This document shows, piece after piece, positions 1 through 64,000 of a stretch of 64,000 nt of DNA. The position numbers and the translations under genes were made by a program. The stretch lies in assembly GCA_007131295.1 (NCBI GenBank), contig SLQW01000032.1, forward strand, positions 1 to 64,000, read 5' to 3'. Under the pieces are notes generated by a model. The model searched no databases and was not told the origin of the DNA. It saw only the letters and a list, made by a program, of their open reading frames with translations. The stretch comes from Pseudomonadales bacterium (GTDB lineage: Bacteria; Pseudomonadota; Gammaproteobacteria; Pseudomonadales; Azotimanducaceae). Numbering within the stretch: the first letter of the stretch is position 1; every line of letters starts with the position of its first letter.

Positions 1-783
1 AGGCAGATGCGTGAACGCGACTCCAAACGTCGGTGCCAGATCAGGCACCGGAGCGACCAGTCGTTCCGGTGTCGGAATCACGCCGCTGAGGATCCCGACC
101 GCTGCCGTCGCCAGCATGCCAAGGAAAACCCCCGCTCCGAAGCCACGCGCAACCAGCACGCAAGTCACTGCCAGTCCGAACAAAGCAAGCAGCGTGGAGG
201 GCGCCCCCAGATCACCGAGAGACACCAAGACCGCCTCATCCCGGACGACGATGCCGGCGTTCTGCAGGCCTATGAAGGCTATGAACAAGCCGATTCCGGC
301 GGCCACCGCGTGTTTGAGCGCGACAGGGATCGCGTTGATGATCCGCTCACGGAGGCCTGAGACCGACAGGACCAGGAACAGCACACCACTGACCAACGTC
401 CCGGCGAGGGCCGTCTGCCAGGCGATTCCCATCTCCAGCACGACGGTGTAAGCGAAGAAGGCGTTGATACCCATTCCCGGAGCGGTTGCCACCGGGTAAC
501 GCGCAAGAATCCCCATCAGGAGGCAGCCGAACGCGGCCGCCAGCGCGGTGGCCGTGAACACCGCCTCGCGCGGCATGCCCAGTTCCGGAGCCGTGGAGGC
601 GAGCGAGAGTATGTTCGGGTTGACGAATAGAATGTAGGCCATGGCGAGGAAGGTCGTGCCACCCGCCAGGACCTCGGTTCGTAGATTGGTACCGAGGGCG
701 TCGAATTCGAAATAGCGTGCGATGAACCCCAAAGCGGTGCTCTCCAATGCGGGCCGGGCGACGCCGGACGTCCACGCGACCAT
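1..783 (-). CDS. AzgA-family NCS2 purine permease (partial, C-terminus off left edge)
   Basis: Reading the minus strand from an ATG at 783 gives an open frame of 261 codons that runs off the left edge without a stop. After a short hydrophilic N-terminus it is highly hydrophobic. It contains AGGTTFLAMAYILFVNP near residues 40-57 and ATAPGMGINAFFAY further on, both typical of the AzgA (hypoxanthine/guanine/adenine) branch of NCS2 permeases. The expected role is inner-membrane, proton-coupled uptake of purine bases. It is divergent from the phosphatase at 942 and sits beside the urate pathway, which fits purine import for catabolism. The Shine-Dalgarno sequence is weak, and in-frame TTG starts lie further in. 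Family assignment is strong; the exact substrate is inferred. Confidence 0.88.
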   Translation of the reverse strand, partial: MVAWTSGVARPALESTALGFIARYFEFDALGTNLRTEVLAGGTTFLAMAYILFVNPNILSLASTAPELGMPREAVFTATALAAAFGCLLMGILARYPVATAPGMGINAFFAYTVVLEMGIAWQTALAGTLVSGVLFLVLSVSGLRERIINAIPVALKHAVAAGIGLFIAFIGLQNAGIVVRDEAVLVSLGDLGAPSTLLALFGLAVTCVLVARGFGAGVFLGMLATAAVGILSGVIPTPERLVAPVPDLAPTFGVAFTHLP

Positions 784-792
784 GCAATGGCT

Positions 793-875
793 GCACCAGT
801 AGGTGCCGCGAGCGGTGCCCGAAAATCACCCTGCATCTCACTACGGAACGACAGGATTCGCACCTTGTCGGTGCG
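793..875 (-). promoter_or_regulatory. Possible structured 5' leader of the purine permease gene
   Basis: Just upstream of the permease start, the complementary pentamers GCACC/GGTGC occur five times in 82 bp (793-797, 802-806, 814-818, 860-864, 870-874). In the transcript they can form a CGCACC-GACAA-GGTGCG hairpin and, ending 9 nt before the ATG, a GCACC-TACT-GGTGC hairpin. The inner arms can also pair with each other, so the folds are mutually exclusive. This is seen in the sequence; a regulatory role is inference. Confidence 0.3.
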
Positions 876-941
876 CCGAGATCGCTGACGCCCGGTCATA
901 GCGCATTTCGCGCGGGCTATCGCACTTGAAGCCATTGTCCT

Positions 942-2432
942 ATGGTGCGCACATTCAACGAGCCACCAAGGATGCCTCCGGTGCTCTCATCCGCTCGCAG
1001 CGCCCTGCTCCTCGCCCTCCTGCTGCTCAGCGCAGGCCGGGCGAGCGGCGATGTGCTCATCGTGCACATGGCAGACCTGCACTCAGCCGTCGATCGCTAC
1101 CCGGCTCTGGTCGCCACCGTGGAAACACTCATCGAAGCCCATCCCGAGCACGCGCCGCTGATCCTGCTCAATGGCGATCTGTTCGAGCCTCACGACCCAA
1201 TTGCTGTTCGCAGCGACGGCGAGCTCGACTGGCAGGTCCTCGAACGCTTGCGGACGCTGGCGCCGGTGGTGATGAACGTGGGCAATCACGACTACGACTT
1301 TGACGATCCGCCGGAGATGCACGCGCGAGCCGCGGAGCTCAAGGTCACGATGATCGGCAACGTCGGCTTCGCCGGCAGCGCAGCTGCTCTGCCTCCCTGC
1401 GCCGACGTCACGTTCAGCAGCGTGACGTTGCGCATCGTCGGAATCACGACAGACCAGCGCTCGACCTGGCCCGAACGCCTGCGCGAAACGCTACTGCTGC
1501 GTGCGCCCAGGGATTGGATAGCCACACTTTGGCCGACGATCGCAGAGAGCGACGCCTGCGTATCCGACGGGGGTCCAGGCTCGGCGCCTCAGGGCCCGAG
1601 CGCGAACGGCTCGGACGATGGTGCAGCAGCGCCGCTTGCGCTGCTGCTTGCCAGCCACGCGGGCCTCGCAGCCGACCGCACCATCTGGCCGATTCTGCGC
1701 ATGGGCCCTCGCCCGCTGGCCGTGTTCGGTGCCCACGATCATCTCGAGCTGAATGCCTATGTGGACGGGATGCGTTATCAGCATGCCGGCATGGGTGCCA
1801 AACGGATCGGCTATGCGGTGATCGATATCGATCCGGAAATACGTGTCGCCACCGGACTGCTCGCCGTCGCTCGCAGCGAACGGATCGATTCGGCATACGC
1901 AGCCGAGGTCGCAACCGCTCACGAGCGCTGGCTGACCGAATCGGAGCGCGAGATCCTCGGCTCACTGACGAAAGCCTTGCCCCTGCCCCAGGCCGCGCGC
2001 TGGGCCGCTCGGCACCTGGCAGACGAGCAAGACGCGGACGCCGCGCTGCTCAACCACACGTCGTTCGGCCGAGGCCTGCCGGAAGGACCGGTCAGTCGCT
2101 ACGCGTTCGACCGTTTCCTTCGCTTCGATAACGCACTGATGAAAGCCGATGTGGATGGTGAGACGCTGCGCCGTATCCTCCAGCGCACGCGTCCGCCCGG
2201 CTTCGATCCGGACGGTGATCGAGAGCACGGCGAACCGCTTCATGGTTTCTGGCCCGACAGCATCGACCCGACACGCAGCTACCGCGTACTGACCAGCGAT
2301 TGGGTCGCGCGGCCTGACCATCAGCAACGCTACCTCGGAACTACGCTCGACTTCGCCCCGGTAGGCGGGGACAGCATCAAGACTCGTCTGCGTCGCGCCC
2401 TTTCCGAGCCCGGGCATCACGATACCAGGTGA
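942..2432 (+). CDS. Exported metallophosphatase, 5'-nucleotidase (UshA)-like
   Basis: This is a 496-residue protein with an N-terminal signal peptide (hydrophobic run about residues 18-32). It carries the binuclear-metal calcineurin-like motifs in order: MADLHS (DxH), NGDLFEP, GNHDYD, LLASHAG and GAHDHLEL. The C-terminal third, with NHTSFGRGLPEGP and RFDNALMKADVDGETLRRIL, matches the substrate-binding domain of 5'-nucleotidases. It probably dephosphorylates nucleotides in the periplasm, feeding the neighbouring purine permease. ATG 972 is an alternative start that would give a more compact signal peptide. Its last 56 bp overlap the convergent puuD gene. Nucleotide specificity is inferred from family and context. 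Confidence 0.85.
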   Translation: MVRTFNEPPRMPPVLSSARSALLLALLLLSAGRASGDVLIVHMADLHSAVDRYPALVATVETLIEAHPEHAPLILLNGDLFEPHDPIAVRSDGELDWQVLERLRTLAPVVMNVGNHDYDFDDPPEMHARAAELKVTMIGNVGFAGSAAALPPCADVTFSSVTLRIVGITTDQRSTWPERLRETLLLRAPRDWIATLWPTIAESDACVSDGGPGSAPQGPSANGSDDGAAAPLALLLASHAGLAADRTIWPILRMGPRPLAVFGAHDHLELNAYVDGMRYQHAGMGAKRIGYAVIDIDPEIRVATGLLAVARSERIDSAYAAEVATAHERWLTESEREILGSLTKALPLPQAARWAARHLADEQDADAALLNHTSFGRGLPEGPVSRYAFDRFLRFDNALMKADVDGETLRRILQRTRPPGFDPDGDREHGEPLHGFWPDSIDPTRSYRVLTSDWVARPDHQQRYLGTTLDFAPVGGDSIKTRLRRALSEPGHHDTR

Positions 2433-3627
2433 CGATCGCTGCCCGTTCCGCAGTGGTCATGTGGGTCCGATTGCCTGGCGGCATGGCGTCGCTCATGCCT
2501 GCCTGCAGGTAGACGGCTCGCGCATGGATGGCGATCCGCTCCGGAGAGTCCAGCCACACCGCGCGCGCGGCGCTATTGAGACCGGGCCAGTTGGCATGCT
2601 CTCCGTGGCACATCACACAGCGCATCAGCAGTGCGAGCTGGACCTCGTCCCCCCCACGAGCTTCCAGAAAGTGCGCGGCCGATGGGCCAGGCGTTGCAGC
2701 TGCGCCCGGCTCCAACTGACGCGTGCCCAGCTGGGACAGGCCGACCATGGCCGCGAACAGCAGCACCGCCACCATCCATGTCCACCAAGGCGAACCCACC
2801 CCTGCATGGCGGCTGTTGAAGAAGTGGCGGATTACGGCCCCGAGCGCGAATACCAGCGACGCGATTAACCAGTTGTAGGGGTTCGCGAATATCAGCGGGT
2901 AGTGACTCGAGAGCATCAGGAACAGAACCGGCAGAGTCAGATAGTTGTTGTGGGTGGAGCGCTGCTTGGCGACACGCCCGAGCGCCGCATCGGGTGTCCG
3001 GCCGGCCTCGAGATCAGCCACCAGGCGCTTCTGGTTAGGAATGATCACGAAGAATACATTGGCGGACATGAATGTCGCTGCCAGCGCACCCAGATGTAGC
3101 AACGCTGCTCGCCCGGTGAACAACTCGGAGTACAGCCAGCCTGCCATCGTCAGCAGCAGGAACACGACGATCATCAGGCGACCGTCGTGACTACCCATAG
3201 CGCGGCAACAGCGGTCGTAGACGAGCCAGCCCAGGACCAGTGATACCAACGACAACGCGATGGCGACCGGCTCAGCCAACGGCCGCCGGACGTGATCGAC
3301 CAGGTAGAGCTCCGCTCCAGCGTAGTAGACCCACACCAACAGTACGAAGCCGGACAGCCAGGTGCTGTAGCTCTCCCACTTGAACCACACCAGCCGCTCC
3401 GGCAGGGCTGGCGGCGCCACGGTGTACTTCTGTATGTGATAGAAGCCTCCGCCGTGTACCTGCCAGCGTTCGCCGCTTACACCATCCGGAGCAACCGATG
3501 GCCGCCGCAGACCGAGGTCGAGCGCGATGAAGTAGAAGGAAGATCCGATCCAGGCCACCGCGGTGATGACGTGCAGCCAGCGCAGCGCCGCCTCCGCGGC
3601 TTCTAACAAGATCACCGTATCGGTCAC
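2377..3627 (-). CDS. puuD: Membrane-bound urate oxidase with C-terminal cytochrome c (PuuD)
   Basis: This is a 416-residue protein. The N-terminal portion has many membrane segments (AALRWLHVITAVAWIGSSFY near the start), as in the Urate_ox_N family. A C-terminal cytochrome c domain has the haem motif CVMCH at residues 337-341 and a possible axial Met in AMPPGNRTHMT. It oxidises urate to 5-hydroxyisourate and is expected to pass electrons to the respiratory chain rather than make peroxide like soluble uricase. The start is a GTG preceded by GGGAG. The next enzyme of the pathway, uraH, lies 82 bp upstream on the same strand, so the two are probably co-transcribed, uraH first. The 3' end overlaps the phosphatase gene by 56 bp. 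Confidence 0.92.
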   Translation of the reverse strand: MTDTVILLEAAEAALRWLHVITAVAWIGSSFYFIALDLGLRRPSVAPDGVSGERWQVHGGGFYHIQKYTVAPPALPERLVWFKWESYSTWLSGFVLLVWVYYAGAELYLVDHVRRPLAEPVAIALSLVSLVLGWLVYDRCCRAMGSHDGRLMIVVFLLLTMAGWLYSELFTGRAALLHLGALAATFMSANVFFVIIPNQKRLVADLEAGRTPDAALGRVAKQRSTHNNYLTLPVLFLMLSSHYPLIFANPYNWLIASLVFALGAVIRHFFNSRHAGVGSPWWTWMVAVLLFAAMVGLSQLGTRQLEPGAAATPGPSAAHFLEARGGDEVQLALLMRCVMCHGEHANWPGLNSAARAVWLDSPERIAIHARAVYLQAGMSDAMPPGNRTHMTTAERAAIVTWYRDARARKGRDADES

Positions 3628-3709
3628 AAACTAGGTGCTCCCTTGGCGGCAGGGGCCAGCGGTGCCTCGCACGCGACCGGCCTGGCACCTTCCTTGCTGC
3701 ATGAGGCGA

Positions 3710-4069
3710 TCATGCACCGCGGTAAACGGTGTAGCCGAACGGCGAGAGGAGCAGCGGAACATGATAGTGGGCACTGCCGTCGTCGATACCGAACTGAACC
3801 TGGATCACATCCAGGAATGCGTAGTCGGGTTTAGTCAGCCCCGAGTCTGCAAACCATCGGCCCGCCTCGAAGCTGAGTTGGTAGCGGCCGGGCAAGAAAT
3901 CGTCGCCTGCCAGCAACGGCGCGTCCGTGCGACCGCGGGCATTGGTCGTTGCGGTCACGATCACTTCGGACCGATCGCCGCCAAGCCGGAGCAGACGGAC
4001 CTCTATCCCGACCGCTGGCCCACCGCGGGCAGTATCGAGTACGTGTGTGGTGAGTTCGCCAGTGGCCAT
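3710..4069 (-). CDS. uraH: 5-hydroxyisourate hydrolase (transthyretin-like)
   Basis: This is a 119-residue protein of the HIUase/transthyretin-related family. It begins MATGELTTHVLDTARGGPA, the diagnostic N-terminal block with the catalytic His, and ends YRGA, close to the family's C-terminal YRGS. It hydrolyses 5-hydroxyisourate, the PuuD product, to OHCU. The frame is open further upstream to 4189, but that extension is Arg-rich and lacks family similarity, so the ATG at 4069 is chosen. It is divergent from the puuE-uraD fusion, with 77 bp between the start codons for both promoters. Confidence 0.95.
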   Translation of the reverse strand: MATGELTTHVLDTARGGPAVGIEVRLLRLGGDRSEVIVTATTNARGRTDAPLLAGDDFLPGRYQLSFEAGRWFADSGLTKPDYAFLDVIQVQFGIDDGSAHYHVPLLLSPFGYTVYRGA

Positions 4070-4146
4070 GACGCGTATCCGTCTCCGCTTCGTTGCCCCT
4101 CGCGGCCGGCGACCGCGGCTGCAACTTTGCTTGCAGGGAACGCGCC

Positions 4147-5562
4147 ATGATCCGCTACCCGCGCGACCTGCACGGCTACGGTAGCGCACCGCCCGACCCG
4201 TGCTGGCCCGGCAACGCTCGCATCGCCGTGCAGTTCGTCCTCAACTACGAGGAGGGTGGCGAGCGCTGCCTGCTGCACGGCGACGACGCTTCCGAGGCGT
4301 TCTTGAGCGAGATACCGGCCGCCCAGAGCTGGCCCGGCGAGCGCCATTGGAATATGGAGTCGGTCTATGACTACGGGGCCCGGGCCGGTTTCTGGAGGCT
4401 GCACCGGTTGTTCACCGAATTCGACGTCCCAGTGACTGTGTTTGGCGTCGCAACTGCCCTCGCCCGCTCGCCCGCCCAGGTGGCCGCCATGCGCGATGCC
4501 CACTGGGAGATCGCCTGCCACGGCCTGAAGTGGATCGAGCACCGCAGCATGGCTCGGGAAGCCGAGCTGCAAGCCATGGAGGCCGCAGTCGCCCTGCACA
4601 CCCAGGTTGTGGGCGAACCGCCCGCAGGCTGGTACACCGGACGCTGCTCCATGCGCACGATCGAGCTCGCCTGTGAACTCGGCAGCTTCGAATACCTGTC
4701 AGACAGCTACGATGACGACCTTCCGCATTGGCTCGAGCACGGCGACCGCCATCAGCTCATCATCCCCTACACGCTCGACGCCAACGACATGCGCTTTGCA
4801 CCTGGCAGTGGTTTCGTAACCAGCAGCCAGTTCGGCGACTACCTCTGCGATGCGTTCGACGTGCTTTATGCCGAGGGTGTGTCCGGCGCACCGAAGCTGC
4901 TCTCCGTCGGCCTCCACTGTCGACTGCTCGGTCGCCCCGGCCGTGCCGGGGCGCTCGCGCGCTTCCTCGACCATGCCCGCCGCCACGAAGGTGTTTGGTT
5001 CGCGCGCCGCATCGACGTCGCCCGTCACTGGGCTGCGACCCACCCTCCGGTTTCGCGGCTTCGGCCCAGTCGCCTGGAGAAGCCGGAATTCCTCGAGCTC
5101 TTCGGCGCCGTCTTCGAAGGCGGCAGCTGGATCGCAGAGCAAACGTTCGAAGGAGAACTCGGCCCGGCACAGGACACCGCCATTGGTCTTCACGCCGCGA
5201 TGGTGCGCGTGTTTCGCGCCGCCAATGCCAGCGACCGCCGCGACATCCTCAACGCTCACCCCGACCTCGCCGGTCAACTTGCGCGACGGCGCATGCTTTC
5301 GTCCGACTCCACGCGAGAACAGGCGGATGCAGGTCTAGCTGCGCTGACCGATGAAGAATTCGCACGCTTCGAGCGCGCCAACGCCAGCTACCGTGAACGG
5401 CATGGGTTTCCGTTCATCATTGCCGCGCGTGATCACGACAAGGATGGCATCCTTGCCGCAATCGCAGAGCGCACGAATCGCACCACATCCGATGAATTCG
5501 CCGAGGCCTGCGTTCAGGTGGAGCGCATCGCCGAACTGCGTCTTGCCGAGCGCCTGCCATGA
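4147..5562 (+). CDS. puuE: Allantoinase PuuE fused to OHCU decarboxylase UraD
   Basis: This is a 471-residue two-domain enzyme. Residues 1 to about 300 are a polysaccharide-deacetylase-fold allantoinase (MIRYPRDLHGYG start; NYEEGGE, CHGLKWIEH, LDANDMRF blocks), not the amidohydrolase AllB type. Residues about 310-471 are OHCU decarboxylase, with the active-site block NAHPDLAG and the NASYRERHGFPFI signature. The fusion performs two steps: OHCU to S-allantoin, then allantoin to allantoate. ATG 4147 is preferred over the frame's first ATG at 4093 because MIRYPRDL is the usual beginning. The stop overlaps the allE start by 4 bp (ATGA), implying coupled translation. Confidence 0.93.
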   Translation: MIRYPRDLHGYGSAPPDPCWPGNARIAVQFVLNYEEGGERCLLHGDDASEAFLSEIPAAQSWPGERHWNMESVYDYGARAGFWRLHRLFTEFDVPVTVFGVATALARSPAQVAAMRDAHWEIACHGLKWIEHRSMAREAELQAMEAAVALHTQVVGEPPAGWYTGRCSMRTIELACELGSFEYLSDSYDDDLPHWLEHGDRHQLIIPYTLDANDMRFAPGSGFVTSSQFGDYLCDAFDVLYAEGVSGAPKLLSVGLHCRLLGRPGRAGALARFLDHARRHEGVWFARRIDVARHWAATHPPVSRLRPSRLEKPEFLELFGAVFEGGSWIAEQTFEGELGPAQDTAIGLHAAMVRVFRAANASDRRDILNAHPDLAGQLARRRMLSSDSTREQADAGLAALTDEEFARFERANASYRERHGFPFIIAARDHDKDGILAAIAERTNRTTSDEFAEACVQVERIAELRLAERLP

Positions 5563-6395
5563 GCCGCTACTTTTTTCCCGTCGGCGGATTGCCCGATCAA
5601 AGCACTCTGCACACTGGGCGTGCCGTCTTTACCGATGCCTACGCAGTGATCCCGCGGGGCGTACTGTCGGATATCGTCACCAGCCTCCTGCCCGGGTGGT
5701 CCGACACCCGCGCCTGGTTCCTGGCACGGCCGCTGTCCGGCTTTGCGGAGACCTTCTCCCACTACATCATGGAAGTCGCTCCGGGTGGCGGGAGCGACGA
5801 ACCGGAGCCGGAACTGGGAGCCGAAGGCATCCTGTTCGTGGTCAGCGGCACGCCCGACCTCTATCTCGGAGAGGGGCGCGAACCGCTAATTCCTGGAGCG
5901 TGTGCCTACTTGCCCGCAGGCTGCGAATGGCGCCTGTTCAACCGGGGCGAGACTCCGGCTGTGTTTCACTGGATCCGCAAGCTGTACGAACCGGTCCGCG
6001 GTCTGAGTAACCCGCCGCCTTTCATCAAGCATGACCAGGACGTGTCGGCCGAACCCATGCCCGGCACCGCTGGATCCTGGCGCACCACTCGCTTCGTCGA
6101 TCCGTCGGATCTCCGCCACGACATGCACGTCAACATCGTCACATTCGAACCCGGCGCCCTCATTCCTTTCGAGGAAACGCACGTCATGGAGCACGGGCTC
6201 TATGTCCTGGAAGGCAAAGGCGTCTATCGGCTCAATCGTGACTGGGTGGAAGTGGAAGCCGGCGACTTCATGTGGCTGCGCGCATTCTGCCCTCAAGCAT
6301 GCTACGCGGGCGGTCCAGGGCTGTTCCGCTATTTGCTCTACAAGGACGTTAATCGACACGCACGCCTGCGAGGAGTTGGCGCTTTCGGCCGGTGA
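5559..6395 (+). CDS. allE: (S)-ureidoglycine aminohydrolase
   Basis: This is a 278-residue double-cupin protein. The second cupin carries the metal-binding pattern EETHVMEHGLYVLEGKGVY (Glu, His, Glu/His), as in bacterial AllE/YlbA and plant UGlyAH, and the N-terminus YFFPVGGLPDQS fits the family. It releases ammonia from (S)-ureidoglycine to give (S)-ureidoglycolate, so it sits between allantoate and AllA. It overlaps the preceding fusion gene by 4 bp. No allantoate amidohydrolase is visible in this window, so that one step must be encoded elsewhere. Confidence 0.92.
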   Translation: MSRYFFPVGGLPDQSTLHTGRAVFTDAYAVIPRGVLSDIVTSLLPGWSDTRAWFLARPLSGFAETFSHYIMEVAPGGGSDEPEPELGAEGILFVVSGTPDLYLGEGREPLIPGACAYLPAGCEWRLFNRGETPAVFHWIRKLYEPVRGLSNPPPFIKHDQDVSAEPMPGTAGSWRTTRFVDPSDLRHDMHVNIVTFEPGALIPFEETHVMEHGLYVLEGKGVYRLNRDWVEVEAGDFMWLRAFCPQACYAGGPGLFRYLLYKDVNRHARLRGVGAFGR

Positions 6396-6465
6396 ACGCA
6401 GCAAGTACCGTCGACCGCCGGCTTGCGCCTGCAGCAGCCTCCGAAGATCCACGCATTGGTGACAC

Positions 6466-6963
6466 ATGCCTGAGAACATCAACGTAGAACCGCTGACAAC
6501 TGCTGCCTTTGCACCCTTCGGCGACATCGTTGCCGTCAGCGGCGATCCCGATCGGATCATCAACGGTGGCCGATGCGGCCGCTGGCACGATCTCGCGCGA
6601 TTAATCTGTGCTCCTGGCGGCCGTCTCGGCGTCAGTCTATTCCGGTCTCAGGCGTGCAAGCTACCGATGATGCTGCAAGCGGTGGAGCGCCACCAACTCG
6701 GCAGCCAGACATTTCTTCCGCTGCAGCCGCTACCCTGGCTCGCCATCGTCTGCCCTGACGACAATGGGCGACCCGGACCCCCGCGTGCGTTTCTCGCCAC
6801 CTCGAAAGAAGGTATCAATTACCATCCCGGAACCTGGCACGCAGTTCTAACGCCCCTGGCAGAGCCAGCCTTATTCGCGGTCATAGACCGCATCGCCGCC
6901 GAAGTCGACGTCGAGGAGCACACCTTCGACGAGCCCTATCTAGTCGTCTCAGCTGAGCGCTGA
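6466..6963 (+). CDS. allA: Ureidoglycolate lyase
   Basis: This is a 165-residue protein of the AllA cupin family. It opens with NVEPLTTAAFAPFGDI, contains ERHQLGSQTFLPL and the NYHPGTWHAVLTPL motif, and ends with the family's acidic tail. It splits (S)-ureidoglycolate into glyoxylate and urea and is the last pathway step. It lies 70 bp after allE on the same strand, likely in the same transcript. Length and motifs are normal. Confidence 0.95.
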   Translation: MPENINVEPLTTAAFAPFGDIVAVSGDPDRIINGGRCGRWHDLARLICAPGGRLGVSLFRSQACKLPMMLQAVERHQLGSQTFLPLQPLPWLAIVCPDDNGRPGPPRAFLATSKEGINYHPGTWHAVLTPLAEPALFAVIDRIAAEVDVEEHTFDEPYLVVSAER

Positions 6964-7003
6964 GTCCTGGGCTGCAGCGGCTGGCGACAATTGGCAACTG
7001 CCT

Positions 7004-7741
7004 TTATCCATGGATCGCAGCAGCGAGTATGCGAAGGATCCGGGCCCGTCCAGCGGCAGCTATGTTCATCATTTCGGGCAGACTGATGCCGCCTCGGCCA
7101 GCGGCGGGATTTACCACCAGCGCAATGGCAGCAATCGGCAGTTCCAGCTCGCGCGCGAGCGCCGCCTCCGGCATGCCGGTCATGCCAACCACCGAGCAAC
7201 CGTCGCGCTCGAGCCGGTCGATCTCGGCGGGCGTTTCCAGCCTTGGTCCTTGGCAGCAGGCGTAGACGCCTCCATCCACGACTGCTGGATCGCCTGGCTC
7301 GGTGCAGGCCCGCCCTGCGTCCAGCAGGCGCTGGCGCCACCCGTTGTCGAACGGCGTCGTCATATCGACATGGATGACATTGTCCACCTCCGAAAAGCTT
7401 GCCTCCCGGCCCCAGGTGTAGTCGATCAGATCGTGGGGAACGACCAGCGCTCCGGGTGCAAGCCCAGCACTGATACCACCCACTGTGTACACGGCGAGGA
7501 TTGCCGTCGCACCCGCATCCTTCAACGCTTGGACATTTGCACGGTAGTTGATCGCGTGGGGAGCGTATTCATGCCGATGTCCGTGACGTGACAGAAACAG
7601 CACCGGCTTTCCGGCCAGTGAACCACGCTGCACGGGTGCCGCGGGTGCTCCCCAGCGTGTCCCTCCACTCAACTCCTCCTCGACCACCAGTTCCTCGAGC
7701 TGGTCGAATCCGGTGCCCGCAATGATCGCCACACGTGTCAT
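7004..7741 (-). CDS. mtnP: S-methyl-5'-thioinosine phosphorylase (MTAP/PNP family)
   Basis: This 245-residue protein of the family-2 purine nucleoside phosphorylases has the phosphate-site blocks IIAGTGFDQL, SRHGHRHEYAPHAINYRAN and VGMTGMPEAALARELEL. MTA phosphorylases carry Asp residues near the base-binding loop; here the segment reads ALVVNPAAGRGG, with an Asn, as in enzymes acting on 6-oxopurines. This favours methylthioinosine over methylthioadenosine. The product hypoxanthine would be salvaged by the upstream phosphoribosyltransferase. A GGAGGCAGC ribosome-binding site fixes the start. Confidence 0.88.
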   Translation of the reverse strand: MTRVAIIAGTGFDQLEELVVEEELSGGTRWGAPAAPVQRGSLAGKPVLFLSRHGHRHEYAPHAINYRANVQALKDAGATAILAVYTVGGISAGLAPGALVVPHDLIDYTWGREASFSEVDNVIHVDMTTPFDNGWRQRLLDAGRACTEPGDPAVVDGGVYACCQGPRLETPAEIDRLERDGCSVVGMTGMPEAALARELELPIAAIALVVNPAAGRGGISLPEMMNIAAAGRARILRILAAAIHG

Positions 7742-7816
7742 GCTGCCTCCAGTTCGTCAGCGCCAAGGCGGGACCTTCCGGTGGCGCCCTTCGTCCCCAC
7801 CCAGGCTGACTGCAAG

Positions 7817-8368
7817 TCACCCATCTGCAATCGCGTAGATACCGCGCAGATTGCGACCGTATCCCTTGTAGTCCATTCCCTCACCGAACAGGTAGCGGTC
7901 CGGGGCAACCAGTGCGCTGTAGTCGGCATCAATAACCCGATGGGGAAGCTGCTTGTCCACGAGCACCGCTGTAGCCACCGAAAGCGCTCCGGCATCGACG
8001 CAGTGCCGCCGCACCGCGGCCAGGGTCACGCCTTTGTCGAGAATGTCGTCAACAACCAGGAGATGGCGGCCGCGCAGCCCGTCGAGAGGATGCCGCAGCC
8101 AGCTCAGCTCACCGCCTTCAGTGCGGTCGCGGTAGCGGCTGACGTGGACGTAGTCGAGCTCGAGCGGAAACTCCAGATGCCCGAGCAGGTCAGAACAGAA
8201 GCGCAATCCACCGGTCATCACGCACAAAACGAGCGGATCGCGATCGGCCATTTCAGTCGCCACTGCCTGCGCCGTAAGTCTCACCGCATGCGCCACGCTC
8301 TCGGACGGATACAAGCATTCAGCCTGATCCATAACCTCCAGGTACTCGTGGTAGATGCCCCGATTCAC
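7817..8368 (-). CDS. hpt: Hypoxanthine-guanine phosphoribosyltransferase
   Basis: This 183-residue phosphoribosyltransferase has the PRPP motif LLVVDDILDKGVTL at about residues 95-108 and GMDYKGYGRNLRGIYA near the end, as in the Pseudomonas-type HPRT found beside methylthioinosine phosphorylase. It converts hypoxanthine or guanine plus PRPP to IMP or GMP. The GTG at 8368 is chosen because GGAGGAAGCGTT sits right before it and it gives the usual family N-terminus; the frame also runs open to 8440. mtnP follows after 75 bp, so the two form a salvage operon. Confidence 0.88.
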   Translation of the reverse strand: MNRGIYHEYLEVMDQAECLYPSESVAHAVRLTAQAVATEMADRDPLVLCVMTGGLRFCSDLLGHLEFPLELDYVHVSRYRDRTEGGELSWLRHPLDGLRGRHLLVVDDILDKGVTLAAVRRHCVDAGALSVATAVLVDKQLPHRVIDADYSALVAPDRYLFGEGMDYKGYGRNLRGIYAIADG

Positions 8369-8492
8369 AACGCTTCCTCCGAACTCGAGATGCTCCGAGG
8401 TGACGACAACGAGAGACGCGCCTGAACGAGCACGCCGCACCGAAACCCAACCTCGACCATCAGCTTTACTTCAGCTGCCGCTCCCGGCCTAC

Positions 8493-9668
8493 CTATCCAC
8501 GCACGCCGCCTTGAACCGAATCGTCCGTCTGTGCGGATGACTCGTCCGCAGGTCGCGTCGGTGCAAGCGGTGCCTCGGAATCCATGGAATGCAGGCCTTG
8601 AATCGAGTCGACGTGCAGGGTTCGGGTCGGGAACGCGATCTCACCACCGTGCTTCGCAATGATCCCGGCAACGCGGAACAGCACGTCCTCCTTGATGGCA
8701 TGGAAGTCGGCCCACACCGTGGTACGCGTGAACACCATCAGCAGGAAGTCCAGCGACGACGCCCCGAAGCCGTTGAAATTCACCAGCTGAATGCGGTCCT
8801 GGGCGATCTCGGGATGCTCGCGCAGCATGGTCCGGACGTCCTCGAGGATCTTCGGCAGCGCATCCACGTCGGCATAGCGCACGCCGATGGTCTCCATGAT
8901 GCGCCGGTTCTCCATCCGTGAAGGGTTCTCGACGCTGATCTGGGTGAAGATGGCGTTCGGCACGTACAGCGGCCGCCGGTCAAAAGTCCGGATGCGGGTC
9001 AGACGCCAACCGATCTCCTCGACCACGCCCTCGATTTCCCGCTCCGGGGAACGGATCCATTCGCCCACCGCGAACGGCCGATCCATGTAGATCATCAGCG
9101 CACCGAAGAAGTTCGCGAGCAGGTCACGCGCCGCGAAGCCGATGGCAATACCCCCGACGCCACCCATGGCGAGCAGGCCGGCAATGGAAAAGCCCAGGGT
9201 CTGCGCCGCGGTGATCACGGCCGTAATCAGGATCGACAGGCGCAGAAGCTTGCCGATGGCAGTGGCGGTGGTGGCGTCCACTTCCTTGTCACCATACTCG
9301 CCGGTAACGATGCGTTCCTCGACGAAACGCACGGCACGCCAGGCGAACATGGCCACGAGGATGATGACCCCGAGCGCGCGCAACGGCGGGATCAATTCGA
9401 AGACTTCCACATCCGTGTCGCGCCCGGCGATCTCGGCGGCATGGGACAGGCCAAGCAGCAGAATCAGCCAGGTCAACGGCTTGCGCGCGGCGAAGATCAG
9501 CGCGTCGTCGTAGATGTTGTGGGTGTCCGCGAAGCGACGTTCGAGGCGGTTGAGGATGCGGCTCGCGACCCAGGAAGCGAGCAGGGTCAGGAACACGAGA
9601 ACGAAGACCTCGATCACGTCCTGATAGGTCCGGATCAGGGTCGGGAGATCCGCGATGACGTCCGCCAA
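8493..9668 (-). CDS. MscS-family mechanosensitive ion channel
   Basis: This is a 391-residue protein with about four to five transmembrane segments. It contains the pore-lining MscS helix and beta-domain signature (GGVGGIAIGFAARDLLANFF, then DRPFAVGEWI), followed by a cytoplasmic region including VPNAIFTQISVENPSR. It should act as an osmotic safety valve in the inner membrane. TTG 9668 is preferred, with AGGAGG five bases upstream, although the frame is open to a TTG at 9713. The C-terminal tail, rich in Ala, Pro, Ser and acidic residues, is family-variable. It is separate from the hpt-mtnP pair. Confidence 0.93.
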   Translation of the reverse strand: MADVIADLPTLIRTYQDVIEVFVLVFLTLLASWVASRILNRLERRFADTHNIYDDALIFAARKPLTWLILLLGLSHAAEIAGRDTDVEVFELIPPLRALGVIILVAMFAWRAVRFVEERIVTGEYGDKEVDATTATAIGKLLRLSILITAVITAAQTLGFSIAGLLAMGGVGGIAIGFAARDLLANFFGALMIYMDRPFAVGEWIRSPEREIEGVVEEIGWRLTRIRTFDRRPLYVPNAIFTQISVENPSRMENRRIMETIGVRYADVDALPKILEDVRTMLREHPEIAQDRIQLVNFNGFGASSLDFLLMVFTRTTVWADFHAIKEDVLFRVAGIIAKHGGEIAFPTRTLHVDSIQGLHSMDSEAPLAPTRPADESSAQTDDSVQGGVRG

Positions 9669-9762
9669 GATCGCCTCCTGAGGCTTCGCTGCGGCCAGGT
9701 TCGGCGGGCGCAAGGATACACGCTTTGGTGAGACCGATCCGTTCCGCGGCGGCGCGCGCGGA

Positions 9763-11025
9763 TCAGAAGAAGCGGGTCACTTCGAGCTGCAGGTAGTCGT
9801 CGCGGACGATGGCACCCCACTGCCGACCTGGCTCCAGCAGATCCTCGAGCACCCCGACGCGGAGCGCGGATTCGCCGCGGAAAGCGCGCGCCTCGACGGC
9901 GAGGCGCCAGTGGCGACCGAGCCGCCTCCCGGCCTCCAGCGAGTAAACCTGACGGCCGCTGCGATGATCGACGATGACGCCGGCGAGCAGGTCCGAGTCG
10001 GCGAGGTCATTGAAAGCGATGCGCACCCCTGCGAAGACGTCGTTGGCGAAGGACAGCAGCGGCGTCTCCCGCCCGCGGTCGTCGTAGAGGTACTCGGCGA
10101 GCACACCGAGATCGGCGCGGGTGCCAAAGACGCCGACGAAGGTGCGCTCGACCCCAGCAACGAAGGCATGGTGGCGGGGTGAATCGCCGCCCCTCCGCAG
10201 CGCCTCGAGCTTCCACGCCCAGTCACCGCGGATGTACTGGGCGTCCACGCTCATCTGGGTCATCGCCCGGTAGCGTGGCCGCAGCGCGATCGGCTCACCG
10301 GGGACCACCGGTCCCGCGAGTTCGAACTCCGGTTCCCGATTGCTGCCGTCGAACCAGGCCAGGCCGAGTTCCAGATCGCCGAGCAGATGACTCCAGCGCA
10401 GCGCGTAGTCGACCCGCCCGTCCACAACGCCGCGAATCCCCGAGCGGCCCGACTCGATGGCGACCGGGCCGGCAAGGCGGCCGTCGGTGGACGCGAACGT
10501 ACGCTCGCGGAAGCCCGGCAGCAGGTACGCCTCGAGCACGCCCCACTCCCGCAACAGGATCACGTTCAGCATGGGCTGACCGAGCCGATCCTCCTCGTCC
10601 ACGTTCTCGATCAGATCCACCTGATTGATCACGTCCACCAGATGTTTCGACTCGGTCTGGCCCCAGAACACGCGCCTGAGGCCTAGATGCATTTCGAAGC
10701 CGCGGCCGACATAGGTGAAGAACGCTTCCCGAAGGTCACCCCGCGTGCGGCGATCGTCACGCTGGTCGTAGCGGAAAAACGGCGCCAGCGTCAGGCTGCT
10801 GCCAGCATCGGGCCACTCCCGGTAATACTCGAATTCCACCGCGAGAGACGGGTGCACTCGCTCCTGGCCGAGTACGCCGCGGTGGGGAAAGCCGCGCAGC
10901 TGCAGCGTGACGCTGGCATCGAATTCGCTACGCGGAGCGGTATCGCGGGCGAACGGAGATGCTGCGCCATGACCCTGGGCAGGCAGCGACAGGGCGAGTA
11001 CGACGAGCAGCCATGCGGTGCGCAC
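9763..11025 (-). CDS. Outer-membrane beta-barrel protein, partner of a LolA-like protein
   Basis: This 420-residue protein has a cleavable signal peptide (hydrophobic residues about 3-15, ending QGHGA). The body consists of alternating aromatic/hydrophobic strands and the sequence ends in Phe-Phe (LQLEVTRFF), the usual outer-membrane barrel end. VFWGQTESKHLVDVINQVDL resembles the DUF1302-like barrel proteins that sit beside LolA-like and RND transporter genes. Its start lies 4 bp after the stop of the LolA-like gene, so the pair is one operon. The cargo is unknown; hopanoid, lipid or pigment transport are options in related clusters. No RND/MMPL gene is present here. Confidence 0.75.
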   Translation of the reverse strand: MRTAWLLVVLALSLPAQGHGAASPFARDTAPRSEFDASVTLQLRGFPHRGVLGQERVHPSLAVEFEYYREWPDAGSSLTLAPFFRYDQRDDRRTRGDLREAFFTYVGRGFEMHLGLRRVFWGQTESKHLVDVINQVDLIENVDEEDRLGQPMLNVILLREWGVLEAYLLPGFRERTFASTDGRLAGPVAIESGRSGIRGVVDGRVDYALRWSHLLGDLELGLAWFDGSNREPEFELAGPVVPGEPIALRPRYRAMTQMSVDAQYIRGDWAWKLEALRRGGDSPRHHAFVAGVERTFVGVFGTRADLGVLAEYLYDDRGRETPLLSFANDVFAGVRIAFNDLADSDLLAGVIVDHRSGRQVYSLEAGRRLGRHWRLAVEARAFRGESALRVGVLEDLLEPGRQWGAIVRDDYLQLEVTRFF

Positions 11026-11029
11026 CGGG

Positions 11030-11851
11030 TCAACGCGCCCGCTGCAGCGCTGTGGTGCTGAAGTCGTCGGGACTGAAGCCGTTGCCGAAGACGTGCGGCT
11101 CCCAGAACAGCTCCGTGCGGCGGCCGGTCTGATGATTGACCATCTCCATGTGACCGGCGCGCCAGTGGCGATCGTCGTATACCCGCCAGGCGCCTGAACG
11201 CAGAGTCTTCAGGTGGTCACCGCGGCGATCGTAGTACTCGATGCGCTCTATCCGCAGCGTCTCGGCGTCGTAGAAGACCTGCTGCCGGCTGTAGCCACTC
11301 CAGCGCTCCACCGGCACCCGTTCCAACTCGAGGCACTCGCGATCGCCACAGGTCGTCCGCCCGACGAAACGCCAGTCGTAGTTCGAGACCTCCTCCGACG
11401 TCAGGTCCTCGAAAGCGAACTCACTGCCGACGAAAGGGCCCGAGCGGTTGCGGGCGGCGATCTTTTTCACCCGCCGTAGCGACGGCAGGTACAACCACTG
11501 GTCGTCCTCGGAGTCGGCATGGTTCCATGTCAGGAGTGCGGTACCGCGCTGATCCCGGGGCGAGTCGAACATGATCAGGCTGCGATCGCCCGCATCGACG
11601 CCCTCCAACGTCGCGATCCGCATCTCACGCTCGCTGGTCGATCCACGCGCATCGTGCAGCACCATACGCACCGCGACCAGCGAGTCTCCGAAACCCGAAT
11701 CGAAACGCTCGGCCGCCTTGGCAACCGCCAACCCGCGTTCGACCTCTCCGAGGCTGGCGTCGGTCATCGCCGCAGCCAGCTGCTCGTGACCCTCCGCTGC
11801 CACAACCGCCATCCACGCGAGGCATCCCAACAGGACCCTGCCTACAACCAT
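11030..11851 (-). CDS. Outer membrane lipoprotein-sorting (LolA-like) protein
   Basis: This is a 273-residue exported protein with an N-terminal signal segment (residues 1-20). It has a LolA-like fold signature: MRIATLEGVDAGDRSLIMFDSPRDQRGTALL is split over two strands, followed by DDQWLYLPSLRRVKKIAARNRSG and FEDLTSEEV. This matches the family annotated as outer membrane lipoprotein-sorting protein (LolA-like, next to RND/MMPL exporters). It probably carries a hydrophobic molecule through the periplasm to the barrel encoded downstream. GGAGGGAG seven bases before the ATG supports the start. Confidence 0.8.
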   Translation of the reverse strand: MVVGRVLLGCLAWMAVVAAEGHEQLAAAMTDASLGEVERGLAVAKAAERFDSGFGDSLVAVRMVLHDARGSTSEREMRIATLEGVDAGDRSLIMFDSPRDQRGTALLTWNHADSEDDQWLYLPSLRRVKKIAARNRSGPFVGSEFAFEDLTSEEVSNYDWRFVGRTTCGDRECLELERVPVERWSGYSRQQVFYDAETLRIERIEYYDRRGDHLKTLRSGAWRVYDDRHWRAGHMEMVNHQTGRRTELFWEPHVFGNGFSPDDFSTTALQRAR

Positions 11852-11986
11852 CGACCGACTCCCTCCTGCTGCAGCGACGAGCGCTCAGCGTGCAAGCGTA
11901 GCCCGCAAGGGACTCTCGAGACACCGATGGCATCGTGCCATCACGCTCACTCCAGTCCCAAAGTCGCCTTTGCAGACGCGACATGA

Positions 11987-12002
11987 CTGGATATACTTTC
12001 AG
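11987..12002 (+). promoter_or_regulatory. LexA operator (SOS box) of lexA
   Basis: CTGGATATACTTTCAG has the form CTG-N10-CAG, matching the gammaproteobacterial SOS box (CTGT-N8-ACAG). It lies 27-42 bp before the lexA start codon, placing it over the promoter for autorepression. Only one perfect box is seen; a nearby CTGTATACGCAG has the wrong spacing. Confidence 0.82.
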
Positions 12003-12028
12003 CACTGTATACGCAGCGAGTGACCGCC

Positions 12029-12634
12029 ATGGAACAGCTCACCGCCCGTCAGGCGCAGGTCCTGGACCTCATCCGCCAGCACATCGAGGAGACGGGCTAT
12101 CCGCCCACGCGCGCCGACATCGCCCGGGAACTCGGATTCCGTTCCGCCAACGCCGCCGAGGAACACCTGCGTGCCCTCGCCCGCAAAGGCGCGATCGAGA
12201 TGGTCCCCGGCACGTCCCGCGGTATCCGACTGCCGGACGGCCTCGGCCTGCCCGTGGTGGGACGCGTCGCAGCCGGCCAGCCGATCCTCGCAGCCGAGCA
12301 CGTCGAGGACCACTGCGAAGTCCCCGCAGGATTCTTCCGGCCGCGCGCGGACTTCATGCTGCGCGTTCACGGCGACAGTATGCGCGACGTCGGCATCATG
12401 GACGGCGATCTGCTGGCGGTGCACAAAACCGAGCGCGCGGAGAACGGTCAGATCGTGGTCGCCCGGATCGAGGACGAAGTGACGGTCAAGCGCCTGCAGC
12501 GGGATCGTAGGGCGAGGCACAAGCTGTTGCTGCTCGCCGAGAATCCGGACTTTGCGCCCATAGAAGTCGATCTGCGCGACAGCGCCTTCAGCATCGAGGG
12601 TCTCGGCGTCGGCGTTATTCGCCGCGAACTCTGA
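12029..12634 (+). CDS. lexA: LexA repressor
   Basis: This is a 201-residue SOS repressor and self-cleaving protease. The winged-helix DNA-binding domain (about 1-70) starts [15 protein letters not shown]. The scissile bond is Ala82-Gly83 in VGRVAAGQP. The catalytic dyad is Ser117 (HGDSMRD) and Lys154 (VTVKRL). The length is almost that of E. coli LexA (202). The ATG at 12029 is preferred over a GTG at 12020 because it gives the standard N-terminus. No sulA-like gene follows it, unlike in pseudomonads. Confidence 0.97.
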
Positions 12635-12655
12635 ACGCAGCGGCGGCCGCTGCGT
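12635..12655. terminator. Hairpin after lexA
   Basis: ACGCAGCGG-CGG-CCGCTGCGT is a perfect 9-bp stem with a 3-nt loop that begins directly after the lexA stop. It sits between convergent genes and could end transcripts from both sides, although no T-tract follows. Confidence 0.5.
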
Positions 12656-12681
12656 GGCCGCCGGGCTTCGAAAGCTGAGAG

Positions 12682-12951
12682 TCAGTGCAGAGTCGGTCCG
12701 CGGTTACCGCAGATCAGCTCCCAGCCGTCGTGTTCATCATCGTCACCGGAGCTCGCGCCCTGCAGATCACCGACGGCATCCGCAGCTGCTTCCATCATGG
12801 CATGGGCGACCTCGAGCAGATCATCGCCGAGCATGTGCAGAAGCTCCGGAGCGAACCGCACCCTGACAAGTTCTTCACCGCTCTGATCTGGGCGCTGGAG
12901 CACCACGTCACCATTGTCCAGTTGCAGAAGTTCGAGATGTTGCTGCGTCAT
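12682..12951 (-). CDS. Small conserved hypothetical protein downstream of topA
   Basis: This 89-residue protein, MTQQHLELLQLDNGDVVLQR..., has a beta-rich N-terminus, a middle helix (FAPELLHMLGDDLLEVAHAM) and an acidic C-terminus (SSGDDDEHDGWE). Small proteins of this kind occur between lexA and topA in several gammaproteobacteria, but the function is not known to me. The ATG at 12951 has GGAG five bases upstream and is preferred over the frame's earlier start at 12996. It follows topA by 54 bp on the same strand and is probably co-transcribed. Confidence 0.7.
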   Translation of the reverse strand: MTQQHLELLQLDNGDVVLQRPDQSGEELVRVRFAPELLHMLGDDLLEVAHAMMEAAADAVGDLQGASSGDDDEHDGWELICGNRGPTLH

Positions 12952-13005
12952 AGCACTCCGTCCATTCGCGCCTCTCCCCCTGCCCGCATCGAGCACCGAT
13001 GTGGG

Positions 13006-15714
13006 CTATCGCCTCGAACCCGCTGCCTTCTTACTCGTTTTCGTGGTCTTCTTGCGACCACCCTTTTTGGCTTTCGCCTTCGCTGCCTCCGCTTCCCTCG
13101 CCTGCCAGCGCCCGTCGACGAATTCCGCCCGCCAGCCGGTGGGCTTGCCGTCTTGCTCACTCTGTACGTACTGCTCGCCTGACTTCCGACTCCAGCGCAC
13201 GACCGTCGGATTACCTTTCGGGTCCGTTTCTGGAGCATCGAGCACGTAGTGCCACTTCGGATCGATTTCCTCACGATGAGGCTTGAGTTCGCGCACCAGC
13301 GGTGCCCGTGTCTCCCTGTTCTTTGGAAACCGGCTCGCCGCCAGGAAGAGCCCTGCCGCGCCGTCGCGAAGAACGTAAGTGTCATCCACCTTTTCGCAGG
13401 CCAGCTCGGGCATCGGGACCGGATCCATCTTCGGTGGCGCCGGCTGGCCGTTACGCAACAGCTTACGCGTGTTCTTGCACTCCGTGCAGCCGAAGTACTT
13501 GCCGAAACGGCCTGACTTCAGCTGCATCTCGGCACCACACTTGTCGCATTCCAGAGTCGGGCCATCGTAGCCCTTGATGCGGAACTCGCCGGTTTCGACC
13601 TCGAATCCGTCGCAGTCCGGATTGTTACCGCAGACGTGGAGCTTGCGCTTCTCGTCAATCAGGTAACTTTCCATGGACGTGCCGCACTTGACGCAACGAT
13701 GCTTGCGGCGCAGCGCCTTCGATTCGCCCTCCTCGTCCGCATCAAGGTCCACCGCCTCCTCGCCCGGGATGAGATTGAGAGTCTGGGTACAGCGTTCCTT
13801 CGGCGGCAGCGCGTAGCCCGAACAGCCGAGGAACACCCCGGTGCTCGCGGTTCGCAGCTGCATCTTGCGGCCGCAGGCAGGGCAGTCGATATTGGTGCTG
13901 GTGGGCGTGTTCGGGCGCATGCCGTCGTCCTTCGCGGCGGCCTCGAGCTTGCTTTTGAAGTCCCCGTAGAACGTATCGAGCACGCTCTTCCAGTCCAGTT
14001 CACCATTCGCGACCGCGTCGAGCTGCTCCTCCATCTTTGCGGTGAAATCGTAGTCGAGCAGGTTTTCGAAGTTCTCCACCAACCGGTCAGTGACGATGTC
14101 TCCCACCTTCTCGGCATAGAAGCGGCGGTTGCGCAGGCTCACATAGCCCCGCTCCTGAATGGTGGAGATGATGCTGGCATAGGTGGACGGCCGGCCGATG
14201 CCGCGCTTCTCGAGCTCGCGCACGAGGCTCGCCTCACCGTAGCGCGGCGGCGGCTTCGTAAAGTGCTGGAACGGGTCCAGCTTGAGCAGCCGCAGGGACT
14301 CACCCACCTCGAGGTCCGGAACTTCCGGCGCATCCTCTCCGCGCCCCGCCGGCGGCTGCACCCGTGTGTAGCCATCGAAGCGCATGATTCGGCCCTTGAG
14401 CTTGAGCTCGAACTCGCCGGCGGTAACCGTGATCGTGGTGCTGGTGTACTCCGCGCGCGGCATCTGGCAGGCGACGAACTGGCGCCAGATCATCTCGTAG
14501 AGACGCACGGCGTCCCGCTCCATCTCCCTGATGCGCTCAGGGCGTACCTGAACGTCCGACGGTCGGATGGCCTCGTGGGCCTCCTGCGCCTTCTCCCGGC
14601 TGGCGTAAAAGTTCGCCTTCTCCGGCAGGTAGGCTTCCCCGAAATCCTTCTCGATCAACGCTCGGCAGGCGTCGATGGCATCCAGCGACAGGTTCGTGGA
14701 ATCCGTACGCATATAGGTGATGTAGCCGGCCTCGTACAGTCGTTGGGCCAGGGTCATGGTCTTCTTGACGCTGAATCCGAGCCGGGTACTGGCAGCCTGC
14801 TGCAGCGTCGAGGTTATGTAGGGCGCTCCAGGCCGGGTGGAAGTGGGCTTGTCCTCCCGGTTGGTAACCTCGTAGTCCCGCTCTGCCAGCTTGGCAAGTG
14901 CTTCATCCGTGGCCGCCTGATGCGTCGGCCGAAAGCTTTCGCCGTTCTCGCGGGTGACCTGAAAGCGTGCCCGCACCACCTCCCCAACGGTGCCGTCCCG
15001 GGCCAGATTCGCAAACACTTCCCAGTATTCTTCGGGAACGAAGGCGCGAATCTCACGCTCGCGCTCGACGATCAGGCGCACCGCCACAGACTGCACTCGC
15101 CCTGCAGATAGACCGCGCGCCACCTTCTGCCACAGCAGCGGCGACACCATGTAGCCGACGACCCGGTCGAGGAAGCGCCGGGCCTGCTGGGCGTTGACCC
15201 GATCCGTATCCAGTTCGCCAGGGTCAGCGAAGGCCTCCTCGATGGCTTTACGCGTGATTTCATTGAACACCACGCGGCGGAAGCGCCCGGAGTCGCCGCC
15301 GATTGCTTCCCGCAGGTGCCATGCGATGGCCTCTCCCTCTCGGTCGAGGTCGGTGGCGAGGTAAACCGTGTCGGCCCGTTCCGCAGCCTGCCGCAGCTCA
15401 CGTACAACCTTTTCCTTGCCCGGCAGAATCTCGTAGTTGGCCTTCCAGTCGTGCTCGGGATCGACGCCCATGCGGGCGACGAGCTGCTGCTGCTGTTTCT
15501 TGCGTTTGTGCTCCGCGCGCTTCTCGGGATCCATCTTGCGGGTTCGGGCGGCCTCCTTTGCCCGGGCCTTCGGATCCACGGGCGCGCCGCTGCCGCTGGT
15601 CGGCAGATCGCGGATGTGACCGACGCTGGACTTAACTACATAGTCGTTTCCGAGATAGCGATTGATGGTCTTCGCCTTGGCTGGAGACTCGACGATGACT
15701 AGCGACTTGGCCAT
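13006..15714 (-). CDS. topA: DNA topoisomerase I
   Basis: This is a 902-residue type IA topoisomerase. The Toprim domain starts [17 protein letters not shown] and includes [12 protein letters not shown]. The active-site Tyr is Y334 in [10 protein letters not shown]. Zinc-ribbon repeats follow in the C-terminal third ([17 protein letters not shown]...[15 protein letters not shown]...GCTEC), then a Lys-rich tail. It relaxes negative supercoils. The length is slightly above E. coli TopA (865), the excess being mostly an Arg/Lys-rich insert near residues 48-75 and the basic tail. Confidence 0.97.
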
Positions 15715-15942
15715 GAAACCTCTTGCACATGAGAGTCCGCAGACCCCGGGAGACGGTGATCGGCAGCGCGCGACAACAGCGGCTGAATGTAAGGTCGCTC
15801 GCCTGGGCGGCTCGCGCTTCCTTTTTCACGAATAGCAGCAAAGGCGGGAGGCGGTCAAAGGAATTGTCGCGAGCACGGCCCGATGAGCTCCCGAAGTCGA
15901 CCGGCGGGCACACGGAGCGAGCCGATGGCCGGCCAGCGACCT
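15715..15942. other. Spacer upstream of topA
   Basis: This region carries the topA promoter (minus direction) and the downstream region of the membrane-anchored gene. I see no convincing ORF, RNA or strong promoter box. It ends in the 16-bp tandem repeat at 15943. Confidence 0.4.
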
Positions 15943-15990
15943 CAGCGGACGCTTTCGTCAGCGGACGCTTTCGTCAGCGGACGCTCTCGT
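15943..15990. repeat. Three 16-bp tandem repeats at a gene 3' end
   Basis: CAGCGGACGCTTTCGT occurs three times head to tail (15943-15958, 15959-15974, 15975-15990; the last with one change). The copy nearest the gene encodes the final residues ESVR and contributes the stop codon of the minus-strand gene at 15974, so the other two copies are duplications of that gene's 3' end. Confidence 0.9.
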
Positions 15991-16603
15991 CCTCCAGGCG
16001 TCGGCGCAGAGCTTCCTGCCTGGCGACCTCACGGGTGACGTCGATCTGCAGTACCTGCAAGCCCTCCAGCAGCCGGGCTATCGTGTCCACCTCGCCCTCG
16101 TCGCCGCGCTCCTGCCAGTAGAGACCAACCGAGCTGGTGTCACCGACCACCTTCACCGTGCCGCGCGGCGCCAGCGCGAGCTGCTCGGAGAGCCTCGCGA
16201 TCACATGCTCGAGCAAAGGCAGTCCGGCCTGCTCGAACCGCCAGCCGGACAGCAGATGAGCGGAGAGCTCGTCCTCGATCGGCGATCGGCGGTCCTGGCG
16301 CAGACGCACGACCTCCCAGATCGGCACATGACGCGGCTCGAGACTGCCCGGCAGCCTCAGCGGCATTTCGTAAAGGGCTGTGTACAGAATCGGATCTCTG
16401 ACCTTGCCACCGCTGGATACGCGTAGCGTCGCCGGCGGGTCCGGGTCGGGAATCTGGCGCATGGCCACATTTAGACCGCAGGCCCGGGCGCGGCCACGCA
16501 AACGCTCGAGCTGACGGTCCCGCGCGGAAGGCCGCAGCCAGAACAGAGGCCCGATCACCAAAGTGAACGTGACCGCGATGATGATGATGATCGTGCTATC
16601 CAT
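15974..16603 (-). CDS. Membrane-anchored conserved protein of unknown function
   Basis: This 209-residue protein has one N-terminal membrane anchor (MDSTIIIIIAVTFTLVIGP, residues 1-19) followed by a soluble cytoplasmic-looking domain rich in Arg and Glu. The C-terminal segment (TREVARQEALRRRLEDE) is helical. I recognise it as a conserved gammaproteobacterial protein without an assigned function. The frame runs much further upstream over the uspA region, but the ATG at 16603, with GGGAAGG before it, gives a clean membrane anchor. It is divergent from uspA. Confidence 0.72.
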   Translation of the reverse strand: MDSTIIIIIAVTFTLVIGPLFWLRPSARDRQLERLRGRARACGLNVAMRQIPDPDPPATLRVSSGGKVRDPILYTALYEMPLRLPGSLEPRHVPIWEVVRLRQDRRSPIEDELSAHLLSGWRFEQAGLPLLEHVIARLSEQLALAPRGTVKVVGDTSSVGLYWQERGDEGEVDTIARLLEGLQVLQIDVTREVARQEALRRRLEDESVR

Positions 16604-16645
16604 CGAGCCTTCCCGAACTGCAGGTTTGACGCCTTGCGAGCGCTG

Positions 16646-16674
16646 TTGTACGCCCCCGGCACTGTGTGTAATGT
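16646..16674 (+). promoter_or_regulatory. Candidate promoter of the universal stress protein gene
   Basis: TTGTAC (16646-16651) and TAATGT (16669-16674) are separated by 17 bp and lie about 40 bp before the start codon at 16715. The spacing is ideal; both boxes match the sigma-70 consensus moderately. Confidence 0.4.
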
Positions 16675-16714
16675 TTCCTGCAACGCGCCGCCGGGCGCCG
16701 CTGGAGACTGGACG

Positions 16715-17155
16715 ATGCCTGGCTACCGACACCTGCTTCTGGCGGTGGACCTGACGGAAGAGTCGAATCAGGTATCCGAGCAGGCCGTTGCCCTGGCAAA
16801 GGTCTTCCAGAGCGAGCTCAGCATCATTCACGTCATCGAACCGTTGAGCGTCGCTTACGGAGGCGACATCCCAATGGATCTCTCCTCCGTGCAGGATCAG
16901 ATTCACGAACAAGCCAAGAGCCAACTTGCCGACTTTGCGGCGAATCTCGGGATACCACCCGAGCGACAGTATCTCATCTTTGGCCGGCCGGAGACGGAGA
17001 TTCATCGCGTCTCGGAATGCAAGGACGTCGATCTTATCGTGGTCGGATCGCACGGTCGCCACGGCCTGGCCCTGCTGCTGGGTTCGACCGCGAACAGCGT
17101 ATTACACGGTGCCAAGTGCGACGTGCTGGCCGTGCGGGTCGGCATGACCGATTGA
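16715..17155 (+). CDS. Universal stress protein, UspA family
   Basis: This 146-residue single Usp domain starts MPGYRHLLLAVDLTEES and ends with the ATP-binding signature VVGSHGRHGLALLLGSTANS (G-x2-G-x9-G-S pattern) followed by CDVLAVRV. Such cytoplasmic proteins respond to stress and starvation; the partner or target is unknown. The ATG at 16715 has GGAG upstream, and the frame's earlier ATG at 16634 would overlap the likely promoter. Confidence 0.93.
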   Translation: MPGYRHLLLAVDLTEESNQVSEQAVALAKVFQSELSIIHVIEPLSVAYGGDIPMDLSSVQDQIHEQAKSQLADFAANLGIPPERQYLIFGRPETEIHRVSECKDVDLIVVGSHGRHGLALLLGSTANSVLHGAKCDVLAVRVGMTD

Positions 17156-17188
17156 TGTATTCAGTGCCGCTCTAGGAGCCAGGCAGCA

Positions 17189-19204
17189 GTGTCCGCCCGA
17201 ATGTCCCGCCGCAGCTCGGCAAGCCCCTCTTCCCGGCTGTTCACCCTGACTCTGGCGCTCTTCCTGGCATGGGGCATAGCCCCCTCGCTGGCAGAGGAAC
17301 GCGCCCATGAGCGCGCACTCTATCGCGACGCTCTGGCGGACCTCTACGCGGTTCGCCTGCGCGCCTTCGAGGCGAAACTGTCCGACCTGGAAGACTATCC
17401 GCTGTTGCCCTACCTGCATTACGCGCGCCTGCTGCGCTACATCTCAAGCACCGATCCCGATGACGTACGCGCCTTTCTCGAGCGTTTCGCCGATACGCCT
17501 TTGGCCAATCAGGCACTGCTGCACTGGCTCGACAATCTGGCGCGGCGGGGCGAGTGGGCGCTCTACCGCGACTTCTACGACGCGGAGATCGCCAATCGCC
17601 CAGGCCTGCGCTGCCGCTACTATCGGTCGCTCTACGAGACCGGTGACCGCGATGCCGGGCTCGTCGGCGCCGCACGGATGTGGGTGGCGGATGAGTCGCG
17701 GCCAGACGTATGCGACCCGCTTTTCGATGCCTGGCGTCGTGCCGGCGGACTCAGCGACGAACTCGCCTGGGAGAGGATCACGCTCGTGCTCGCCGCGAAC
17801 CGGCCGAGCCTCGCGAGCTACCTTGTCCGCTATCTCGAGCCGGCAGGGCAGCAGCTGGCACGGGAGTTCATCACCCTGCACCGCCAGCCCGCGCGCCTCA
17901 ATCAGGTTCGTTCGCTTCCGGGCGACCCCTCTCGCCATGCCCAGGTGCTTGCCCACGTGTTGCGCCGTCTGGCACGCACGGACCCGGACGCCGCCGAAGC
18001 CGCCTGGACAGCGTGGGAGGCGCGCGTCTCGTTACCGCCCGAGGCGCGGCGCGAGGTACGTGCCGAAATCGTGCGCTGGCAGATCCGCCGCAACCGGCTG
18101 CCCGAGGATCACGTCACTGCCTGGCCTCCGGAGGAGCTCGTCGGTGCCGATGTCACCGATTTGCTGGAGGAGCTGGCTCGAGGTGCGATCGCCGATCAGC
18201 GCTGGGACGACGCTCTGCGGTGGATCGAGCGCTTGCCGCCGGAGGTGCGCGCGGCCACGAACTGGCAGTACTGGTCTGCCCGCGCCAGCATGGAGTGGAA
18301 CGGCGGCATCGGCAACGGTGCGCTCCCGGACACCCAGTCGACACCGGTTCCCGCCCTCGACCCGGATGCCGCACTCACACTGCTCACGGAGGTGGCAGGC
18401 CGCCGCAATTATTACGGTTTCATGGCGGCAGACAGGCTGGAGCTGCCGGTGAACATGCAGGCAGCGACGCTCGATCTTACTGCCGAAGAAATCGATCGGA
18501 TCGCCGCTCACCCCGCGTTTCAACGCGCGCTGGAACTGGCGGCGCTCGGCGAAAACCTCGATTTCCGGCGCGAGCTGGCCTGGCTTCGGGGTCGTCTGGA
18601 CCGGCGTGAGCTTCTTGCCCTGGCGGAGATCTGCCGACGCCATGGCTGGCACGATCAGTCCATCCAGGCAACGATCACCGCTCGTAAGTGGGATCACCTC
18701 GAGCTTCGTTTTCCCCTGGCTTTTGCCGAACCCATGTTCGAGCAGGCTGAGCGGCGCCGTCTCGAGCCAAGCTGGCTGTTCGCCGTCGCGCGCCAGGAGA
18801 GCGCGTTCATGACCCATGCCCGCTCACACGCTGGTGCACTGGGCGTTATGCAGGTGATGCCCGCGACTGCCCAGCGTACTGCGCGGGACCATGACATTCC
18901 GCTGGCCAGCACCTGGCAACTGCTTGACTACGACAAGAACATCGAGATCGGCGCGAGCTATCTCGCGCAGATGCACCAGCGCTACCAGGGCAACCGTATC
19001 CTTGCGTCCGCCGCCTACAACGCCGGCCCAGGTCGCGTCGATCAGTGGCTCGCCAGACGTCCGCCAAGCCCTGCAGACGTCTGGATCGAGGGCATCCCCT
19101 TCCGGGAGACCCGTGGCTACGTCCAGAACGTTCTCGCCTTTGCCCTGATCTACAGCCGCAAGCTGGAGGCGGAACGCCCCTTCCTTCAGGAACACGAGCG
19201 CTGA
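17189..19204 (+). CDS. slt: Soluble lytic murein transglycosylase
   Basis: This 671-residue exported enzyme has a signal peptide at about residues 17-35, then a long alpha-helical superhelix (U/L domains). A C-terminal goose-lysozyme-like SLT domain carries catalytic Glu537 in ARQESAF, followed by GALGVMQVMPATA and AAYNAGPGRV. It cleaves peptidoglycan glycan strands to 1,6-anhydro products in the periplasm. The length matches Slt70 (645). The start is GTG 17189 (AGGAG upstream) or ATG 17201; both keep the signal peptide. Confidence 0.95.
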   Translation: MSARMSRRSSASPSSRLFTLTLALFLAWGIAPSLAEERAHERALYRDALADLYAVRLRAFEAKLSDLEDYPLLPYLHYARLLRYISSTDPDDVRAFLERFADTPLANQALLHWLDNLARRGEWALYRDFYDAEIANRPGLRCRYYRSLYETGDRDAGLVGAARMWVADESRPDVCDPLFDAWRRAGGLSDELAWERITLVLAANRPSLASYLVRYLEPAGQQLAREFITLHRQPARLNQVRSLPGDPSRHAQVLAHVLRRLARTDPDAAEAAWTAWEARVSLPPEARREVRAEIVRWQIRRNRLPEDHVTAWPPEELVGADVTDLLEELARGAIADQRWDDALRWIERLPPEVRAATNWQYWSARASMEWNGGIGNGALPDTQSTPVPALDPDAALTLLTEVAGRRNYYGFMAADRLELPVNMQAATLDLTAEEIDRIAAHPAFQRALELAALGENLDFRRELAWLRGRLDRRELLALAEICRRHGWHDQSIQATITARKWDHLELRFPLAFAEPMFEQAERRRLEPSWLFAVARQESAFMTHARSHAGALGVMQVMPATAQRTARDHDIPLASTWQLLDYDKNIEIGASYLAQMHQRYQGNRILASAAYNAGPGRVDQWLARRPPSPADVWIEGIPFRETRGYVQNVLAFALIYSRKLEAERPFLQEHER

Positions 19205-19275
19205 GGATGCTCGTTGCAGCGATCAGCCGGCGCCGGGCATGATGCCGCCGTGTTGTCGAACCCTGGAAGGTCATC

Positions 19276-19719
19276 ATGAGCCGCACACTGTTGCCGTTTT
19301 GCCTCCTTGCCATGCTTGCCGGCTGCGCAGCGAGCGGCTCCGTCGATCGGGATGCTGCCGGTGATCCGACGTTTCAACCCTGCGGCAGCGCACCGCGCTG
19401 CGTCGTCAGCACGAACGGCGACAGCACGCGCCGTATCGATCCGCTCGGCTTCACCGAATCGCCACTGATTGCCCGCCTGACTCTGTTGCAACTCCTCATC
19501 GGCCGCGACGATGTCGAGATCGTGACGGCGACAGACGATTATGTGCACGCCGTGTTCATCACACCGCGCATGCGCTATCGGGACGACGTCGAATTCCTGT
19601 TTCGCGACGACGGCCGCATCGATGTGCGTTCATCCTCGCGCATCGGCTGGTACGACTGGGGCGCGAACCGCAACCGCATCGAGTCACTGCGCCGCGAGCT
19701 CGCGGCCGCAACGCGCTGA
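19276..19719 (+). CDS. DUF1499 family lipoprotein
   Basis: This 147-residue protein has a lipoprotein signal peptide with lipobox LAGC (Cys17). The mature part, PRCVVSTNGDSTRRIDPLGF through VEIVTATDDYVHAVFITPRMRYRDDVEF, matches DUF1499 proteins (CVST motif, FTFRFVDDVEF-like segment). It is probably anchored in the outer membrane; the biochemical role is unknown. Translation starts at ATG 19276 with GAAGG upstream. It lies 12 bp before tatD. Confidence 0.88.
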   Translation: MSRTLLPFCLLAMLAGCAASGSVDRDAAGDPTFQPCGSAPRCVVSTNGDSTRRIDPLGFTESPLIARLTLLQLLIGRDDVEIVTATDDYVHAVFITPRMRYRDDVEFLFRDDGRIDVRSSSRIGWYDWGANRNRIESLRRELAAATR

Positions 19720-19731
19720 GACCGACCTGCG

Positions 19732-20562
19732 GTGACGACACCCGCTCGGCCCGAGGGCATTCCGCTCGTCCCACTCGTGGACATCGGCGTCAATCTGACC
19801 GCGCCTCAGTTCGAAAACGATCGGGACGCTGTCCTGATGCGGGCCCGCGCGGCCGGCATCATCCGTCAACTCGTCACGGGCACTGACGTACCGCACTCCG
19901 TAACAGCGCTGAAGCTCGCCCACCGCCACCAAGGCGAGCTGTTTGCAACGGCCGGGATCCATCCCCACGCGGCTGCCGCAGTGGAATCAGGTTGGCGCGA
20001 GCAAATCGCCAGGCTCGCCGAGGATGGAGCGGTTCGCGCAGTGGGCGAAACCGGGCTCGACTTCAACCGCGACTACTCGCCGCGACCGGATCAGGAGGCA
20101 GTCTTCGTCGCTCAGCTCGAACTGGCGGCAGAGTGCGGCCTGCCGGTATTCCTGCACGAACGCGACAGCGGCGGGCGCTTTTTCGATCTGCTCGAGCCCC
20201 TTGCAGGGGATCTTGCCGGTGGCGTGCTCCACTGCTTCACAGGCAGCGAACGCGACCTCGACCGCGCCCTCGAGGCAGGCCTGCACATCGGCGTAACTGG
20301 CTGGATCTGCGACGAGCGTCGTGGCGGCCAGCTGCAGGCGCTGGCGAAGCGGATTCCTGCCGAGCGGCTGATGATCGAGACGGATGCGCCCTGGTTGCTG
20401 CCGCGAACGCTGCGACCGCGGCCGAAGAGTCGCCGCAACGAACCGTGCTGGTTGCCCTGGGTGCTGGCCATGCTTTCCCGCTGTCGCGACGAGGACCCGG
20501 CAGAGCTCGCCGCGACCACTACTGGCAACGCGTGTCGGCTGTTCCGCCTGCCGCAGCCCTGA
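19732..20562 (+). CDS. tatD: TatD-family metal-dependent deoxyribonuclease
   Basis: This 276-residue TIM-barrel amidohydrolase-type nuclease has VDIGVNLTAPQF (the TatD subgroup lacking the classical HxH), ATAGIHPHAA, AVGETGLDFNRDYSP, VFLHERDSGG, GVLHCFTGS and ETDAPWLLPR. These provide the divalent-metal ligands. It is a 3'-5' exonuclease linked to DNA repair and oxidative-stress protection. The start is a GTG twelve bases after the DUF1499 stop. The short hydrophilic N-terminal extension is unusual but harmless. Confidence 0.95.
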   Translation: MTTPARPEGIPLVPLVDIGVNLTAPQFENDRDAVLMRARAAGIIRQLVTGTDVPHSVTALKLAHRHQGELFATAGIHPHAAAAVESGWREQIARLAEDGAVRAVGETGLDFNRDYSPRPDQEAVFVAQLELAAECGLPVFLHERDSGGRFFDLLEPLAGDLAGGVLHCFTGSERDLDRALEAGLHIGVTGWICDERRGGQLQALAKRIPAERLMIETDAPWLLPRTLRPRPKSRRNEPCWLPWVLAMLSRCRDEDPAELAATTTGNACRLFRLPQP

Positions 20563-20585
20563 ACAGCCCGAAGGCAACCTCCGGC

Positions 20586-20834
20586 TCAATCATCCTGCAA
20601 CAACAGGCGCAACGCGTGGCGGTCGAAGGGCCAGTCCAGATCGCCACGGCGATCACTGCGGCGGGCTACGGGAATACGCGTGCCGTAGGCGTTCAGCAGG
20701 TCATCGTCTGCAGCGATGTCCACCTCCACCAGCGTCACACCGGCGCGTTGCGCTTCCGCCTGCGCCATTTCGAGCGCGACCTCGCACAAGCTGCATCCGC
20801 TCGTTCCATAGAGAATCAGTTGCTGCCGAGCCAA
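20586..20834 (-). CDS. Glutaredoxin-like protein (DUF836)
   Basis: This 82-residue thioredoxin-fold protein has a CxxC redox site (GTSGCSLCE, about residues 10-18) and the conserved cis-Pro region GTRIPVARR. It resembles the YfaZ/DUF836 glutaredoxin-like family, whose partners are unknown. The start is a TTG with GGAGG and good spacing; the open frame continues far upstream, but that part reads antisense to the peptidase gene. It is convergent with tatD, 23 bp away. Confidence 0.82.
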   Translation of the reverse strand: MARQQLILYGTSGCSLCEVALEMAQAEAQRAGVTLVEVDIAADDDLLNAYGTRIPVARRSDRRGDLDWPFDRHALRLLLQDD

Positions 20835-20939
20835 GGCTGCCCTCCTGATAGCCCCCACCGCCAGCGCGAGACTCGCAACGTCACACGCACACCTACCAGC
20901 CCCTCGCGTCGTCGCCGAGCCTGCCCGTATCATGCAGGC

Positions 20940-21983
20940 ATGCAATCCGCTTCTGCCACTTCCAGCTCTCGCCGCCTGCTCTGGCATGGCGTTGCGGCAC
21001 TGCCGCCGCAGGCCGTCGCCGTCTTGGACGGCGCAGCGTGCGGACCGCTTGAGTTCGCACCTGGAGAGCGGCATGGCAGCTGGCGCTGCCGGGTGGATCT
21101 CGGCAGCCTGCCCGCTGGGACGCTCTGCGTACCAAGCCTGATCCTCGGACCGAAACCCCCACAGCGCTACCGCATGGCGGCGCGCTGGCCGGGCGGAAGC
21201 TGTCACCTCGTCGCGGTCGCGGTCGCGGCGCCCGATGCCGATCTCAGCAACTGGCCCCGCGGCGACCATGGGCCCGTCGGCACAGCCGGGCAGCGCGTCG
21301 AGGCCGGGATCGACTGCTTCGAGGCAACGGACGATCTGAGCGCCTGTAGTCTGGAATTGGAGATCGACGGCGGCGCTGAACCGCCTCAGGTGGGTCTTGC
21401 CGTCAGCCTGCGCTCACGCTTGCAGGCGTCGATCGAGGATGACGGCAGCGAGGCAGCACCGCTGCCGGTGCCGTATTTTTCGCAGATGGTCTGTTCCCAG
21501 GCCATCGCCCGTCATATCTGTTCGCCTGTGAGCGTGGCCATGACCCTCGCCTTCCTCGGTATTGCCACCGATGTGGAATCGTTCGCGCAGGAGAGCCGGC
21601 ATCCGGATCACCGCCTGTTCGGGATCTGGCCATGTAATCTGGCGGCGGCCTGGCGCGCAGGCGCGAGTGGCGTGGTACGCAGCTTCGACTCAGCTGCGGA
21701 TGCAGCACGGGTCCTGAGCGCCGGATACCCCATCGTTACATCCATTCGCTTCGAAGCGGGTGGCCTTGCCGGCGCGCCCCTCGAGCGTAGCGGCGGACAT
21801 TTGGTCGTCCTGCGCGGTATGGGCCCGGATACGGTCCTCGTCAATGATCCGGCCGGTGCCTCGTCCAATGAGGTGGAGCGCAGCTACGACCGCACCGCCT
21901 TTCTGCGCGCCTGGCTGGGCGATCGTGGTGTGGGCTACGTGCTCTGGCCACGCCGCGATGCAACTGCGATCCCCGCGCCATGA
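20940..21983 (+). CDS. C39-like cysteine peptidase family protein
   Basis: This 347-residue protein has a beta-rich N-terminal half (about 1-170) of unknown role. A C-terminal papain-like peptidase C39_2 domain follows: VPYFSQMVCSQAIARHICSP holds the catalytic Cys (ICSP), GGHLVVLRG the His and VNDPAG the Asp/Asn. No signal peptide and no ABC transporter are present, so it is not a bacteriocin processor of the usual kind. It overlaps the GNAT gene by 4 bp, suggesting a joint function. The substrate is unknown. Confidence 0.82.
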   Translation: MQSASATSSSRRLLWHGVAALPPQAVAVLDGAACGPLEFAPGERHGSWRCRVDLGSLPAGTLCVPSLILGPKPPQRYRMAARWPGGSCHLVAVAVAAPDADLSNWPRGDHGPVGTAGQRVEAGIDCFEATDDLSACSLELEIDGGAEPPQVGLAVSLRSRLQASIEDDGSEAAPLPVPYFSQMVCSQAIARHICSPVSVAMTLAFLGIATDVESFAQESRHPDHRLFGIWPCNLAAAWRAGASGVVRSFDSAADAARVLSAGYPIVTSIRFEAGGLAGAPLERSGGHLVVLRGMGPDTVLVNDPAGASSNEVERSYDRTAFLRAWLGDRGVGYVLWPRRDATAIPAP

Positions 21984-22603
21984 CCGGAACCGCCGACCGC
22001 CAGGCCGCCCGAGATGCGGCGACGGTACAGGAAACGCTCGACATCGAGAACGCTCGGGTCTACCTGCGCCATCCGACTACGGCAGACCAGGAGGAATTCC
22101 TCGACCTGATGCGGCAGTCACGCAAGCTGCATCATCCTTGGATCCAGCCGCCCCTCAGCCCGGCCGGTTACCAGCATTACCTCAAGCGCATGGCCCGTGA
22201 CGATCACGTTGGCTTTTTTGTCTGCCAGCGCAAGGATCACCGCATCGCGGCCGTCATCAACCTCAACAACATCGTCCACGGCGCCTTTCTCTCAGCCTAC
22301 CTCGGCTACTATGCGGGCGTTGGTTTCAATGGCCGCGGACTGATGACCGAGGGGCTGAGGCAGGTGATCCGAATCGCGGTCTATCAACTCGGCCTGCATC
22401 GCCTGGAAGCCAACATTCAGCCCGGCAATGCCGCCTCAATCGCACTGGTGCGGCGGCTGGGCTTCCGCCGCGAGGGTTTTTCACCGGCCTACCTGTTCAT
22501 CGACGGCGCCTGGCGTGACCATGAGCGCTGGGCTCTGGTGCACACTCGCAACGAGCTGCTGCCTCCGGGCGTTCCTCTGGAAGTCGCTGGCAAGCTGCCC
22601 TGA
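21980..22603 (+). CDS. GNAT N-acetyltransferase, RimJ/RimL-like
   Basis: This 207-residue GNAT protein has ENARVYLRHPTTADQEEFL at the beginning of the domain, acetyl-CoA loop FNGRGLMTEGLRQ, and HRLEANIQPGNAASIALVRRLGFRREG, the classic RimJ/RimL C-terminal motif. It could acetylate an alpha-amino group of a ribosomal protein or another acceptor. The start overlaps the stop of the C39-like peptidase gene (ATGA), and the S9 peptidase begins 14 bp downstream, so all three are probably translated from one message. Confidence 0.93.
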   Translation: MTGTADRQAARDAATVQETLDIENARVYLRHPTTADQEEFLDLMRQSRKLHHPWIQPPLSPAGYQHYLKRMARDDHVGFFVCQRKDHRIAAVINLNNIVHGAFLSAYLGYYAGVGFNGRGLMTEGLRQVIRIAVYQLGLHRLEANIQPGNAASIALVRRLGFRREGFSPAYLFIDGAWRDHERWALVHTRNELLPPGVPLEVAGKLP

Positions 22604-22617
22604 ACGCAGGAGAATCC

Positions 22618-24684
22618 ATGACCAAGACCGAGGGTACCAAGACCACCGCTCCCTACGGCACCTGGCGCTCGCCCCTCACGGCAGATGATCTCCTGCGCGG
22701 TGCGCTCGGTCTCGCGTTCCCAAGTGCCAATGCGGGCAGTATCTACTGGATGGAGTCACGTCCGGCAGAAGGCGGACGTTGCGTCATCGTCCGCCGCCGG
22801 CCAGACGGCCGTATCGAGGACTGCCTGCCGGCACCGTTCAACGCCCGCAGCCGGGTGCACGAGTACGGCGGCGCCTGCTACACCGTGGCCGCAGGCTGGC
22901 TGTACTTCGTCAACTTCAGTGATCAACGCATCTATGCCCTCGAACTCGAAACGGACGCAGACGCGGACGCAGACGCGGACACAGACGCGGACACAGACGC
23001 AGACGCGGCCGGCACTGCGATCCCGCAGCCCCTGACACCCGCTGATGGACGCCGCTGGGCGGATCTGGTGGCCGATCCGGTCCGCCCGCGCCTGTTGGCG
23101 GTAGGCGAGGAGGATACCGACGGCGAACCCCGCAACTTCATCGCTGCGATCAGCCTGGAAGGGACGCCAGGCGCCGCCACCGTGACGGAAGTGGCCGCCG
23201 GCCATGACTTCTTCGCCGCGCCGCGCCTGTCGCCCGACGGCGCAAACCTTAGCTGGCTGAGCTGGGACCACCCGGCCATGCCCTGGGACGGAACCACCCT
23301 GTGGTGCGCCAGCCTGGACGCGGCCGGCCAGCCCGGGGAGCCTCGAGCCGTGGCCGGCGGCAACGACGAAGCCATTTTTCAGCCCGAGTGGCTGCCGGAC
23401 GGTCGTCTCGTATTCGTCACCGACCGCAGCGGCTGGTGGAATCTGGCAGCGCTGACACCCGGTGGTCTCGAAAATCTGCTGCCCATGAACGCCGATTTCG
23501 GCCTGCCGCTGTGGCAGTTCGGCATGCGGACATGGACTGCGTGGAAAGATCGCATCGCCTGCACCTGGCATGAAGCCGATGGCGACCGACTCGGGCTGCT
23601 CGACCTCCGTTCGAACGGGCTCGAGCGGGTTCCATTGCCTTACACGCAGCTCAACGGACTCGTCATCGACGGCGCCTCGCTGCTATGCGTCGCGGCGGCC
23701 CCGGACCGTTTTCCTGAGCTGGTGCGCATCGATCCCGCCAGCGGCCGGTGCGAGGTCCTGCGCTCCTCGAGCGAGCTCGCCCTGGAGTCTGGCGCTATTG
23801 CGGTTCCCGAGGCACTCGACTTCGCCGCGGGCAGCCAAGCCGCGGGCAGCAAAGCCGCGGGCAGCCAAGTCGCGGGGCGCAGCGAGATTGCCTACGGCTA
23901 TTTCTACCGGCCGGCTCATCCAAGCCTATCGGGGCCCGCTGACGAGCGACCGCCGCTTCTGGTCATGAGTCACGGCGGGCCTACCGCTGCCACGGCCGCG
24001 GTGCTCAACCTGAAGGTACAGTTCTGGACGTCCCGCGGCTTTGCAGTGCTTGACGTCAACTACCGGGGCAGCACCGGCTACGGCCGCGCCTACCGGGATC
24101 GCCTCAAGGGCGGCTGGGGTGTGGTCGACGTAGAAGACTGCATCGCGGGGGCCCGTTATCTCGTGGAGCGCGGCGAGGTCGATCCGGAGCGTCTCGCGAT
24201 CCGCGGCTCCAGTGCGGGTGGCTACACTACGCTCGCAGCGCTGACCTTCCATGACCTGTTTCGTGCTGGCGCAAGCCTTTATGGCGTCGGTGACCTGGAA
24301 GCCTTGGCCCGGGACACCCACAAGTTCGAGTCGCGCTACCTGGACAGCCTGATAGGCCCCTGGCCGCAGGCCGCCGAGGTTTATCGGCAGCGCTCCCCCA
24401 TTCACCACGTCGAGCAACTGCAATGTCCTGTGATCTTCCTGCAAGGCCTGGAAGACCGGATCGTGCCCCCGTCTCAGGCCGAAACCATGGTGGCGGCGCT
24501 CGAAGCCAAGGGTCTGCCGGTGGCGTACGTTGCCTTCGAAGGTGAGCAGCACGGCTTCCGCCAGGCCGCGAACATACGGCGCGCGCTCGAGGCGGAACTT
24601 TATTTCTACGGTCGCATCTTCGGGTTCACGCCGGCAGACGCTATCGAACCCGTCCTGATACGCAATCTTGAGTCTGGAGATTGA
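22618..24684 (+). CDS. S9 family peptidase (prolyl oligopeptidase / acylaminoacyl-peptidase-like)
   Basis: This is a 688-residue cytoplasmic serine peptidase with an N-terminal beta-propeller (about 20-420). The C-terminal alpha/beta hydrolase domain has MSHGGPTAATAAVLN, LDVNYRGSTGYGR, nucleophile Ser in RGSSAGGYTTLAA, then Asp in QGLEDRIVPP and His in EGEQHGF. It likely removes dipeptides or acylated residues. Two low-complexity inserts are odd: an Asp-Ala/Asp-Thr run near residues 112-130 and an AAGSQ/AAGSK repeat near 403-420, both from tandem DNA repeats. RBS GCAGGAG precedes the ATG. Confidence 0.93.
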   Translation: MTKTEGTKTTAPYGTWRSPLTADDLLRGALGLAFPSANAGSIYWMESRPAEGGRCVIVRRRPDGRIEDCLPAPFNARSRVHEYGGACYTVAAGWLYFVNFSDQRIYALELETDADADADADTDADTDADAAGTAIPQPLTPADGRRWADLVADPVRPRLLAVGEEDTDGEPRNFIAAISLEGTPGAATVTEVAAGHDFFAAPRLSPDGANLSWLSWDHPAMPWDGTTLWCASLDAAGQPGEPRAVAGGNDEAIFQPEWLPDGRLVFVTDRSGWWNLAALTPGGLENLLPMNADFGLPLWQFGMRTWTAWKDRIACTWHEADGDRLGLLDLRSNGLERVPLPYTQLNGLVIDGASLLCVAAAPDRFPELVRIDPASGRCEVLRSSSELALESGAIAVPEALDFAAGSQAAGSKAAGSQVAGRSEIAYGYFYRPAHPSLSGPADERPPLLVMSHGGPTAATAAVLNLKVQFWTSRGFAVLDVNYRGSTGYGRAYRDRLKGGWGVVDVEDCIAGARYLVERGEVDPERLAIRGSSAGGYTTLAALTFHDLFRAGASLYGVGDLEALARDTHKFESRYLDSLIGPWPQAAEVYRQRSPIHHVEQLQCPVIFLQGLEDRIVPPSQAETMVAALEAKGLPVAYVAFEGEQHGFRQAANIRRALEAELYFYGRIFGFTPADAIEPVLIRNLESGD
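22951..23008. repeat. Hexanucleotide repeat coding for Asp-Ala/Asp-Thr
   Basis: About nine consecutive six-base units of the form GACGCR or GACACA form an in-frame run of alternating Asp and Ala/Thr in the S9 peptidase. Unit length 6 preserves the frame when copies are lost or gained. Confidence 0.92.
23824..23880. repeat. 15-bp tandem repeat coding for AAGSQ/AAGSK
   Basis: GCCGCGGGCAGCCAA is repeated three times (23824, 23839, 23854) with a partial fourth unit, giving AAGSQ-AAGSK-AAGSQ-VAG in the S9 peptidase. It lies just before the hydrolase domain, where a flexible linker is tolerated. Confidence 0.92.
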
Positions 24685-24689
24685 GCCTC

Positions 24690-25733
24690 TTGTACGACCT
24701 GATCGCGCCTGCGCTGATGCGCATGGAGCCGGAAGCCTCCCACGACTTCGCCATCGCAAGCCTGCGGCTCGCCAGCGCGCTGCAGCTTGACCGGCTGGCA
24801 GCACCGCCGACACTCGATCCGGTGGAACTGATGGGCCTGCGTTTCCCGAACCGGGTCGGGCTGGCCGCCGGCCTCGACAAGAACGCCGACGCTTTCGAGA
24901 TGCTCGGAGCCTTGGGCTTCGGCTTCGTCGAGGTCGGTACCGTCACGCCGCGGCCTCAGCGCGGCAATGCCCGACCACGGCTTTTTCGTCTGCCCGAGGC
25001 GCGCGCCCTGATCAACCGAATGGGCTTCAATAACCTCGGCCTCGACCACCTGCTACGCCGGGTCGAAAACCGACGCTACGACGGCGTGCTCGGAATCAAT
25101 ATCGGCAAGAACAAGGACACACCTACCGAGCGGGCTCTGGAAGACTATGTCGCGGGCCTTGAGGCAGTGCATGCCTGGGCCGATTACGTCACGCTCAATG
25201 TCTCGTCACCGAACACGCCGGGGCTGCGCGACCTGCAGCTAGGGCCACCCCTCGATGCCCTTCTCGACGGCATAGCGGTCGCACGGACGCGCCTGGCAGA
25301 ACGGGAAGGTAGCCGCACACCACTGCTGGTGAAGATTGCGCCCGACCTGCACGACGACGACGTAAAGGGTATCGCGGAACGCCTCGTCGCCAAGGGCATC
25401 GATGGCGTCATCGCCAGCAACACTACGCTGGCGCGGCCGGGCATCGAGCACCTGGCAGCGAGTAACGAGATCGGAGGCCTGTCCGGCCCACCGCTGCACG
25501 AGCGCTGCCTCGAAGTGCTGCGCTGCATTCGCGGCACGGTGGGGGACGCGCTGACCCTGATCGGCGTTGGCGGCATCGACAGCGGCGGACGCGCCCGCGC
25601 GGCACGCCAAGCGGGCGCGGATCTGGTACAGATCTACACCGGCTTCGTCTACCGCGGCCCGGCGCTGATCCGAGAGATTGCACGAGATCTGCGCGGCAGC
25701 CGCGTCGACTCACCCTTGCCGCGTAGGCCGTGA
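24690..25733 (+). CDS. pyrD: Dihydroorotate dehydrogenase (quinone), class 2
   Basis: This 347-residue FMN enzyme has GLRFPNRVGLAAGLDKNADA, VEVGTVTPRPQRGN, the catalytic Ser in TLNVSSPNTPGLRDLQ and IGVGGIDSGGRA. The N-terminal helices identify the membrane-associated class 2 type, which passes electrons to quinone in pyrimidine synthesis. TTG 24690 (GGAG ten bases upstream) gives MYDLIAPALMRMEPE, matching E. coli PyrD; a TTG at 24681 overlapping the previous stop is the alternative. rmf follows convergently after 11 bp. Confidence 0.95.
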   Translation: MYDLIAPALMRMEPEASHDFAIASLRLASALQLDRLAAPPTLDPVELMGLRFPNRVGLAAGLDKNADAFEMLGALGFGFVEVGTVTPRPQRGNARPRLFRLPEARALINRMGFNNLGLDHLLRRVENRRYDGVLGINIGKNKDTPTERALEDYVAGLEAVHAWADYVTLNVSSPNTPGLRDLQLGPPLDALLDGIAVARTRLAEREGSRTPLLVKIAPDLHDDDVKGIAERLVAKGIDGVIASNTTLARPGIEHLAASNEIGGLSGPPLHERCLEVLRCIRGTVGDALTLIGVGGIDSGGRARAARQAGADLVQIYTGFVYRGPALIREIARDLRGSRVDSPLPRRP

Positions 25734-25744
25734 GGCGTGTTGCT

Positions 25745-25945
25745 TCAGAACGCGCGCTTGTGGAAGCCCGCCACCGGCAAGCTGCCCTCGGTCAGATCAC
25801 GCTGGCCGGTAGTCCAGCCGTCGATCCAGCTCTCGCGCTGGGGAGTGGCTTGATGGGGACACGTTTCGCGGGACCTCCCAATGAATCCGGCCTGATAGCC
25901 CTTGTTCCAGGCCCTGCTAGCAGGATCACGCTTGTGTCGCTTCAT
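25745..25945 (-). CDS. rmf: Ribosome modulation factor
   Basis: This 66-residue basic protein, MKRHKRDPASRAWNKGYQAG... with GRSRETCPH and WIDGWTTGQRDL, is clearly RMF, which dimerises 70S ribosomes into inactive 100S particles in stationary phase. The C-terminus (LTEGSLPVAGFHKRAF) is about ten residues longer than in E. coli. GGAGCATCGTCG before the ATG fixes the start; the frame upstream is not RMF-like. It lies in the same neighbourhood as pyrD and rlmL, as in E. coli. Confidence 0.95.
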   Translation of the reverse strand: MKRHKRDPASRAWNKGYQAGFIGRSRETCPHQATPQRESWIDGWTTGQRDLTEGSLPVAGFHKRAF

Positions 25946-25966
25946 CGACGATGCTCCCTGATCAGA

Positions 25967-25987
25967 CCACCGGATAGTGTCCGGTGG
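25967..25987 (-). promoter_or_regulatory. Perfect inverted repeat in the rmf leader
   Basis: CCACCGGA-TAGTG-TCCGGTGG is a perfect 8-bp stem with a 5-nt loop, ending 21 bp upstream of the rmf start codon. It could be an mRNA hairpin controlling rmf translation or a protein-binding site. Seen directly; the role is unknown. Confidence 0.45.
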
Positions 25988-26232
25988 TTGCCATGCACGC
26001 CGCGGGCGCGCTGGCGGTCCGAATCGGAATGTTGCAAGCAGTACTGTCCGGGACAGAGCGCCCCTTTGGGCCGCGCGTTTCAATGTCGACGCGGCCCTCT
26101 TCTTTGTAGCGCCGCCGCAGCGGCCTGTACATGGTCATTTCGGAATAAGCTCGTTGCGTTGTCTGGCCCCTTGGCATATCAGAGAGCTGCCGCGGCCTGC
26201 AGCAATGCGGAGCCGGGTTTGCCGTTCGTCAG

Positions 26233-28425
26233 GTGGCGTCGGTGAGCTTGCGTCTGCTCGCTCCGGAGGGTCGCGGCCGCGCCCGCATTTTCGTCCGCGC
26301 CCCGCGCCACCTTGAGGATCTGCTGGCCGCGGAACTCGCGGAGCTCGGGGCCAGCGCCGTCCGGGTGCGCACCGGCGGCGCCCAGCTCGATGCGGATCTG
26401 GCCCTGGCCTACCGGATCTGCCACCGCTCGCGGCTCGCAAGCAGGGTGCTCTGGCCGCTAGCAGCCTTTCCCGCCCGCACCGCCGATGAGCTGCACGCAG
26501 GAGTCGCCGCCCTGCCCTGGCCCGAGCTCGTGGTCCCAGGGGCTACCCTGGCGGTAGGGTTCGACGGCAGCAGCCGGCAACTCCGCCACAGCGGCTACGC
26601 CCGCCAGCGGGTCAAGGATGCAGTGGTGGATGTGCTGCGGGCGGCCTGGGGTGCGCGCCCCGACGTCGATCCGGCCCACGCCGACCTGCGCCTGCAAGGG
26701 GTCTTGCACCGGGACAGGGTCACGCTCTACCTGGACCTCGCCGGTGAGGCACTGCATCGACGCGGCTGGCGTCACGAGGGTGGCGAGGCGCCCCTGAAGG
26801 AGAACCTCGCCGCGGGTCTGCTGCTGCGCGGCGGCTGGCGGGCCGGTAGCACGGGCTGGCTGGTTGACCCCGTCTGCGGATCCGGCACCCTGCTGGTTGA
26901 AGGTGCGCTGATTGCTGCCGACGTGCCTCCCGGCGCCCTGCGCCGCCGTTTCGGTTTCGAGTACTGGCGCGGCCACGATGCGGCTCGCTGGGCCGCGGTC
27001 GCCGATGAGGTGACCGCACGAGGGGCGACCAAAGTGCAGCTGTTCGGCCGCGACCAGGACCCGCAACAGATCGAGCGAACCCGTACGCACCTGACAGCCT
27101 GCGGCGCCGGGAGCCGCTTCGAACTCGAGCTGGATCTCGCCGTCGGCCACCTCGCGGATCTCGACGCCATACCTGGGCCAGTCGGACTCATCGTTGCCAA
27201 CCCGCCCTATGGCCACCGCCTCGCCCGCGCAGGCGCGCTCACTGAACTCGGAAGCGCCCTCGCCCGCTGCGCGCCGGAGGCTCCGCTCGCTTTGCTGCTC
27301 GCCGCAGCAGCGGAGCAGGACGATGACGCGCTGCGGGAACTCGGCTTGCCGCGCCTCACGCGCCATGCCTGCAAGAACGGCCCTCTGGACGCCTGGATGC
27401 TCACCGGCCACGTGGAGTCGCGCAGCGAGAGCAGCCATGCCGCGCTACCGGCAGAGGCGCTCGACCACGCAGCCATGTTCGCCAACCGCATCCGCAAGAA
27501 CACCAAGCGTTTGGCTCGCTTCGCCCGCCGCGTCGACACCAACGCCTACCGTCTCTACGACCGCGACCTGCCGGAGTACGCACTGGTAGTGGATCGCTAT
27601 GGCGATGCGCTGTGCGTGCAGGAGCTGGCGCCGCCGGCCACCGTCGACCCGGTATTGGCCGAACGTCGTCGCGAAGCCGCACTGACCCTGCTGCCTGAGG
27701 CGGCCGGCGTCGATCCAGCGCAAGTCCACTTCCGGGTCCGTCGACGGCAGACGCCCGCGACCCAGTATGGCCGTCAGCAACCGGCAGGCAGCCTGCCGCG
27801 TCGCAGCATAGTGCGCGAAGCCGGCGCCCGGTTTGGCGTCAACCTGAGCGACTACCTGGATACCGGTCTTTATCTCGACTCGCGTGGCGTGCGCCGGAAG
27901 ATCGCCGCCTTCGTGCGGGAGCGACCGGGGACCCGCTTCCTGAACCTTTACGCCTACACGGGCACGGCGACCGTGCAGGCGGCACTGGCTGGAGCAGCCG
28001 CCAGTGTCAGCGTAGACCTGTCGCGAACCTATCTGGACTGGGCCGGGGACAACTTCGCCCGCAACGGCCTCGATGACCGCGTCCATCGCCGCGTGCGTGC
28101 CGACGTTCTGGAGTGGCTCACCGGTCCCGGCAGGGACGAAGGAGCCTTCGACCTGATCCTGCTCGATCCGCCGACGTTTTCCAATTCGGCCCGCACCCGA
28201 AGCGACCTCGACCTGCAGCGCGACCATGCGCATCTGCTCGACGCAAGCGTCGCGCTGCTTGCGGACGAGGGCCGGCTTCTGTTCGTAAATCACGCCCGCA
28301 GATTCCGGCTCGACTGGACGCCGCCTGCCACGGTAACGGTCGAGGACATCACCCATGCCACGCTCGACGAAGACTGCGCTCGCGGCCGCCCCGCGCACCG
28401 CTGCTGGCAGATCAGCCGCGTCTGA
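26233..28425 (+). CDS. rlmL: Bifunctional 23S rRNA methyltransferase RlmKL
   Basis: This is a 730-residue fusion. The RlmL part has a THUMP domain (about 50-160), SAM motif DPVCGSGT (212-219) and catalytic NPPY (323-326), and makes m2G2445. The RlmK part (about 440-730) has FLNLYAYTGTATV and LILLDPPTFSNS and makes m7G2069. Start is GTG 26233; a GTG nine bases further in is equally possible. It is divergent from rmf, and the 3' end overlaps ddl by 14 bp. Confidence 0.95.
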   Translation: MASVSLRLLAPEGRGRARIFVRAPRHLEDLLAAELAELGASAVRVRTGGAQLDADLALAYRICHRSRLASRVLWPLAAFPARTADELHAGVAALPWPELVVPGATLAVGFDGSSRQLRHSGYARQRVKDAVVDVLRAAWGARPDVDPAHADLRLQGVLHRDRVTLYLDLAGEALHRRGWRHEGGEAPLKENLAAGLLLRGGWRAGSTGWLVDPVCGSGTLLVEGALIAADVPPGALRRRFGFEYWRGHDAARWAAVADEVTARGATKVQLFGRDQDPQQIERTRTHLTACGAGSRFELELDLAVGHLADLDAIPGPVGLIVANPPYGHRLARAGALTELGSALARCAPEAPLALLLAAAAEQDDDALRELGLPRLTRHACKNGPLDAWMLTGHVESRSESSHAALPAEALDHAAMFANRIRKNTKRLARFARRVDTNAYRLYDRDLPEYALVVDRYGDALCVQELAPPATVDPVLAERRREAALTLLPEAAGVDPAQVHFRVRRRQTPATQYGRQQPAGSLPRRSIVREAGARFGVNLSDYLDTGLYLDSRGVRRKIAAFVRERPGTRFLNLYAYTGTATVQAALAGAAASVSVDLSRTYLDWAGDNFARNGLDDRVHRRVRADVLEWLTGPGRDEGAFDLILLDPPTFSNSARTRSDLDLQRDHAHLLDASVALLADEGRLLFVNHARRFRLDWTPPATVTVEDITHATLDEDCARGRPAHRCWQISRV

Positions 28426-29449
28426 GTTGCGCTGCACCGGGATGTGCCCGGCGCGTACCATCGGCGACCTTGGAGGGATCGAGTCTGAGATCTGGACCAC
28501 GCCGCAGTGCATTACGGACCAGGAGTTCGGCCAGGGCAGGAAAGTCGTAGCCGAGATGTCTGGCACCGTCCGGATACAGGCTCGTCGGAGTCATGCCTGG
28601 CAGATTGTTGACTTCGAGCAGAACGAAGCGATCGCGTCCCAGCACGAAGTCCGCCCGGGAGAGATCCCGACAACCGAGCCAGGCATGGGCGGTAAGCGCC
28701 ACCTGCTGCAGTTCAGCAGCCTGCGCCGCCGGCAAACTGGCAGGCACAATGTGATCGCTGTGGCCAGGGGTATAGCGGTGTTCATAGTCGTACCAGGTTC
28801 CCTCGGGCGTGAGGATCTCGATCACCGGATGGGGCACCCGCTCCACCTGGCCGTCCGGAGCCACGATGTCGAGCACGCCAACGGTGATCTCCCGGCCCTG
28901 TACCCGTTCCTCCACGAGCACCACGTCGTCTAGTTCCAGCGCCCGTTCCAGCGCGCCTGCAAGCTGCTGAATGTCGTCTATGAGCGTCACGCCGAGCGCG
29001 GATCCCTGCCGGGCCGGCTTCACCACTACACTCACGCCGAGCGCCGCATGGATTCGCTGTAAGGCTTCGGCGAAATCATCTTCGGCACGCACCACGACAT
29101 CGGCCGCCAGCGGCAGGCCGGCGGCACGAAATATCTGCTTCGCTACCAGTTTGTCCATGGCGCATGCGCTCGCCCGTACGCCACTGCCCACGTACGGATA
29201 GCCGAGCATCTCGAGCAGGCCCTGCACGGTGCCGTCTTCGCCCGGTGGTCCATGCAGCGCCGGGAAGACGACATCCGGTCGAAAAGCCGCAAGCGCCTCG
29301 ACCAGTCCCGCGTCGAGCTCGATGCACTCGAGTGCCGCAACACGTGGCGCGAGTGCCTTGGCGACCCCCGCAGCGGACACCCGGCTCACCGCAGCCTCGG
29401 CAGCAGGTCCGCCCTGGAGCACGGCGACGCGGGCGTTCGTCTCAGACAT
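28412..29449 (-). CDS. ddl: D-alanine--D-alanine ligase
   Basis: This 345-residue ATP-grasp enzyme has ARVAVLQGGPAAEAAVS at the N-terminus, FPALHGPPGEDGTVQG, VVKPARQGSALGV, EERVQGREITVG, DLSRADFVL and LEVNNLPGMTPTSLYP. It makes the D-Ala-D-Ala dipeptide for peptidoglycan. The signature loop GGPAAE replaces the common GG(X)SAE. RBS GGAGTCAGC supports the ATG at 29449. It is not in the mur/fts cluster here, so it may be a free-standing copy. The last 14 bp overlap rlmKL. Confidence 0.94.
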   Translation of the reverse strand: MSETNARVAVLQGGPAAEAAVSRVSAAGVAKALAPRVAALECIELDAGLVEALAAFRPDVVFPALHGPPGEDGTVQGLLEMLGYPYVGSGVRASACAMDKLVAKQIFRAAGLPLAADVVVRAEDDFAEALQRIHAALGVSVVVKPARQGSALGVTLIDDIQQLAGALERALELDDVVLVEERVQGREITVGVLDIVAPDGQVERVPHPVIEILTPEGTWYDYEHRYTPGHSDHIVPASLPAAQAAELQQVALTAHAWLGCRDLSRADFVLGRDRFVLLEVNNLPGMTPTSLYPDGARHLGYDFPALAELLVRNALRRGPDLRLDPSKVADGTRRAHPGAAQLRRG

Positions 29450-29530
29450 GCTGACTCCGAAGCTGGAAACGACTGCGGGCATTCTAGCCCGAAACACGCA
29501 CCCCCCGGCCCGTAGTCCCGGGCGCCACCG

Positions 29531-29929
29531 TCACGCCAGAGCGACGCGCACCGGTTCGTCTATCACCGCGGGCAGCTCCGCCTGGGCAACGAGTGCGCGC
29601 GCGGCCGCGACTATGGCATCTGCCTCCTCGCGCGCGGCGCCGTGCAGCGTACGCACCCCTTGCTGGCGCACCTCGCTGAAGGGGCTGACCTGGTGACGGC
29701 TGGTCACCCCAACCTCCAGACCATTGCGCCGGGACCAGGTCACGAACCGCTCGCGGAAGAGGAGCTGGAACATCTGCACTACCTCGTCGCCATCAAGCCA
29801 CACGAACAGGCTGAGGTCGTCGCGCTCTGCACAGGCAAAACTGCGCCGGTAGAGCGGCTCGTCCATCCCTTGGCTTTCGGCACTCGCACTGCGTGCCGAG
29901 CGGATCTCATAGAACGCGTAACGTCCCAT
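29531..29929 (-). CDS. Hypothetical protein
   Basis: This is about 132 residues from the ATG at 29929 (MGRYAFYEIRSARSASAESQ...). It includes DLSLFVWLDGDEVVQMFQLLF and RTLHGAAREEADAIVAAARAL. No signal peptide or membrane segment is seen. The compact beta-then-helix pattern and normal codon bias support a real cytoplasmic protein, but I do not recognise the family. The frame also opens upstream to 30001, so the start is uncertain. It is divergent from the Bat operon. Confidence 0.55.
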   Translation of the reverse strand: MGRYAFYEIRSARSASAESQGMDEPLYRRSFACAERDDLSLFVWLDGDEVVQMFQLLFRERFVTWSRRNGLEVGVTSRHQVSPFSEVRQQGVRTLHGAAREEADAIVAAARALVAQAELPAVIDEPVRVALA

Positions 29930-30099
29930 CTCCGGCCCCGTTACCGCCACGCTCGCCACTGTCCGCGCGCTTCCATTGCGGGAACCGTCACGGTCGCCCA
30001 CGGTCCCATTGCCCAGACGGCACCCATGCGGTATGCATCCCGACGCCCTACACTACGCCGCTGCAACGGGCTTTACAGCATGTGCGAGGAGAACCACGC

Positions 30100-31062
30100 A
30101 TGGGGCATCATGCCACCGTCCACAGCCTGCAGGACTGGCTGAACAGCCGGATCATCGGCCAGGAGCGCCTGGTCCGGCGCCTGCTGATGGCACTGTTGTG
30201 CGACGGTCACCTGCTGGTCGAGGGTGCTCCCGGTCTCGCCAAAACGCGGGCGGTTAAGGACTTGGCCGCCGGCGTCGAAGGCGACTTCCACCGCATCCAG
30301 TTCACACCCGATCTGCTGCCCTCCGACGTCACCGGCACGGAGGTCTTTCACCCCGAAACCCGCACTTTCGCTTTCCAGCAGGGACCTGTATTCCACAACC
30401 TGCTGCTGGCCGACGAGATCAATCGAGCCCCGGCGAAGGTGCAGTCTGCCCTGCTGGAGGCCATGGCAGAGCATCAGGTCAGCGTCGGTCGCCAGACGTT
30501 TGCACTGCCGGATCTGTTCCTCGTGATGGCGACCCAGAATCCCATCGAGCAGGAGGGCACCTACCCGTTGCCAGAGGCACAGCTCGACCGCTTCCTGCTG
30601 CACGTGCGGGTGGACTACCCTGACGTAGTCGCGGAACAGCGCATCCTGCGCCTGGTTCGGGGCGAGGATCGCGGTGAGGTGGCGACGAAGCCTCCCGTCG
30701 AGCTGCGTCAGGCTGACCTGTTCGCCGCCCGCAGGGAAGTGCTCGGTGTGCATATGGCCGATCCAGTAGAGACGTACCTGGTGCAACTGGTCATGGCAAC
30801 CCGCCAGCCGGAACGGTGGGGCGAGGATCTCGCGCGCTGGATCGAGTTCGGGGCGTCGCCTCGAGCCACCCTCGCCCTCGATCGCTGCGCCCGGGCCGGT
30901 GCCTGGCTAGACGGCCGGGATTTCGTCACCCCCGACGACGTCCGCGAGGTCTTCCACGATGCACTCCGGCACCGTGTGATCCTGAGCTTCGAGGCGGAAG
31001 CCGCCGGCGTCGACGCCGATGCCTTGCTCAGCGCACTCGTCGACCGTGTTCCCGTGGCCTGA
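30100..31062 (+). CDS. MoxR-family AAA ATPase
   Basis: This 320-residue AAA+ ATPase has Walker A EGAPGLAKTR (about 41-50), Walker B LLLADEINRAPAKVQSALLEAMAEH, sensor VMATQNPIEQEGTYPLPEAQLDRF, and the C-terminal lid. MoxR proteins act as chaperones that work with VWA-domain proteins, which are encoded downstream. AGGAG precedes the ATG at 30100; the longer frame from 29893 lacks family similarity. It is first gene of the six-gene Bat-type operon. Confidence 0.95.
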   Translation: MGHHATVHSLQDWLNSRIIGQERLVRRLLMALLCDGHLLVEGAPGLAKTRAVKDLAAGVEGDFHRIQFTPDLLPSDVTGTEVFHPETRTFAFQQGPVFHNLLLADEINRAPAKVQSALLEAMAEHQVSVGRQTFALPDLFLVMATQNPIEQEGTYPLPEAQLDRFLLHVRVDYPDVVAEQRILRLVRGEDRGEVATKPPVELRQADLFAARREVLGVHMADPVETYLVQLVMATRQPERWGEDLARWIEFGASPRATLALDRCARAGAWLDGRDFVTPDDVREVFHDALRHRVILSFEAEAAGVDADALLSALVDRVPVA

Positions 31063-31071
31063 TTCGTGTCT

Positions 31072-32061
31072 ATGGCTATCGCGTCAAGAACCGGAAACGC
31101 AACCGAAGCGGAAGCGGGTCTGCGTGGCGCAATCCCGACTCTGCACGAGCTCATCGCCCTGCGCAGTGGCGCCCGCCACCTCGAGTGGTTGCTGCATCAG
31201 CGCGTGCGCACCGCCGGTGCCGGTTCTCGCCAATCGCGCTTCCGCGGCCGCGGCATCGACTTTGCCGAGGTCCGGGTGTACGAGCCGGGCGATGACGTCC
31301 GGCACATCGACTGGCGGGTCACCGCACGTACCGGTCAACCTCACACCAAACTGTTTCAGGAGGAGCGGGAACGGCCGATCCTCGTGCTCGCCGACCTTGG
31401 CCCGAGTAGCTTTTTCGGCACCCGCCGGCGCATGAAGTCGGTGGCGATCAGCGAGCTCGCTGCTCTTCTGTTGTGGCGCGCCTATGATCACGGCGATCGC
31501 GTCGGCGCCCTCGTCCGCGACGTCGATGACCATCAGGCATTCAGACCAAGGCACTCCCGCACCACCCTCCTGCGCATCCTGCGGCAACTCGAGCTGGCCT
31601 GCTCCGATCTGGCCCGGAGCCTCTCTGCGGACATCCCGTCCAGGCCTGAACGTCAGCCTGGATTCAGCCTCGGCGATGCCCTCGAACAGGCGCGACGGGT
31701 GGCCAGGCCAGGCAGTCGCGTGCTGGTGCTGAGTGACTTTGCCGACCGGGACGTCCTGAAGGAGGATGGTGTCGTGGCCCGCAACCTGCTTCAGCTCGGA
31801 CGCCACTGTGACCTCGAGGTCCTGCACGTGACCGACCCGTTCGAACGCGAACTGCCTCCTGCGGCGCTTTATCCGGTCAGCGATGGCCGCGAGCGGCGTC
31901 TGCTCGACACGTTCCCCGCGACCAGCCGGGCTGCCTGGCAGCAGAGGCATCAGGCACGAACGGAGCAGATCATCGCCATGGTCCGTCGCGCCCGGGGGCG
32001 ATTCGGCAGCTTCGGCACCGAGGACGATCTCGTGGCCCGACTCGGAAACTGGCTGCGATGA
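31072..32061 (+). CDS. DUF58 domain protein
   Basis: This is about 329 residues with the DUF58 core: GRGIDFAEVRVYEPGDDVRHIDWRVTARTG (split), EERERPILVLADLGPS, and a von Willebrand-like C-terminal region (RVLVLSDFADRD). DUF58 proteins are the standard partners of MoxR ATPases. Start could be GTG 31066 or ATG 31072. It lies 9 bp after moxR. The next gene overlaps its stop by 4 bp, so translation is coupled. Confidence 0.9.
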   Translation: MAIASRTGNATEAEAGLRGAIPTLHELIALRSGARHLEWLLHQRVRTAGAGSRQSRFRGRGIDFAEVRVYEPGDDVRHIDWRVTARTGQPHTKLFQEERERPILVLADLGPSSFFGTRRRMKSVAISELAALLLWRAYDHGDRVGALVRDVDDHQAFRPRHSRTTLLRILRQLELACSDLARSLSADIPSRPERQPGFSLGDALEQARRVARPGSRVLVLSDFADRDVLKEDGVVARNLLQLGRHCDLEVLHVTDPFERELPPAALYPVSDGRERRLLDTFPATSRAAWQQRHQARTEQIIAMVRRARGRFGSFGTEDDLVARLGNWLR

Positions 32062-32684
32062 TGGTTCCGCGCCGCGACCCCTGGCAGCCATGGATCAGCG
32101 ACATGCTGCCGCCGGGTTCGCTGGATTTGCTCAATACTCTGCGGGATATTCATGAACCCACGGCACCAGGATTCTGGCCACCTGCACCCGGCTGGTGGCT
32201 GCTGGCTGTGCTGCTGCTCGCTCTTGGCGCCTGGCTGGGGCTTTCGGCCGCCTCCCGCCGACGCCGACGTGCTCCGATCCGCCAGGCGGAGGCCGAACTC
32301 AGCGAGTGGCAGCGCCGCGCGGCCAGAACACAAGACGCACGCGCCGCAGCGGATACACTCGCGGAACTGCTGAAACGGGCAGCCCTGTGCCGCTACCCGC
32401 GCACGACCGTAGCCGGATTGAGCGGTGACGCGTGGCTCAGGTTCCTCGATCGCACCGGCAACACCACCGAGTTCAGTAATGGTGCCGGCCGCGTGCTTGG
32501 TGACGAACGTTATGCACGGGCACCGAAGCTGCAGCCGGAGCCGCTGGCGCAGATTGTTCGGGCTTGGCTCCAGCGCCACCTGGACGGGACGCCCGACGCC
32601 TTCGCGAACGCAGACGCAAACGCAGACGCAGATGCAGATGCAGATGCAGATACTGTTGCGGACACCGTTGTGGAGGGCCGCTGA
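32058..32684 (+). CDS. DUF4381 membrane protein of the Bat operon
   Basis: This 208-residue protein has LLNTLRDIHEPTAPGFWPPAPGWW before one membrane helix (about 46-63), then a basic segment and cytoplasmic helices, matching DUF4381 proteins that sit between DUF58 and BatA genes. The C-terminus is odd: a run of Asn/Asp-Ala from tandem six-base repeats (32605-32651) followed by TVADTVVEGR. The function is unknown, presumably a membrane part of the MoxR-VWA machine. Confidence 0.85.
   Translation: MMVPRRDPWQPWISDMLPPGSLDLLNTLRDIHEPTAPGFWPPAPGWWLLAVLLLALGAWLGLSAASRRRRRAPIRQAEAELSEWQRRAARTQDARAAADTLAELLKRAALCRYPRTTVAGLSGDAWLRFLDRTGNTTEFSNGAGRVLGDERYARAPKLQPEPLAQIVRAWLQRHLDGTPDAFANADANADADADADADTVADTVVEGR
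32605..32651. repeat. Hexanucleotide Asp-Ala-coding repeat in the DUF4381 gene
   Basis: About eight units of GCAGAC, GCAAAC or GCAGAT run in frame and give ANADANADADADADAD near the C-terminus. The unit type is the same as in the S9 peptidase about 9.6 kb away. Confidence 0.92.
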
Positions 32685-33691
32685 TGCCTGAGTTCGCATG
32701 GCCATGGCTGCTGCTGCTCCTGCCCCTGCCGTGGCTGCTCAGGCGTCTGTTGAAGCCGGCGCCGCGCCAGGAAGCGGCGCTGCGCGTACCCGACCTTGCA
32801 CCCTACGCCGACCTCGGCCCGAGGCGTGGCGGCCGCGATGCTTCACGCCACATCCGCCTGGGCCTGCTTTGGGTAATGTGGATCGCCCTGTTGCTGGCGG
32901 CCGCACGACCGGAACTCATGGGCGACCCGGTCGACGTCCCAGTATCAGGCCGTGATCTCATGCTGGCCGTGGACCTCTCGGGCTCGATGAACCGGGAAGA
33001 CATGGAACTCAACGGCCGCCCGGCGAGCCGCCTGGAAATCTTGAAGGTGGTATTCGACGATTTCGTTCAGCGTCGCGCAGGCGACCGTGTCGGACTCATT
33101 CTGTTCGGCACGAACGCCTACCTAAAGGCACCCCTGACCTTCGACCTGCACACGGTGAATCGACTGATGCAAGAGACCCCGCTCGGCATCGCCGGTGGGC
33201 GTACCGCCATCGGCGACGGCATCGGTCTGGCGGTCAAGCACCTGCGCGACCGCCCCGCAGAGAACCGGGTTCTCGTTCTGATGACCGATGGCGCCAACAA
33301 TTCCGGTGAGCTCGAGCCCCTGAAAGCCGCGGAACTGGCCGTGCATGCCGGCGTGCGCATCCACACCATCGGCTTCGGCTCAGATCAGCAACTGCGGCAG
33401 GTCCCCTACGGAGGCACATTTGGCTCGCGCATGGTCGATGCTTCCTGGGACATGGATGAGGAAACCATGATCGAGGTCGCCAGGATGACGGGCGGCCAAT
33501 ACTTCCGCGCCCGTCGCAGCGAGGAGCTGCTGGATATCTACCGCGGGTTGAACGCGTTGGAACCGGTGCCCGGACCGGACGAGGTTCTGCGCCCTGTCGA
33601 GGCCCTGTTCTACTGGCCCCTCGGCGTCGCCGTGCTGGCGAGCCTTCTGCTCGTCCTGCTGCAGGCTGGCCGCGGCCTCTGGAGATTCTGA
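32684..33691 (+). CDS. batA: VWA-domain membrane protein (BatA-like)
   Basis: This 335-residue protein has N-terminal membrane segments at about 5-22 and 57-74, a von Willebrand A domain with complete MIDAS motif DLSGSM (Asp97, Ser99, Ser101) and TDGANNSG, and a C-terminal transmembrane helix. The VWA domain lies outside the cytoplasm in the Bat model. Start ATG overlaps the previous stop by one base (TGATG), with GGAGG upstream. A long alternative frame start inside the repeat-coding region is rejected. Confidence 0.92.
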   Translation: MPEFAWPWLLLLLPLPWLLRRLLKPAPRQEAALRVPDLAPYADLGPRRGGRDASRHIRLGLLWVMWIALLLAAARPELMGDPVDVPVSGRDLMLAVDLSGSMNREDMELNGRPASRLEILKVVFDDFVQRRAGDRVGLILFGTNAYLKAPLTFDLHTVNRLMQETPLGIAGGRTAIGDGIGLAVKHLRDRPAENRVLVLMTDGANNSGELEPLKAAELAVHAGVRIHTIGFGSDQQLRQVPYGGTFGSRMVDASWDMDEETMIEVARMTGGQYFRARRSEELLDIYRGLNALEPVPGPDEVLRPVEALFYWPLGVAVLASLLLVLLQAGRGLWRF

Positions 33692-35454
33692 TGCTGGAGG
33701 CACTCACCAACTTCCACTTCCTGCGACCAGGCATGCTGTGGGCGCTATTGCCCCTTGCACTGGCCGCATTGCTGCTGCTGCGCCGACGCCTGGCCCATGG
33801 CGCCTGGCGACGCGCAGTGGACCCGGAACTGGCCCCGTGGATCGTCGAGTCGAGCTGGAGCCGCACCGGGCGCGGGCTGCTGGCTGGCGCCATGCTCGCG
33901 TGGCTGATCGCGGTCCTGGCGCTTGCCGGACCGAGCTGGGAACAGCGCCCGCAGCCGGTGAGTCGAGGCGGTGACGCCATAGTGATCGTGCTGGACATGA
34001 CACTGTCGATGTATGCCGCCGACCTCGCGCCGTCGCGCATCGCCCGGGCCCGCCTGAAAATCGCGGACATCCTCGATGAGCGCCGTGACGGTCAGACGGG
34101 GATGGTCGTCTACGCTGGCGACAGCCACGTGGTGGTACCGCTGACGGACGACGCTCGTACCATCACAAACCTGTTAGGTTCGCTGGAACCACGGATCATG
34201 CCTCAGTTCGGGAACCGGCCTGATCGGGCGATCGAACAGGCGAATCGCCTGTTCGTGGATGCCGCGATGCCGCGCGGGCGCATCATCTTGCTCACTGATG
34301 GCATACGGGAACCCGAACGGCTGCTCGCCAGCGTCGATGACCGCTATCCCGTGTCCGTCCTCGGCATCGGCACCGAGGCCGGGGCTCCGATTCCCCTCGA
34401 ACCCCTGAACCGCGAAGGCTACCTGCGCGCTGAGGGTAACGTCGTGGTCGCGCACCTCGATGAGGACGTCCTGCGCGGCTTTGCTCGCGCAGCCGGTGGC
34501 AGCTACGCCCGCTTTGCGCCCGACGGCAGCGATCTCGAGTCCCTGTTGCCGAACTCTGCCGATGGACGTGGAGCCGGAACCAACCCGCAGCGGGAACTGC
34601 AGATGTGGATCGACGCCGGACCCTGGCTGGTGCTGCTGTTGATCCCGATGGCGCTGTTCGCATTTCGCCGTGGCGTGCTGGCTGCGCCAGTGTTCGCTTT
34701 GATACTGCTGCCTCCCGACGCCGAGGCGTTTTCCTGGCGTGACCTCTTTCAGCGTCCCGACCAGCAGGCGCACGCCGCGTTGCGCGCAGGCCAGCCGGAA
34801 CGCGCCGTCGAACGTTTCGAGGATCCTGCCTGGCGCGCGACCGCGCTCTATCGCAGTGAGCACTACGATCAGGCGGCGCGCGAGTTCCGCGGAGAAGACG
34901 CGCTCAGCCATTACAATCGTGGCACTGCACTAGCCCGTGCGGAGCGCTTCGAGGAAGCCCTGGAGCAACTCGAGCAAGCCGTTGAGCTTGACCCGGACTT
35001 CGAGGATGCCCGCCACAATCGGGACCTGGTGGAGCGCATCCTGGAGCAGGATCGGCCGGACGCCGCCAACGAACAGGCCAGTCAGCGCGACAATCCGAGC
35101 TGGGACGACGACGACGAGGGGTCTGCCGTGTCGCGGCGGGGTGACAACGGGGATCCACAGCAGAGTCAGCGCGACCCGCGCCCCGGCGAGGACGGCGCGC
35201 AGCGCGAGGGCGAGCAGACCGAAGACCCGGAGTCCCAGAGCGGCCGCGACAACGAGCCGGACCCGAGCATGCAGGCGGAGTCGGAGCGAGACGCCTTCGT
35301 CGACGAGCGCGAGCGGGAACAGGCACTGGAACAGTGGCTACGCCGTGTCGCCGACGACCCCGGCGCGCTGCTGCAGCGCAAGTTCCGGTACGAGGCTGAT
35401 CGCCGCCGCCGCGAGGGTAGCTTCGATCCCAACGAGGCCGGGCAGCCATGGTGA
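33691..35454 (+). CDS. VWA-TPR membrane protein (BatB/BatC fusion)
   Basis: This is a 587-residue protein with two N-terminal membrane segments, a VWA domain (about 95-270; MIDAS-like DMTLSM, Asp102/Thr104/Ser106), two closely placed membrane helices near 305-345, TPR helices (about 350-450: DALSHYNRGTALARAERFEEA), and a long acidic, Gln/Asp/Arg-rich disordered tail. It combines the roles of BatB and BatC. The start overlaps the previous stop by one base. The stop is embedded in a 15-bp inverted repeat that leads into batD. Confidence 0.92.
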   Translation: MLEALTNFHFLRPGMLWALLPLALAALLLLRRRLAHGAWRRAVDPELAPWIVESSWSRTGRGLLAGAMLAWLIAVLALAGPSWEQRPQPVSRGGDAIVIVLDMTLSMYAADLAPSRIARARLKIADILDERRDGQTGMVVYAGDSHVVVPLTDDARTITNLLGSLEPRIMPQFGNRPDRAIEQANRLFVDAAMPRGRIILLTDGIREPERLLASVDDRYPVSVLGIGTEAGAPIPLEPLNREGYLRAEGNVVVAHLDEDVLRGFARAAGGSYARFAPDGSDLESLLPNSADGRGAGTNPQRELQMWIDAGPWLVLLLIPMALFAFRRGVLAAPVFALILLPPDAEAFSWRDLFQRPDQQAHAALRAGQPERAVERFEDPAWRATALYRSEHYDQAAREFRGEDALSHYNRGTALARAERFEEALEQLEQAVELDPDFEDARHNRDLVERILEQDRPDAANEQASQRDNPSWDDDDEGSAVSRRGDNGDPQQSQRDPRPGEDGAQREGEQTEDPESQSGRDNEPDPSMQAESERDAFVDEREREQALEQWLRRVADDPGALLQRKFRYEADRRRREGSFDPNEAGQPW

Positions 35455-37211
35455 GGCACGATCGACAAAGTCGATCGTGCCTCATCTGTGGGAGAGCGTG
35501 CCGCCCACAGGGCGGCGCGCCGACCCGGCGGCGAAGCCGCCTGCTGCCGCCAGGCAGCGTTGTGCTCGCGCTGCTTTGCCTGCTCTTGGCGCCGCTCGCG
35601 CGCGCCGACCTCGAGGCCAGCGTCGACCGTCAACTCATCGACGAGAACGACGTCATCGTCCTGGAGGTGCGCTACAGCGGCCAACTGCGCGGTGCCGATC
35701 TGCGCTTCGAGCGCCTCGAGCAGGATTTCGTAATCCTCAACCAGCAGCGCGGGCATCAGCTGCGGCTCGCCGAGGGTCGTCCCCACGCCGTGACTTCATG
35801 GACCGTGACGCTGCAGCCGCGACGACGCGGCGCACTGTCGATTCCGGGGTTCAGCGTCGAGGGCCAAACCACCGATCCCATCACCATCACCGTCACCGAG
35901 CCCACCCCGGAAGCGCGCCGCGAGCTCGCCGAGTGGGTATTCATGGAGAGTGACGCCAGCAGCGACTCGGTCTGGGTCCAGGAACAGTTCATCTACCGGG
36001 TGCGCCTGTTCTATTCCGAAGAAGCCGTGCTATTCGGTGAATTGCCGCCCATGCCGCGGTTCGAAGAGGCGGTAGTGGAGCCCATGGGCGGGCCGAGTAA
36101 CCGTATCGAGGAACGCAACGGCCGCCGTTACCAGGTCATCGAACGTCGCTACGCCATCATTCCCCAGCGCAGTGGCGAGTTGCGGATTGCACCCGAGACC
36201 TTCGTCGGTGCGGTCCGCGTCACCCAGCAGGGTGCAGTGCGCCGGCGCAATCTGCGCCTTGCTACCGATGGCATCACCGTCGAGGTGCGCCCCCAGCCTC
36301 CCGCATGGCCCGCCGATACGCCCTGGCTTCCGGCCCGGGATCTCGAGCTCACCGAGTCTTTCGACCCCAATCCGCCACGCTTGCGCCAGGGTGAACCGTT
36401 GTCGCGTACGCTCATGCTGCAGGCACGCGGTCTCGCGGCCAGTGCACTGCCGGAGATGCCTTTCGGCGAAACGCCCGGGCTACGCGTCTATCCTGAACCC
36501 GCAATCCTCGACGAAGACCGCCAAGGCGACCGTCTTGTTGCCACGCGCATTCAGAGTGCGTCCCTGATCGCGCAGGTGGTGGACTTCATCGAACTGCCGC
36601 AGGTGAGCGTTCTCTGGTGGGATCTTGATCGTGACGAGGTTCGCCGCGCCGTTGTGCCGGGCCGGCGCCTGCCGGTGGCACCGTCGACGCTGCAACCGCC
36701 GCCACCGGATCAGGTAACTCGCGAGCCAGCGGCGCCAGCCGCAGCCGAGGAACAGGGCACACCCATCGGCGAAGTGCGCTCCTTTCCCCTGCTGGCACTG
36801 ATCGCGATTCTGCTCTGGATCGGCACCGCGGCGCTCTGGCTCTTGCATACGCTGGGTCGGCACCGGCAAACCCGACCGACCATGCCCGCACCGCCTGCCC
36901 CCGAGCAGGAGCGCCAGCGTCTGCTGCGGGCCTGCCGAGCCGACGACCCCGGCGCAGCGCGCAATGCTCTCGACCGATGGATCCGCAGCGAGGGCGGTAG
37001 CTGTGAAACGCTGCTCGACGCCCTGCCGAGAGATCGCCGCACCGAGCTTGCTCCGCTGCTTGCGGAACTGGACAGAGCCCTCTACGCACCCGAGCACGAC
37101 AACGGCTGGCGGGGCTCGGCGCTCGCCGCCTGGGTGCAGCGGAACCGACATCCGACGCGTCGCACTCGCAGCGCCTCACATGTGCTACCACCACTCTACG
37201 CGACGGACTGA
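35448..37211 (+). CDS. batD: BatD (oxygen-tolerance) protein
   Basis: This is up to 587 residues. After residue about 53 (APLARADLEASVDRQ) it is an exported multi-domain beta protein of the BatD family, with a transmembrane helix near residues 445-467 and a cytoplasmic tail. The annotated ATG at 35448 overlaps the previous stop, but the first ~35 codons are read through a 15-bp inverted repeat and a REP-like element. The natural start may instead be GTG 35562, which leaves a short signal peptide. If the long form is made, the REP element supplies the basic n-region TRRRSR. BatD closes the operon. Confidence 0.85.
   Translation: MVRHDRQSRSCLICGRACRPQGGAPTRRRSRLLPPGSVVLALLCLLLAPLARADLEASVDRQLIDENDVIVLEVRYSGQLRGADLRFERLEQDFVILNQQRGHQLRLAEGRPHAVTSWTVTLQPRRRGALSIPGFSVEGQTTDPITITVTEPTPEARRELAEWVFMESDASSDSVWVQEQFIYRVRLFYSEEAVLFGELPPMPRFEEAVVEPMGGPSNRIEERNGRRYQVIERRYAIIPQRSGELRIAPETFVGAVRVTQQGAVRRRNLRLATDGITVEVRPQPPAWPADTPWLPARDLELTESFDPNPPRLRQGEPLSRTLMLQARGLAASALPEMPFGETPGLRVYPEPAILDEDRQGDRLVATRIQSASLIAQVVDFIELPQVSVLWWDLDRDEVRRAVVPGRRLPVAPSTLQPPPPDQVTREPAAPAAAEEQGTPIGEVRSFPLLALIAILLWIGTAALWLLHTLGRHRQTRPTMPAPPAPEQERQRLLRACRADDPGAARNALDRWIRSEGGSCETLLDALPRDRRTELAPLLAELDRALYAPEHDNGWRGSALAAWVQRNRHPTRRTRSASHVLPPLYATD
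35452..35484. repeat. 15-bp perfect inverted repeat between batB/C and batD
   Basis: TGAGGCACGATCGAC-AAA-GTCGATCGTGCCTCA is a perfect 15-bp stem with a 3-nt loop and includes the stop codon of the upstream gene. It could act as a transcript stabiliser or attenuator. It directly adjoins a REP-like element. Confidence 0.85.
35487..35525 (+). repeat. REP-like element, copy A
   Basis: TGTGGGAGAGCGTG head, stem CCGCCC-ACA-GGGCGG, and tail CGCGCCGACC match the family described at 52643. It lies inside the batD reading frame. Confidence 0.75.
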
Positions 37212-37217
37212 GGACCC

Positions 37218-39929
37218 TCAGGAATCCAGCGACTTGCTCACCACCTCGTAAATGTCGCGTGAGAGCCCTTCGACTGCGGCGATCCGCTCGAGCGCAGCCC
37301 GCATCTTCGCCTGCCGCTCGGCGTCGTAGCGCTGCCAGCGGGTCAGCGGCGTCAGCAGCCGGGCACCGATCTGTGGGTTGCTCGCATTCAGCCGCATCAC
37401 CCAGTCCGCCAGGAAGTCGTAGCCGCTACCGTCGGCGGCATGGAAGCCCACCGGATTCTGGTTGCAGAACGCACCGACCAGCGCGCGGATCTTGTTCGGA
37501 TTACGGGCATCGAAAGCCTCGTGATCGCAGAGCGCTTTGACCCGCTTCAGGGTGCCAGGCGCGCTGGACAATGCCTGCGTGGCGAACCACTGGTCCACGA
37601 CCAGCGCCTCATTGCGATAGCGCTCGAGGAAGTCCGCGAGCAGCCGCTCGGCGATCGCTTCCGCGGCGGGCTTACCGGACCAGGCCACCACCCTGAGTGC
37701 AGCCAGCCGATCGGTCATGTTGTCCGCGTCCACATACTGCCGTTCGGCCAGCTCGATCCCCTGCGCGTCAGGAGCCAGAGAAAGATAGGCCAACGCGAGA
37801 TTGCGCAGGCTGCGCCTCGCGATGCCTACTGCATCCGGCGCATAGTCATCGCCGGCGTTGGCGTCGTAGATGATCCGTAGGCGGTCGGCGAAACGACTGC
37901 CGATACGCTCGCGCAGCCCCTCGCGGGCGGCATGAATGCCGTCGACGTCCACCACATTCATCTGCTGACCAAGATACTCCGCCGCCGGTAGCGTCAAGAG
38001 GGCGGCTGCAAGGGCCTTCGCCTCGCCATCGTCGGCGGCGATTTCTGCCGCCTCCAGCATGCGACCTACGACACCGTCCGTGCGGTTTTCGAACTCGGCA
38101 TCGGGATCAGCCACCTTGTCCAGGATCACCTCGCTGAAGAAGGTCTGCGCCGCGTCCCAGCGCGCGAAGCCGTCGGCATCCGAGGCCATTTGGACGATCA
38201 GATCCTCGCGTCGGCGCTGCATCACTACTTTTACCGGAGCAGAGAAGTTGCGCAGGAGAGAGAGAACCGGCCGCGCCGGCACATTGCGGAAAAGTATCGT
38301 CTGTTCGGCTTCCTTCAGGTGCAGGATCAGCGTCCCGTCACCCTTGGGATTCTCCACCTCCGTGCTCGACTCGATCTCGACTTCGAAGCCGTTCGCCCGA
38401 CCCGCCGCGCCGAGCATTTCGATGCCGTCCTGGCCGATGAGGCCCACAGCCACGGGAATGTGGAACGGCTGCTTCTCGGGTTGTCCCGGCGTCGGCGGGC
38501 AGCTCTGCTTGAGCGTCAGGCGATACTCGAGCGCGGCCGTATCGTAATCTTCGACCACCTCGATGCGCGGCGTGCCGGCCTGGCTGTACCAGAGCCGGAA
38601 CTGGCCGAGGTCGATACCGCTGGCATCCTCCATGGCCTGGACGAAATCGTCGCAAGTCACGGCCTGACCGTCGTGGCGCTCGAAGTAGAGATCGGAACCC
38701 TTGCGGAAGCGTTCCGGCCCGAGCAGCGTGTGGATCATGCCCACCACCGCCGCGCCCTTCTCGTACACGGTGAGCGTGTAGAAGTTGGAAATCTCGATGT
38801 AGCTGTCAGGACGTACCGGATGCGCCATGGGTCCCGCGTCTTCGGCGAACTGCATGGTGCGCAGGATGTTCACATCCTCGATGCGCTTGATCGTCGGCGA
38901 GTTCTGGTCGGCCGAGAACTGCGAGTCGCGCAGCACCGTGAAGCCTTCCTTCAGCGACAGCTGAAACCAGTCGCGGCAGGTGATGCGGTTGCCGGTCCAG
39001 TTGTGGAAGTACTCGTGGGCCACCACTGCCTCGACCCGCTGGAAGCCGGCGTCCGTTGTCGTCTCCTTCGATGCCAGCACGCAGGAGGTGTTGAAGATAT
39101 TCAGTCCCTTGTTTTCCATCGCGCCCATGTTGAAGTCGTCGACGGCGACGATCATGAAGATATCCAGGTCGTACTCGCGACCGTACACCTCCTCATCCCA
39201 ACGCATGGAACGCTTCAGCGCGTCCATGGCGTAGTCCACCTTGTCGACGTTGTGGGGCTCGGTATAGATCCTGAGCACGACCTCGCGCCCGCTCATCGTC
39301 GTGAAGCTGTCTTCGATGTGCTGAAGGCGCCCCGCCACGAGGGCGAAAAGATAGGCAGGCTTCCGGAACGGATCTTCCCAGACCACCTTGGTGCGTCCGT
39401 CTTCCAGCGTTTCACGCGCCACTTCGTTGCCATTGGAGAGCATCACCGGGAACGCATCGCCATCGCCGATGATCGTGGTGGTGAACGGCGCCATGACATC
39501 CGGTCGGTCGAGGTAGTAAGTCATGCGGCGGAAGCCCTCAGCCTCGCACTGGGTGCAGTACATGCCGCCCGACTTGTAGAGACCCTCGAGTTTGCTGTTG
39601 GACTCCGGGACGATGCGCGTCACGAGACGTAGCCGGAACGAATCCTTCGGCGCGTGCAAAGTCAGACTCTCGTCGTCGACGCTGTACTCGTTGCTGCCGA
39701 TCGCCTCGCCATCGACGGCAATGGATTCGAGTTCCAGCTCCTCGCCGTCCAGCCGCAGCGCGGCTTCGCCATCCGGCGCATCGGGATTGCGCCGCAGCGC
39801 CAGTTCAGCCGTCACCAGAGTACCGCCTTCCGCGAGCTCAAAGGTGAGATCGGTCTGATCGATCAGGAAGGCCGGCGGCTGATACTCCGCTAGGCGTATC
39901 GTGCTGGGCTGACTTTCCTTCATGAGCAT
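37218..39929 (-). CDS. pepN: Aminopeptidase N
   Basis: This 903-residue M1 metallopeptidase has the exopeptidase motif GAMENKGLNIF and the zinc site HEYFHNWTGNRITCRDWFQL with the distal Glu. The N-terminal beta domain and a long C-terminal helical domain match E. coli PepN (870). It removes N-terminal residues from cytosolic peptides. The ATG at 39929 has GGAG eight bases upstream and is preferred over the first frame start at 40124. It is convergent with batD, 6 bp apart. Confidence 0.96.
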   Translation of the reverse strand: MLMKESQPSTIRLAEYQPPAFLIDQTDLTFELAEGGTLVTAELALRRNPDAPDGEAALRLDGEELELESIAVDGEAIGSNEYSVDDESLTLHAPKDSFRLRLVTRIVPESNSKLEGLYKSGGMYCTQCEAEGFRRMTYYLDRPDVMAPFTTTIIGDGDAFPVMLSNGNEVARETLEDGRTKVVWEDPFRKPAYLFALVAGRLQHIEDSFTTMSGREVVLRIYTEPHNVDKVDYAMDALKRSMRWDEEVYGREYDLDIFMIVAVDDFNMGAMENKGLNIFNTSCVLASKETTTDAGFQRVEAVVAHEYFHNWTGNRITCRDWFQLSLKEGFTVLRDSQFSADQNSPTIKRIEDVNILRTMQFAEDAGPMAHPVRPDSYIEISNFYTLTVYEKGAAVVGMIHTLLGPERFRKGSDLYFERHDGQAVTCDDFVQAMEDASGIDLGQFRLWYSQAGTPRIEVVEDYDTAALEYRLTLKQSCPPTPGQPEKQPFHIPVAVGLIGQDGIEMLGAAGRANGFEVEIESSTEVENPKGDGTLILHLKEAEQTILFRNVPARPVLSLLRNFSAPVKVVMQRRREDLIVQMASDADGFARWDAAQTFFSEVILDKVADPDAEFENRTDGVVGRMLEAAEIAADDGEAKALAAALLTLPAAEYLGQQMNVVDVDGIHAAREGLRERIGSRFADRLRIIYDANAGDDYAPDAVGIARRSLRNLALAYLSLAPDAQGIELAERQYVDADNMTDRLAALRVVAWSGKPAAEAIAERLLADFLERYRNEALVVDQWFATQALSSAPGTLKRVKALCDHEAFDARNPNKIRALVGAFCNQNPVGFHAADGSGYDFLADWVMRLNASNPQIGARLLTPLTRWQRYDAERQAKMRAALERIAAVEGLSRDIYEVVSKSLDS

Positions 39930-40038
39930 GGTGACTACTCCGATATCGAAACATGGCCGCAGTGTACCCGCTGCCCGCTTCTCTTTGCCCGAGTGGCATC
40001 GACACCCGAATTGAACACCCAACCTCAGGAGCGCTCTT
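39930..40038 (-). promoter_or_regulatory. pepN upstream region
   Basis: This region holds the pepN ribosome-binding site (GGAG at 39938-39941) and a possible -10 box TACACT in minus orientation near 39961-39966, without a convincing -35 box. Two ACACCC-type motifs are present. Promoter calls are weak. Confidence 0.3.
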
Positions 40039-40078
40039 CGTGGGAAGGTGTGGCCGCAAAGCGGCCGCGCCGATCTGC
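40039..40078 (+). repeat. REP-like element, copy B
   Basis: CGTGGGAAGGTGTG head, stem GCCGC-AAA-GCGGC, and tail CGCGCCGATCTGC; intergenic between pepN and the DUF2797 gene. Confidence 0.85.
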
Positions 40079-40095
40079 AGCACCCGAACCGCGAA

Positions 40096-40941
40096 TCACC
40101 CCGCCGCGAGCAACTCCACCTCATGCCCGGTGTACTTGCGGACGTTGATGACGCCGGAACTCAAGATCAGATACTGGCCCTTGATGCCGACCAATTCCCC
40201 TTCCACCACGCCGAGCTTTTCCAACGCCAGCGAACGTACCTTCGCCGGGAACGCGCGCACCGGGTAGTCAAATTGCCAGACATCGGCGTCGGTGGCCGGC
40301 ACAACGGCCTGGATGCCGAAGCGCTCTCGCAGCCGCTCGATTTCCGGGGCGCAGCGCTCGAGGAGCTGAGCCCGCGCCGCGAGCAGGTCGATGGGTTCCG
40401 GGTTTCCCTTCAGAAGCTGCTGCCAGTGGGTGCGATCGCTGACGTGGGCCTTCAGGGCCACTTCCAGGAGACCCGCCTGCTGCCGCGTCGAGGTGCGAGC
40501 AAAAGGCAGCGCCTGCACGGCGCCCTGGTCGATCCAGCGGGTCGGCACCTGACCAGCACGGGTGATCCCAACCTTCAGCCCGGTGCCGTTCGCCAGGTAC
40601 ACGACGTGATCGGTCATGCAGTGGGCGAGACCCCACTCCGGCTCCCGGCAGGTGCCTTCGCGGAAGTGACAGCGCTCAGGGCTCATGATGCAGGTGTCAC
40701 AGGCGGCAAGACTGCGAAAGCAGGGATAACAGTAGCCCTGGTTGAAGCTCTTGTTCGTCTTGCGCCTGCAGGCGACGCAGTAAATGGCGCCCTCGAATCG
40801 CAAGGTCAGGCGCTCTCCGAGCAGCGCGTTCAAGGCCACCGTGGTATCCCCCACGGGCATGGCGTAGGCGACGGGCGACTCGGGCGAGCTCTTCAGTTTC
40901 GCCAGCGTGCCGTGGGCGAGGCGGTCGCCGCCGGCGCTCAC
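40096..40941 (-). CDS. DUF2797 protein
   Basis: This 281-residue protein has a Cys-rich zinc-binding-like centre (YCVACRRKT, YCYPCFRSLAACDTCIM, ERCHF, TCRE), followed by VYLANGTGLKVGITRAGQVPTRWIDQGA, which resembles the start of a GIY-YIG nuclease fold, then a helical C-terminal part. The GTG start overlaps the upstream yeaC stop by 4 bp, so the two are coupled. Biochemical function is unknown; zinc binding and a GIY-YIG-like core are inferred. Confidence 0.85.
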   Translation of the reverse strand: MSAGGDRLAHGTLAKLKSSPESPVAYAMPVGDTTVALNALLGERLTLRFEGAIYCVACRRKTNKSFNQGYCYPCFRSLAACDTCIMSPERCHFREGTCREPEWGLAHCMTDHVVYLANGTGLKVGITRAGQVPTRWIDQGAVQALPFARTSTRQQAGLLEVALKAHVSDRTHWQQLLKGNPEPIDLLAARAQLLERCAPEIERLRERFGIQAVVPATDADVWQFDYPVRAFPAKVRSLALEKLGVVEGELVGIKGQYLILSSGVINVRKYTGHEVELLAAG

Positions 40942-41243
40942 TCCTCCCCCAGGATGCGGATGCGATCCACGCTCGCTTCACCCCCCGGTGCGTCCGCGCA
41001 GGCGCCGCGGTCGATGTAGCCGGTGCGGGCCTCGGGCGGCAGATGGTCTGCTTCCCAGGTCAGCACGGCCTCCATGCATATCTCGCGCTGCCGCGGCTCG
41101 AGGGGCCGACCATCGGGCCAGCGCCCGAGCGCAAGCGCTCGGCGAAGGTTCTCGTAGGTGGCGCGGTCGAGGCCGCCGACGGCACTGCGGAAATCGCGCG
41201 GCCTCCGCGCCTCAGGAGCTGAGCGGGAACGACTATCGCTCAT
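40938..41243 (-). CDS. YeaC-like DUF1315 protein
   Basis: This 101-residue protein has the DUF1315 core LDRATYENLRRALALGRWPDGRPLEPRQREICMEAVLTWE (here described in pieces), matching E. coli YeaC (LGKWPDG...). It is translationally coupled to the DUF2797 gene downstream. The function is unknown; the pairing with DUF2797 recurs in pseudomonads and relatives to my knowledge. The N-terminus (MSDSRSRSAPEARR) is a short basic extension. Confidence 0.85.
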   Translation of the reverse strand: MSDSRSRSAPEARRPRDFRSAVGGLDRATYENLRRALALGRWPDGRPLEPRQREICMEAVLTWEADHLPPEARTGYIDRGACADAPGGEASVDRIRILGEE

Positions 41244-41285
41244 TTGGGCATTCGACCTCTGCGGGCTGGGATGAGCAGGATACCA

Positions 41286-42176
41286 TCAGGCCCGCCAGTC
41301 CGAATCGTCCGCATTCGGCGGCGGCGCCTCCACCTTTGGTACGCGCAGCAGCGCCCAGATGATGCCGCCAACGAAACCACCCCAGTGTGCGGCGTTGGCG
41401 ATGTGCAGCCCGAACGCCGTGGTGACACCGGTGGAAAACAGCACCAGGAACAGGACCAGGATCACAATCAGCGCAGGCGGCAGCTGCAGACGCGGGTCGT
41501 TGCTGCGTCGCCCCGCGATAATGAGGTAGCCGAGCAGGCCGTAGACGACCCCAGACATGCCGCCGAACATGGGACCCTCACCCACCAGCCACTGCGCCAC
41601 ATTCGCCACCGGCGCCAGCAGCAGCACCAGCAGCAGCAGATGGTAACGACCCTGTGCTTCCTCGATCCGCCGTCCGAACTCCCACAGCCACAAAAGATTG
41701 AAGGCCAGATGCATCACGCCGAAGTGCAGCAGCGCCGGCGACCACAGGCGCCAGACCTGCCCGTTCTCGAGTGCCGTGCGCAGGCTCGTGAACTGAATGA
41801 ACTGCCCCACCTGCTCCGTGGGCACGATGAGCAGTGCGCGCAGCATGGGACTCAGCGATTCCGGCAAGGATGCGGTGGCCGGATAACAGGCGAGGGTAAG
41901 CACAACCAGAACCATGCAGAGCGGATAGCGTTCGGCGAGCGCGATCACGCCGCCCGCGAACCCCCGCCCGGGCGTTGCGCTGACCGCAGTCGGCAACTCG
42001 CCTCGGCTCTGCGCCGCCCAGCCCTCATCGACGACAGCCTGAAACCGCTCATCCGGAACGCCGAGACGCAACCGCCCGGAGGCCTCGAAGATCCGGTGCG
42101 GCACGCCCCGCGCATGCAGCCAGGCGGACAGGGGCCGCAGATCCACGCTGGCATCGACTTCCAGGGCGATGTACAC
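41286..42176 (-). CDS. Rhomboid-family intramembrane serine protease
   Basis: This 296-residue protein has a small N-terminal cytoplasmic domain (about 1-75, like GlpG) then six membrane segments. The catalytic Ser is in GGMSGVVYGLLGY and the His in NAAHWGGFVGG; HLAFNLLWLWEFG is the conserved H-x-x-x-N block. It cleaves substrate proteins within the membrane. GTG 42176 has GGAG five bases upstream. Divergent from iorA with a 121-bp gap that holds both promoters. Confidence 0.93.
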   Translation of the reverse strand: MYIALEVDASVDLRPLSAWLHARGVPHRIFEASGRLRLGVPDERFQAVVDEGWAAQSRGELPTAVSATPGRGFAGGVIALAERYPLCMVLVVLTLACYPATASLPESLSPMLRALLIVPTEQVGQFIQFTSLRTALENGQVWRLWSPALLHFGVMHLAFNLLWLWEFGRRIEEAQGRYHLLLLVLLLAPVANVAQWLVGEGPMFGGMSGVVYGLLGYLIIAGRRSNDPRLQLPPALIVILVLFLVLFSTGVTTAFGLHIANAAHWGGFVGGIIWALLRVPKVEAPPPNADDSDWRA

Positions 42177-42297
42177 GATGGCTCCGAGCAGGCCAAAGAT
42201 TGCCAGTGTAGCGAAGCTGCCGGGACGACTCGATCATCCGACGGCGGGGATGGTCGGGTAGAATCCGTAATCGATTCCGGGTTGGGAGGTCACAGGC

Positions 42298-42834
42298 ATG
42301 ATCGAACTCGAAGTCAACGGTGTCCTGCGTGAAATCGACATGCCCCTGGATACCCCGCTGCTTTGGGTCATCAGAGACGGCCTGCGGCTGGCCGGAACCA
42401 AGTTCGGCTGCGGCATGGGTCTCTGCGGTGCCTGTACGGTGCACCTCGACGGACAACCGGTTCGTAGTTGCCTGACGCCACTCTCCTCCGCCGAGGGCCG
42501 CCGCGTCACCACCATCGAGGGTCTCGGCGACGGTAGCAGCGTAGCAACCCTGCATCCCGTACAGCAGGCCTGGATCGAGGCCAGCGTAACGCAGTGCGGC
42601 TATTGCCAGTCAGGCCAGATCATGGCCGCGGTCGCCCTGGTAGACGCGAATCCGGACCCAAGCGATGCCGAAATCGATCGCGCGCTCGCAGGCAACCTCT
42701 GCCGCTGCGGCACCTACCCACGCATCCGCGCGGCCGTGCGCCGGGCAGCGGAGCTGAAACGCCGCGGCGAGGCGGTGGTGCAGACCTGGGATCCCGCCGT
42801 CGCGGTGGCACCGGTAGGAGGGCTGCCGGCATGA
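42298..42834 (+). CDS. iorA: Molybdenum hydroxylase 2Fe-2S subunit (IorA-like)
   Basis: This 178-residue protein has a plant-type [2Fe-2S] domain (Cys38, Cys43, Cys46, Cys58) and the second cluster (Cys100, Cys103, Cys135, Cys137 in QCGYCQSGQ and [12 protein letters not shown]). It matches small subunits of IorAB-type aldehyde/isoquinoline oxidoreductases. GGGAGG precedes the ATG. It overlaps iorB by 4 bp. The C-terminal tail [15 protein letters not shown] is a spacer. Confidence 0.92.
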
Positions 42835-45053
42835 GCGATTCGATTAACGGCCCGCTGCTGACGCGTCGGGCCCTGCTGAAATCCAGCGCCGTCGCAGGCG
42901 GTGGCCTGGTCCTCGGCGTCAACCTCACCGGCTGCGCCAGCTCGCCGCCCATAGCCGACGCGGGCAGCCTGAGTCCCGATGCCTGGCTGCAGATCACGCC
43001 TGACGACCGCGTGATTTTCCAGCTCGACAAGACCGAGATGGGCCAGGGCGTGATCACTTCTCTGCCATCCCTTGTGGCGGAAGAGCTGGAACTCGACCCG
43101 GGCCGAATCCACATTCACCTGGCCCCGGTGCACAGCCGTTTCCAGGATCCCCTGCAGGTCACCGGCGGCAGCACCAGCATTGCCCGCCGCTGGGAACCGG
43201 TGCGCCAGACCGGCGCCGCCGCGCGCGAGATGCTGCGGGCTGCGGCGGCCGAGCGCTGGGACGTTCCCACCGCCGAGATCGAAGTGCGCGATGGGGTGAT
43301 CAGCCACGCAGCGTCGGAACGCAGTGCGCGCTACGGCGAACTCGCCGAAGCGGCGGCGCGACAGCGGGTACCACAGGACCCACCGCTCAAGGACGCCAGC
43401 GCCTTCCGCTTTATCGGACGCTCGGTGCCTCGGACGGACCGCGTCACGAAGAGCACCGGAGAGGCGGTTTTCGGCATTGACGTCGGCGTGAACGGCGCGG
43501 AACTGCCGGGACTCATCACCGCCGTCGTCATCCGCGCGCCACGCTTCGGCGCCGAACTGCAGTCCTTCGATGGTCACACTGCCCGGGAACACCCGGGCGT
43601 CATAGACGTTTTTCAGATCTCCAGCGGCGTCGCGGTACTCGCTGATGGTTACTGGCCCGCGCGCAAGGGCGCCGAGAAAGTCACCGCCCGTTGGTCCGCC
43701 GGCCCAATCGAGCACCTCGACAGTGCCAGTCTGGAAGCTGCCCAACGGCGTGCGCTGGACGAGGACAGCGGCCGCCGGGTGCGCAACGACGGCAACTTCG
43801 CGCGCGCCGCGGATGCTGCCGAGCGCGTCATCGAAGCGGAGTACGTCGTCCCGCACCTCGCCCACGCCACCATGGAACCCATGAACTGCACCGCCTGGAT
43901 GCGCAACGGGACCTGCGACGTCTGGGTCCCGACCCAGGGCCCGGACATCGTCCAGGCGGTAGCCGCGGAGGCAGCGAAACTGCCGCGGGATCGCGTTCGC
44001 GTTCATTCGACCCTGATGGGCGGCGGCTTCGGCCGCCGCGGCATTCCGGACTACGCGGTAGAAGCAGTGGAGATCGCCCGCCTTGCGGGGCGCCCGGTAA
44101 AGGTGGTCTGGTCAAGGGAAGACGACATGCGCCACGACTTCTACCGCCCCGCCACCTGCAACCGGCTGCGCGCCGCCCTCGGTGCCGATGGCAACGTGCT
44201 CGGCTGGGAACACCGCATGGTGGGCCCGAGTATCATCAGCAACCTGGTTCCGGATTTCCTTGGCGCTCTGCTTCCAGGCTGGATGCCATCGGGACTGACG
44301 AACGTATTGGGGCGCGCCGGTGGCGCCGTCATCCGCGGCCGCGACTCGTCGAGCACCGAAGGTGCAGCCGACCTGCCCTACGCCATCGCCAATGTCCGGG
44401 TGGAGTCGCTGGTGCACGACCCTGGCATCCCGGTGGGTTTCTGGCGCAGCGTCGGGCACTCCCAGAACGCCTTCGTGGTGGAGAGTTTCGTCGACGAAGT
44501 GGCGCATGCGGCCGGTGTCGATCCGGTCGCTTTCCGCGAGCAGCGCCTCGCTGGACATCCGCGGCATCTGGCGACACTGCGGCTCGCCGCAGAGAAGGCA
44601 GACTGGGGCAACCCGGCTCCTGGACGCCAACAAGGCGTCGCGGTGCATGCATCGTTCGGCAGCTACGTCACCGAAATCGCCGAGGTCTCGGTGGAGAACG
44701 GCCGCATCCGGGTCCACCGCGTGGTCTGCGCGGTCGATTGCGGTCTCGTGGTGAATCCCGACATTGCCCGCGCCCAGATGGAAGGTGGCATCATCTTCGG
44801 CCTCACGGCGGCGCTGAAGAGTCACATCACGCTCGAGAACGGCGGCGTCAAGCAGTCGAACTTTCACGACTATCCGCTCCTGCGCATGGACGAAACACCT
44901 GAGATTGAAGTTTATTTCGTTGACCGCGACGCGCCGCCGTCGGGCGTCGGCGAACCGGGTACACCGCCGATCGCACCGGCCGTGGCGAATGCTGTGTATG
45001 CCGCCACCGGACAGCGCCTGCGTCGCATGCCCTTTACCCTGGATCGCGCCTGA
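42831..45053 (+). CDS. iorB: Molybdenum hydroxylase large subunit (IorB-like), Tat-exported
   Basis: This is a 740-residue molybdopterin subunit. The N-terminus [17 protein letters not shown] is a twin-arginine signal, so the complex acts in the periplasm. The core includes [45 protein letters not shown] and [19 protein letters not shown] with the conserved active-site Glu. It oxidises an aldehyde or N-heterocycle; the exact substrate cannot be read from sequence. No cytochrome partner is visible. ATG 42831 is preceded by AGGAGG. Confidence 0.92.
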
Positions 45054-45441
45054 CCCCCACCACCGCCATGGCACGATCCGCATTTGGGAGCCGTCTTCTT
45101 TCGAGACCCGCTTCGTGCGACGCGACTGCATTCGTTCGGCGGCTGCGTCGCAGCCGATCGGACGGATCTGCTTGGAGCAGATCCGGTCTCGCCGTGCACG
45201 CCCGAAGGGTGCCCGCCAGGGATGGCGGGAAACAGCGCCTCCCAAAGGAAGGCGCTGTTTTCCACACGCTATTCGGCTCTTGTCGCTCTGACGGTCGCAG
45301 CAGTTTGTGGGAAGGAGTGGTGCCCCGCAGGGGCGGCGCTCCGATTCCCACGCCCGAGAATCCGGCCCCCTCTCCTGGATTGGAAGCACCCCGAGAAAAG
45401 CGCAGAATCGTAACGTTGACCGTCGGCACCGGAGCTCCTGC
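45054..45441. other. 388-bp spacer with hairpins between iorB and xdhC
   Basis: No credible gene. Two strong inverted repeats: CGGATCTGC-TTGGA-GCAGATCCG near 45162-45184, and AAACAGCGCCT-CCCAAAGGA-AGGCGCTGTTT near 45230-45261. A REP-like element (copy C) lies at 45306-45346. The stretch just after the iorB stop (TTTGGGAGCC...) resembles a decayed REP head. It may separate the iorAB and xdhC-mocA transcripts. Confidence 0.7.
45306..45346 (+). repeat. REP-like element, copy C
   Basis: TGTGGGAAGGAGTGG head, stem TGCCCC-GC-AGGGGCG, and tail GCGCTCCGATTCC. Confidence 0.85.
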
Positions 45442-46440
45442 ATGCAAGCCGTCGACCAGGCCGTACTGACCCGCGTTCGCGACACCCTTGCGGCAGGCAA
45501 GCCGTGCTGGCTTGCGACCATTGTCGCCACCTACGGTTCATCGCCGCGTCCAGTCGGCTCCCTGCTCTGCGTCGACCGTAAAGGAGAGATCGTCGGGTCG
45601 CTATCCGGTGGCTGCGTCGAGGACGACCTTATCGAGAAGCTCGTCGCCGGCGAACTGGTCAATGATCGTCCACGCCTGCTGAAATACGGCCTGGCCCCGG
45701 AAGATACCGAAAAGCTTGGCCTCCCCTGCGGCGGCCACCTGCACGTGGTGGTGGAACCACTCGCTGCGCGCCACGCCGACACCTTCGCCCACATCGTCAG
45801 ACGGCTGGACGCCCGGCGCTGCGTCAGCCGCCGCGTGCAGCTCGCCAGCGGCACGATGACCGCCAGCGACTGCGACGACTTCGCAGAACTGGAACTTCAC
45901 GAGCCACCGCACGGTCCGGTTATCTTGGAGCACACGTACGGCCCGCGCCGCCAGCTCTTCCTCATCGGCGCCGGCATGGTGTCACGCTATCTCGCCGAGA
46001 TGGCCCAGGCGCTGGATTACGAAGTCACCGTCTGTGACCCCCGCGAGCACATGCTCGAGCAGTGGGCCGTACCCGGCGTAAAGACCGTCTGTGCCATGCC
46101 TGACGATGGCGTACTGGCGCATGCGGATGATCCACGCTCTGCCATCATCGCCCTCACCCACGATCCGCGCATCGACGACATGGGTCTGATGGCAGCGCTC
46201 GAAAGCCAGGCCTGGTACGTGGGCGCCATGGGTTCCGAGCGCACCAGCGCGAAGCGACGTGAGCGTCTGGCTCAGCTCGACCTAACCCGGGAGCAGATCG
46301 AACGTCTGCACGCGCCCGTAGGACTGTCCATTGGCAGCAAGACGCCACCGGAGATCGCCATCGCTATCCTCGCCGAACTCACGGCACTCTCGAAAGCGTT
46401 GCCGGCGCGTGCCGACGCACGCTCTCGCGCCACCGCCTGA
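45442..46440 (+). CDS. xdhC: XdhC-family molybdenum hydroxylase maturation protein
   Basis: This 332-residue protein starts MQAVDQAVLTRVRDTLAAG and has GSSPRPVGSLL, SGGCVEDDLIEKL, LGLPCGGHLHVVVEP, a Rossmann motif LFLIGAGMVSRYLAEM and GAMGSERTSAKRRERL. XdhC inserts sulfurated Moco into xanthine-dehydrogenase-type enzymes. The ATG at 45442 has GGAG upstream; the frame's earlier start at 45307 lies inside the REP element. It likely serves IorB. Confidence 0.93.
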   Translation: MQAVDQAVLTRVRDTLAAGKPCWLATIVATYGSSPRPVGSLLCVDRKGEIVGSLSGGCVEDDLIEKLVAGELVNDRPRLLKYGLAPEDTEKLGLPCGGHLHVVVEPLAARHADTFAHIVRRLDARRCVSRRVQLASGTMTASDCDDFAELELHEPPHGPVILEHTYGPRRQLFLIGAGMVSRYLAEMAQALDYEVTVCDPREHMLEQWAVPGVKTVCAMPDDGVLAHADDPRSAIIALTHDPRIDDMGLMAALESQAWYVGAMGSERTSAKRRERLAQLDLTREQIERLHAPVGLSIGSKTPPEIAIAILAELTALSKALPARADARSRATA

Positions 46441-46554
46441 TCCGGGGTCGAGCACCATGACCAGCTGCCATAGCGACGTGGGCTACCCTCGGTTCGACTT
46501 CGACAACCGCTCTGCGCTCACCTTAGATCCGCGGCCGAGGTGCAGAGCGAACCG

Positions 46555-47169
46555 ATGACGGAGCAGGCGCTGCGAGGTGGTGGCCTCGTGCTCGCGGCCG
46601 GGGTCGGCCGCCGCTTCGGAAGCGACAAGCGACGCGCGCGCCTTGCCAGCGGCGATACGCTGCTCGAAACGACCCTCACGCGCTGGCTCCAAGCCCTGCC
46701 TGTCGTGCGCGCGGTACTCCGCGCAGCAACCGAACCCACCGAACGTGAGCTTGCCGCGAGTCTGCATGTCCGCTTCCCGGATCTCGCCATCACCCACGCA
46801 GCCCACTGGGCCGAGGGCATGGGCGCATCGCTGGCCGCCGGCATCGCCGACTGTCAGGACTGGGACTACGTGGTGATCGGTCTCGGCGACATGCCGGCAC
46901 TGCAGGAAGCGACGATCCACGCCATCGCGGTGGAACTCGAGGAGCGCTGCCGCAGCGGCGAAGTGGATGCCGTCGTCCGTCCCAGACACGACGACCGTCC
47001 CGGACACCCGGTAGGCTTCGGCAAGGGCCACTTCCGCGCCCTTCTGAACTCGTCAGGCGACATTGGTGCCCGCCGCGTTGTCTCGGCTCACGCCCACGTC
47101 ATTGATCTTCCCTGCAGCGACCCAGGCATTCACCGCGACATCGACACACCCGACCAGCTTCAGCTCTGA
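46555..47169 (+). CDS. mocA: MocA-like molybdenum cofactor cytidylyltransferase
   Basis: This 204-residue nucleotidyltransferase has GGLVLAAGVGRRFGSDKRRA (canonical LAAG-x-S/G-x-R-F-G), LGDMPALQEATI, DDRPGHPVGFGKGHFRALL, GDIGARRV and the C-terminal DIDTPDQL, as in MocA. It makes the MCD form of Moco used by xanthine-oxidase-family enzymes, matching iorAB and xdhC. A GTG at 46540 is an alternative start. It follows xdhC by 114 bp. Confidence 0.92.
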   Translation: MTEQALRGGGLVLAAGVGRRFGSDKRRARLASGDTLLETTLTRWLQALPVVRAVLRAATEPTERELAASLHVRFPDLAITHAAHWAEGMGASLAAGIADCQDWDYVVIGLGDMPALQEATIHAIAVELEERCRSGEVDAVVRPRHDDRPGHPVGFGKGHFRALLNSSGDIGARRVVSAHAHVIDLPCSDPGIHRDIDTPDQLQL

Positions 47170-47266
47170 CGCGCGCTTAGCCGCCAGCGAACCAATGCCG
47201 TTCGCGAGAATCCCCGATCGGCGGCGCAGCAGCAGGCAAGCGAGTCGTCAGCTCGAACAGCGAGGC

Positions 47267-48268
47267 TCAGCCTTGCTGGGTCTGCTCGTGTGGCGGCGTC
47301 TGAATCCACGCGAAGCGATCGGGATCAAGGACGGACTCGCCATCGAAGCGATAAGCCACCAGTCGCCCACCCGTAACCATGGAGTAGTCCAGACAGCAGA
47401 CGTTGTGCGCCTGCAGTGCCGGCGTGCCGGCGCGCCAGTAGTGACCGAAGAACACCGGCGGGGCGTCCTCCGGATAACTGAGCACGCGCGCACGCGTCCC
47501 CGCGTCGAGGGGCTGTTCGTGCAGGTCGGCGGGCAGCGGGTCGGGCTGAAAGGCGACATCGCCCAGAGTGCTCGCATCCCGAGTCCAGAACGCGGTCCGG
47601 AAGTAACGACGCTCGAGACCGTCACGCCCACGCATCACGCGCTCGCCGGGGAGCTCCAGCTCGGTGCCATTGAGAATCCGGTCGAGAAAGCGGTGCGTCA
47701 GCGACCCGCGATAGCAAGCGGCCCGGGCGAGGCTGCTGGTCAGCGTACGCTCATCGTGACGGGCGACGAACTGCGCCAAGAGCGCTTCGTCCCAGCAGGC
47801 ATGGATCACACGCAAGGCCGGGCTCTCGAGCCAGAGCGGCATCGCATGAATCCACTCCAGTGTAGCCGCGAGATCGCCAGGGTGGTCTGCAAACGCCTCC
47901 AGCGTTTCCGCGAGCCCGCGCTTGTTGCGCTCAGTACGCGGCCGCAGCCACTCCCGACCGCTGTCCTCAGGCGCGCGAAAGAACCAGCCGGCCAGGTTGT
48001 ATTCGTGATTGCCGAGCACGACCTGGGCCGCACCCGCGTCTACCATCTCCCTGATTCTGAGTACGGTCTCCCGTACGGCCGGGCCGCGGTCGATGAGATC
48101 CCCGGTGAACAGAGCGATGCGCTGAGGGTGACGCCAGACACCGTGCTCGCGACGGTAGCCCATGCCTTCGAGCAGGGCGAACACGGCGTCGGCGCAGCCA
48201 TGGACGTCGCCGATCAGGTCGTAGGCGTGAAAATCGGGATCGAGTTCGGTCGGGTCGACATCAGACAT
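47267..48268 (-). CDS. Calcineurin-like metallophosphoesterase
   Basis: This 333-residue protein has the PPP-type binuclear metal motifs GDVHG, GDLIDRG and GNHEYN, with a distal His in VIHA and FFGHYWR. It resembles bacterial PrpA/ApaH-like phosphatases and an uncharacterised group of longer members. The substrate could be a phosphoprotein or dinucleoside polyphosphate. Convergent with mocA, 97 bp apart; nadK lies 57 bp upstream on the same strand and may be co-transcribed. Confidence 0.88.
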   Translation of the reverse strand: MSDVDPTELDPDFHAYDLIGDVHGCADAVFALLEGMGYRREHGVWRHPQRIALFTGDLIDRGPAVRETVLRIREMVDAGAAQVVLGNHEYNLAGWFFRAPEDSGREWLRPRTERNKRGLAETLEAFADHPGDLAATLEWIHAMPLWLESPALRVIHACWDEALLAQFVARHDERTLTSSLARAACYRGSLTHRFLDRILNGTELELPGERVMRGRDGLERRYFRTAFWTRDASTLGDVAFQPDPLPADLHEQPLDAGTRARVLSYPEDAPPVFFGHYWRAGTPALQAHNVCCLDYSMVTGGRLVAYRFDGESVLDPDRFAWIQTPPHEQTQQG

Positions 48269-48325
48269 GCCGCCATTATAGGGGCGAACGCAGTGGCGCG
48301 CGGGATCGTGGCGATCCCGCGTGGC

Positions 48326-49222
48326 TCAAGTCCCGTTGCGCCGGTCGCCGAGGCGGGAGCCCCAGTCCAACTTGGAGCGGCAACTTTCGTAGAACGAGTG
48401 ATCCAGAGGGTGCAGCAGTTTCAGCGGGCCGGGGCGCTTACGCACCACGATGCGATCACCGGGCTCGGTCTGCAGGTCCACCTGTGAATCGCAGCTCACC
48501 TGCGGCGAGGTGTCGTTGTAATCACCGATCACGATGGTCAGTTCACAGGTGCCCTGCACCACCAGTGGCCTGCTCGTAAGCGTGTGCGGAAACATGGGTA
48601 CGACACAGATCGCATCCAGACGCGGATGCATGATCGGCCCGCCGGCAGAAAGCGCGTAAGCTGTCGAGCCGGTGGGTGTACAGACGATCAGGCCGTCCGA
48701 ACGCTGCTCGTAGACGAACTCCTCGTCAACGTAGAGTTCGAACTCCATCATCCGCGAGAGCGTTCCGGCGTGGATGACAACGTCGTTGAGTGCTGCGCCC
48801 GTTGCCACCGTGACGCCTGCGCGCAGGATCGCGGCTTCGAGCAGGAAGCGTTCATCGAGCCGATAGCGCCCGTCGAGCACTTCGCCGATGCGCGCCTCGA
48901 CCTCCTCCGGCGAAATGTCCGCCAGGAATCCCAACGAGCCGCGATTGACACCTACCACCGGGACGCCGGAAACCGCCAACTCGCGCGCAACGCCCAGCAG
49001 GCTGCCATCGCCGCCTATCACGATCACCAAGTCGCAGTGGCCGCCGAGATCATGTCGGTGGCAGACTCGGGGCTTTGCCTCGGCGCCGCTCAGCATGCTC
49101 GCACTCGGCTCCTCCACCAGTACGTTGACGCCGCGCGCCTGCAACAGGCCGTAGATGCGAACCAGCGTATCGGCCACCAGAGGATTGCCTAGCCGGGCAA
49201 TCAGTCCGACAGTTTCAAACAT
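48326..49222 (-). CDS. nadK: NAD kinase
   Basis: This 298-residue protein has the NAD-kinase motifs VIGGDGSLLGVAR, GVNRGSLGFLADI, CTPTGSTAYALSAGGPI and DLQTEPGDRIVVRKRPGPL. It phosphorylates NAD to NADP. The start ATG 49222 (MFETVGLIARLG) fits the family, but an ATG at 49264 has the better AAGG Shine-Dalgarno, so the protein may be 14 residues longer. Confidence 0.94.
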   Translation of the reverse strand: MFETVGLIARLGNPLVADTLVRIYGLLQARGVNVLVEEPSASMLSGAEAKPRVCHRHDLGGHCDLVIVIGGDGSLLGVARELAVSGVPVVGVNRGSLGFLADISPEEVEARIGEVLDGRYRLDERFLLEAAILRAGVTVATGAALNDVVIHAGTLSRMMEFELYVDEEFVYEQRSDGLIVCTPTGSTAYALSAGGPIMHPRLDAICVVPMFPHTLTSRPLVVQGTCELTIVIGDYNDTSPQVSCDSQVDLQTEPGDRIVVRKRPGPLKLLHPLDHSFYESCRSKLDWGSRLGDRRNGT

Positions 49223-49560
49223 GGCGGGATGGGCGGCGGCGGACAATTCAGACACCGGCTTCATGCGCCTTGCCAGCGGACAAATGACGATTCGGAAGTC
49301 GAACGCCAGCGGCCAGCCAACCCTCGCTTTCCATGGCGGATCTCCTCATCCCCTGGACGCCGGCCGCAGCCAAACGCTTCGAAAAGGCCTTATAGCAGAC
49401 TCACCCGCCTTGCCTGCAAGCCTCGCGTACTGCTGCCGGGCCACCGAAATAGGCGCTGCGCGGCAAACTCCGTTTCTTCAAGCAACTATTGCATTAGCGT
49501 TGCGTCCGGCGCAACCTTGCGCCATCGGACAGCAGACATCCCAGCGGAGCCATTGCGGTC
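49223..49560. other. 338-bp spacer between nadK and cysE
   Basis: This divergent promoter region holds no gene I can support. A short inverted repeat GTTGCG-TCCGG-CGCAAC sits near 49499-49515, about 46 bp before the cysE start, and could belong to the cysE leader. A/T-richer sequence (CAAGCAACTATTGCATTAGC) just upstream probably contains the cysE promoter. Confidence 0.4.
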
Positions 49561-50406
49561 ATGCGAGCTGCGATCGAAAGACGCTACGACAACGAGGTCG
49601 CGCAGATGCAAGCCAGCGTCGATTTCGACGGTGCGCCCAGCCTCTGGGCCGCCATCCGCCGCGAGGCTCTGGTCCTCGTAGAGCACGAGCCGATTCTCGG
49701 CAGCTTCTATCACTCGACCATCCTCAACCACGACGATCTCGGCGCCGCGCTCTCCTTTCACCTCGCGAACAAGCTCGACAGCGCGGTGCTCCCCGCGATG
49801 CTGATTCGGGAAGTGGTGGAGGAGGCCATCGCCGCCGACCCTAGCATTCTCAAGGCGGCAGAGATCGACATCATCGCGACGCGCACACGCGACCCCGCCT
49901 GCAACCATTTCGCGACGCCCTTCCTCTACTTCAAGGGGTTCCATGCGCTGCAGGCCCACCGGGTCGCCCATTGGCTCTGGATCGAGGGTCGTCATCCGCT
50001 GGCGCTGTTCATGCAGAACCAGGTCAGTGCGACCCTCGGTGTCGACATTCATCCGGCGGCCCGCCTCGGCAGTGGCATCATGCTCGACCACGCCACCGGC
50101 ATCGTCATGGGAGAGACCTCCGTGGTAGAGGACGATGTGTCCATCCTCCACTCCGTGACACTCGGCGGTACCGGCAAGGAAACCGGCGATCGCCATCCGA
50201 AGATCCGGCGCGGTGTCCTGCTCTCCGCCGGGGCCAAGATCATAGGCAACATCGAAGTGGGCGAAGGCGCCAAGGTCGGCGCCGGTTCGGTGGTGCTGGA
50301 GGACGTGCCGGCTCACGTCACCGTCGCCGGCGTTCCTGCGAAGATAGTGGGTCGGCCCGGCTGCGACTCGCCGGCGCTCGACATGAATCAGAGCCTCGCG
50401 GACTGA
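49561..50406 (+). CDS. cysE: Serine O-acetyltransferase
   Basis: This 281-residue long-type CysE has an N-terminal helical domain then a left-handed beta-helix of hexapeptide repeats: DIHPAARLGSGIMLDHATGIVMGETSVVEDDVSI (described in pieces) and GNIEVGEGAKVGAGSVVL. It makes O-acetylserine for cysteine synthesis. The fit to E. coli CysE begins about residue 17; ATG 49606 with GAGG upstream is a credible alternative start. It pairs conceptually with cysDNC in the same window. Confidence 0.95.
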   Translation: MRAAIERRYDNEVAQMQASVDFDGAPSLWAAIRREALVLVEHEPILGSFYHSTILNHDDLGAALSFHLANKLDSAVLPAMLIREVVEEAIAADPSILKAAEIDIIATRTRDPACNHFATPFLYFKGFHALQAHRVAHWLWIEGRHPLALFMQNQVSATLGVDIHPAARLGSGIMLDHATGIVMGETSVVEDDVSILHSVTLGGTGKETGDRHPKIRRGVLLSAGAKIIGNIEVGEGAKVGAGSVVLEDVPAHVTVAGVPAKIVGRPGCDSPALDMNQSLAD

Positions 50407-50419
50407 CGCGCTCGCGGCG

Positions 50420-50620
50420 ATGGGCCTGTTTCGGCGAGCGCTGATAGTTCTCGCAGCTCTGACGCTGCTTGCCGTTGCAGCCTTGCTGCTGCGCTGGCTG
50501 AGCGTCGACCCTGCCCCCGGGGAGACACCGGTTGCGAGCCTCGCCACGACCACAGGAATCACGTTGACACCCCGACGCCATTCAGTATCATGCGCGTCTC
50601 CCGAACGGGAGGGTGTTTAG
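50420..50620 (+). CDS. Doubtful small membrane ORF
   Basis: This 66-codon frame has one hydrophobic stretch (MGLFRRALIVLAALTLLAVA...). The second half is read through the tRNA promoter and ends inside tRNA-Val, which argues against a conserved protein. The hydrophobic N-terminus and its position 13 bp after cysE are the only support. It may be a decayed gene or chance. Confidence 0.2.
   Translation: MGLFRRALIVLAALTLLAVAALLLRWLSVDPAPGETPVASLATTTGITLTPRRHSVSCASPEREGV
50564..50591 (+). promoter_or_regulatory. Promoter of the tRNA-Val/tRNA-Asp operon
   Basis: Perfect -35 TTGACA (50564-50569), 16-bp spacer, -10 TATCAT (50586-50591), followed by a GC-rich discriminator (GCGCG) typical of stringently controlled stable-RNA promoters. 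It lies 19 bp before the tRNA-Val 5' end. Confidence 0.8.
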
Positions 50621-50686
50621 CTCAGTTGGGAGAGCGTCGGCCTTACAAGCCGAAGGTCGCAGGTTCGACCCCTGCAACACCCACCA
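50611..50686 (+). tRNA. tRNA-Val (anticodon TAC)
   Basis: This 76-nt sequence has a 7-bp acceptor stem GGGTGTT/AACACCC, D-loop AGCTCAGTTGGGAGAGC, anticodon TAC in CCTTACAAG, T-loop GGTTCGACCCC and an encoded CCA. Confidence 0.97.
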
Positions 50687-50701
50687 CGCATTGGGATCAG
50701 C

Positions 50702-50778
50702 GGAGCGGTAGTTCAGCTGGTTAGAATACCGGCCTGTCACGCCGGGGGTCGCGGGTTCGAGTCCCGTCCGCTCCGCCA
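50702..50778 (+). tRNA. tRNA-Asp (anticodon GTC)
   Basis: This 77-nt sequence has acceptor stem GGAGCGG/CCGCTCC, D-arm AGTTCAGCTGGTTAGAATACC, anticodon GTC in CCTGTCACG, T-loop GGTTCGAGTCC and an encoded CCA. It lies 15 bp after tRNA-Val in one operon. Confidence 0.97.
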
Positions 50779-50815
50779 CTTCTAACCGTTTTCCAAGATT
50801 AGACGATTCTCAGCC

Positions 50816-50831
50816 CGGCGTGAGCACGCCG
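50816..50831 (+). terminator. Hairpin downstream of tRNA-Asp
   Basis: CGGCGTG-AG-CACGCCG, a 7-bp perfect stem with a tight loop 38 bp after the tRNA. Possible terminator of the tRNA operon; no T-tract. Confidence 0.4.
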
Positions 50832-50840
50832 CGAGTCGCG

Positions 50841-50882
50841 GTGCGTGGCACCCAGTGCGTGGCACCCAGTGCGTGGCACCCA
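50841..50882. repeat. Three 14-bp tandem repeats downstream of tRNA-Asp
   Basis: GTGCGTGGCACCCA occurs three times in exact tandem (50841, 50855, 50869). Each unit contains the small palindrome GTGC-GTG-GCAC. Confidence 0.95.
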
Positions 50883-50885
50883 AGC

Positions 50886-50922
50886 CGAGTCCCGGCCGCC
50901 CCGCCACTTCTAACCGATTCCT
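50886..50922 (+). repeat. Second copy of the tRNA-Asp 3' end
   Basis: This segment matches 32 of 37 bases of 50758-50794, which spans the T-arm, acceptor 3' strand, CCA and 16 bp beyond tRNA-Asp. The copies are 128 bp apart with the 14-bp triple repeat in between. No integrase gene is nearby. Confidence 0.85.
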
Positions 50923-50981
50923 TCCTTTTCAGCACCGTCCGATCTGCTTCGCCGGACCAAGCGCAGGCGTTGCGAGAACCT

Positions 50982-51025
50982 GGTGGGGAGGTGCGCTCGC
51001 CGCAGGCGAGTGCGCCGCCGATCTG
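50982..51025 (+). repeat. REP-like element, copy E (divergent)
   Basis: GGTGGGGAGGTGCG head, stem CTCGCC-GCA-GGCGAG, and tail TGCGCCGCCGATCTGC. It is the most diverged of the five copies. Confidence 0.7.
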
Positions 51026-51603
51026 CTTCGCTCCCGCCAGCGTCGCTCATGCTGATCAGCACCCCTCCCTGATGGCACCACACCGTCGCATGGCAGCGCC
51101 ACGGACGCCGGAGTCCGATCAAAGCCCTTTGCGGAAGCGCCGGCGAAACCAAATGATTCATGGACTTGCCAGCAGTGCTTAACGAAAACTTCATGATTCA
51201 AGGCGATCATGGCAGCCCGTTACGGCCAACGCGAGCCTGATAATCATGTACGCCCCAAACCGCTGCGAACCGCTGAATGAACCCACCGAGCCCGATGACT
51301 TCGACGACGGCGTGGAGATGTAACCCTTCCACGCCGCGTCAACCCGCCTCGAGCCTCGTTTCAAGCCCTTCCGCTTCCCTCTTGAACGCCGTTCACGCCA
51401 ATCAAATCAGTTAGTTAAACGATCCGCTGACCATCGGTCCACGATCTCGCCAACTCCGTCACAAACCGAACGTGAAGGGGTAGTGCGTTATGGCAGCTCG
51501 AGCGGTTCTAGACTTCACTCAAAGTACGGCGCGGCGCCCCTGCAGTCACTCTGCTGCGGGAGATAGCCCCAGGGCTCGCAGTACCAGCATTCGGAGGCAA
51601 CAG
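51026..51603. other. Gene-free stretch upstream of the coiled-coil gene
   Basis: No supported gene. A 25-codon ORF at 51246-51323 ends in an acidic tail (EPTEPDDFDDGVEM) and cannot be confirmed. The octamer ATGATTCA occurs twice (near 51150 and 51192). A/T-rich sequence near 51400-51420 (AATCAAATCAGTTAGTTAAAC) may hold the promoter for the downstream gene. An open frame extends from 51490 in frame with that gene but lacks its own RBS. Confidence 0.4.
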
Positions 51604-52506
51604 ATGGACTGGCGGCAACGCAATCTCATGGCCGAGGCGATCTTCCTATTCGAGGGTGACGAGATCATCATCGAGCTGCGCTATGACGATTTCCGCGCCA
51701 AGCTGCTTAACGGTGAAAGCATCGAACCGTTCAAGGACGAGACAGTCCGCGGCGCCTACATCGCCATTGGGGACGGCCTTACCGTGGAGGCGGTCTGCCT
51801 GTTTCTGGTGCAGTTCGACAAGCACGGTGTCGGTCAGGCCGACTGGAACCTGCCGGTGCGCGAGCTGGCCCACGCCAGCGGCGATGGGCCAGATCTCGGT
51901 GCCGGGCCGATTCGCCTCGCTGGCCGCGGCCAGTGCTCAATCCCCTGGCACAACCTTCGCCTTTGGATGCCGCGAGATCCGAACCAGGTGGTGGTGTGCA
52001 AACAGATCCAGGCAGCGGTCAGCCGCAACAGCCTCGGTTTCCGAGCCGTACGTCCGACCAAGCTGACAGCGCTCGCCCTGGAGGGCGATCGCGGCACGAT
52101 CATGAAGACCCAGAAGATGCCATCGCTCGCCGACCACCCGGCGGCTGCCGCACTCGTCGGCAAACCTGCGATTCCGGACCGGCCCGAACTCGGTGCCCAC
52201 CCTCGGCAACCTCTGGAGTTGAACGTCCGCGCAGCGGATTTGCGCACCAGCGGTGCAATCCGGGCGCTGAAGGAAGCCGAAGCAAGCTTTGAGCGCGCCT
52301 TCGGGCGTGAGGGCCGGCTCAGCGAAGAGCAGGCGAAGCGGGCGCGCAACCTCGGCGCTGCCATCGCCCAACTCCGCGCAGCTCACGCCCGCGAGCTGGC
52401 GCAGGTGCGTTCTGCTCACGAGCGCACCGTTTCCAGCCTGAAAAACGAGATTCAGCGGCTGCGAGTCGAGATTGAGCGCTTGAGCAAGCGCCGCGAGATG
52501 TCCTGA
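51604..52506 (+). CDS. Conserved hypothetical protein with C-terminal coiled coil
   Basis: This is 300 residues from ATG 51604 (GGAGG six bases upstream). Residues about 10-135 form a compact alpha/beta domain (AIFLFEGDEIIIELRYDDF, AYIAIGDGLTVEAVCLFLV, ADWNLPVRELA, GPIRLAGRGQCSIPWHNLRLW). Residues about 215-300 form a long coiled coil ending SLKNEIQRLRVEIERLSKRR. The domain looks like a conserved gammaproteobacterial family of unknown function; the coiled coil suggests oligomerisation. It stands alone, with a hairpin directly at its stop. Confidence 0.8.
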   Translation: MDWRQRNLMAEAIFLFEGDEIIIELRYDDFRAKLLNGESIEPFKDETVRGAYIAIGDGLTVEAVCLFLVQFDKHGVGQADWNLPVRELAHASGDGPDLGAGPIRLAGRGQCSIPWHNLRLWMPRDPNQVVVCKQIQAAVSRNSLGFRAVRPTKLTALALEGDRGTIMKTQKMPSLADHPAAAALVGKPAIPDRPELGAHPRQPLELNVRAADLRTSGAIRALKEAEASFERAFGREGRLSEEQAKRARNLGAAIAQLRAAHARELAQVRSAHERTVSSLKNEIQRLRVEIERLSKRREMS

Positions 52507-52547
52507 GGGGCTTCACGAAGCCGGGCGAGGACCGGCTGAAGCCCCTC
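52505..52547 (+). terminator. Inverted repeat at the end of the coiled-coil gene
   Basis: GAGGGGCTTCA ... TGAAGCCCCTC is a perfect 11-bp stem with a 21-nt loop that starts at the stop codon. Terminator or transcript-stabilising hairpin. Confidence 0.55.
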
Positions 52548-52642
52548 TGGCAACCTGTTTGGATGTCCCCGTCCCCTCCCTTAGTGCGCCCCTGGCGCAC
52601 TTTTCTTTTGTGCCCCCAAAACCTGCAGCCGCAGCAGCCATT

Positions 52643-52680
52643 TGTGGGAAGGTGTGCTCGCCAACGGCGAGCGCGCCGAT
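52643..52680 (+). repeat. REP-like element, copy D (best match)
   Basis: TGTGGGAAGGTGTG head, stem CTCGCC-AAC-GGCGAG, and tail CGCGCCGATGA. The five copies share TGTGGGAAGG-N-GTG, a variable 5-7 bp GC palindrome, and (C)GCGCCGAT. The layout is like the short palindromes (REPs) of Pseudomonas, whose head is TGTGGGAG. Confidence 0.88.
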
Positions 52681-52730
52681 GAAGACGCCGAATCACCGCA
52701 AACCACAACCCGGCCCGACACCCACCGCGA

Positions 52731-53462
52731 TCACTCGCTCTCGAACTGCCCAGCCACAATGCTCCACGGCGCTGCCGTCACCAGCCGCTCCGCCTCCTCT
52801 GCACCGACGATCCGCGCCGCCGCCGCGCGCCCGCCGTCGAGCTCCGGCGGCCGCGCCTTCAGATTGTGAGCATCCGAGGCCAGCACCGTCGCCCAGCCCT
52901 GCTCGAGAATGTGCCGCGCCAGCTTCGCCGCCGGCTTGCCGAAATCCCCCGCCACGGCGCCAGCGGTAAGCTGGAGGAGGCAGCCGGATTCCACGAACGG
53001 CTCAATTCGTTCCGGCTCACGCATCAGCAACCTGTTGCGCTCGGGATGAGCGATCATCGGCCGCACCCCGCGCTTGCGCAGCCAGGCCACGAGCTTGTCT
53101 GTACCCGGCGGCACGGCGCCATGCGGTAGCTCGAGCAGCAGGACGTCTTCGCCTTCAAAACGGCCGAGCAGCGGCATACGTCCTTCTGGCAACCAGGTGA
53201 GTATCTCGGCGCAGACCCGCACTTCTGCCGCCATGCCGAGAGCCAGCGGCAGCCCCTCCTCTGCCACCGCCGCACGCAGCTCTGCGAGCTTCGCAGCAAT
53301 GATCCCGTGCTCGTTGTCCCAGCGACCGGGATGGATGTGCGGCGTCACCACCGCATGGGTGATGCCACTCTCCACCGCATGCCGACAAAGCGCCAGCGAC
53401 GTGGCAAGGTCCGGCGCGCCGTCATCAATGCCCGGCAGAAGATGGCAGTGGATGTCGATCAA
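52731..53462 (-). CDS. CpsB/CapC-family tyrosine-protein phosphatase (PHP domain)
   Basis: This 243-residue PHP metallohydrolase has MIDIHCHLLPGIDDGAPD at the start (metal ligands), VVTPHIHPG, ELPHGAVPPG, IAHPERN and LASDAHN. It is homologous to B. subtilis YwqE and pneumococcal CpsB, which dephosphorylate the tyrosine kinase that controls capsule synthesis. TTG 53462 with GGAG six bases upstream gives the family's N-terminus; the longer frame from 53537 is not homologous. Located at the edge of the polysaccharide locus. Confidence 0.9.
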   Translation of the reverse strand: MIDIHCHLLPGIDDGAPDLATSLALCRHAVESGITHAVVTPHIHPGRWDNEHGIIAAKLAELRAAVAEEGLPLALGMAAEVRVCAEILTWLPEGRMPLLGRFEGEDVLLLELPHGAVPPGTDKLVAWLRKRGVRPMIAHPERNRLLMREPERIEPFVESGCLLQLTAGAVAGDFGKPAAKLARHILEQGWATVLASDAHNLKARPPELDGGRAAAARIVGAEEAERLVTAAPWSIVAGQFESE

Positions 53463-53727
53463 AGATGGCTCCGATCGCGAAACATGATCGCTTCGCCGAT
53501 GATACCCGAGGCGGCCACCCCAGACCCATCGCCACACTAATACAGTCGGGCTTGCCCTCAGAGGCTCATCTTCACCCGCAGGCAGCCGACCCGGCGATCA
53601 TGGTCTGCGGCTTCGGCGGAAAATCCAGACTGTCCGCGCCAACGCCTGCACCCTCCAGCAACCACGGATCTCTGACGCGGCAGCGATCACCAACGTGTCC
53701 CAGGTCGCTGGTTGCAGGTCTCGCAGG
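53463..53727. other. Spacer between the phosphatase and nucleotide-sugar dehydrogenase genes
   Basis: I see no gene or clear hairpin. It follows the dehydrogenase gene on the same strand and may carry the phosphatase promoter. Confidence 0.35.
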
Positions 53728-55026
53728 TCAGAGGCGGATGTCGGCGCTGCCGCGCGGGAGGACGGATTTGACGTCGTAGACGATGCCATCGGGCATCGCC
53801 CAGCGGCGGATCGCTTCAGCGCCCTCGATCACGAATTCGCGGTGAGGAACAGCCAGAATCACCGCATTGTAGGCACCGGCTTTCGGTGCGGACGTGAGCA
53901 GCTCGAGACCGTACTCGTCTTTCGCTTCCTCCGCAGCTACCCAGGGGTCATACACGTCCACGTGGGCATGGTAGCTCTCTAGTTCCTCGATGATGTCCAC
54001 GACGCGCGTGTTGCGCAGATCCGGGCAGTTCTCCTTGAACGCGAGGCCGAGCACCAGAATGCGGGCGTCTCGGACCGCCATGCCGCGCTTGATCATGCAC
54101 TTGATGGTGCTGTCGGCGATCCAGGTGCCCATGCCGTCGTTGGTGCGGCGGCCTGCCAGGATCATCTCCGGGTGGTGGCCGATCTCCCGGGCCTTGTGGG
54201 TCAGGTAATAGGGATCGACGCTGATGCAGTGCCCGCCGACGAGCCCGGGGCGGAACGGCAGGAAGTTCCACTTGGTGCCCGCGGCCTCGAGAACTTCGAG
54301 AGTATCTAGGCCGAGCCGGCTGAACAGGATTGCAAGTTCGTTGATCAACGCGATGTTGACGTCGCGCTGGGTATTCTCGATGACCTTCGCCGCCTCCGCG
54401 ACGCGAATGGAGCTGGCCTTGTGAGTCCCGGCCGTCACCACGCGGGCGTAGAGCGCATCGACGTGATCGGCACACTTCGGCGTCGAACCCGAGGTGACCT
54501 TCGTAATGCGGGTGAAGGAATGCTCGCGATCGCCCGGGTTGATTCGCTCCGGACTGTAGCCGACGAAAAAGTCGGCATTGAAGCGCAACCCGGATACGCG
54601 CTCGAGTTCCGGCACACAGACCTCTTCAGTTGCACCCGGATAAACCGTCGATTCGTAGATCACCACATCCCCCGGCGCAAGCACGCTGCCGATGGTCTGG
54701 CTCGCCCGTATCAGCGGGGTCAGATCGGGAGTCTTATGTTCGTCCACGGGTGTCGGGACCGTGACGATGTAGGTATTGCAGGCAGCGAGATCTGCAGGGT
54801 TCGCGCTGAAATAAAGGCGTGACGACGCCTCTAGTTGCTCCGGTGTGACTTCGCGAGTGTGATCGCGGCCCTGCTTCAGCGCCTCGATGCGCCCCTCCGA
54901 GATGTCGAAGCCCACCGTGTCGACAAGGCGGCCAAACTCTACAGCAAGCGGCAAGCCGACGTAGCCGAGCCCGACAACGCCCAGGCGGAAGTTTTCGGGC
55001 GCTATGAATCGGTCAGGTTCAGACAT
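53728..55026 (-). CDS. UDP-N-acetylhexosamine 6-dehydrogenase (TviB/WbpO-like)
   Basis: This 432-residue enzyme has Rossmann motif LGVVGLGYVGLPLAVEFG, TPVDEHKTPDL, ESTVYPGATEEVCVPELE, the catalytic segment GGHCISVDPYYLTHKA (active Cys) and GLAFKENCPDLRNTRV. It oxidises UDP-GlcNAc or UDP-GalNAc to the uronic acid for acidic polysaccharides. The closest types are Vi-antigen TviB and Pseudomonas WbpO. ATG 55026 has only a weak RBS. Confidence 0.93.
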   Translation of the reverse strand: MSEPDRFIAPENFRLGVVGLGYVGLPLAVEFGRLVDTVGFDISEGRIEALKQGRDHTREVTPEQLEASSRLYFSANPADLAACNTYIVTVPTPVDEHKTPDLTPLIRASQTIGSVLAPGDVVIYESTVYPGATEEVCVPELERVSGLRFNADFFVGYSPERINPGDREHSFTRITKVTSGSTPKCADHVDALYARVVTAGTHKASSIRVAEAAKVIENTQRDVNIALINELAILFSRLGLDTLEVLEAAGTKWNFLPFRPGLVGGHCISVDPYYLTHKAREIGHHPEMILAGRRTNDGMGTWIADSTIKCMIKRGMAVRDARILVLGLAFKENCPDLRNTRVVDIIEELESYHAHVDVYDPWVAAEEAKDEYGLELLTSAPKAGAYNAVILAVPHREFVIEGAEAIRRWAMPDGIVYDVKSVLPRGSADIRL

Positions 55027-55174
55027 CGATCGGGAATCCTGTCGGCATAGATGTGCCCGTGCGTTTCCATGAACGCGGGGCTGAAGTGTGCGCCCAGATC
55101 AAGGACAGGGTTGATCACAGTGACAACCCTGCCCGCCCTTGCACTGAGAGGTGGCTTCGCGAACACACGCCAGC

Positions 55175-56521
55175 TCAACCCTGCGCGGTGATCAGTTCGC
55201 CGAGACGTTCGGTCATAGCGGCCAGGCGCGCCGGGTCTGCGCGAGTTTCGACGTTGAGGCGGATCACCGGTTCCGTGTTGGAGCCACGCAGGTTGAAGCG
55301 CCAATCGGCGAACTCGACGCTAACGCCGTCGGTCCGATCAACCTGCGGCGATTCGGCAGCGAAGGCTTCGAGGACACGGTCGATGGTAGCCGCGGTGTCG
55401 CTGACCTCGAAATTGATTTCGCCGCTGCAGGGATAGGCGGCGATGCGCTCGTCCACCAGACTCGAGAGTGGCCGGCCGCTGACGGAGAGCTGCTCGGCTA
55501 CCAGCAGCCAGGGAATCATGCCGCTGTCGCAGTAGGCGAAGTCGCGGAAGTAGTGATGCGCAGACATCTCGCCGCCGTAGAGGGCATCCTCGGAACGCAT
55601 CCGCTCCTTGATGAAGGCGTGGCCGGACTTGCACTGCACCGCCTTGCCACCGGCGGCCTCGACCTGAGCCAGGGTGTTCCAGGTCAGGCGGGGATCGTGA
55701 ATCACCTTGGCACCAGGCTCTTTCGTGAGCAGGCGCTCGGCAAGCAGGCCCACCAGATAGTAGCCCTCGATGAAGCGGCCCTGCTCGTCGAAGAAAAAGC
55801 AGCGGTCAAAGTCGCCATCCCAGGCGAGACCGAGATCAGCATTGTTCTCGAGGACGGCAGCGCTGGTCGCGGCACGGTTCTCCGGCAGCAGCGGATTCGG
55901 AATACCATTCGGAAAGGTGCCGTCGGGCTCAGCGAATACGCGAATCAGCTCCACGGGCAGGTGCGGCTCGAGGGCGTCGAGAACGAGACCCGCACCACCG
56001 TTGCCTGGATTGACGATGACTTTCAACGGCTTCAGCTGCGCCCGGTCGACATAGCCCAGAAGATGCTCGATGTACGCGGGTCGGGCGTCGAGGCGATGTA
56101 GCGTGCCGCGATTCGTCGCCGGCTCGAAATCGCCTGCGGCGAGGCGGGCCTCGATGTCCTTCAGGCCGCTGTCGCCGCTGATGGGGCGGGAGCCCTCACG
56201 CACCAGCTTCAAGCCGTTGTAGTCGATAGGGTTGTGGCTGGCGGTGACCATGATGCCGCCGCCGTGCCTGAAATGGGCGGTGGCGTGGTAGACCTCTTCA
56301 GTGCCGCACATGCCGATGTCATAGACATCGCTACCGCCGTCGAGCAAGCCCTCGATGAGCGCAGCAGCGAGTTTCGGGCTGCTCAGCCGAATGTCATGAC
56401 CGACCACAGTGCTTGCGGGCTTGACGAGCTCGACGTAAGCACGGCCGATCCGATAAGCGATGTCTTCATTGAGCTGATCCGGGACCCGGCCGCGGATGTC
56501 GTAGGCCTTGAATGGACTCAT
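55175..56521 (-). CDS. manB: Phosphomannomutase (ManB/CpsG-like)
   Basis: This 448-residue alpha-D-phosphohexomutase has [19 protein letters not shown], the phosphoserine loop [12 protein letters not shown], the metal loop DGDFDRCF, the sugar loop [10 protein letters not shown] and the phosphate loop [11 protein letters not shown]. It resembles E. coli CpsG and supplies Man-1-P for GDP-mannose. It is in the same orientation as the dehydrogenase, 148 bp apart. Confidence 0.94.
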
Positions 56522-56642
56522 GGAGCGTTCTACCTGATCAGTGATGGATAATGGCTGTCGAAGGCATCAGTAAAGCAGCCCTCAGGACCGAGGCCGCAGG
56601 CCCCGGCTCGTTCTTCCTCGGCCAACGTACAGACCTCACGCG

Positions 56643-56990
56643 TCAGTCATCAATCGCGGCCAGCTTGCTGACCTCCCGCTTCAATTCCTCGATCTCGGCC
56701 TTCAGGGCGGCGTATTCACGTTGCTTGCGGGCCAGAAACCGCAGGGTAACGCGTGCCTTCTCCTCGAGCCCACGCGACGTGAGGCGATAGACATAGGCCT
56801 GCTTGTTACGGCTGTTGCGAAAGCTGCGCGCCTTGACCAGACCACGCTCGACCAGTGCACGCAGGCAATAGTTGGTCTTGCCGAGGCTGATGCCGAGCTC
56901 GGCAGCGAGATCGCGCTGGGACGCCTGCGGATTGCGTTCCAGCAGGCGCAGAAGTCGCAGCTGCGCTTCGTCGGTGATGGGTGGCGACAT
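56643..56990 (-). CDS. MarR-family EPS-associated transcriptional regulator
   Basis: This 115-residue winged-helix protein has DEAQLRLLRLLERNPQASQRDLA, LGISLGKTNYCLRALVERGL, KQAYVYRLTSRGLEEKARVT and a C-terminal helix (ALKAEIEELKREV). It matches the small MarR-like regulators found with exopolysaccharide clusters. ATG 56990 gives the family length; the frame's upstream part to 57098 is unrelated. It likely controls the adjoining polysaccharide genes. Confidence 0.9.
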   Translation of the reverse strand: MSPPITDEAQLRLLRLLERNPQASQRDLAAELGISLGKTNYCLRALVERGLVKARSFRNSRNKQAYVYRLTSRGLEEKARVTLRFLARKQREYAALKAEIEELKREVSKLAAIDD

Positions 56991-57230
56991 GGCTCGAGGT
57001 TCAGGGGTCCAAATTCCGACAATGGCCCGGACCGACGTCCGGCACGCTACAGCACTACCGCGATTACTTGAGACGGTATCCGCCCGCAGAAAAGCCAAGC
57101 AGGGCTGTGGCCCAAAGGCGCCGACATCGATCGCGATTCTCGTTCAATTGCTGAACGGTAGGCTACGTCCCGCTTCGAGGGCTGGCAACCACTTCAGCAC
57201 TCCGGGTGCATGTCAGCGGCGGGCGTTTCA
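56991..57230. other. Spacer upstream of the EPS regulator gene
   Basis: This is the first part of the 600-bp gap to cysD. It contains no supported gene. The regulator promoter should lie here. Confidence 0.35.
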
Positions 57231-57517
57231 GGACACCCAGAAATCGCCGCCCAGTTAAGGACACCCAAGTTTTGGTCTCCCGCGTTCGAGTCGGGGGATG
57301 AATCGTGGACACCCAGACATTCAAAGCTCCGTCCGACCGTATCCTGCAAAGGTAGAGCCAGCGCTGCTGGATGTCCTATTGAGTCGTCGAGTGATACCGA
57401 TGACTCCTGGATGTCCGTTGTCGCGCCCCCCCCCTGGGTGGCTCCACGATATCTGGGTGTCCGGTTTCGGCTCTCCGGTTTCGGCTCGCTGCTTCCCGTC
57501 GCGAATTTTGGGTGTCC
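57231..57517. repeat. Cluster of seven GGACACCC/GGGTGTCC motifs
   Basis: GGACACCC occurs at 57231, 57259 and 57307. The complement-direction forms GGATGTCC (57369, 57409) and GGGTGTCC (57455, 57510) follow. Flanks are partly shared (CCCAAGTTTT versus AATTTTGGG). A direct 14-bp repeat (CGGTTTCGGCTCTC/CGGTTTCGGCTCGC, about 57462-57489) and a run of nine C (57426-57434) lie between. The mirror-like order suggests a decayed mobile element or a regulator-binding array. Confidence 0.8.
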
Positions 57518-57590
57518 GGTCTCGTGAGCCGTGCCACGGGGGAGGTGAGCCGGTAGGATGCTCAGCGGCTGGAAAGGGACGACGGGGCTC

Positions 57591-58502
57591 ATGATCGATA
57601 CGCGACAACTCACCCACCTCGAGCGGCTCGAGGACGAGAGCATCCACATCATTCGCGAGGTCGTGGCGGAGACCGAGCACCCAGTGATGCTCTACTCGAT
57701 CGGCAAAGACAGCTCGGTGATGCTGCACCTGGCCATGAAGGCCTTCTACCCGGCGAAACCGCCCTTTCCCCTGCTCCACATCGACACGCGCTGGAAGTTC
57801 CAGGAGATGTACGCATTCCGGGACCGCATCGCCCAGGAGATGGGCATGGATCTTCTGGTCTACGTCAATCCGGAGGGCGAACGCCGCGGCATCGATCCCT
57901 TCACCCACGGCTCGGCGATCCACACGGACGTCATGAAGACCGAAGCACTCAAGCAGGCCCTGAACCAGTACGGCTTCGATGCGGCCTTCGGCGGCGCCCG
58001 CCGCGACGAGGAGAAGTCGCGAGCCAAGGAGCGCATCTTCTCCTTCCGGACCAACCAGCACCGCTGGGACCCGAAAAACCAGCGCCCCGAGCTGTGGCGG
58101 CTCTACAACGCCCACAAGCACAAGGGTGAGTCGATCCGCGTCTTCCCGCTTTCGAACTGGACCGAACTCGACGTCTGGCAGTACATCTATCTGAAGAACA
58201 TCCCCATCGTCCCGCTCTACTTCGCCGCCGAACGGCCCGTGGTGCAGCGTGACGACGCCCTGATCATGGTCGACGACGAGCGCATGCCGCTGGCACCCGG
58301 AGAGCGCCCGGCCATGCGTAAGGTGCGCTTCCGCACCCTCGGCTGCTACCCGCTGACCGGCGCGATCGACTCCGAGGCCGAGACCCTGACAGCGATCATT
58401 CAGGAGATGCTTCTGACCCGCACCTCGGAACGCCAGGGTCGGGTAATCGACCACGATGCCGCGGCTTCGATGGAGAAGAAAAAGCAGGAAGGCTACTTCT
58501 GA
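57591..58502 (+). CDS. cysD: Sulfate adenylyltransferase subunit 2
   Basis: This 303-residue protein of the PAPS-reductase-like superfamily has [18 protein letters not shown], the PP-loop [43 protein letters not shown] and [15 protein letters not shown]. Together with CysN it makes APS from sulfate and ATP. ATG 57591 matches the family N-terminus; an ATG at 57558 with a GGAGG site would add 11 residues. It overlaps cysNC by one base. Confidence 0.96.
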
Positions 58503-60409
58503 TGTCCCACGCCCACGACGATCTCATCGCGCAGGACATCGAGCAGTACCTCGCCCGCCACGAGCGCAAGGAGCTGCTTCGCTTCATCACCTGCGGCAGC
58601 GTCGACGACGGCAAGAGCACGCTTATCGGGCGGCTCTTATTCGACTCCAAGATGCTGTTCGAGGACCAGCTCGCCGCCATCGAGCGCGACTCGAAGAAGT
58701 GGGGCACCCAGGCCGACGGCATCGACCTCGCGCTGCTGGTGGACGGTCTCGCCGCGGAACGCGAACAGGGCATCACCATCGACGTCGCCTACCGGTTCTT
58801 TGCCACCGACCGGCGCAAGTTCATCGTCGCCGACACGCCCGGCCACGAGCAGTACACCCGCAACATGGTCACCGGCGCATCCACCGCGGATGCGGCGATC
58901 CTGCTGATCGACGCCCGTCGCGGCGTGCTTACCCAAACCCGGCGCCATGGCTTCCTGGCCCACCTTCTTGGCATCCGCCACATCGTGCTCGCGATCAACA
59001 AGATGGATCTGGTCGGTTTCAGCGAGGAGACCTATAGGGAGATCGTCGCCGAGTTCAAGGCCTTTGCCGAGATGATCGGCATACAGGCGTTCACCGCCAT
59101 TCCGGTCTCGGCACTGAAAGGCGACAACGTCATCGAGCCGAGCGGGAACATGGACTGGTACACCGGCCCTACGCTGCTCGAGCTGCTCGAGCTGGTGGAA
59201 GTCGACACGACGCGACTGCTGCGCGCGCCGTTCCGCCTGCCGGTGCAGTGGGTGAACCGGCCCAACGCCGAGTTTCGCGGCTTCTGCGGCAGCATCGTCA
59301 GCGGCGCTATCGCAACCGGCGAGCGGATCAGAGTGCTGCCTTCAGGCAGGGAGAGCCGGGTCGAACGGATCGTAACCGCCGAAGGCGACCTACCGCAGGC
59401 GCAAGCCGGCCAATCGGTGACGCTGACGCTCAGCGACGAGGTGGACATTTCCCGTGGCGCCGTGATCGCTGCCGCCGATGCGCCGCCGGAGACCGCAGAT
59501 CAATTCGAGGCACGCATCGTCTGGATGCAAGACGACCCCCTGTTTCCGGGCCGCAACTACCTTTTCAAGGCCGGAACCAGCACCGTGGTCGGCACGGTCA
59601 CAGCGATCAAGTATCAGGTGAACGTGAACACGCTCGAGCATCTCGCGGCCGAGAAGCTCGAGCTCAACGGCATCGGCGTGTGCAACATCAGTCTCGACCG
59701 GGCGATCGCCTTCGATCCCTATGACGCCAACCGGGAGATGGGCAGTTTCATTCTCATTGACCGTCTGACGCATCAGACCTGTGGCGCCGGCATGCTGAAT
59801 TTTGCGCTGCGTCGGTCCCACAACATCCATCAGCAGCACGTGGACGTGGACAAGGCATCGCGCGCTGTCCTCAAGGGCCACCGCGCCGGCCTGGTGTGGT
59901 TCACTGGGCTTTCCGGTTCCGGCAAATCGACGGTGGCGAATCTGGTCGAAAAGCGTCTCCACGGCCTCGGCGTGCACACCTATCTGCTCGACGGTGACAA
60001 CGTCCGCCACGGGCTCAACCGGGATCTCGGTTTCACCGAAGCGGACCGGGTCGAGAACATCCGCCGGGTCGCTGAAGTGGGTAAGTTGATGGTGGACGCC
60101 GGCCTGATCGTGCTGACCGCGTTCATCTCCCCGTTCCGCTCCGAGCGAAGGCTCGCCCGCGAGCTGCTTGCGGAGGGTGAGTTCATCGAAGTGTTCATGA
60201 ACACGCCCCTCGACGTTGCCGAGCAACGCGACCCCAAGGGGCTCTACAAGAAAGCCCGCCGCGGTGAGCTGAAAAACTTCACCGGCATCGACTCACCGTA
60301 CGAGCCCCCGGAGCATGCGGAGATCACGCTGGACACCTCGCGCATGCCTCCCGAAGAGGCCGCCGACCGAGTGCTCGCTACGCTGCGCCAGCTCGGCTTT
60401 ATCCGCTGA
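58502..60409 (+). CDS. cysN: Bifunctional sulfate adenylyltransferase subunit 1 / APS kinase (CysNC)
   Basis: This is a 635-residue fusion. Residues 1 to about 440 are an EF-Tu-like GTPase (GSVDDGKST at 32-40, [15 protein letters not shown]). Residues about 460-635 are APS kinase with Walker [10 protein letters not shown] (469-477), [15 protein letters not shown] and the FISPF block. It yields PAPS. As the locus holds polysaccharide genes, part of the PAPS may serve sulfotransferases, which are not in view. Confidence 0.96.
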
Positions 60410-60456
60410 CCGGCGCCGTACCCGAGGGCTTGGAGGCCATCTCGTTTGGAGGCTCT

Positions 60457-60972
60457 CTAGCCCGACTTCAGTACGCGTTCGATTTCAGTCAGAGTCGCGC
60501 GAGCCATACGCAAGAGGGCAGGGACACGCTGATGCGCCGTATCAAGGGCGTCTGCGAGGTCGAGGATGTCCTCGTTGTACTCATGAACCATCTGCTCGTG
60601 CAGCTTCAGGTGCCGAAGCCAAGCCTCCGCCGAATCGATCCAGCCAAGACGCTCGGCACGCTTAAGATCAGCCGCCGCTGATCCAGCAGCGACGCCACGA
60701 TGCGCAAGCAGCGCGGGGATCAGGCGCTGGCTAAGGGTGTCCTGAAGACGCACGTAGCGGCTTACGAAAGCGTCGAGCCGTTCCGACAGGTCGACATCGG
60801 CGATCCAGTCCGCAACCGTGCTTGGAATGACGATCTCAACATCGGCAAGCAGCCGTTTCGCCGACTGCTCGAGCAGGTCGATCTCTGTGGCGACGACGCG
60901 TGCGAGAAAGCGCAGCCCGGCCTCACCGTCTTCATCCTCGCTCAACGGACCGACCCCGCTGTGCCAGCGCAA
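60457..60972 (-). CDS. HEPN-like helical protein without its nucleotidyltransferase partner
   Basis: This is up to 171 residues, all helical: VATEIDLLEQSAKRLLAD, RYVRLQDTLSQRLIPALL, KRAERLGWIDSAEAWL and LKLHEQMVHEYNEDI. This is the pattern of HEPN/nucleotidyltransferase-substrate-binding proteins that pair with an MNT toxin-antitoxin partner. The usual R-N-x-x-V-H-x-Y appears here as H-E-Q-M-V-H-E-Y, so the key Arg is replaced. Starts at TTG 60972 or TTG 60945, both poor. No MNT gene is nearby. Confidence 0.65.
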   Translation of the reverse strand: MRWHSGVGPLSEDEDGEAGLRFLARVVATEIDLLEQSAKRLLADVEIVIPSTVADWIADVDLSERLDAFVSRYVRLQDTLSQRLIPALLAHRGVAAGSAAADLKRAERLGWIDSAEAWLRHLKLHEQMVHEYNEDILDLADALDTAHQRVPALLRMARATLTEIERVLKSG

Positions 60973-61213
60973 CGACGCTCGTAAACGTCACGCTCACTGC
61001 AAAACAGCATATCGGCAGACAGGGTCATAGTCGCATCCGTTGCGGGCCCCTTGCGCCTTTTGATCGTATCAGTTCGAGCGCATCCGTCCGATAAAGCTCC
61101 CGACCTCCAGCTTTAGGCAGCCAACGAGGCCGAGGCTGCGCCCGCAGCACAGGGGTCTGGTGCATCTCGGTCGGACGGCTGCGCCCGTCCGGGAGGGCAG
61201 ACCCAGAATACGC

Positions 61214-62221
61214 TCAGACGTCGTAATAGCGACGATACCAAGCCACGAAGCGCTCGACGCCCTCTTCCACCTCAACCTCCGGTTTGTAGCCAACCGCCTC
61301 GAACAGCTCCGAGACATCGGCTTCGGTATCCGGTACGTCGCCGGGCTGTAGCGGCAGCATCGCCATCTCGGCCTTGCGGTTGAGACAGCGCTCGAGCACT
61401 TGAATATATCGCAACAGCGTCACCCGCGCCTCACTACCGATGTTGTAAAGGCGATACGGAGCAAGACTGCTCGCCGGGTCCGGATCGTCGCCATCCCAGC
61501 CCGGATCCGGCGCTGCAACGCGGTCGAGCGTGCGAACCACACCTTCGACGATGTCGTCGATGTAAGTGAAGCTGCGGCTGTGGTTGCCGTGGTTGAATAC
61601 CTTGATCGGTTCCCCCGCCAGGATCGCGCGCGTGAACAGAAACAGCGCCATGTCTGGCCTGCCCCACGGTCCGTAGACTGTGAAGAAACGCAGCCCCGTA
61701 CTCGGGATGCCATACAGGTGAGCATAGCTGTGGGCCATCATTTCATTGGCCTTCTTCGTCGCAGCGTAGAGGGTCAATGGATGCTCGGTGGACTGGTGTT
61801 CCGAAAACGGCATACGGGTGTTGGCACCGTAAACCGAACTGGTGGAGGCAAATACGAGATGCTCTACCTCATGCTGCCGGCAGCCCTCGATCACATGCAG
61901 GAATCCGGTGAGGTTACTGCTCACGTAAACATGTGGATTCTCGGCGGCGTAGCGCACGCCAGCCTGAGCAGCGAGATGGACCACACGCTGCGGCCGGTGC
62001 GTCGCGAACAGCGTTTCCATCGCCTCACGGTCTGCCAGGTCAGCCGCAACATGGGCGTAGCCCGAAGCACATTCGAGCCGAGCAAGACGGGCGCGCTTCA
62101 GAGAGACATCGTAGTAGTCGTTCAGGTTATCGAGGCCGATAACCTCGTCGCCACGGTCGAGCAGATACTGCGCTACGTGACTGCCGATGAAGCCGGCGGT
62201 ACCGGTGACCAGGACCTTCAT
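61214..62221 (-). CDS. UDP-glucuronate 4-epimerase
   Basis: This 335-residue SDR enzyme has NAD motif [33 protein letters not shown] (the GAE/CapI signature), [15 protein letters not shown], catalytic Ser-Tyr-Lys in FASTSSVYG and YAATKKANE, and [17 protein letters not shown]. It converts UDP-glucuronate to UDP-galacturonate for polysaccharide. It lies downstream of tRNA-Pro on the same strand, across the 81-bp repeats. Confidence 0.94.
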
Positions 62222-62269
62222 CGCAGCTCCATTTCTTCTCTAACGAACGCGCCGGCAAATGGCGCCACG

Positions 62270-62462
62270 CGATGACCAGAGTCGCGGGCCAGTGCTCGTT
62301 TGGTCGGGGCGGCCGGATTCGAACGGTTCCGCCCGCGGCGACGACCACCGGGGTCGCAAGACCCCTGGGTCAGTCCTCGTTTGGTCGGGGCGGCCGGATT
62401 CGAACGGTTCCGCCCACGGCGACGACCACCGGGGTCGCAAGACCCCTGGGTCAGTCCTCGTT
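62270..62462 (-). repeat. Two 81-bp tandem repeats derived from the 3' half of tRNA-Pro
   Basis: Units at 62301-62381 and 62382-62462 differ at one base. Each has 24 bases identical to the tRNA-Pro 3' end including CCA, then a 14-base insert, then 11 more tRNA bases, then a 32-base spacer with the hairpin GGGGTC-GCAA-GACCCC. A degenerate third spacer remains at 62270-62300. The layout is reminiscent of the rtT repeats after E. coli tyrT. Confidence 0.95.
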
Positions 62463-62539
62463 TGGTCGGGGCGGCCGGATTCGAACCGACGACCACCACA
62501 CCCCCAGTGTGGTGCGCTACCAGGCTGCGCTACGCCCCG
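62463..62539 (-). tRNA. tRNA-Pro (anticodon GGG)
   Basis: This 77-nt sequence on the minus strand has acceptor stem CGGGGCG/CGCCCCG, D-arm AGCGCAGCCTGGTAGCGC, anticodon GGG in CTGGGGGT, T-arm GGTTCGAATCC and an encoded CCA. It is followed on the same strand by two modified copies of its own 3' half. Confidence 0.97.
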
Positions 62540-62736
62540 TGAGGGCGCGGATTGTACCGGATGTCATGAGACGCGGGAACCAAAGCAACGCGCAGACGGT
62601 GACGCGCATCAGGACATGCACCGTGCGTCGCCCAAAAGCCACCGCCCGCGTCATGCGGGTCCTGATGGACAGGCACTTCACGCGCTACACTGCGCTCGAC
62701 TCCTATGAGTCTCTGTCAGTACGGGAAAGCACGCGC

Positions 62737-63246
62737 ATGGACCGTTGGTACGCCGTCTTCACCAAGCCTCGCCAAGAGCACGTTGCCGAAGAACACCTGG
62801 AGCGGCAGGCCTTCACGGTCTGGTTGCCCAGGCTGGAGCACAGCGTTCGGCACCGAGGCCGCTGGGTAGACCGGATTGAGCCGTTGTTTCCGCGCTACCT
62901 TTTCTTGCAGGCAGACGCAGCCGATCAGGATCTATCTACGATTCGCTCTACGCGTGGCGTGACCGGCCTGGTGCGTCAGGGCATCGAGCCAGCAGTCGTT
63001 CCAGAGCAGGTCATCAGCTTTCTACGCGAGACCGCCGACCCCGAGTCTGGACTGCACCACATCGGCAGCCCGGCCCGTTTCAAGCGTGGTGATCGCGTGC
63101 GCGTCATCGAAGGACCCTTTGAGGGTCTTGAAGGCGTCCTGCTCAAGGAGAAGGGGGAAGAGCGTGTCCTTGTCCTACTCGCGATCCTCGGAGGCGAGCG
63201 CAACGTCGCACTCTCCACGCAGCAACTGATGCGCGCCAGAGGCTGA
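62737..63246 (+). CDS. rfaH: RfaH-like transcription antitermination factor (NusG paralogue)
   Basis: This 169-residue protein has NusG N-terminal domain RWYAVFTKPRQEHVAEEHLERQ, LFPRYLFLQADAA, TRGVTGLVRQG, and KOW domain FKRGDRVRVIEGPFEGLEGVLL. RfaH-type factors help RNA polymerase through long polysaccharide operons. It fits the adjoining locus. The ATG at 62737 has GGGAAAG upstream; the long frame from 62272 is only the tRNA repeats read as protein. I did not find an ops site in this window. Confidence 0.9.
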   Translation: MDRWYAVFTKPRQEHVAEEHLERQAFTVWLPRLEHSVRHRGRWVDRIEPLFPRYLFLQADAADQDLSTIRSTRGVTGLVRQGIEPAVVPEQVISFLRETADPESGLHHIGSPARFKRGDRVRVIEGPFEGLEGVLLKEKGEERVLVLLAILGGERNVALSTQQLMRARG

Positions 63247-63411
63247 TCGGCGCGCCACACCGCCCCGTCGACCTACTCACCACCTGCTCAAAACAGACCA
63301 AGGAGGCGCAGCAGCGGCGTTTTGCGTGTCCCATATCAGAAGTACGTGCGTACGATGGGCCATGAGTCGCGCGGGCGCCAACGCAAGAAGGTTGACGTGC
63401 GGGAGATAGAG
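63247..63411. other. Spacer between the convergent rfaH-like and MerR genes
   Basis: No gene or strong terminator hairpin is seen in this 165-bp convergent gap. Confidence 0.35.
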
Positions 63412-63768
63412 TCAACTTTTGAGGACGGAGAGAACGTCCTCGAGCTCGACGATCATCTGGCGAATCAATTGCTTGTACTGGGTGACGTCTTCGCGGGCGT
63501 CCTCCCCTTCCAGGCGCTGCCGAGCGCCACCGATAGTGAAACCCTGATCGTAGAGCAGAGAGCGGATCTGGCGGATGCAGATCACGTCACCGCGCTGATA
63601 GTAACGACGGTTGCCGCGGCGCTTGACTGGCTTGAGCTGAGGGAACTCCTGCTCCCAATAGCGGAGAACGTGGGGCTTCACGTCACAAAGCTGGCTGACT
63701 TCACCGATCGTGAAGTAGCGCTTGCCCGGAATCGGCGGCAACTCCTTGTTGTCACTTGCCTCCAGCAT
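63412..63768 (-). CDS. MerR-family transcriptional regulator downstream of ihfA
   Basis: This 118-residue protein has the MerR winged helix: [51 protein letters not shown] (described in pieces), ending in a helix [17 protein letters not shown]. This is the small MerR-like gene that follows ihfA in many gammaproteobacteria. Its start overlaps the ihfA stop by 17 bp, so the two are co-transcribed. The effector is unknown. Confidence 0.93.
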
Positions 63769-64000
63769 ACGCCTCTACTCGCGCCTTGAGCTTCTGTCCG
63801 GGCCGGAAAGTCACCACGCGACGCGCGGAAATGGGAATTTCCTCTCCGGTTTTCGGATTACGCCCCGGCCGCTCAGCCTTGTCGCGGAGGTCGAAATTGC
63901 CGAACCCCGACAGCTTGACCTGTTCGTTGCGCTCGAGCGCACTACGAACCTCTTCAAAGAAGAGTTCCACAAGTTCCTTTGCCTCGCGCTTATTGAGGCC
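63752..64000 (-). CDS. ihfA: Integration host factor alpha subunit (partial, N-terminus off right edge)
   Basis: The visible 82 C-terminal residues read [20 protein letters not shown], then [40 protein letters not shown] and [12 protein letters not shown], matching IhfA with the DNA-intercalating Pro in [13 protein letters not shown] bends DNA in replication, recombination and transcription. The reading frame leaves the window without its start. Confidence 0.96.

Follow-up and report, generated by a model that had tools for sequence, protein, structure and literature searches.

The locus considered here raises the question of what seven near-identical octamers, packed into 287 bp between a regulator gene and a cysD-like gene, are doing at that place. 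The original prediction for the window, that is, the whole 64-kb stretch of DNA that was analysed, had offered two readings of this cluster: a remnant of a palindromic mobile element, or an operator array serving the divergent regulator and cysDNC. The gene at 57591..58502 is one that we take, with that prediction, to be cysD-like. The features are listed below; all motif copies come from a motif scan of the window.

56643..56990, minus strand: regulator gene (named "MarR-type EPS regulator" in the original prediction), outside the element; from the open reading frame list, with the ATG at 56990 taken from the sequence
57226..57527, no strand: segment with the mirrored array, without counterpart in the sister species G002; from the flank alignment to G002
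57231..57238, plus strand: motif copy GGACACCC
57259..57266, plus strand: motif copy GGACACCC
57307..57314, plus strand: motif copy GGACACCC
57369..57376, minus strand: motif copy GGACATCC (the plus strand reads GGATGTCC)
57409..57416, minus strand: motif copy GGACATCC (the plus strand reads GGATGTCC)
57455..57462, minus strand: motif copy GGACACCC (the plus strand reads GGGTGTCC)
57510..57517, minus strand: motif copy GGACACCC (the plus strand reads GGGTGTCC)
57552..57561, plus strand: GGTAGGATGC upstream of cysD, host sequence outside the array; seen by eye
57591..58502, plus strand: cysD-like gene, a neighbour outside the element; from the open reading frame list

Read along the plus strand, positions 57231-57517 hold three GGACACCC followed by two GGATGTCC and two GGGTGTCC, the last being GGACACCC read on the minus strand; there are five exact copies and two GGATGTCC variants, of which the first three point one way and the remaining four the other, and the count, the turn and the coordinates agree with what had been described. 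The same holds for the smaller features: a 14-bp direct repeat, CGGTTTCGGCTC, is present in two copies 14 bp apart, a run of nine C lies at 57426-57434, and the AAGTTTT / AATTTT resemblance of the flanks is visible by eye. As had also been claimed, chance would give almost no such copies. The pattern GGACAYCC occurs 19 times on both strands of the window, 12 of them outside the cluster, where no 287-bp stretch holds more than 2. At this outside rate 0.054 copies are expected per 287 bp, and the Poisson probability of at least seven is 2.6e-13, or about 1e-10 once the length of the window is allowed for. The largest cluster in 200 first-order Markov windows was one copy (175 windows) or two (25 windows) per 287 bp. 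When one mismatch was allowed, the octamer was not over-represented across the window (75 found, 68 expected). The unusual feature of the octamer in the window is thus its clustering and not its overall abundance. As single-stranded DNA the whole array folds better than shuffled sequences (z -2.95), a value that is not distinctive because any mirrored set of copies would give the like. A hairpin for each unit (TCTGG-GTGT-CCAGA) was considered and dropped, since it can be drawn for GGGTGTCC and fails by eye for GGACAGGC and GGACACAC. An Rfam search of positions 50000-64000 returned tRNAs only. Around one tRNA gene of the window (62466-62539, minus strand), positions 62218-62700 appear, in several frames, to be three near-identical tandem copies, which looks like a tandem duplication taking in the end of the tRNA gene.

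We then looked for the array elsewhere. A genome search had been suggested as a way of recognising mobile-element debris by copies flanking transposases. The long probe TTTTGGGTGTCC occurs at one place in the assembly, and the whole array used as a query likewise found only itself. What recurs is the octamer with its nearest neighbours, or pairs of octamers, and the motif does flank transposase genes (see below). Pairs of the form GGACACCC-N5-35-GGACACCC were found eight times in the assembly, against none for the reversed control; six lie on C14, the window's own contig (at 57.2, 66.8, 72.3 and 78.6 kb), and one each on C97 and C152. With GGACAYCC the pairs numbered 12 in the genome under study (G000; reversed pattern 0), 80 in G001 (1), 85 in G004 (1), 38 in G011 (0) and 59 in G008 (1), so that arrays are far more numerous in the sister species G001 and G004. 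Among the 12 pairs of G000, the two on C129 and C192 lie inside genes and may be due to chance. The motif is therefore not restricted to this locus, as clusters recur both in its own genome and in relatives. A single array was found in G005, whose assembly is fragmentary and in which no transposase was found.

By eye, some arrays are intergenic (C14 at 57.2 and 66.8 kb), and the copies at 78.6 kb of C14 and at C97:8896 each abut an open reading frame at its 3' end. Many arrays of G001 and G004 advance by a regular 19-bp step, for example GGACATCCACAAAAGTATT, and the spacers in G000 are longer and mutually unlike. The four C14 arrays contain 19 exact GGACAYCC and 3 copies with one mismatch; A follows all 19 exact copies and AG follows 14 of them. 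Over 174 copies the consensus is GGACA..Ca. At the fetched loci neighbouring copies switch from forward to reverse 13 times and from reverse to forward once; the direction of this turn was unselected, since the loci had been fetched through same-direction pairs or through genes. A CGTCAGC-type word (e.g. TGACGTGCAGCGTCAGCTTCTGACG) was seen beside arrays at L010, L011, L036 and L038 and is perhaps a second conserved part of the element. It was also seen by eye that L033 (G005) and L038 (G004), from assemblies said to be of different species, look almost identical in array and surroundings, which may reflect either a recent transfer or mixed bins.

The place of the array upstream of cysD was compared in four congeners. 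The word GGTAGGATGC is also found there, by eye, in G001, G002 and G004, and G003 reads GGTACGATGC. In G002, whose contig ends before the next gene upstream of cysD, the 350 nt available align with the left flank of the window up to about 57224 (score 96, maximum of 39 in 100 shuffles) and not with the array (score 24, shuffled mean 25.6); the score of 28 for the right flank, from about 57528, is not significant alone (shuffle maximum 32). No array was found upstream of cysD in G003. A single facing pair, GGACATCC-12 nt-GGATGTCC, is present in G004, and G001 has a longer mixed array, with a make-up unlike the window's. In G001, G003 and G004 cysD is also preceded by another gene than in the window. 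An array that is absent, minimal or differently built in the four congeners speaks against an operator; non-conservation upstream of orthologous cysD was one of the conditions that the original prediction had listed together as refuting its reading.

A second site gave a similar picture. It lies between two genes that we take, from their translations, to be a UDP-glucose dehydrogenase-like gene and pheT. Arrays fill this gap in G000, G001 and G004, each of a different make-up, and there is none in G002 (26 nt between the aligned parts), in G005 (14 nt) or in G003 (181 nt, with one GGACACGC). G002 is thus without an array at both comparable sites. Since array presence varies at both sites among sister species, arrays come and go and cysD manages without one; the empty sites could also be losses, for example in G002.

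Beside the C97 array we found the open reading frame of a Y1-type transposase. A second copy, 49% identical to it, is found at C14:75181-76212, past the end of the window and 17.7 kb farther along than the window's array. Both copies score under the family cut-offs (33 bits for the NCBIfam RAYT model NF047646, cut-off 80; 15-17 for Pfam Y1_Tnp, cut-off 23). The Pfam Y1_Tnp match in this genome, on C173, is another transposase of shorter length whose 2.3-kb locus lacks the octamer, and was set aside; as Pfam finds only this gene, the relevant transposase family falls under the Pfam cut-off. A profile built from the two own proteins found relatives at 72 places in 27 of 58 genomes, the own genome included. 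Most full copies are 299-368 amino acids long (about 300-370). Over 61 loci, two of which hold shortened copies without the part bearing the HuH motif, NHYH is the commonest form of this motif, with NHFH, NHCH, NHHH, NHTH, NHLH and one DHYH besides; the own copies read NHYH (P0002) and NHCH (P0001). The W motif is most often FWE, with FWD, FWQ or FWG in some, and FW..R was not found in the NHFH clade. The Y motif is YVDLNP in most and YADLNP in P0002 and two congeners. From N72 to Y184 of P0002 there are 112 residues, a long HUH-Tyr stretch, the comparison being one of length. The family matches the HuH motif NHYH, the WE and the YVDLNP of TnpAY1 subclass 2.3, and on these signatures the transposase would be a RAYT-like Y1 (HUH) enzyme of that type.

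A fold was predicted for the relative L077, with a mean pLDDT of 59.5, so that only the core of the model is usable. With this model Foldseek gave E. coli TnpAREP (4ER8) as the best solved match (E 7e-4), the sole one below 0.001, and VIA-align 2 also placed 4ER8 at the top (Z 10.6, rmsd 3.6, 157 residues aligned), followed by IS608 transposase with Z of 7.0 or lower. By sequence, A3 had no more than a chance match among solved structures (E 0.59).

Several transposase genes of the genus lie directly after tRNA genes (L075, L048, L050, L074), with downstream neighbours that, by eye, seem to be kept across species; such places and neighbours make these genes look vertically inherited and not freely hopping. 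In G013, transposase gene fragments (C43:15538-16028 and C31:2-406) adjoin GGACAYCC arrays and two longer transposase copies carry TGACACAC copies, which suggests two lineages with separate repeats in one genome.

The flanks of the transposase genes were then read for the motif, 500 nt on each side where available, at 61 loci (60 of the 72 places and L077, from another collection). GGACANSC was found upstream 55 times forward and 11 times reverse, and downstream twice forward and 60 times reverse (Fisher 2e-22, a value that is indicative only because the copies are not mutually independent). The motif was in the right orientation on both sides of 18 loci and on one side of 16, with none in place at 27; the latter include loci with a variant (GGACACAC, TGACACAC, GGACAGAC) and loci with incomplete flanks, which does not account for all of them. 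Clear examples of facing copies are seen in G007 (nine), G011 (fourteen) and G008 (six). Both copies of the own genome depart from the standard arrangement: within 500 nt the motif is mainly reverse upstream and absent downstream. When every 8-mer in the flanks of 32 loci was counted without the motif being named (one place entered twice), GACACCCA, GGACACCC, GACATCCA, GGACATCC and GGACAGGC came out at the top.

The motif also varies with the transposase. For 36 labelled rows of 59, the NN letters of GGACANNC need 16 changes on the transposase tree; in 300 shuffles the mean was 22.8 and the lowest number 18. In the NHFH-type clade nine of ten labelled rows have CA at NN, and the tenth (L124) has GG. 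The variable letters of the motif follow the transposase tree. In G029 the flanks read GGACAGCC, whereas the dispersed pairs were sought and found as GGACAGGC. Thirteen named plasmid records (Pseudoalteromonas, Shewanella, Vibrio and others) provided a partly independent set. The core GACACCC lies there 14 times forward and twice reverse upstream, and 10 times reverse and never forward downstream (p 1e-5), in a test that was not blind, as this 7-letter core was picked after viewing those flanks. It occurs at 2.0 per kb near the gene compared with 0.04 per kb farther off, and on both sides in 4 of the 13 loci. The strict GGACANSC, with 7 copies in these records (p 0.43), was too rare for the test.

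Genomes with and without the transposase were also compared. With the loose pattern GGACANSC, which misses variants such as GGACACAC, motif pairs numbered 691 against 219 for the control in the 27 genomes with a transposase, and 159 against 179 in the 31 genomes without one (Mann-Whitney p 0.0012 between the groups). Taken singly, 15 of the 27 and 2 of the 31 had a clear excess, defined as four or more pairs and more than double the control. In the genus, the C14-type gene occurs together with arrays in G000, G001 and G004; the only type in G002 and G003 is the other one (NHCH), and pairs there are not in excess (16 vs 16 and 19 vs 20, respectively).

Some arrays also lie close to a transposase gene. 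In a count that omits arrays within 600 nt of a transposase, and for which the motif pattern differed between genomes, the clusters at 20 kb or less from a transposase gene numbered 4 of 7 in G000, 7 of 42 in G004, 4 of 6 in G029 and 3 of 5 in G018; the expected share was about 2% or less (p no higher than 2.3e-5 in each genome). Three further genomes, with a transposase and a complete list of arrays, gave 3/3 (G039), 1/1 (G047) and 2/3 (G052, p 0.02); they add little, since with a 2-kb cut their counts shrink to 1/1, 1/1 and 0/1, G000 being unchanged. Most clusters of G004 are far from any known copy of the transposase gene. The transposase contig C52 of G001 looks crowded with arrays, among the matches listed. 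Such nearness, if true on complete chromosomes, would inform how Y1 enzymes reach their DNA.

These results make it probable that the cluster is a gene-less, REPIN-like mirrored array, made of the cognate repeat GGACANNC(A) of a RAYT-like transposase bearing subclass 2.3 signatures, and that its position between the regulator gene and cysD is incidental. The mobile-element half of the original prediction is thus supported, as the motif faces Y1 genes and gene-less clusters occur elsewhere; the remnant of a palindromic element is a less apt description, the arrays looking more like a separate family of repeats that has its cognate transposase. More tentatively, and with somewhat less than even confidence, we propose that a subclass reported to be repeat-less acts on a non-palindromic word of 8 nt, arranged in mirrored arrays, and spreads these arrays preferentially within about 20 kb of its own gene, as if in cis on nearby single-stranded DNA. 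The transposase would recognise the motif, and would probably do so on single-stranded DNA, in which pairing between facing copies is possible; it would cut and join strands, so that gene-less arrays get copied or moved, and this would happen preferentially close to its gene. In the own genome the likely partner is the gene at C14:75181-76212. Both binding and mobilisation by the transposase are inferred here; no transposition was seen. CT stands directly before GGRTGTCC in 14 of the 19 own copies of the four C14 arrays. The proposed mechanism is drawn by analogy: TnpAREP enzymes cleave REP DNA in single-stranded form, next to the repeat and at CT or CA (PMC8266576), and RAYTs have been proposed as responsible for the spread of REPs (PMC2817692).

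Other explanations have to be weighed against this one. An operator array, with octamers that the divergent MarR-type protein or a sulfur regulator would bind so as to control cysDNC and its own gene, would suit the position of the array between divergent genes, and also the contrast between exact octamers (19 exact, 3 with one mismatch in the four C14 arrays) and their unlike spacers. However, an operator would hardly be missing from the 350 nt seen in G002 and from G003, reduced to one pair in G004 and of another make-up in G001, and the motif is also seen beside transposase genes in several orders, as well as at many further places. We consider this half of the original prediction very unlikely, and annotators should not call clusters of this kind operators without a test when they lie upstream of biosynthetic genes. 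Less still can be said for chance or for mutational repeats, such as slippage in an intergenic region: some spacers do contain short tandem duplications, the 14-bp repeat among them, but the probability computed over the window, the consistent turn in orientation and the recurrence in other genomes, with a reversed-pattern control near zero, make this reading scarcely credible.

The arrays might also be older host repeats with another function that the transposase merely targets, as some IS enter REPs. Gene-less clusters outnumber the genes in G000, G001 and G004, and the two transposase types of the genus sit at seemingly conserved places, several beside tRNA genes, while the arrays vary by species, all of which would fit such an origin. 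Against it, the gene sits centrally with motifs facing inward in many lineages, the letters of the motif track the transposase tree, and the 31 transposase-free genomes, as a group, have no excess of pairs. We regard host repeats as improbable, if less so than an operator, and retain the reading of the cluster as a gene-less array of the transposase's own repeat.

In the literature searched, from whose coverage many journals are absent, there was no report of the octamer repeat with this transposase family. The available part of a 2025 survey of REPs (PMC12306157) contained no mention of the terms for this repeat system. In a Shewanella paper that matched the octamer, the match was a PCR primer.

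Among known systems, TnpAY1 subclass 2.3 is the closest on the side of the protein. As described by Quentin et al. 2018 (PMC6006769), this subclass has a median length of 325 amino acids, the motifs NHYH, WE and YVDLNP, a 55-amino-acid insertion between the HUH and Tyr cores and a C-terminal domain, and is found in Alteromonadales. The transposase described here shares the three motifs and the occurrence in Alteromonadales, and the length of most of its full copies would be compatible. In contrast, it comes with a repeat, whereas the automatic and manual searches reported in the same text yielded no REP-like sequences with subclasses 2.1 and 2.3. The octamer would thus provide a candidate DNA partner for a subclass that this text lists without associated repeats (PMC6006769). 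The activity of subclass 2.3 would become testable with plain oligonucleotides, for example ones bearing GGACACCCAGA.

The TIRYT family is comparable on the side of the repeat. TIRtrons, as described by Di Nocera et al. 2013 (PMC3733652), are RAYT relatives flanked by inverted repeats that are not of the GTAG type, with some dispersed families and clusters, and the present system resembles them in each of these respects. The TIR motif given there, GGGGWSAS, does not fit GGACANNC, whose consensus is GGACA..Ca, and Quentin et al. place 20 of 26 TIRYT examples in subclass 2.1 and the other six in 2.2 and 2.5 (PMC6006769).

The broadest likeness is to the REP, REPIN or BIME elements and their RAYT (TnpAREP). 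In both cases a Y1 transposase gene is flanked by short inverted repeats, copies without the gene are dispersed and the motif varies together with the transposase, and the predicted fold is nearest to TnpAREP 4ER8. Inverted repeats flanking the gene in the manner of a REPtron are found for the set as a whole (both sides in 18/61 loci and in 4/13 plasmid records), the own two copies departing from it. The differences lie in the repeat and in the protein. The GT[AG]G foot of REPs is absent from the consensus of the 174 copies and no hairpin per unit was seen by eye; the conserved part is the octamer GGACANNC in variable surroundings, and the protein, of about 300-370 amino acids, has a long stretch between the HUH and Tyr motifs. 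The arrays lie near the gene above expectation in several genomes. We therefore call the system a new variant of RAYT-REP, in which an octamer array takes the place of the GTAG hairpin.

Follow-up and report, generated by a model that had tools for sequence, protein, structure and literature searches.

Directly behind an intact tRNA-Pro(GGG) gene of a Pseudomonadales bacterium (family Azotimanducaceae), two near-identical repeats were noticed that each contain a modified copy of the tRNA 3' half, which raises the question of what these repeats are, how they arose and whether the cell makes use of them. The window, i.e. the whole 64,000-nt stretch of DNA that was analysed, belongs to the genome designated G000. 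The parent gene was identified on the reverse strand at 62463-62539 (ARAGORN; Rfam RF00005, 62.2 bits) and is followed on the same strand by unit 1 (62382-62462) and unit 2 (62301-62381). Counted from the base after the tRNA's CCA to the next CCA, each unit measures 81 nt, and the two differ at a single position (80/81 identical; Tandem Repeats Finder score of the array 381). In each unit a 16-nt spacer is followed by a GGGGTC-TTGC-GACCCC hairpin (62431-62446 in unit 1, 62350-62365 in unit 2), by the tRNA-derived GGTGGTCGTCG (62420-62430 and 62339-62349), by 14 nt and finally by GTTCGAATCCGGCCGCCCCGACCA (62382-62405 and 62301-62324). GGTGGTCGTCG covers the end of the anticodon stem, the variable loop and T-stem nt 49-52, and GTTCGAATCCGGCCGCCCCGACCA comprises the last 24 nt of tRNA-Pro from the T-loop to CCA. 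The 35 tRNA bases per unit are thus split by a 14-nt palindromic module, which reads CCGTGGGCGGAACC in unit 1 (62406-62419) and CCGCGGGCGGAACC in unit 2 (62325-62338); in unit 1, the module and the bases preceding it form the hairpin CGCC-GTG-GGCG. The sequence-only reading that first drew attention to the locus had correctly described the two units and their identity, the 35 bases of the tRNA 3' half with CCA and the perfect hairpin in the units. It had also recognised the 14-base insert but placed it between the T-arm and the anticodon stem, while it actually sits inside the 5' strand of the T-stem, between nt 52 and 53.

A decayed third unit, likewise anticipated in that reading, was recognised by eye from 62300 downward (62230-62300, reverse strand). 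It consists of a stretch beginning with AACGAGCACTGGCCC, followed by GGTCATCGCG, a palindromic stretch and GTTCG, lacks the 3' acceptor part and extends to the start of a gene for an NAD-dependent epimerase at 62221. The 24 bases GTTCGAATCC...CCA are identical in tRNA-Pro and in the units, as would be the case for an attR scar, in which the copy agrees with the tRNA from a crossover point onward, and the distance from the tRNA to this shared end in unit 1 is 57 nt. Since the copied end scored 48 and the maximum in 1200 tRNA/tail swaps was 25, its presence so close to the gene is not due to chance. None of the copies forms a complete cloverleaf, and ARAGORN as well as Rfam called the parent tRNA-Pro alone.

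The open reading frames together with a Pfam match established that the repeats separate the tRNA from the epimerase gene, as had been proposed. From tRNA-Pro to the epimerase gene neither a terminator-like nor a promoter-like site was detected, so that read-through is allowed. The opposite strand carries a NusG/RfaH-like gene (62737-63246, +) immediately upstream of tRNA-Pro, with a MerR gene beyond it, and the NusG/RfaH-like gene and the polysaccharide-type epimerase gene may mark an RfaH-controlled operon. This polysaccharide gene context varies among relatives: in G001, G002 and G005 another gene comes next, and G027 and G178 differ too. The missing terminator-like site would suit a functional RNA similar to E. 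coli rtT, in which CCA-ended units released from the pre-tRNA exert a regulatory role (for example in amino-acid starvation) and the hairpin is selected as RNA, an explanation to which we assign roughly one chance in four. However, the 318-nt transcript comprising the tRNA and the units folded no better than shuffled sequences (z = -0.95). That processed 80-nt RNAs would be released between the units, as the sequence-only reading had suggested, is a possibility and not a finding.

To determine how widespread the units are, related genomes were searched and their tRNA flanks read. Every one of the six genomes that represent the genus (G000-G005) carries units behind the same tRNA-Pro, three of 79 nt in G005, one in G002 and one diverged unit each in G001, G003 and G004. 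A pattern requiring two tRNA-Pro 3' ends at a distance of 40-70 nt matched eight of 207 genomes of the family, and G014, G020, G173, G089 and G095 joined them once the flanks had been inspected in about 100 genomes of the family. In total, 16 genomes from seven genera of the family carry units, ten of them in six genera other than its own. The expectation that 81-bp-type units would recur in relatives, on which the sequence-only reading had made its case depend, was therefore borne out in the whole genus and beyond. Among 392 genomes drawn evenly across the order, the tandem pattern was obtained in G000 and G027 only and in none outside the family; most genomes of the family are devoid of the feature, and outside the genus its occurrence is hence sporadic. 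A broader pattern applied to contigs was discarded, because most of its matches turned out to be normal class I tRNAs or 3' fragments without an insert, and L110, L140 and L144 alone fitted the insert layout. For the functional RNA, the retention of units in the whole genus is a favorable sign and their absence from most of the family an unfavorable one. In a draft assembly, tandem repeats this short could in principle result from misassembly, but as the six congeners and several other genera carry their own versions in independent assemblies, the existence of the units is not an artefact of this kind, for which we see practically no room.

Each genome has one to three units, and the tRNA-Pro units elsewhere measure 68, 70, 71, 79, 97, 99 or 100 nt (overall about 68-122 nt). 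They are near-identical inside one genome and differ from genome to genome, which indicates concerted turnover. These lengths also bear on coding potential. Open frames cross the tRNA-Pro units on both strands, and with 81 = 3 x 27 the repeat might encode an arginine-rich peptide like E. coli Tpr. This was rejected as extremely improbable: most of the unit lengths elsewhere (68-100 nt) are not divisible by three, the frames gave no Pfam match, and a sequence derived from tRNA would be expected to contain frames of this kind.

An attR site is usually recognised by a copied 3' end that follows an intact tRNA (PMC9897764), and in Dehalococcoides 20-bp repeats of the ssrA 3' end accumulate through insertion in the T-loop (PMC3146451). 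The units might accordingly be scars, i.e. several accreted attR 3' ends left by lost mobile elements that were once inserted at the T-loop. The border of the insert at the T-loop fits this explanation, as does a 52-nt plain tRNA 3' fragment on another contig of G013. Against it, the tRNA-Pro units follow each other at unit length with no island between them and are homogeneous within a genome. Phage_integrase (PF00589) was present in all 16 genomes searched and in none of them on the contig with tRNA-Pro, and matches to plasmid and phage collections were confined to the tRNA-Pro part. There is no sign of a live integration site here, and we regard an origin as scars as rather unlikely.

The insert itself was compared between lineages. 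In tRNA-Pro copies the gap from GGYC to GTTC is 17-19 nt versus 4 nt in the tRNA, giving a net insert of 13-15 nt at the same T-stem place in all cases except G200, which carries a plain copy with no insert behind a 17-nt spacer, and G095, which carries several longer inserts. It takes the form of a mini-hairpin: GCCGA-TTC-TCGGC in G027, GGCGC-TTC-GCGCC in G020, GCACA-GGG-TGTGC in G178, GCCAC-TGC-GTGGC in G014 and GCCGG-AGGG-CCGGC in G005, next to the one given above for the window. The uninterrupted stem averaged 4.3 bp over ten lineages, compared with 2.9 bp in composition-preserving shuffles (p = 0.0005); the stems are short, 4 bp in G000 and 3 bp in G001, G003 and G004. In an alignment whose sole anchor was how far each position lies from the T-loop, 69% of the cells were paired versus 47% after shuffling, and 13 both-sided changes were counted. 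Covariation reached 0.446 compared with 0.118 in shuffles, none of 500 shuffles was as high, and shifting the partners reduced the values. The insert is thereby shown to be palindromic at a fixed place, with compensatory changes between species. Such changes are what a functional RNA would show, but covariation alone does not establish selection on RNA, since a separate palindrome placed in each lineage would give the same signal.

As the copies lack a normal T-stem, it was considered whether the inserted hairpin acts as an insulator that ruins the T-arm of the copy and thereby prevents it from capturing the real tRNA's 5' half. Constrained folding with nearest-neighbour energies showed that the insert favours the correct acceptor stem over the chimeric one in three of seven genomes and has the opposite effect in the other four. 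This idea was dropped and is given very little credence.

The architecture of copied 3' halves extends beyond tRNA-Pro. The tails of 36 tRNAs of G000 were read against the same swap background (maximum 25 in 1200 swaps), and extra 3' ends above it were obtained for Pro (48), Met (32), Asp (32) and Gly (28). In G005 and G087 extra ends occur behind tRNA-Pro only, and in G209, a fully sequenced member of the family, there were none among 31 tRNAs read. On the forward strand of the window, tRNA-Asp(GUC) (50702-50778, ARAGORN) is followed by 128 nt of spacer and copied 3' half (50779-50906), and the start of the spacer, CTTCTAACCG, reappears at 50907. At the T-stem place this copy holds three identical 14-nt palindromic modules GTGCGTGGCACCCA (50841-50882; Tandem Repeats Finder 3.0 copies, 100%), ahead of the tRNA-derived T-loop-to-CCA piece AGCCGAGTCCCGGCCGCCCCGCCA (50883-50906). 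The module hairpin is GTGC-GTG-GCAC in the window; the tRNA-Asp copy of G001 has one module, TTGC-GCG-GCAA, and tRNA-Asp of G003 none.

Inserts at the same place in G000 amount to about 3 x 14 nt in the Asp and Cys copies and to 14 nt in the Gly copy. In the latter, CCGCATGCGGAGCA is inserted exactly ahead of GTTCGATTCC; in the tRNA-Cys copy CCGCATGCGGAGCA, CCGCATGCGGGCCA and CCGTATGCGGAGCA precede GTTCAAT. The tRNA-Cys copies of G001 and G002 carry two 14-mers (CCGTATGCGGACCA or CCGCATGCGGAGCA, then GCCTGCGAGGCCCG). The same insertion place is therefore used in tRNA-Pro of several genera and in Asp, Gly and Cys of the own genus, with net lengths of 13-15, 14, 28, 41 and 42 nt over all cases, and these multiples of 14 nt are left without explanation by integration scars. 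Behind tRNA-Met of G000 (L284, C127) a tandem unit roughly 125 nt long ends in the last 16 bases of the tRNA and has no simple 14-nt insert. In this unit TGGGCCCCAGG could pair with CCTGCCGGGCCCA, and it is closer to E. coli rtT than to the 14-nt type.

Exact matches to the 14-mer CCGYATGCGGRSCA occur at four sites across the entire G000 genome, all of them in the tRNA-Cys and tRNA-Gly copies, and reversed CCGYATGCGGRSCA, used as control, had none. Eight exact sites were found in G002 and six in G004, mostly away from tRNAs. In these two genomes CCGYATGCGGRSCA also lies in intergenic palindromic repeats, several of which are preceded by a sequence ending in TGTAGGCGAG, and the second stretch behind tRNA-Pro of G002 resembles such a repeat. 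The recurrence of related modules at different tRNAs and in intergenic repeats of congeners suggests a pool of short palindromes spreading within this genus, from which the module seems to be drawn, with the T-stem of copied 3' halves as a preferred place. Another 14-nt sequence, TCCGGTTTCGGCTC, is present in two exact copies in the window (57460-57487), away from tRNAs.

Several further irregularities around tRNA genes were recorded. In G087 (L062), the genuine tRNA-Pro is directly preceded by a full-length tRNA-Pro-like sequence whose anticodon is GGG; its D-arm is altered and longer, and its T-stem contains an insert of 14-15 nt. A truncated sequence of this kind is present in G089 (L232). 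In G000 (C3, L292) an intact 5' half of tRNA-Gly(GCC) occupies the interval from tRNA-Glu to the genuine tRNA-Gly gene, upstream of the latter, as a mirror of the tails. Upstream of tRNA-Pro in G046 (L010, 1581-1891) there are tandem, partly N-masked 61-bp repeats resembling the tRNA-Pro 5' half. Three 199-nt direct repeats follow directly behind tRNA-Pro in G039 (L019, 1587-2183); they are rtT-like, and every repeat includes CCTGCCGTCCC from the end of the tRNA as well as a complementary segment. An array split over two contigs of G043 (L031, L032) contains no fewer than 13 complete tRNA-Met (CAT) genes spaced 126-127 bp apart; it was rejected as a case of tail repeats, the matches being ordinary full tRNA genes. 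Finally, two tRNA-Ser genes of G000 (L303, L307) are followed by a terminator-like hairpin and then by an inverted T-arm-like stretch (GGATTCGAACCCC...GTTCGACGAATC).

We consider it an even call that the units constitute a tRNA-tail satellite, maintained mainly at the DNA level and under weak selection, that tolerates or attracts short palindromic modules in the T-stem. In a first step the tRNA from its middle to just beyond CCA would have been duplicated downstream, for which the plain copy in G200 is a possible example. A palindromic module of 13-15 nt would then have entered the 5' strand of the T-stem of the copy, singly or in tandem, as the comparison between genomes suggests. Slippage or unequal crossing-over would subsequently gain or lose whole units and keep them alike within a genome; such an exchange is possible because the parent tRNA and every unit share the same 24-base end, and any exchange between 3' ends would leave an intact tRNA. 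The units are probably co-transcribed as a 3' trailer of the tRNA and cut during maturation. Several points count against the satellite: that all six members of the genus have retained a unit is more than one would readily expect of a neutral repeat; selection on RNA instead of palindrome turnover could lie behind the compensatory changes in the mini-hairpin; we know of no enzyme or mechanism that places a module into a T-stem; the inserts of G095 and the tRNA-Met unit deviate from the simple module; and the stems in G000, G001, G003 and G004 are short. The main rival is a possible functional trailer RNA.

A bolder explanation, which we hold to be improbable, is a dedicated process in the family that adds 14-nt hairpin modules, single or tandem, to copied 3' halves of several isoacceptors at the border of T-stem and T-loop, close to the cut site of tRNA-targeting recombinases; the arrays would be new micro-cassettes or structured trailer RNAs.

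The repeats make new questions accessible, namely whether tails arise from recombination at tRNA ends, how the T-stem receives a palindrome of nearly fixed length and whether the trailer of the pre-tRNA has a role. They also present a hazard for annotation, as tails that are translated show up as spurious basic ORFs and a copied 3' half may be mistaken for an integration scar. To our knowledge, tRNA-tail repeats have been studied mainly at one site, E. coli tyrT. In the literature accessible to us, no hairpin module of about 14 nt at a fixed place in copied tRNA 3' halves across isoacceptors was found, and an older description is possible. What is already known are the rtT tails made of tRNA ends, integration scars at the T-loop (PMC9897764, PMC3146451) and short palindromic repeats (PMC3733652).

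The closest of these is RtT/rttR of E. coli tyrTV, where tandem units likewise stand directly behind a tRNA, each with a tRNA 3' end and CCA, and the parent tRNA is left intact. E. coli rtT differs in its 178-bp units with about 18 terminal tRNA bases and a 10-bp closing stem (GGGGAAGGAT/ATCCTTCCCC), and the 14-nt module is absent from it. The comparison with rtT drawn in the sequence-only reading, including the difference it named, is upheld by the covariance model RF00391: it matched the positive control, E. coli K-12, four times, whereas five loci tested here gave no match, nor did the window at the gathering threshold or 62200-62560 up to E = 5, so that membership of the RtT family was rejected. 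A weak match suggests that the rtT units (L192) keep CTTCGAccAAGGTTCGA before the T-loop, followed by a long insert (shuffles were as good in 27/1000 and 1/1000). RtT-family RNAs were detected on Northern blots in A. pleuropneumoniae (PMC4986893), and upregulation of RtT in the cold was reported for Thioalkalivibrio (PMC8092127). These RNAs elsewhere, together with the retention in the whole genus, add weight to a functional trailer RNA, as does the match with E. coli rtT in place and layout.

Integron attC sites were dismissed by reading, as the R' box GTTRRRY does not occur in most copies, which mostly have GTTCGAA or GTTCAAA, GTTAAAT being confined to G027. With attR and the accretion arrays of Dehalococcoides (PMC3146451) the units share repeated 3' ends behind the gene and a border at the T-loop, but they differ in their short spacing free of islands, the contig free of an integrase, the homogenised units and the palindromic modules. 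Like REP or GTAG repeats (PMC3733652), the modules are short and GC-rich palindromes whose loops are small and whose stems show compensatory changes, and the same 14-mer lies within the intergenic palindromic repeats of G002 and G004. The GTAG tag is absent from the Pro, Asp, Cys and Gly copies of G000 (Pro has GTCG), and where found in copies GTAG belongs to the tRNA's own sequence. Unlike REP or GTAG repeats, the exact 14-mer is limited to tRNA tails in G000, the stems have 3-5 bp and the modules occur in tandem multiples of 14 nt. Taken together, the units are real and conserved and represent a variant of the E. coli-type tRNA-tail repeats that is apparently undescribed. They add an independent second lineage, in which several tRNA species are involved, the insertion place is fixed and the 14-nt hairpin is modular.
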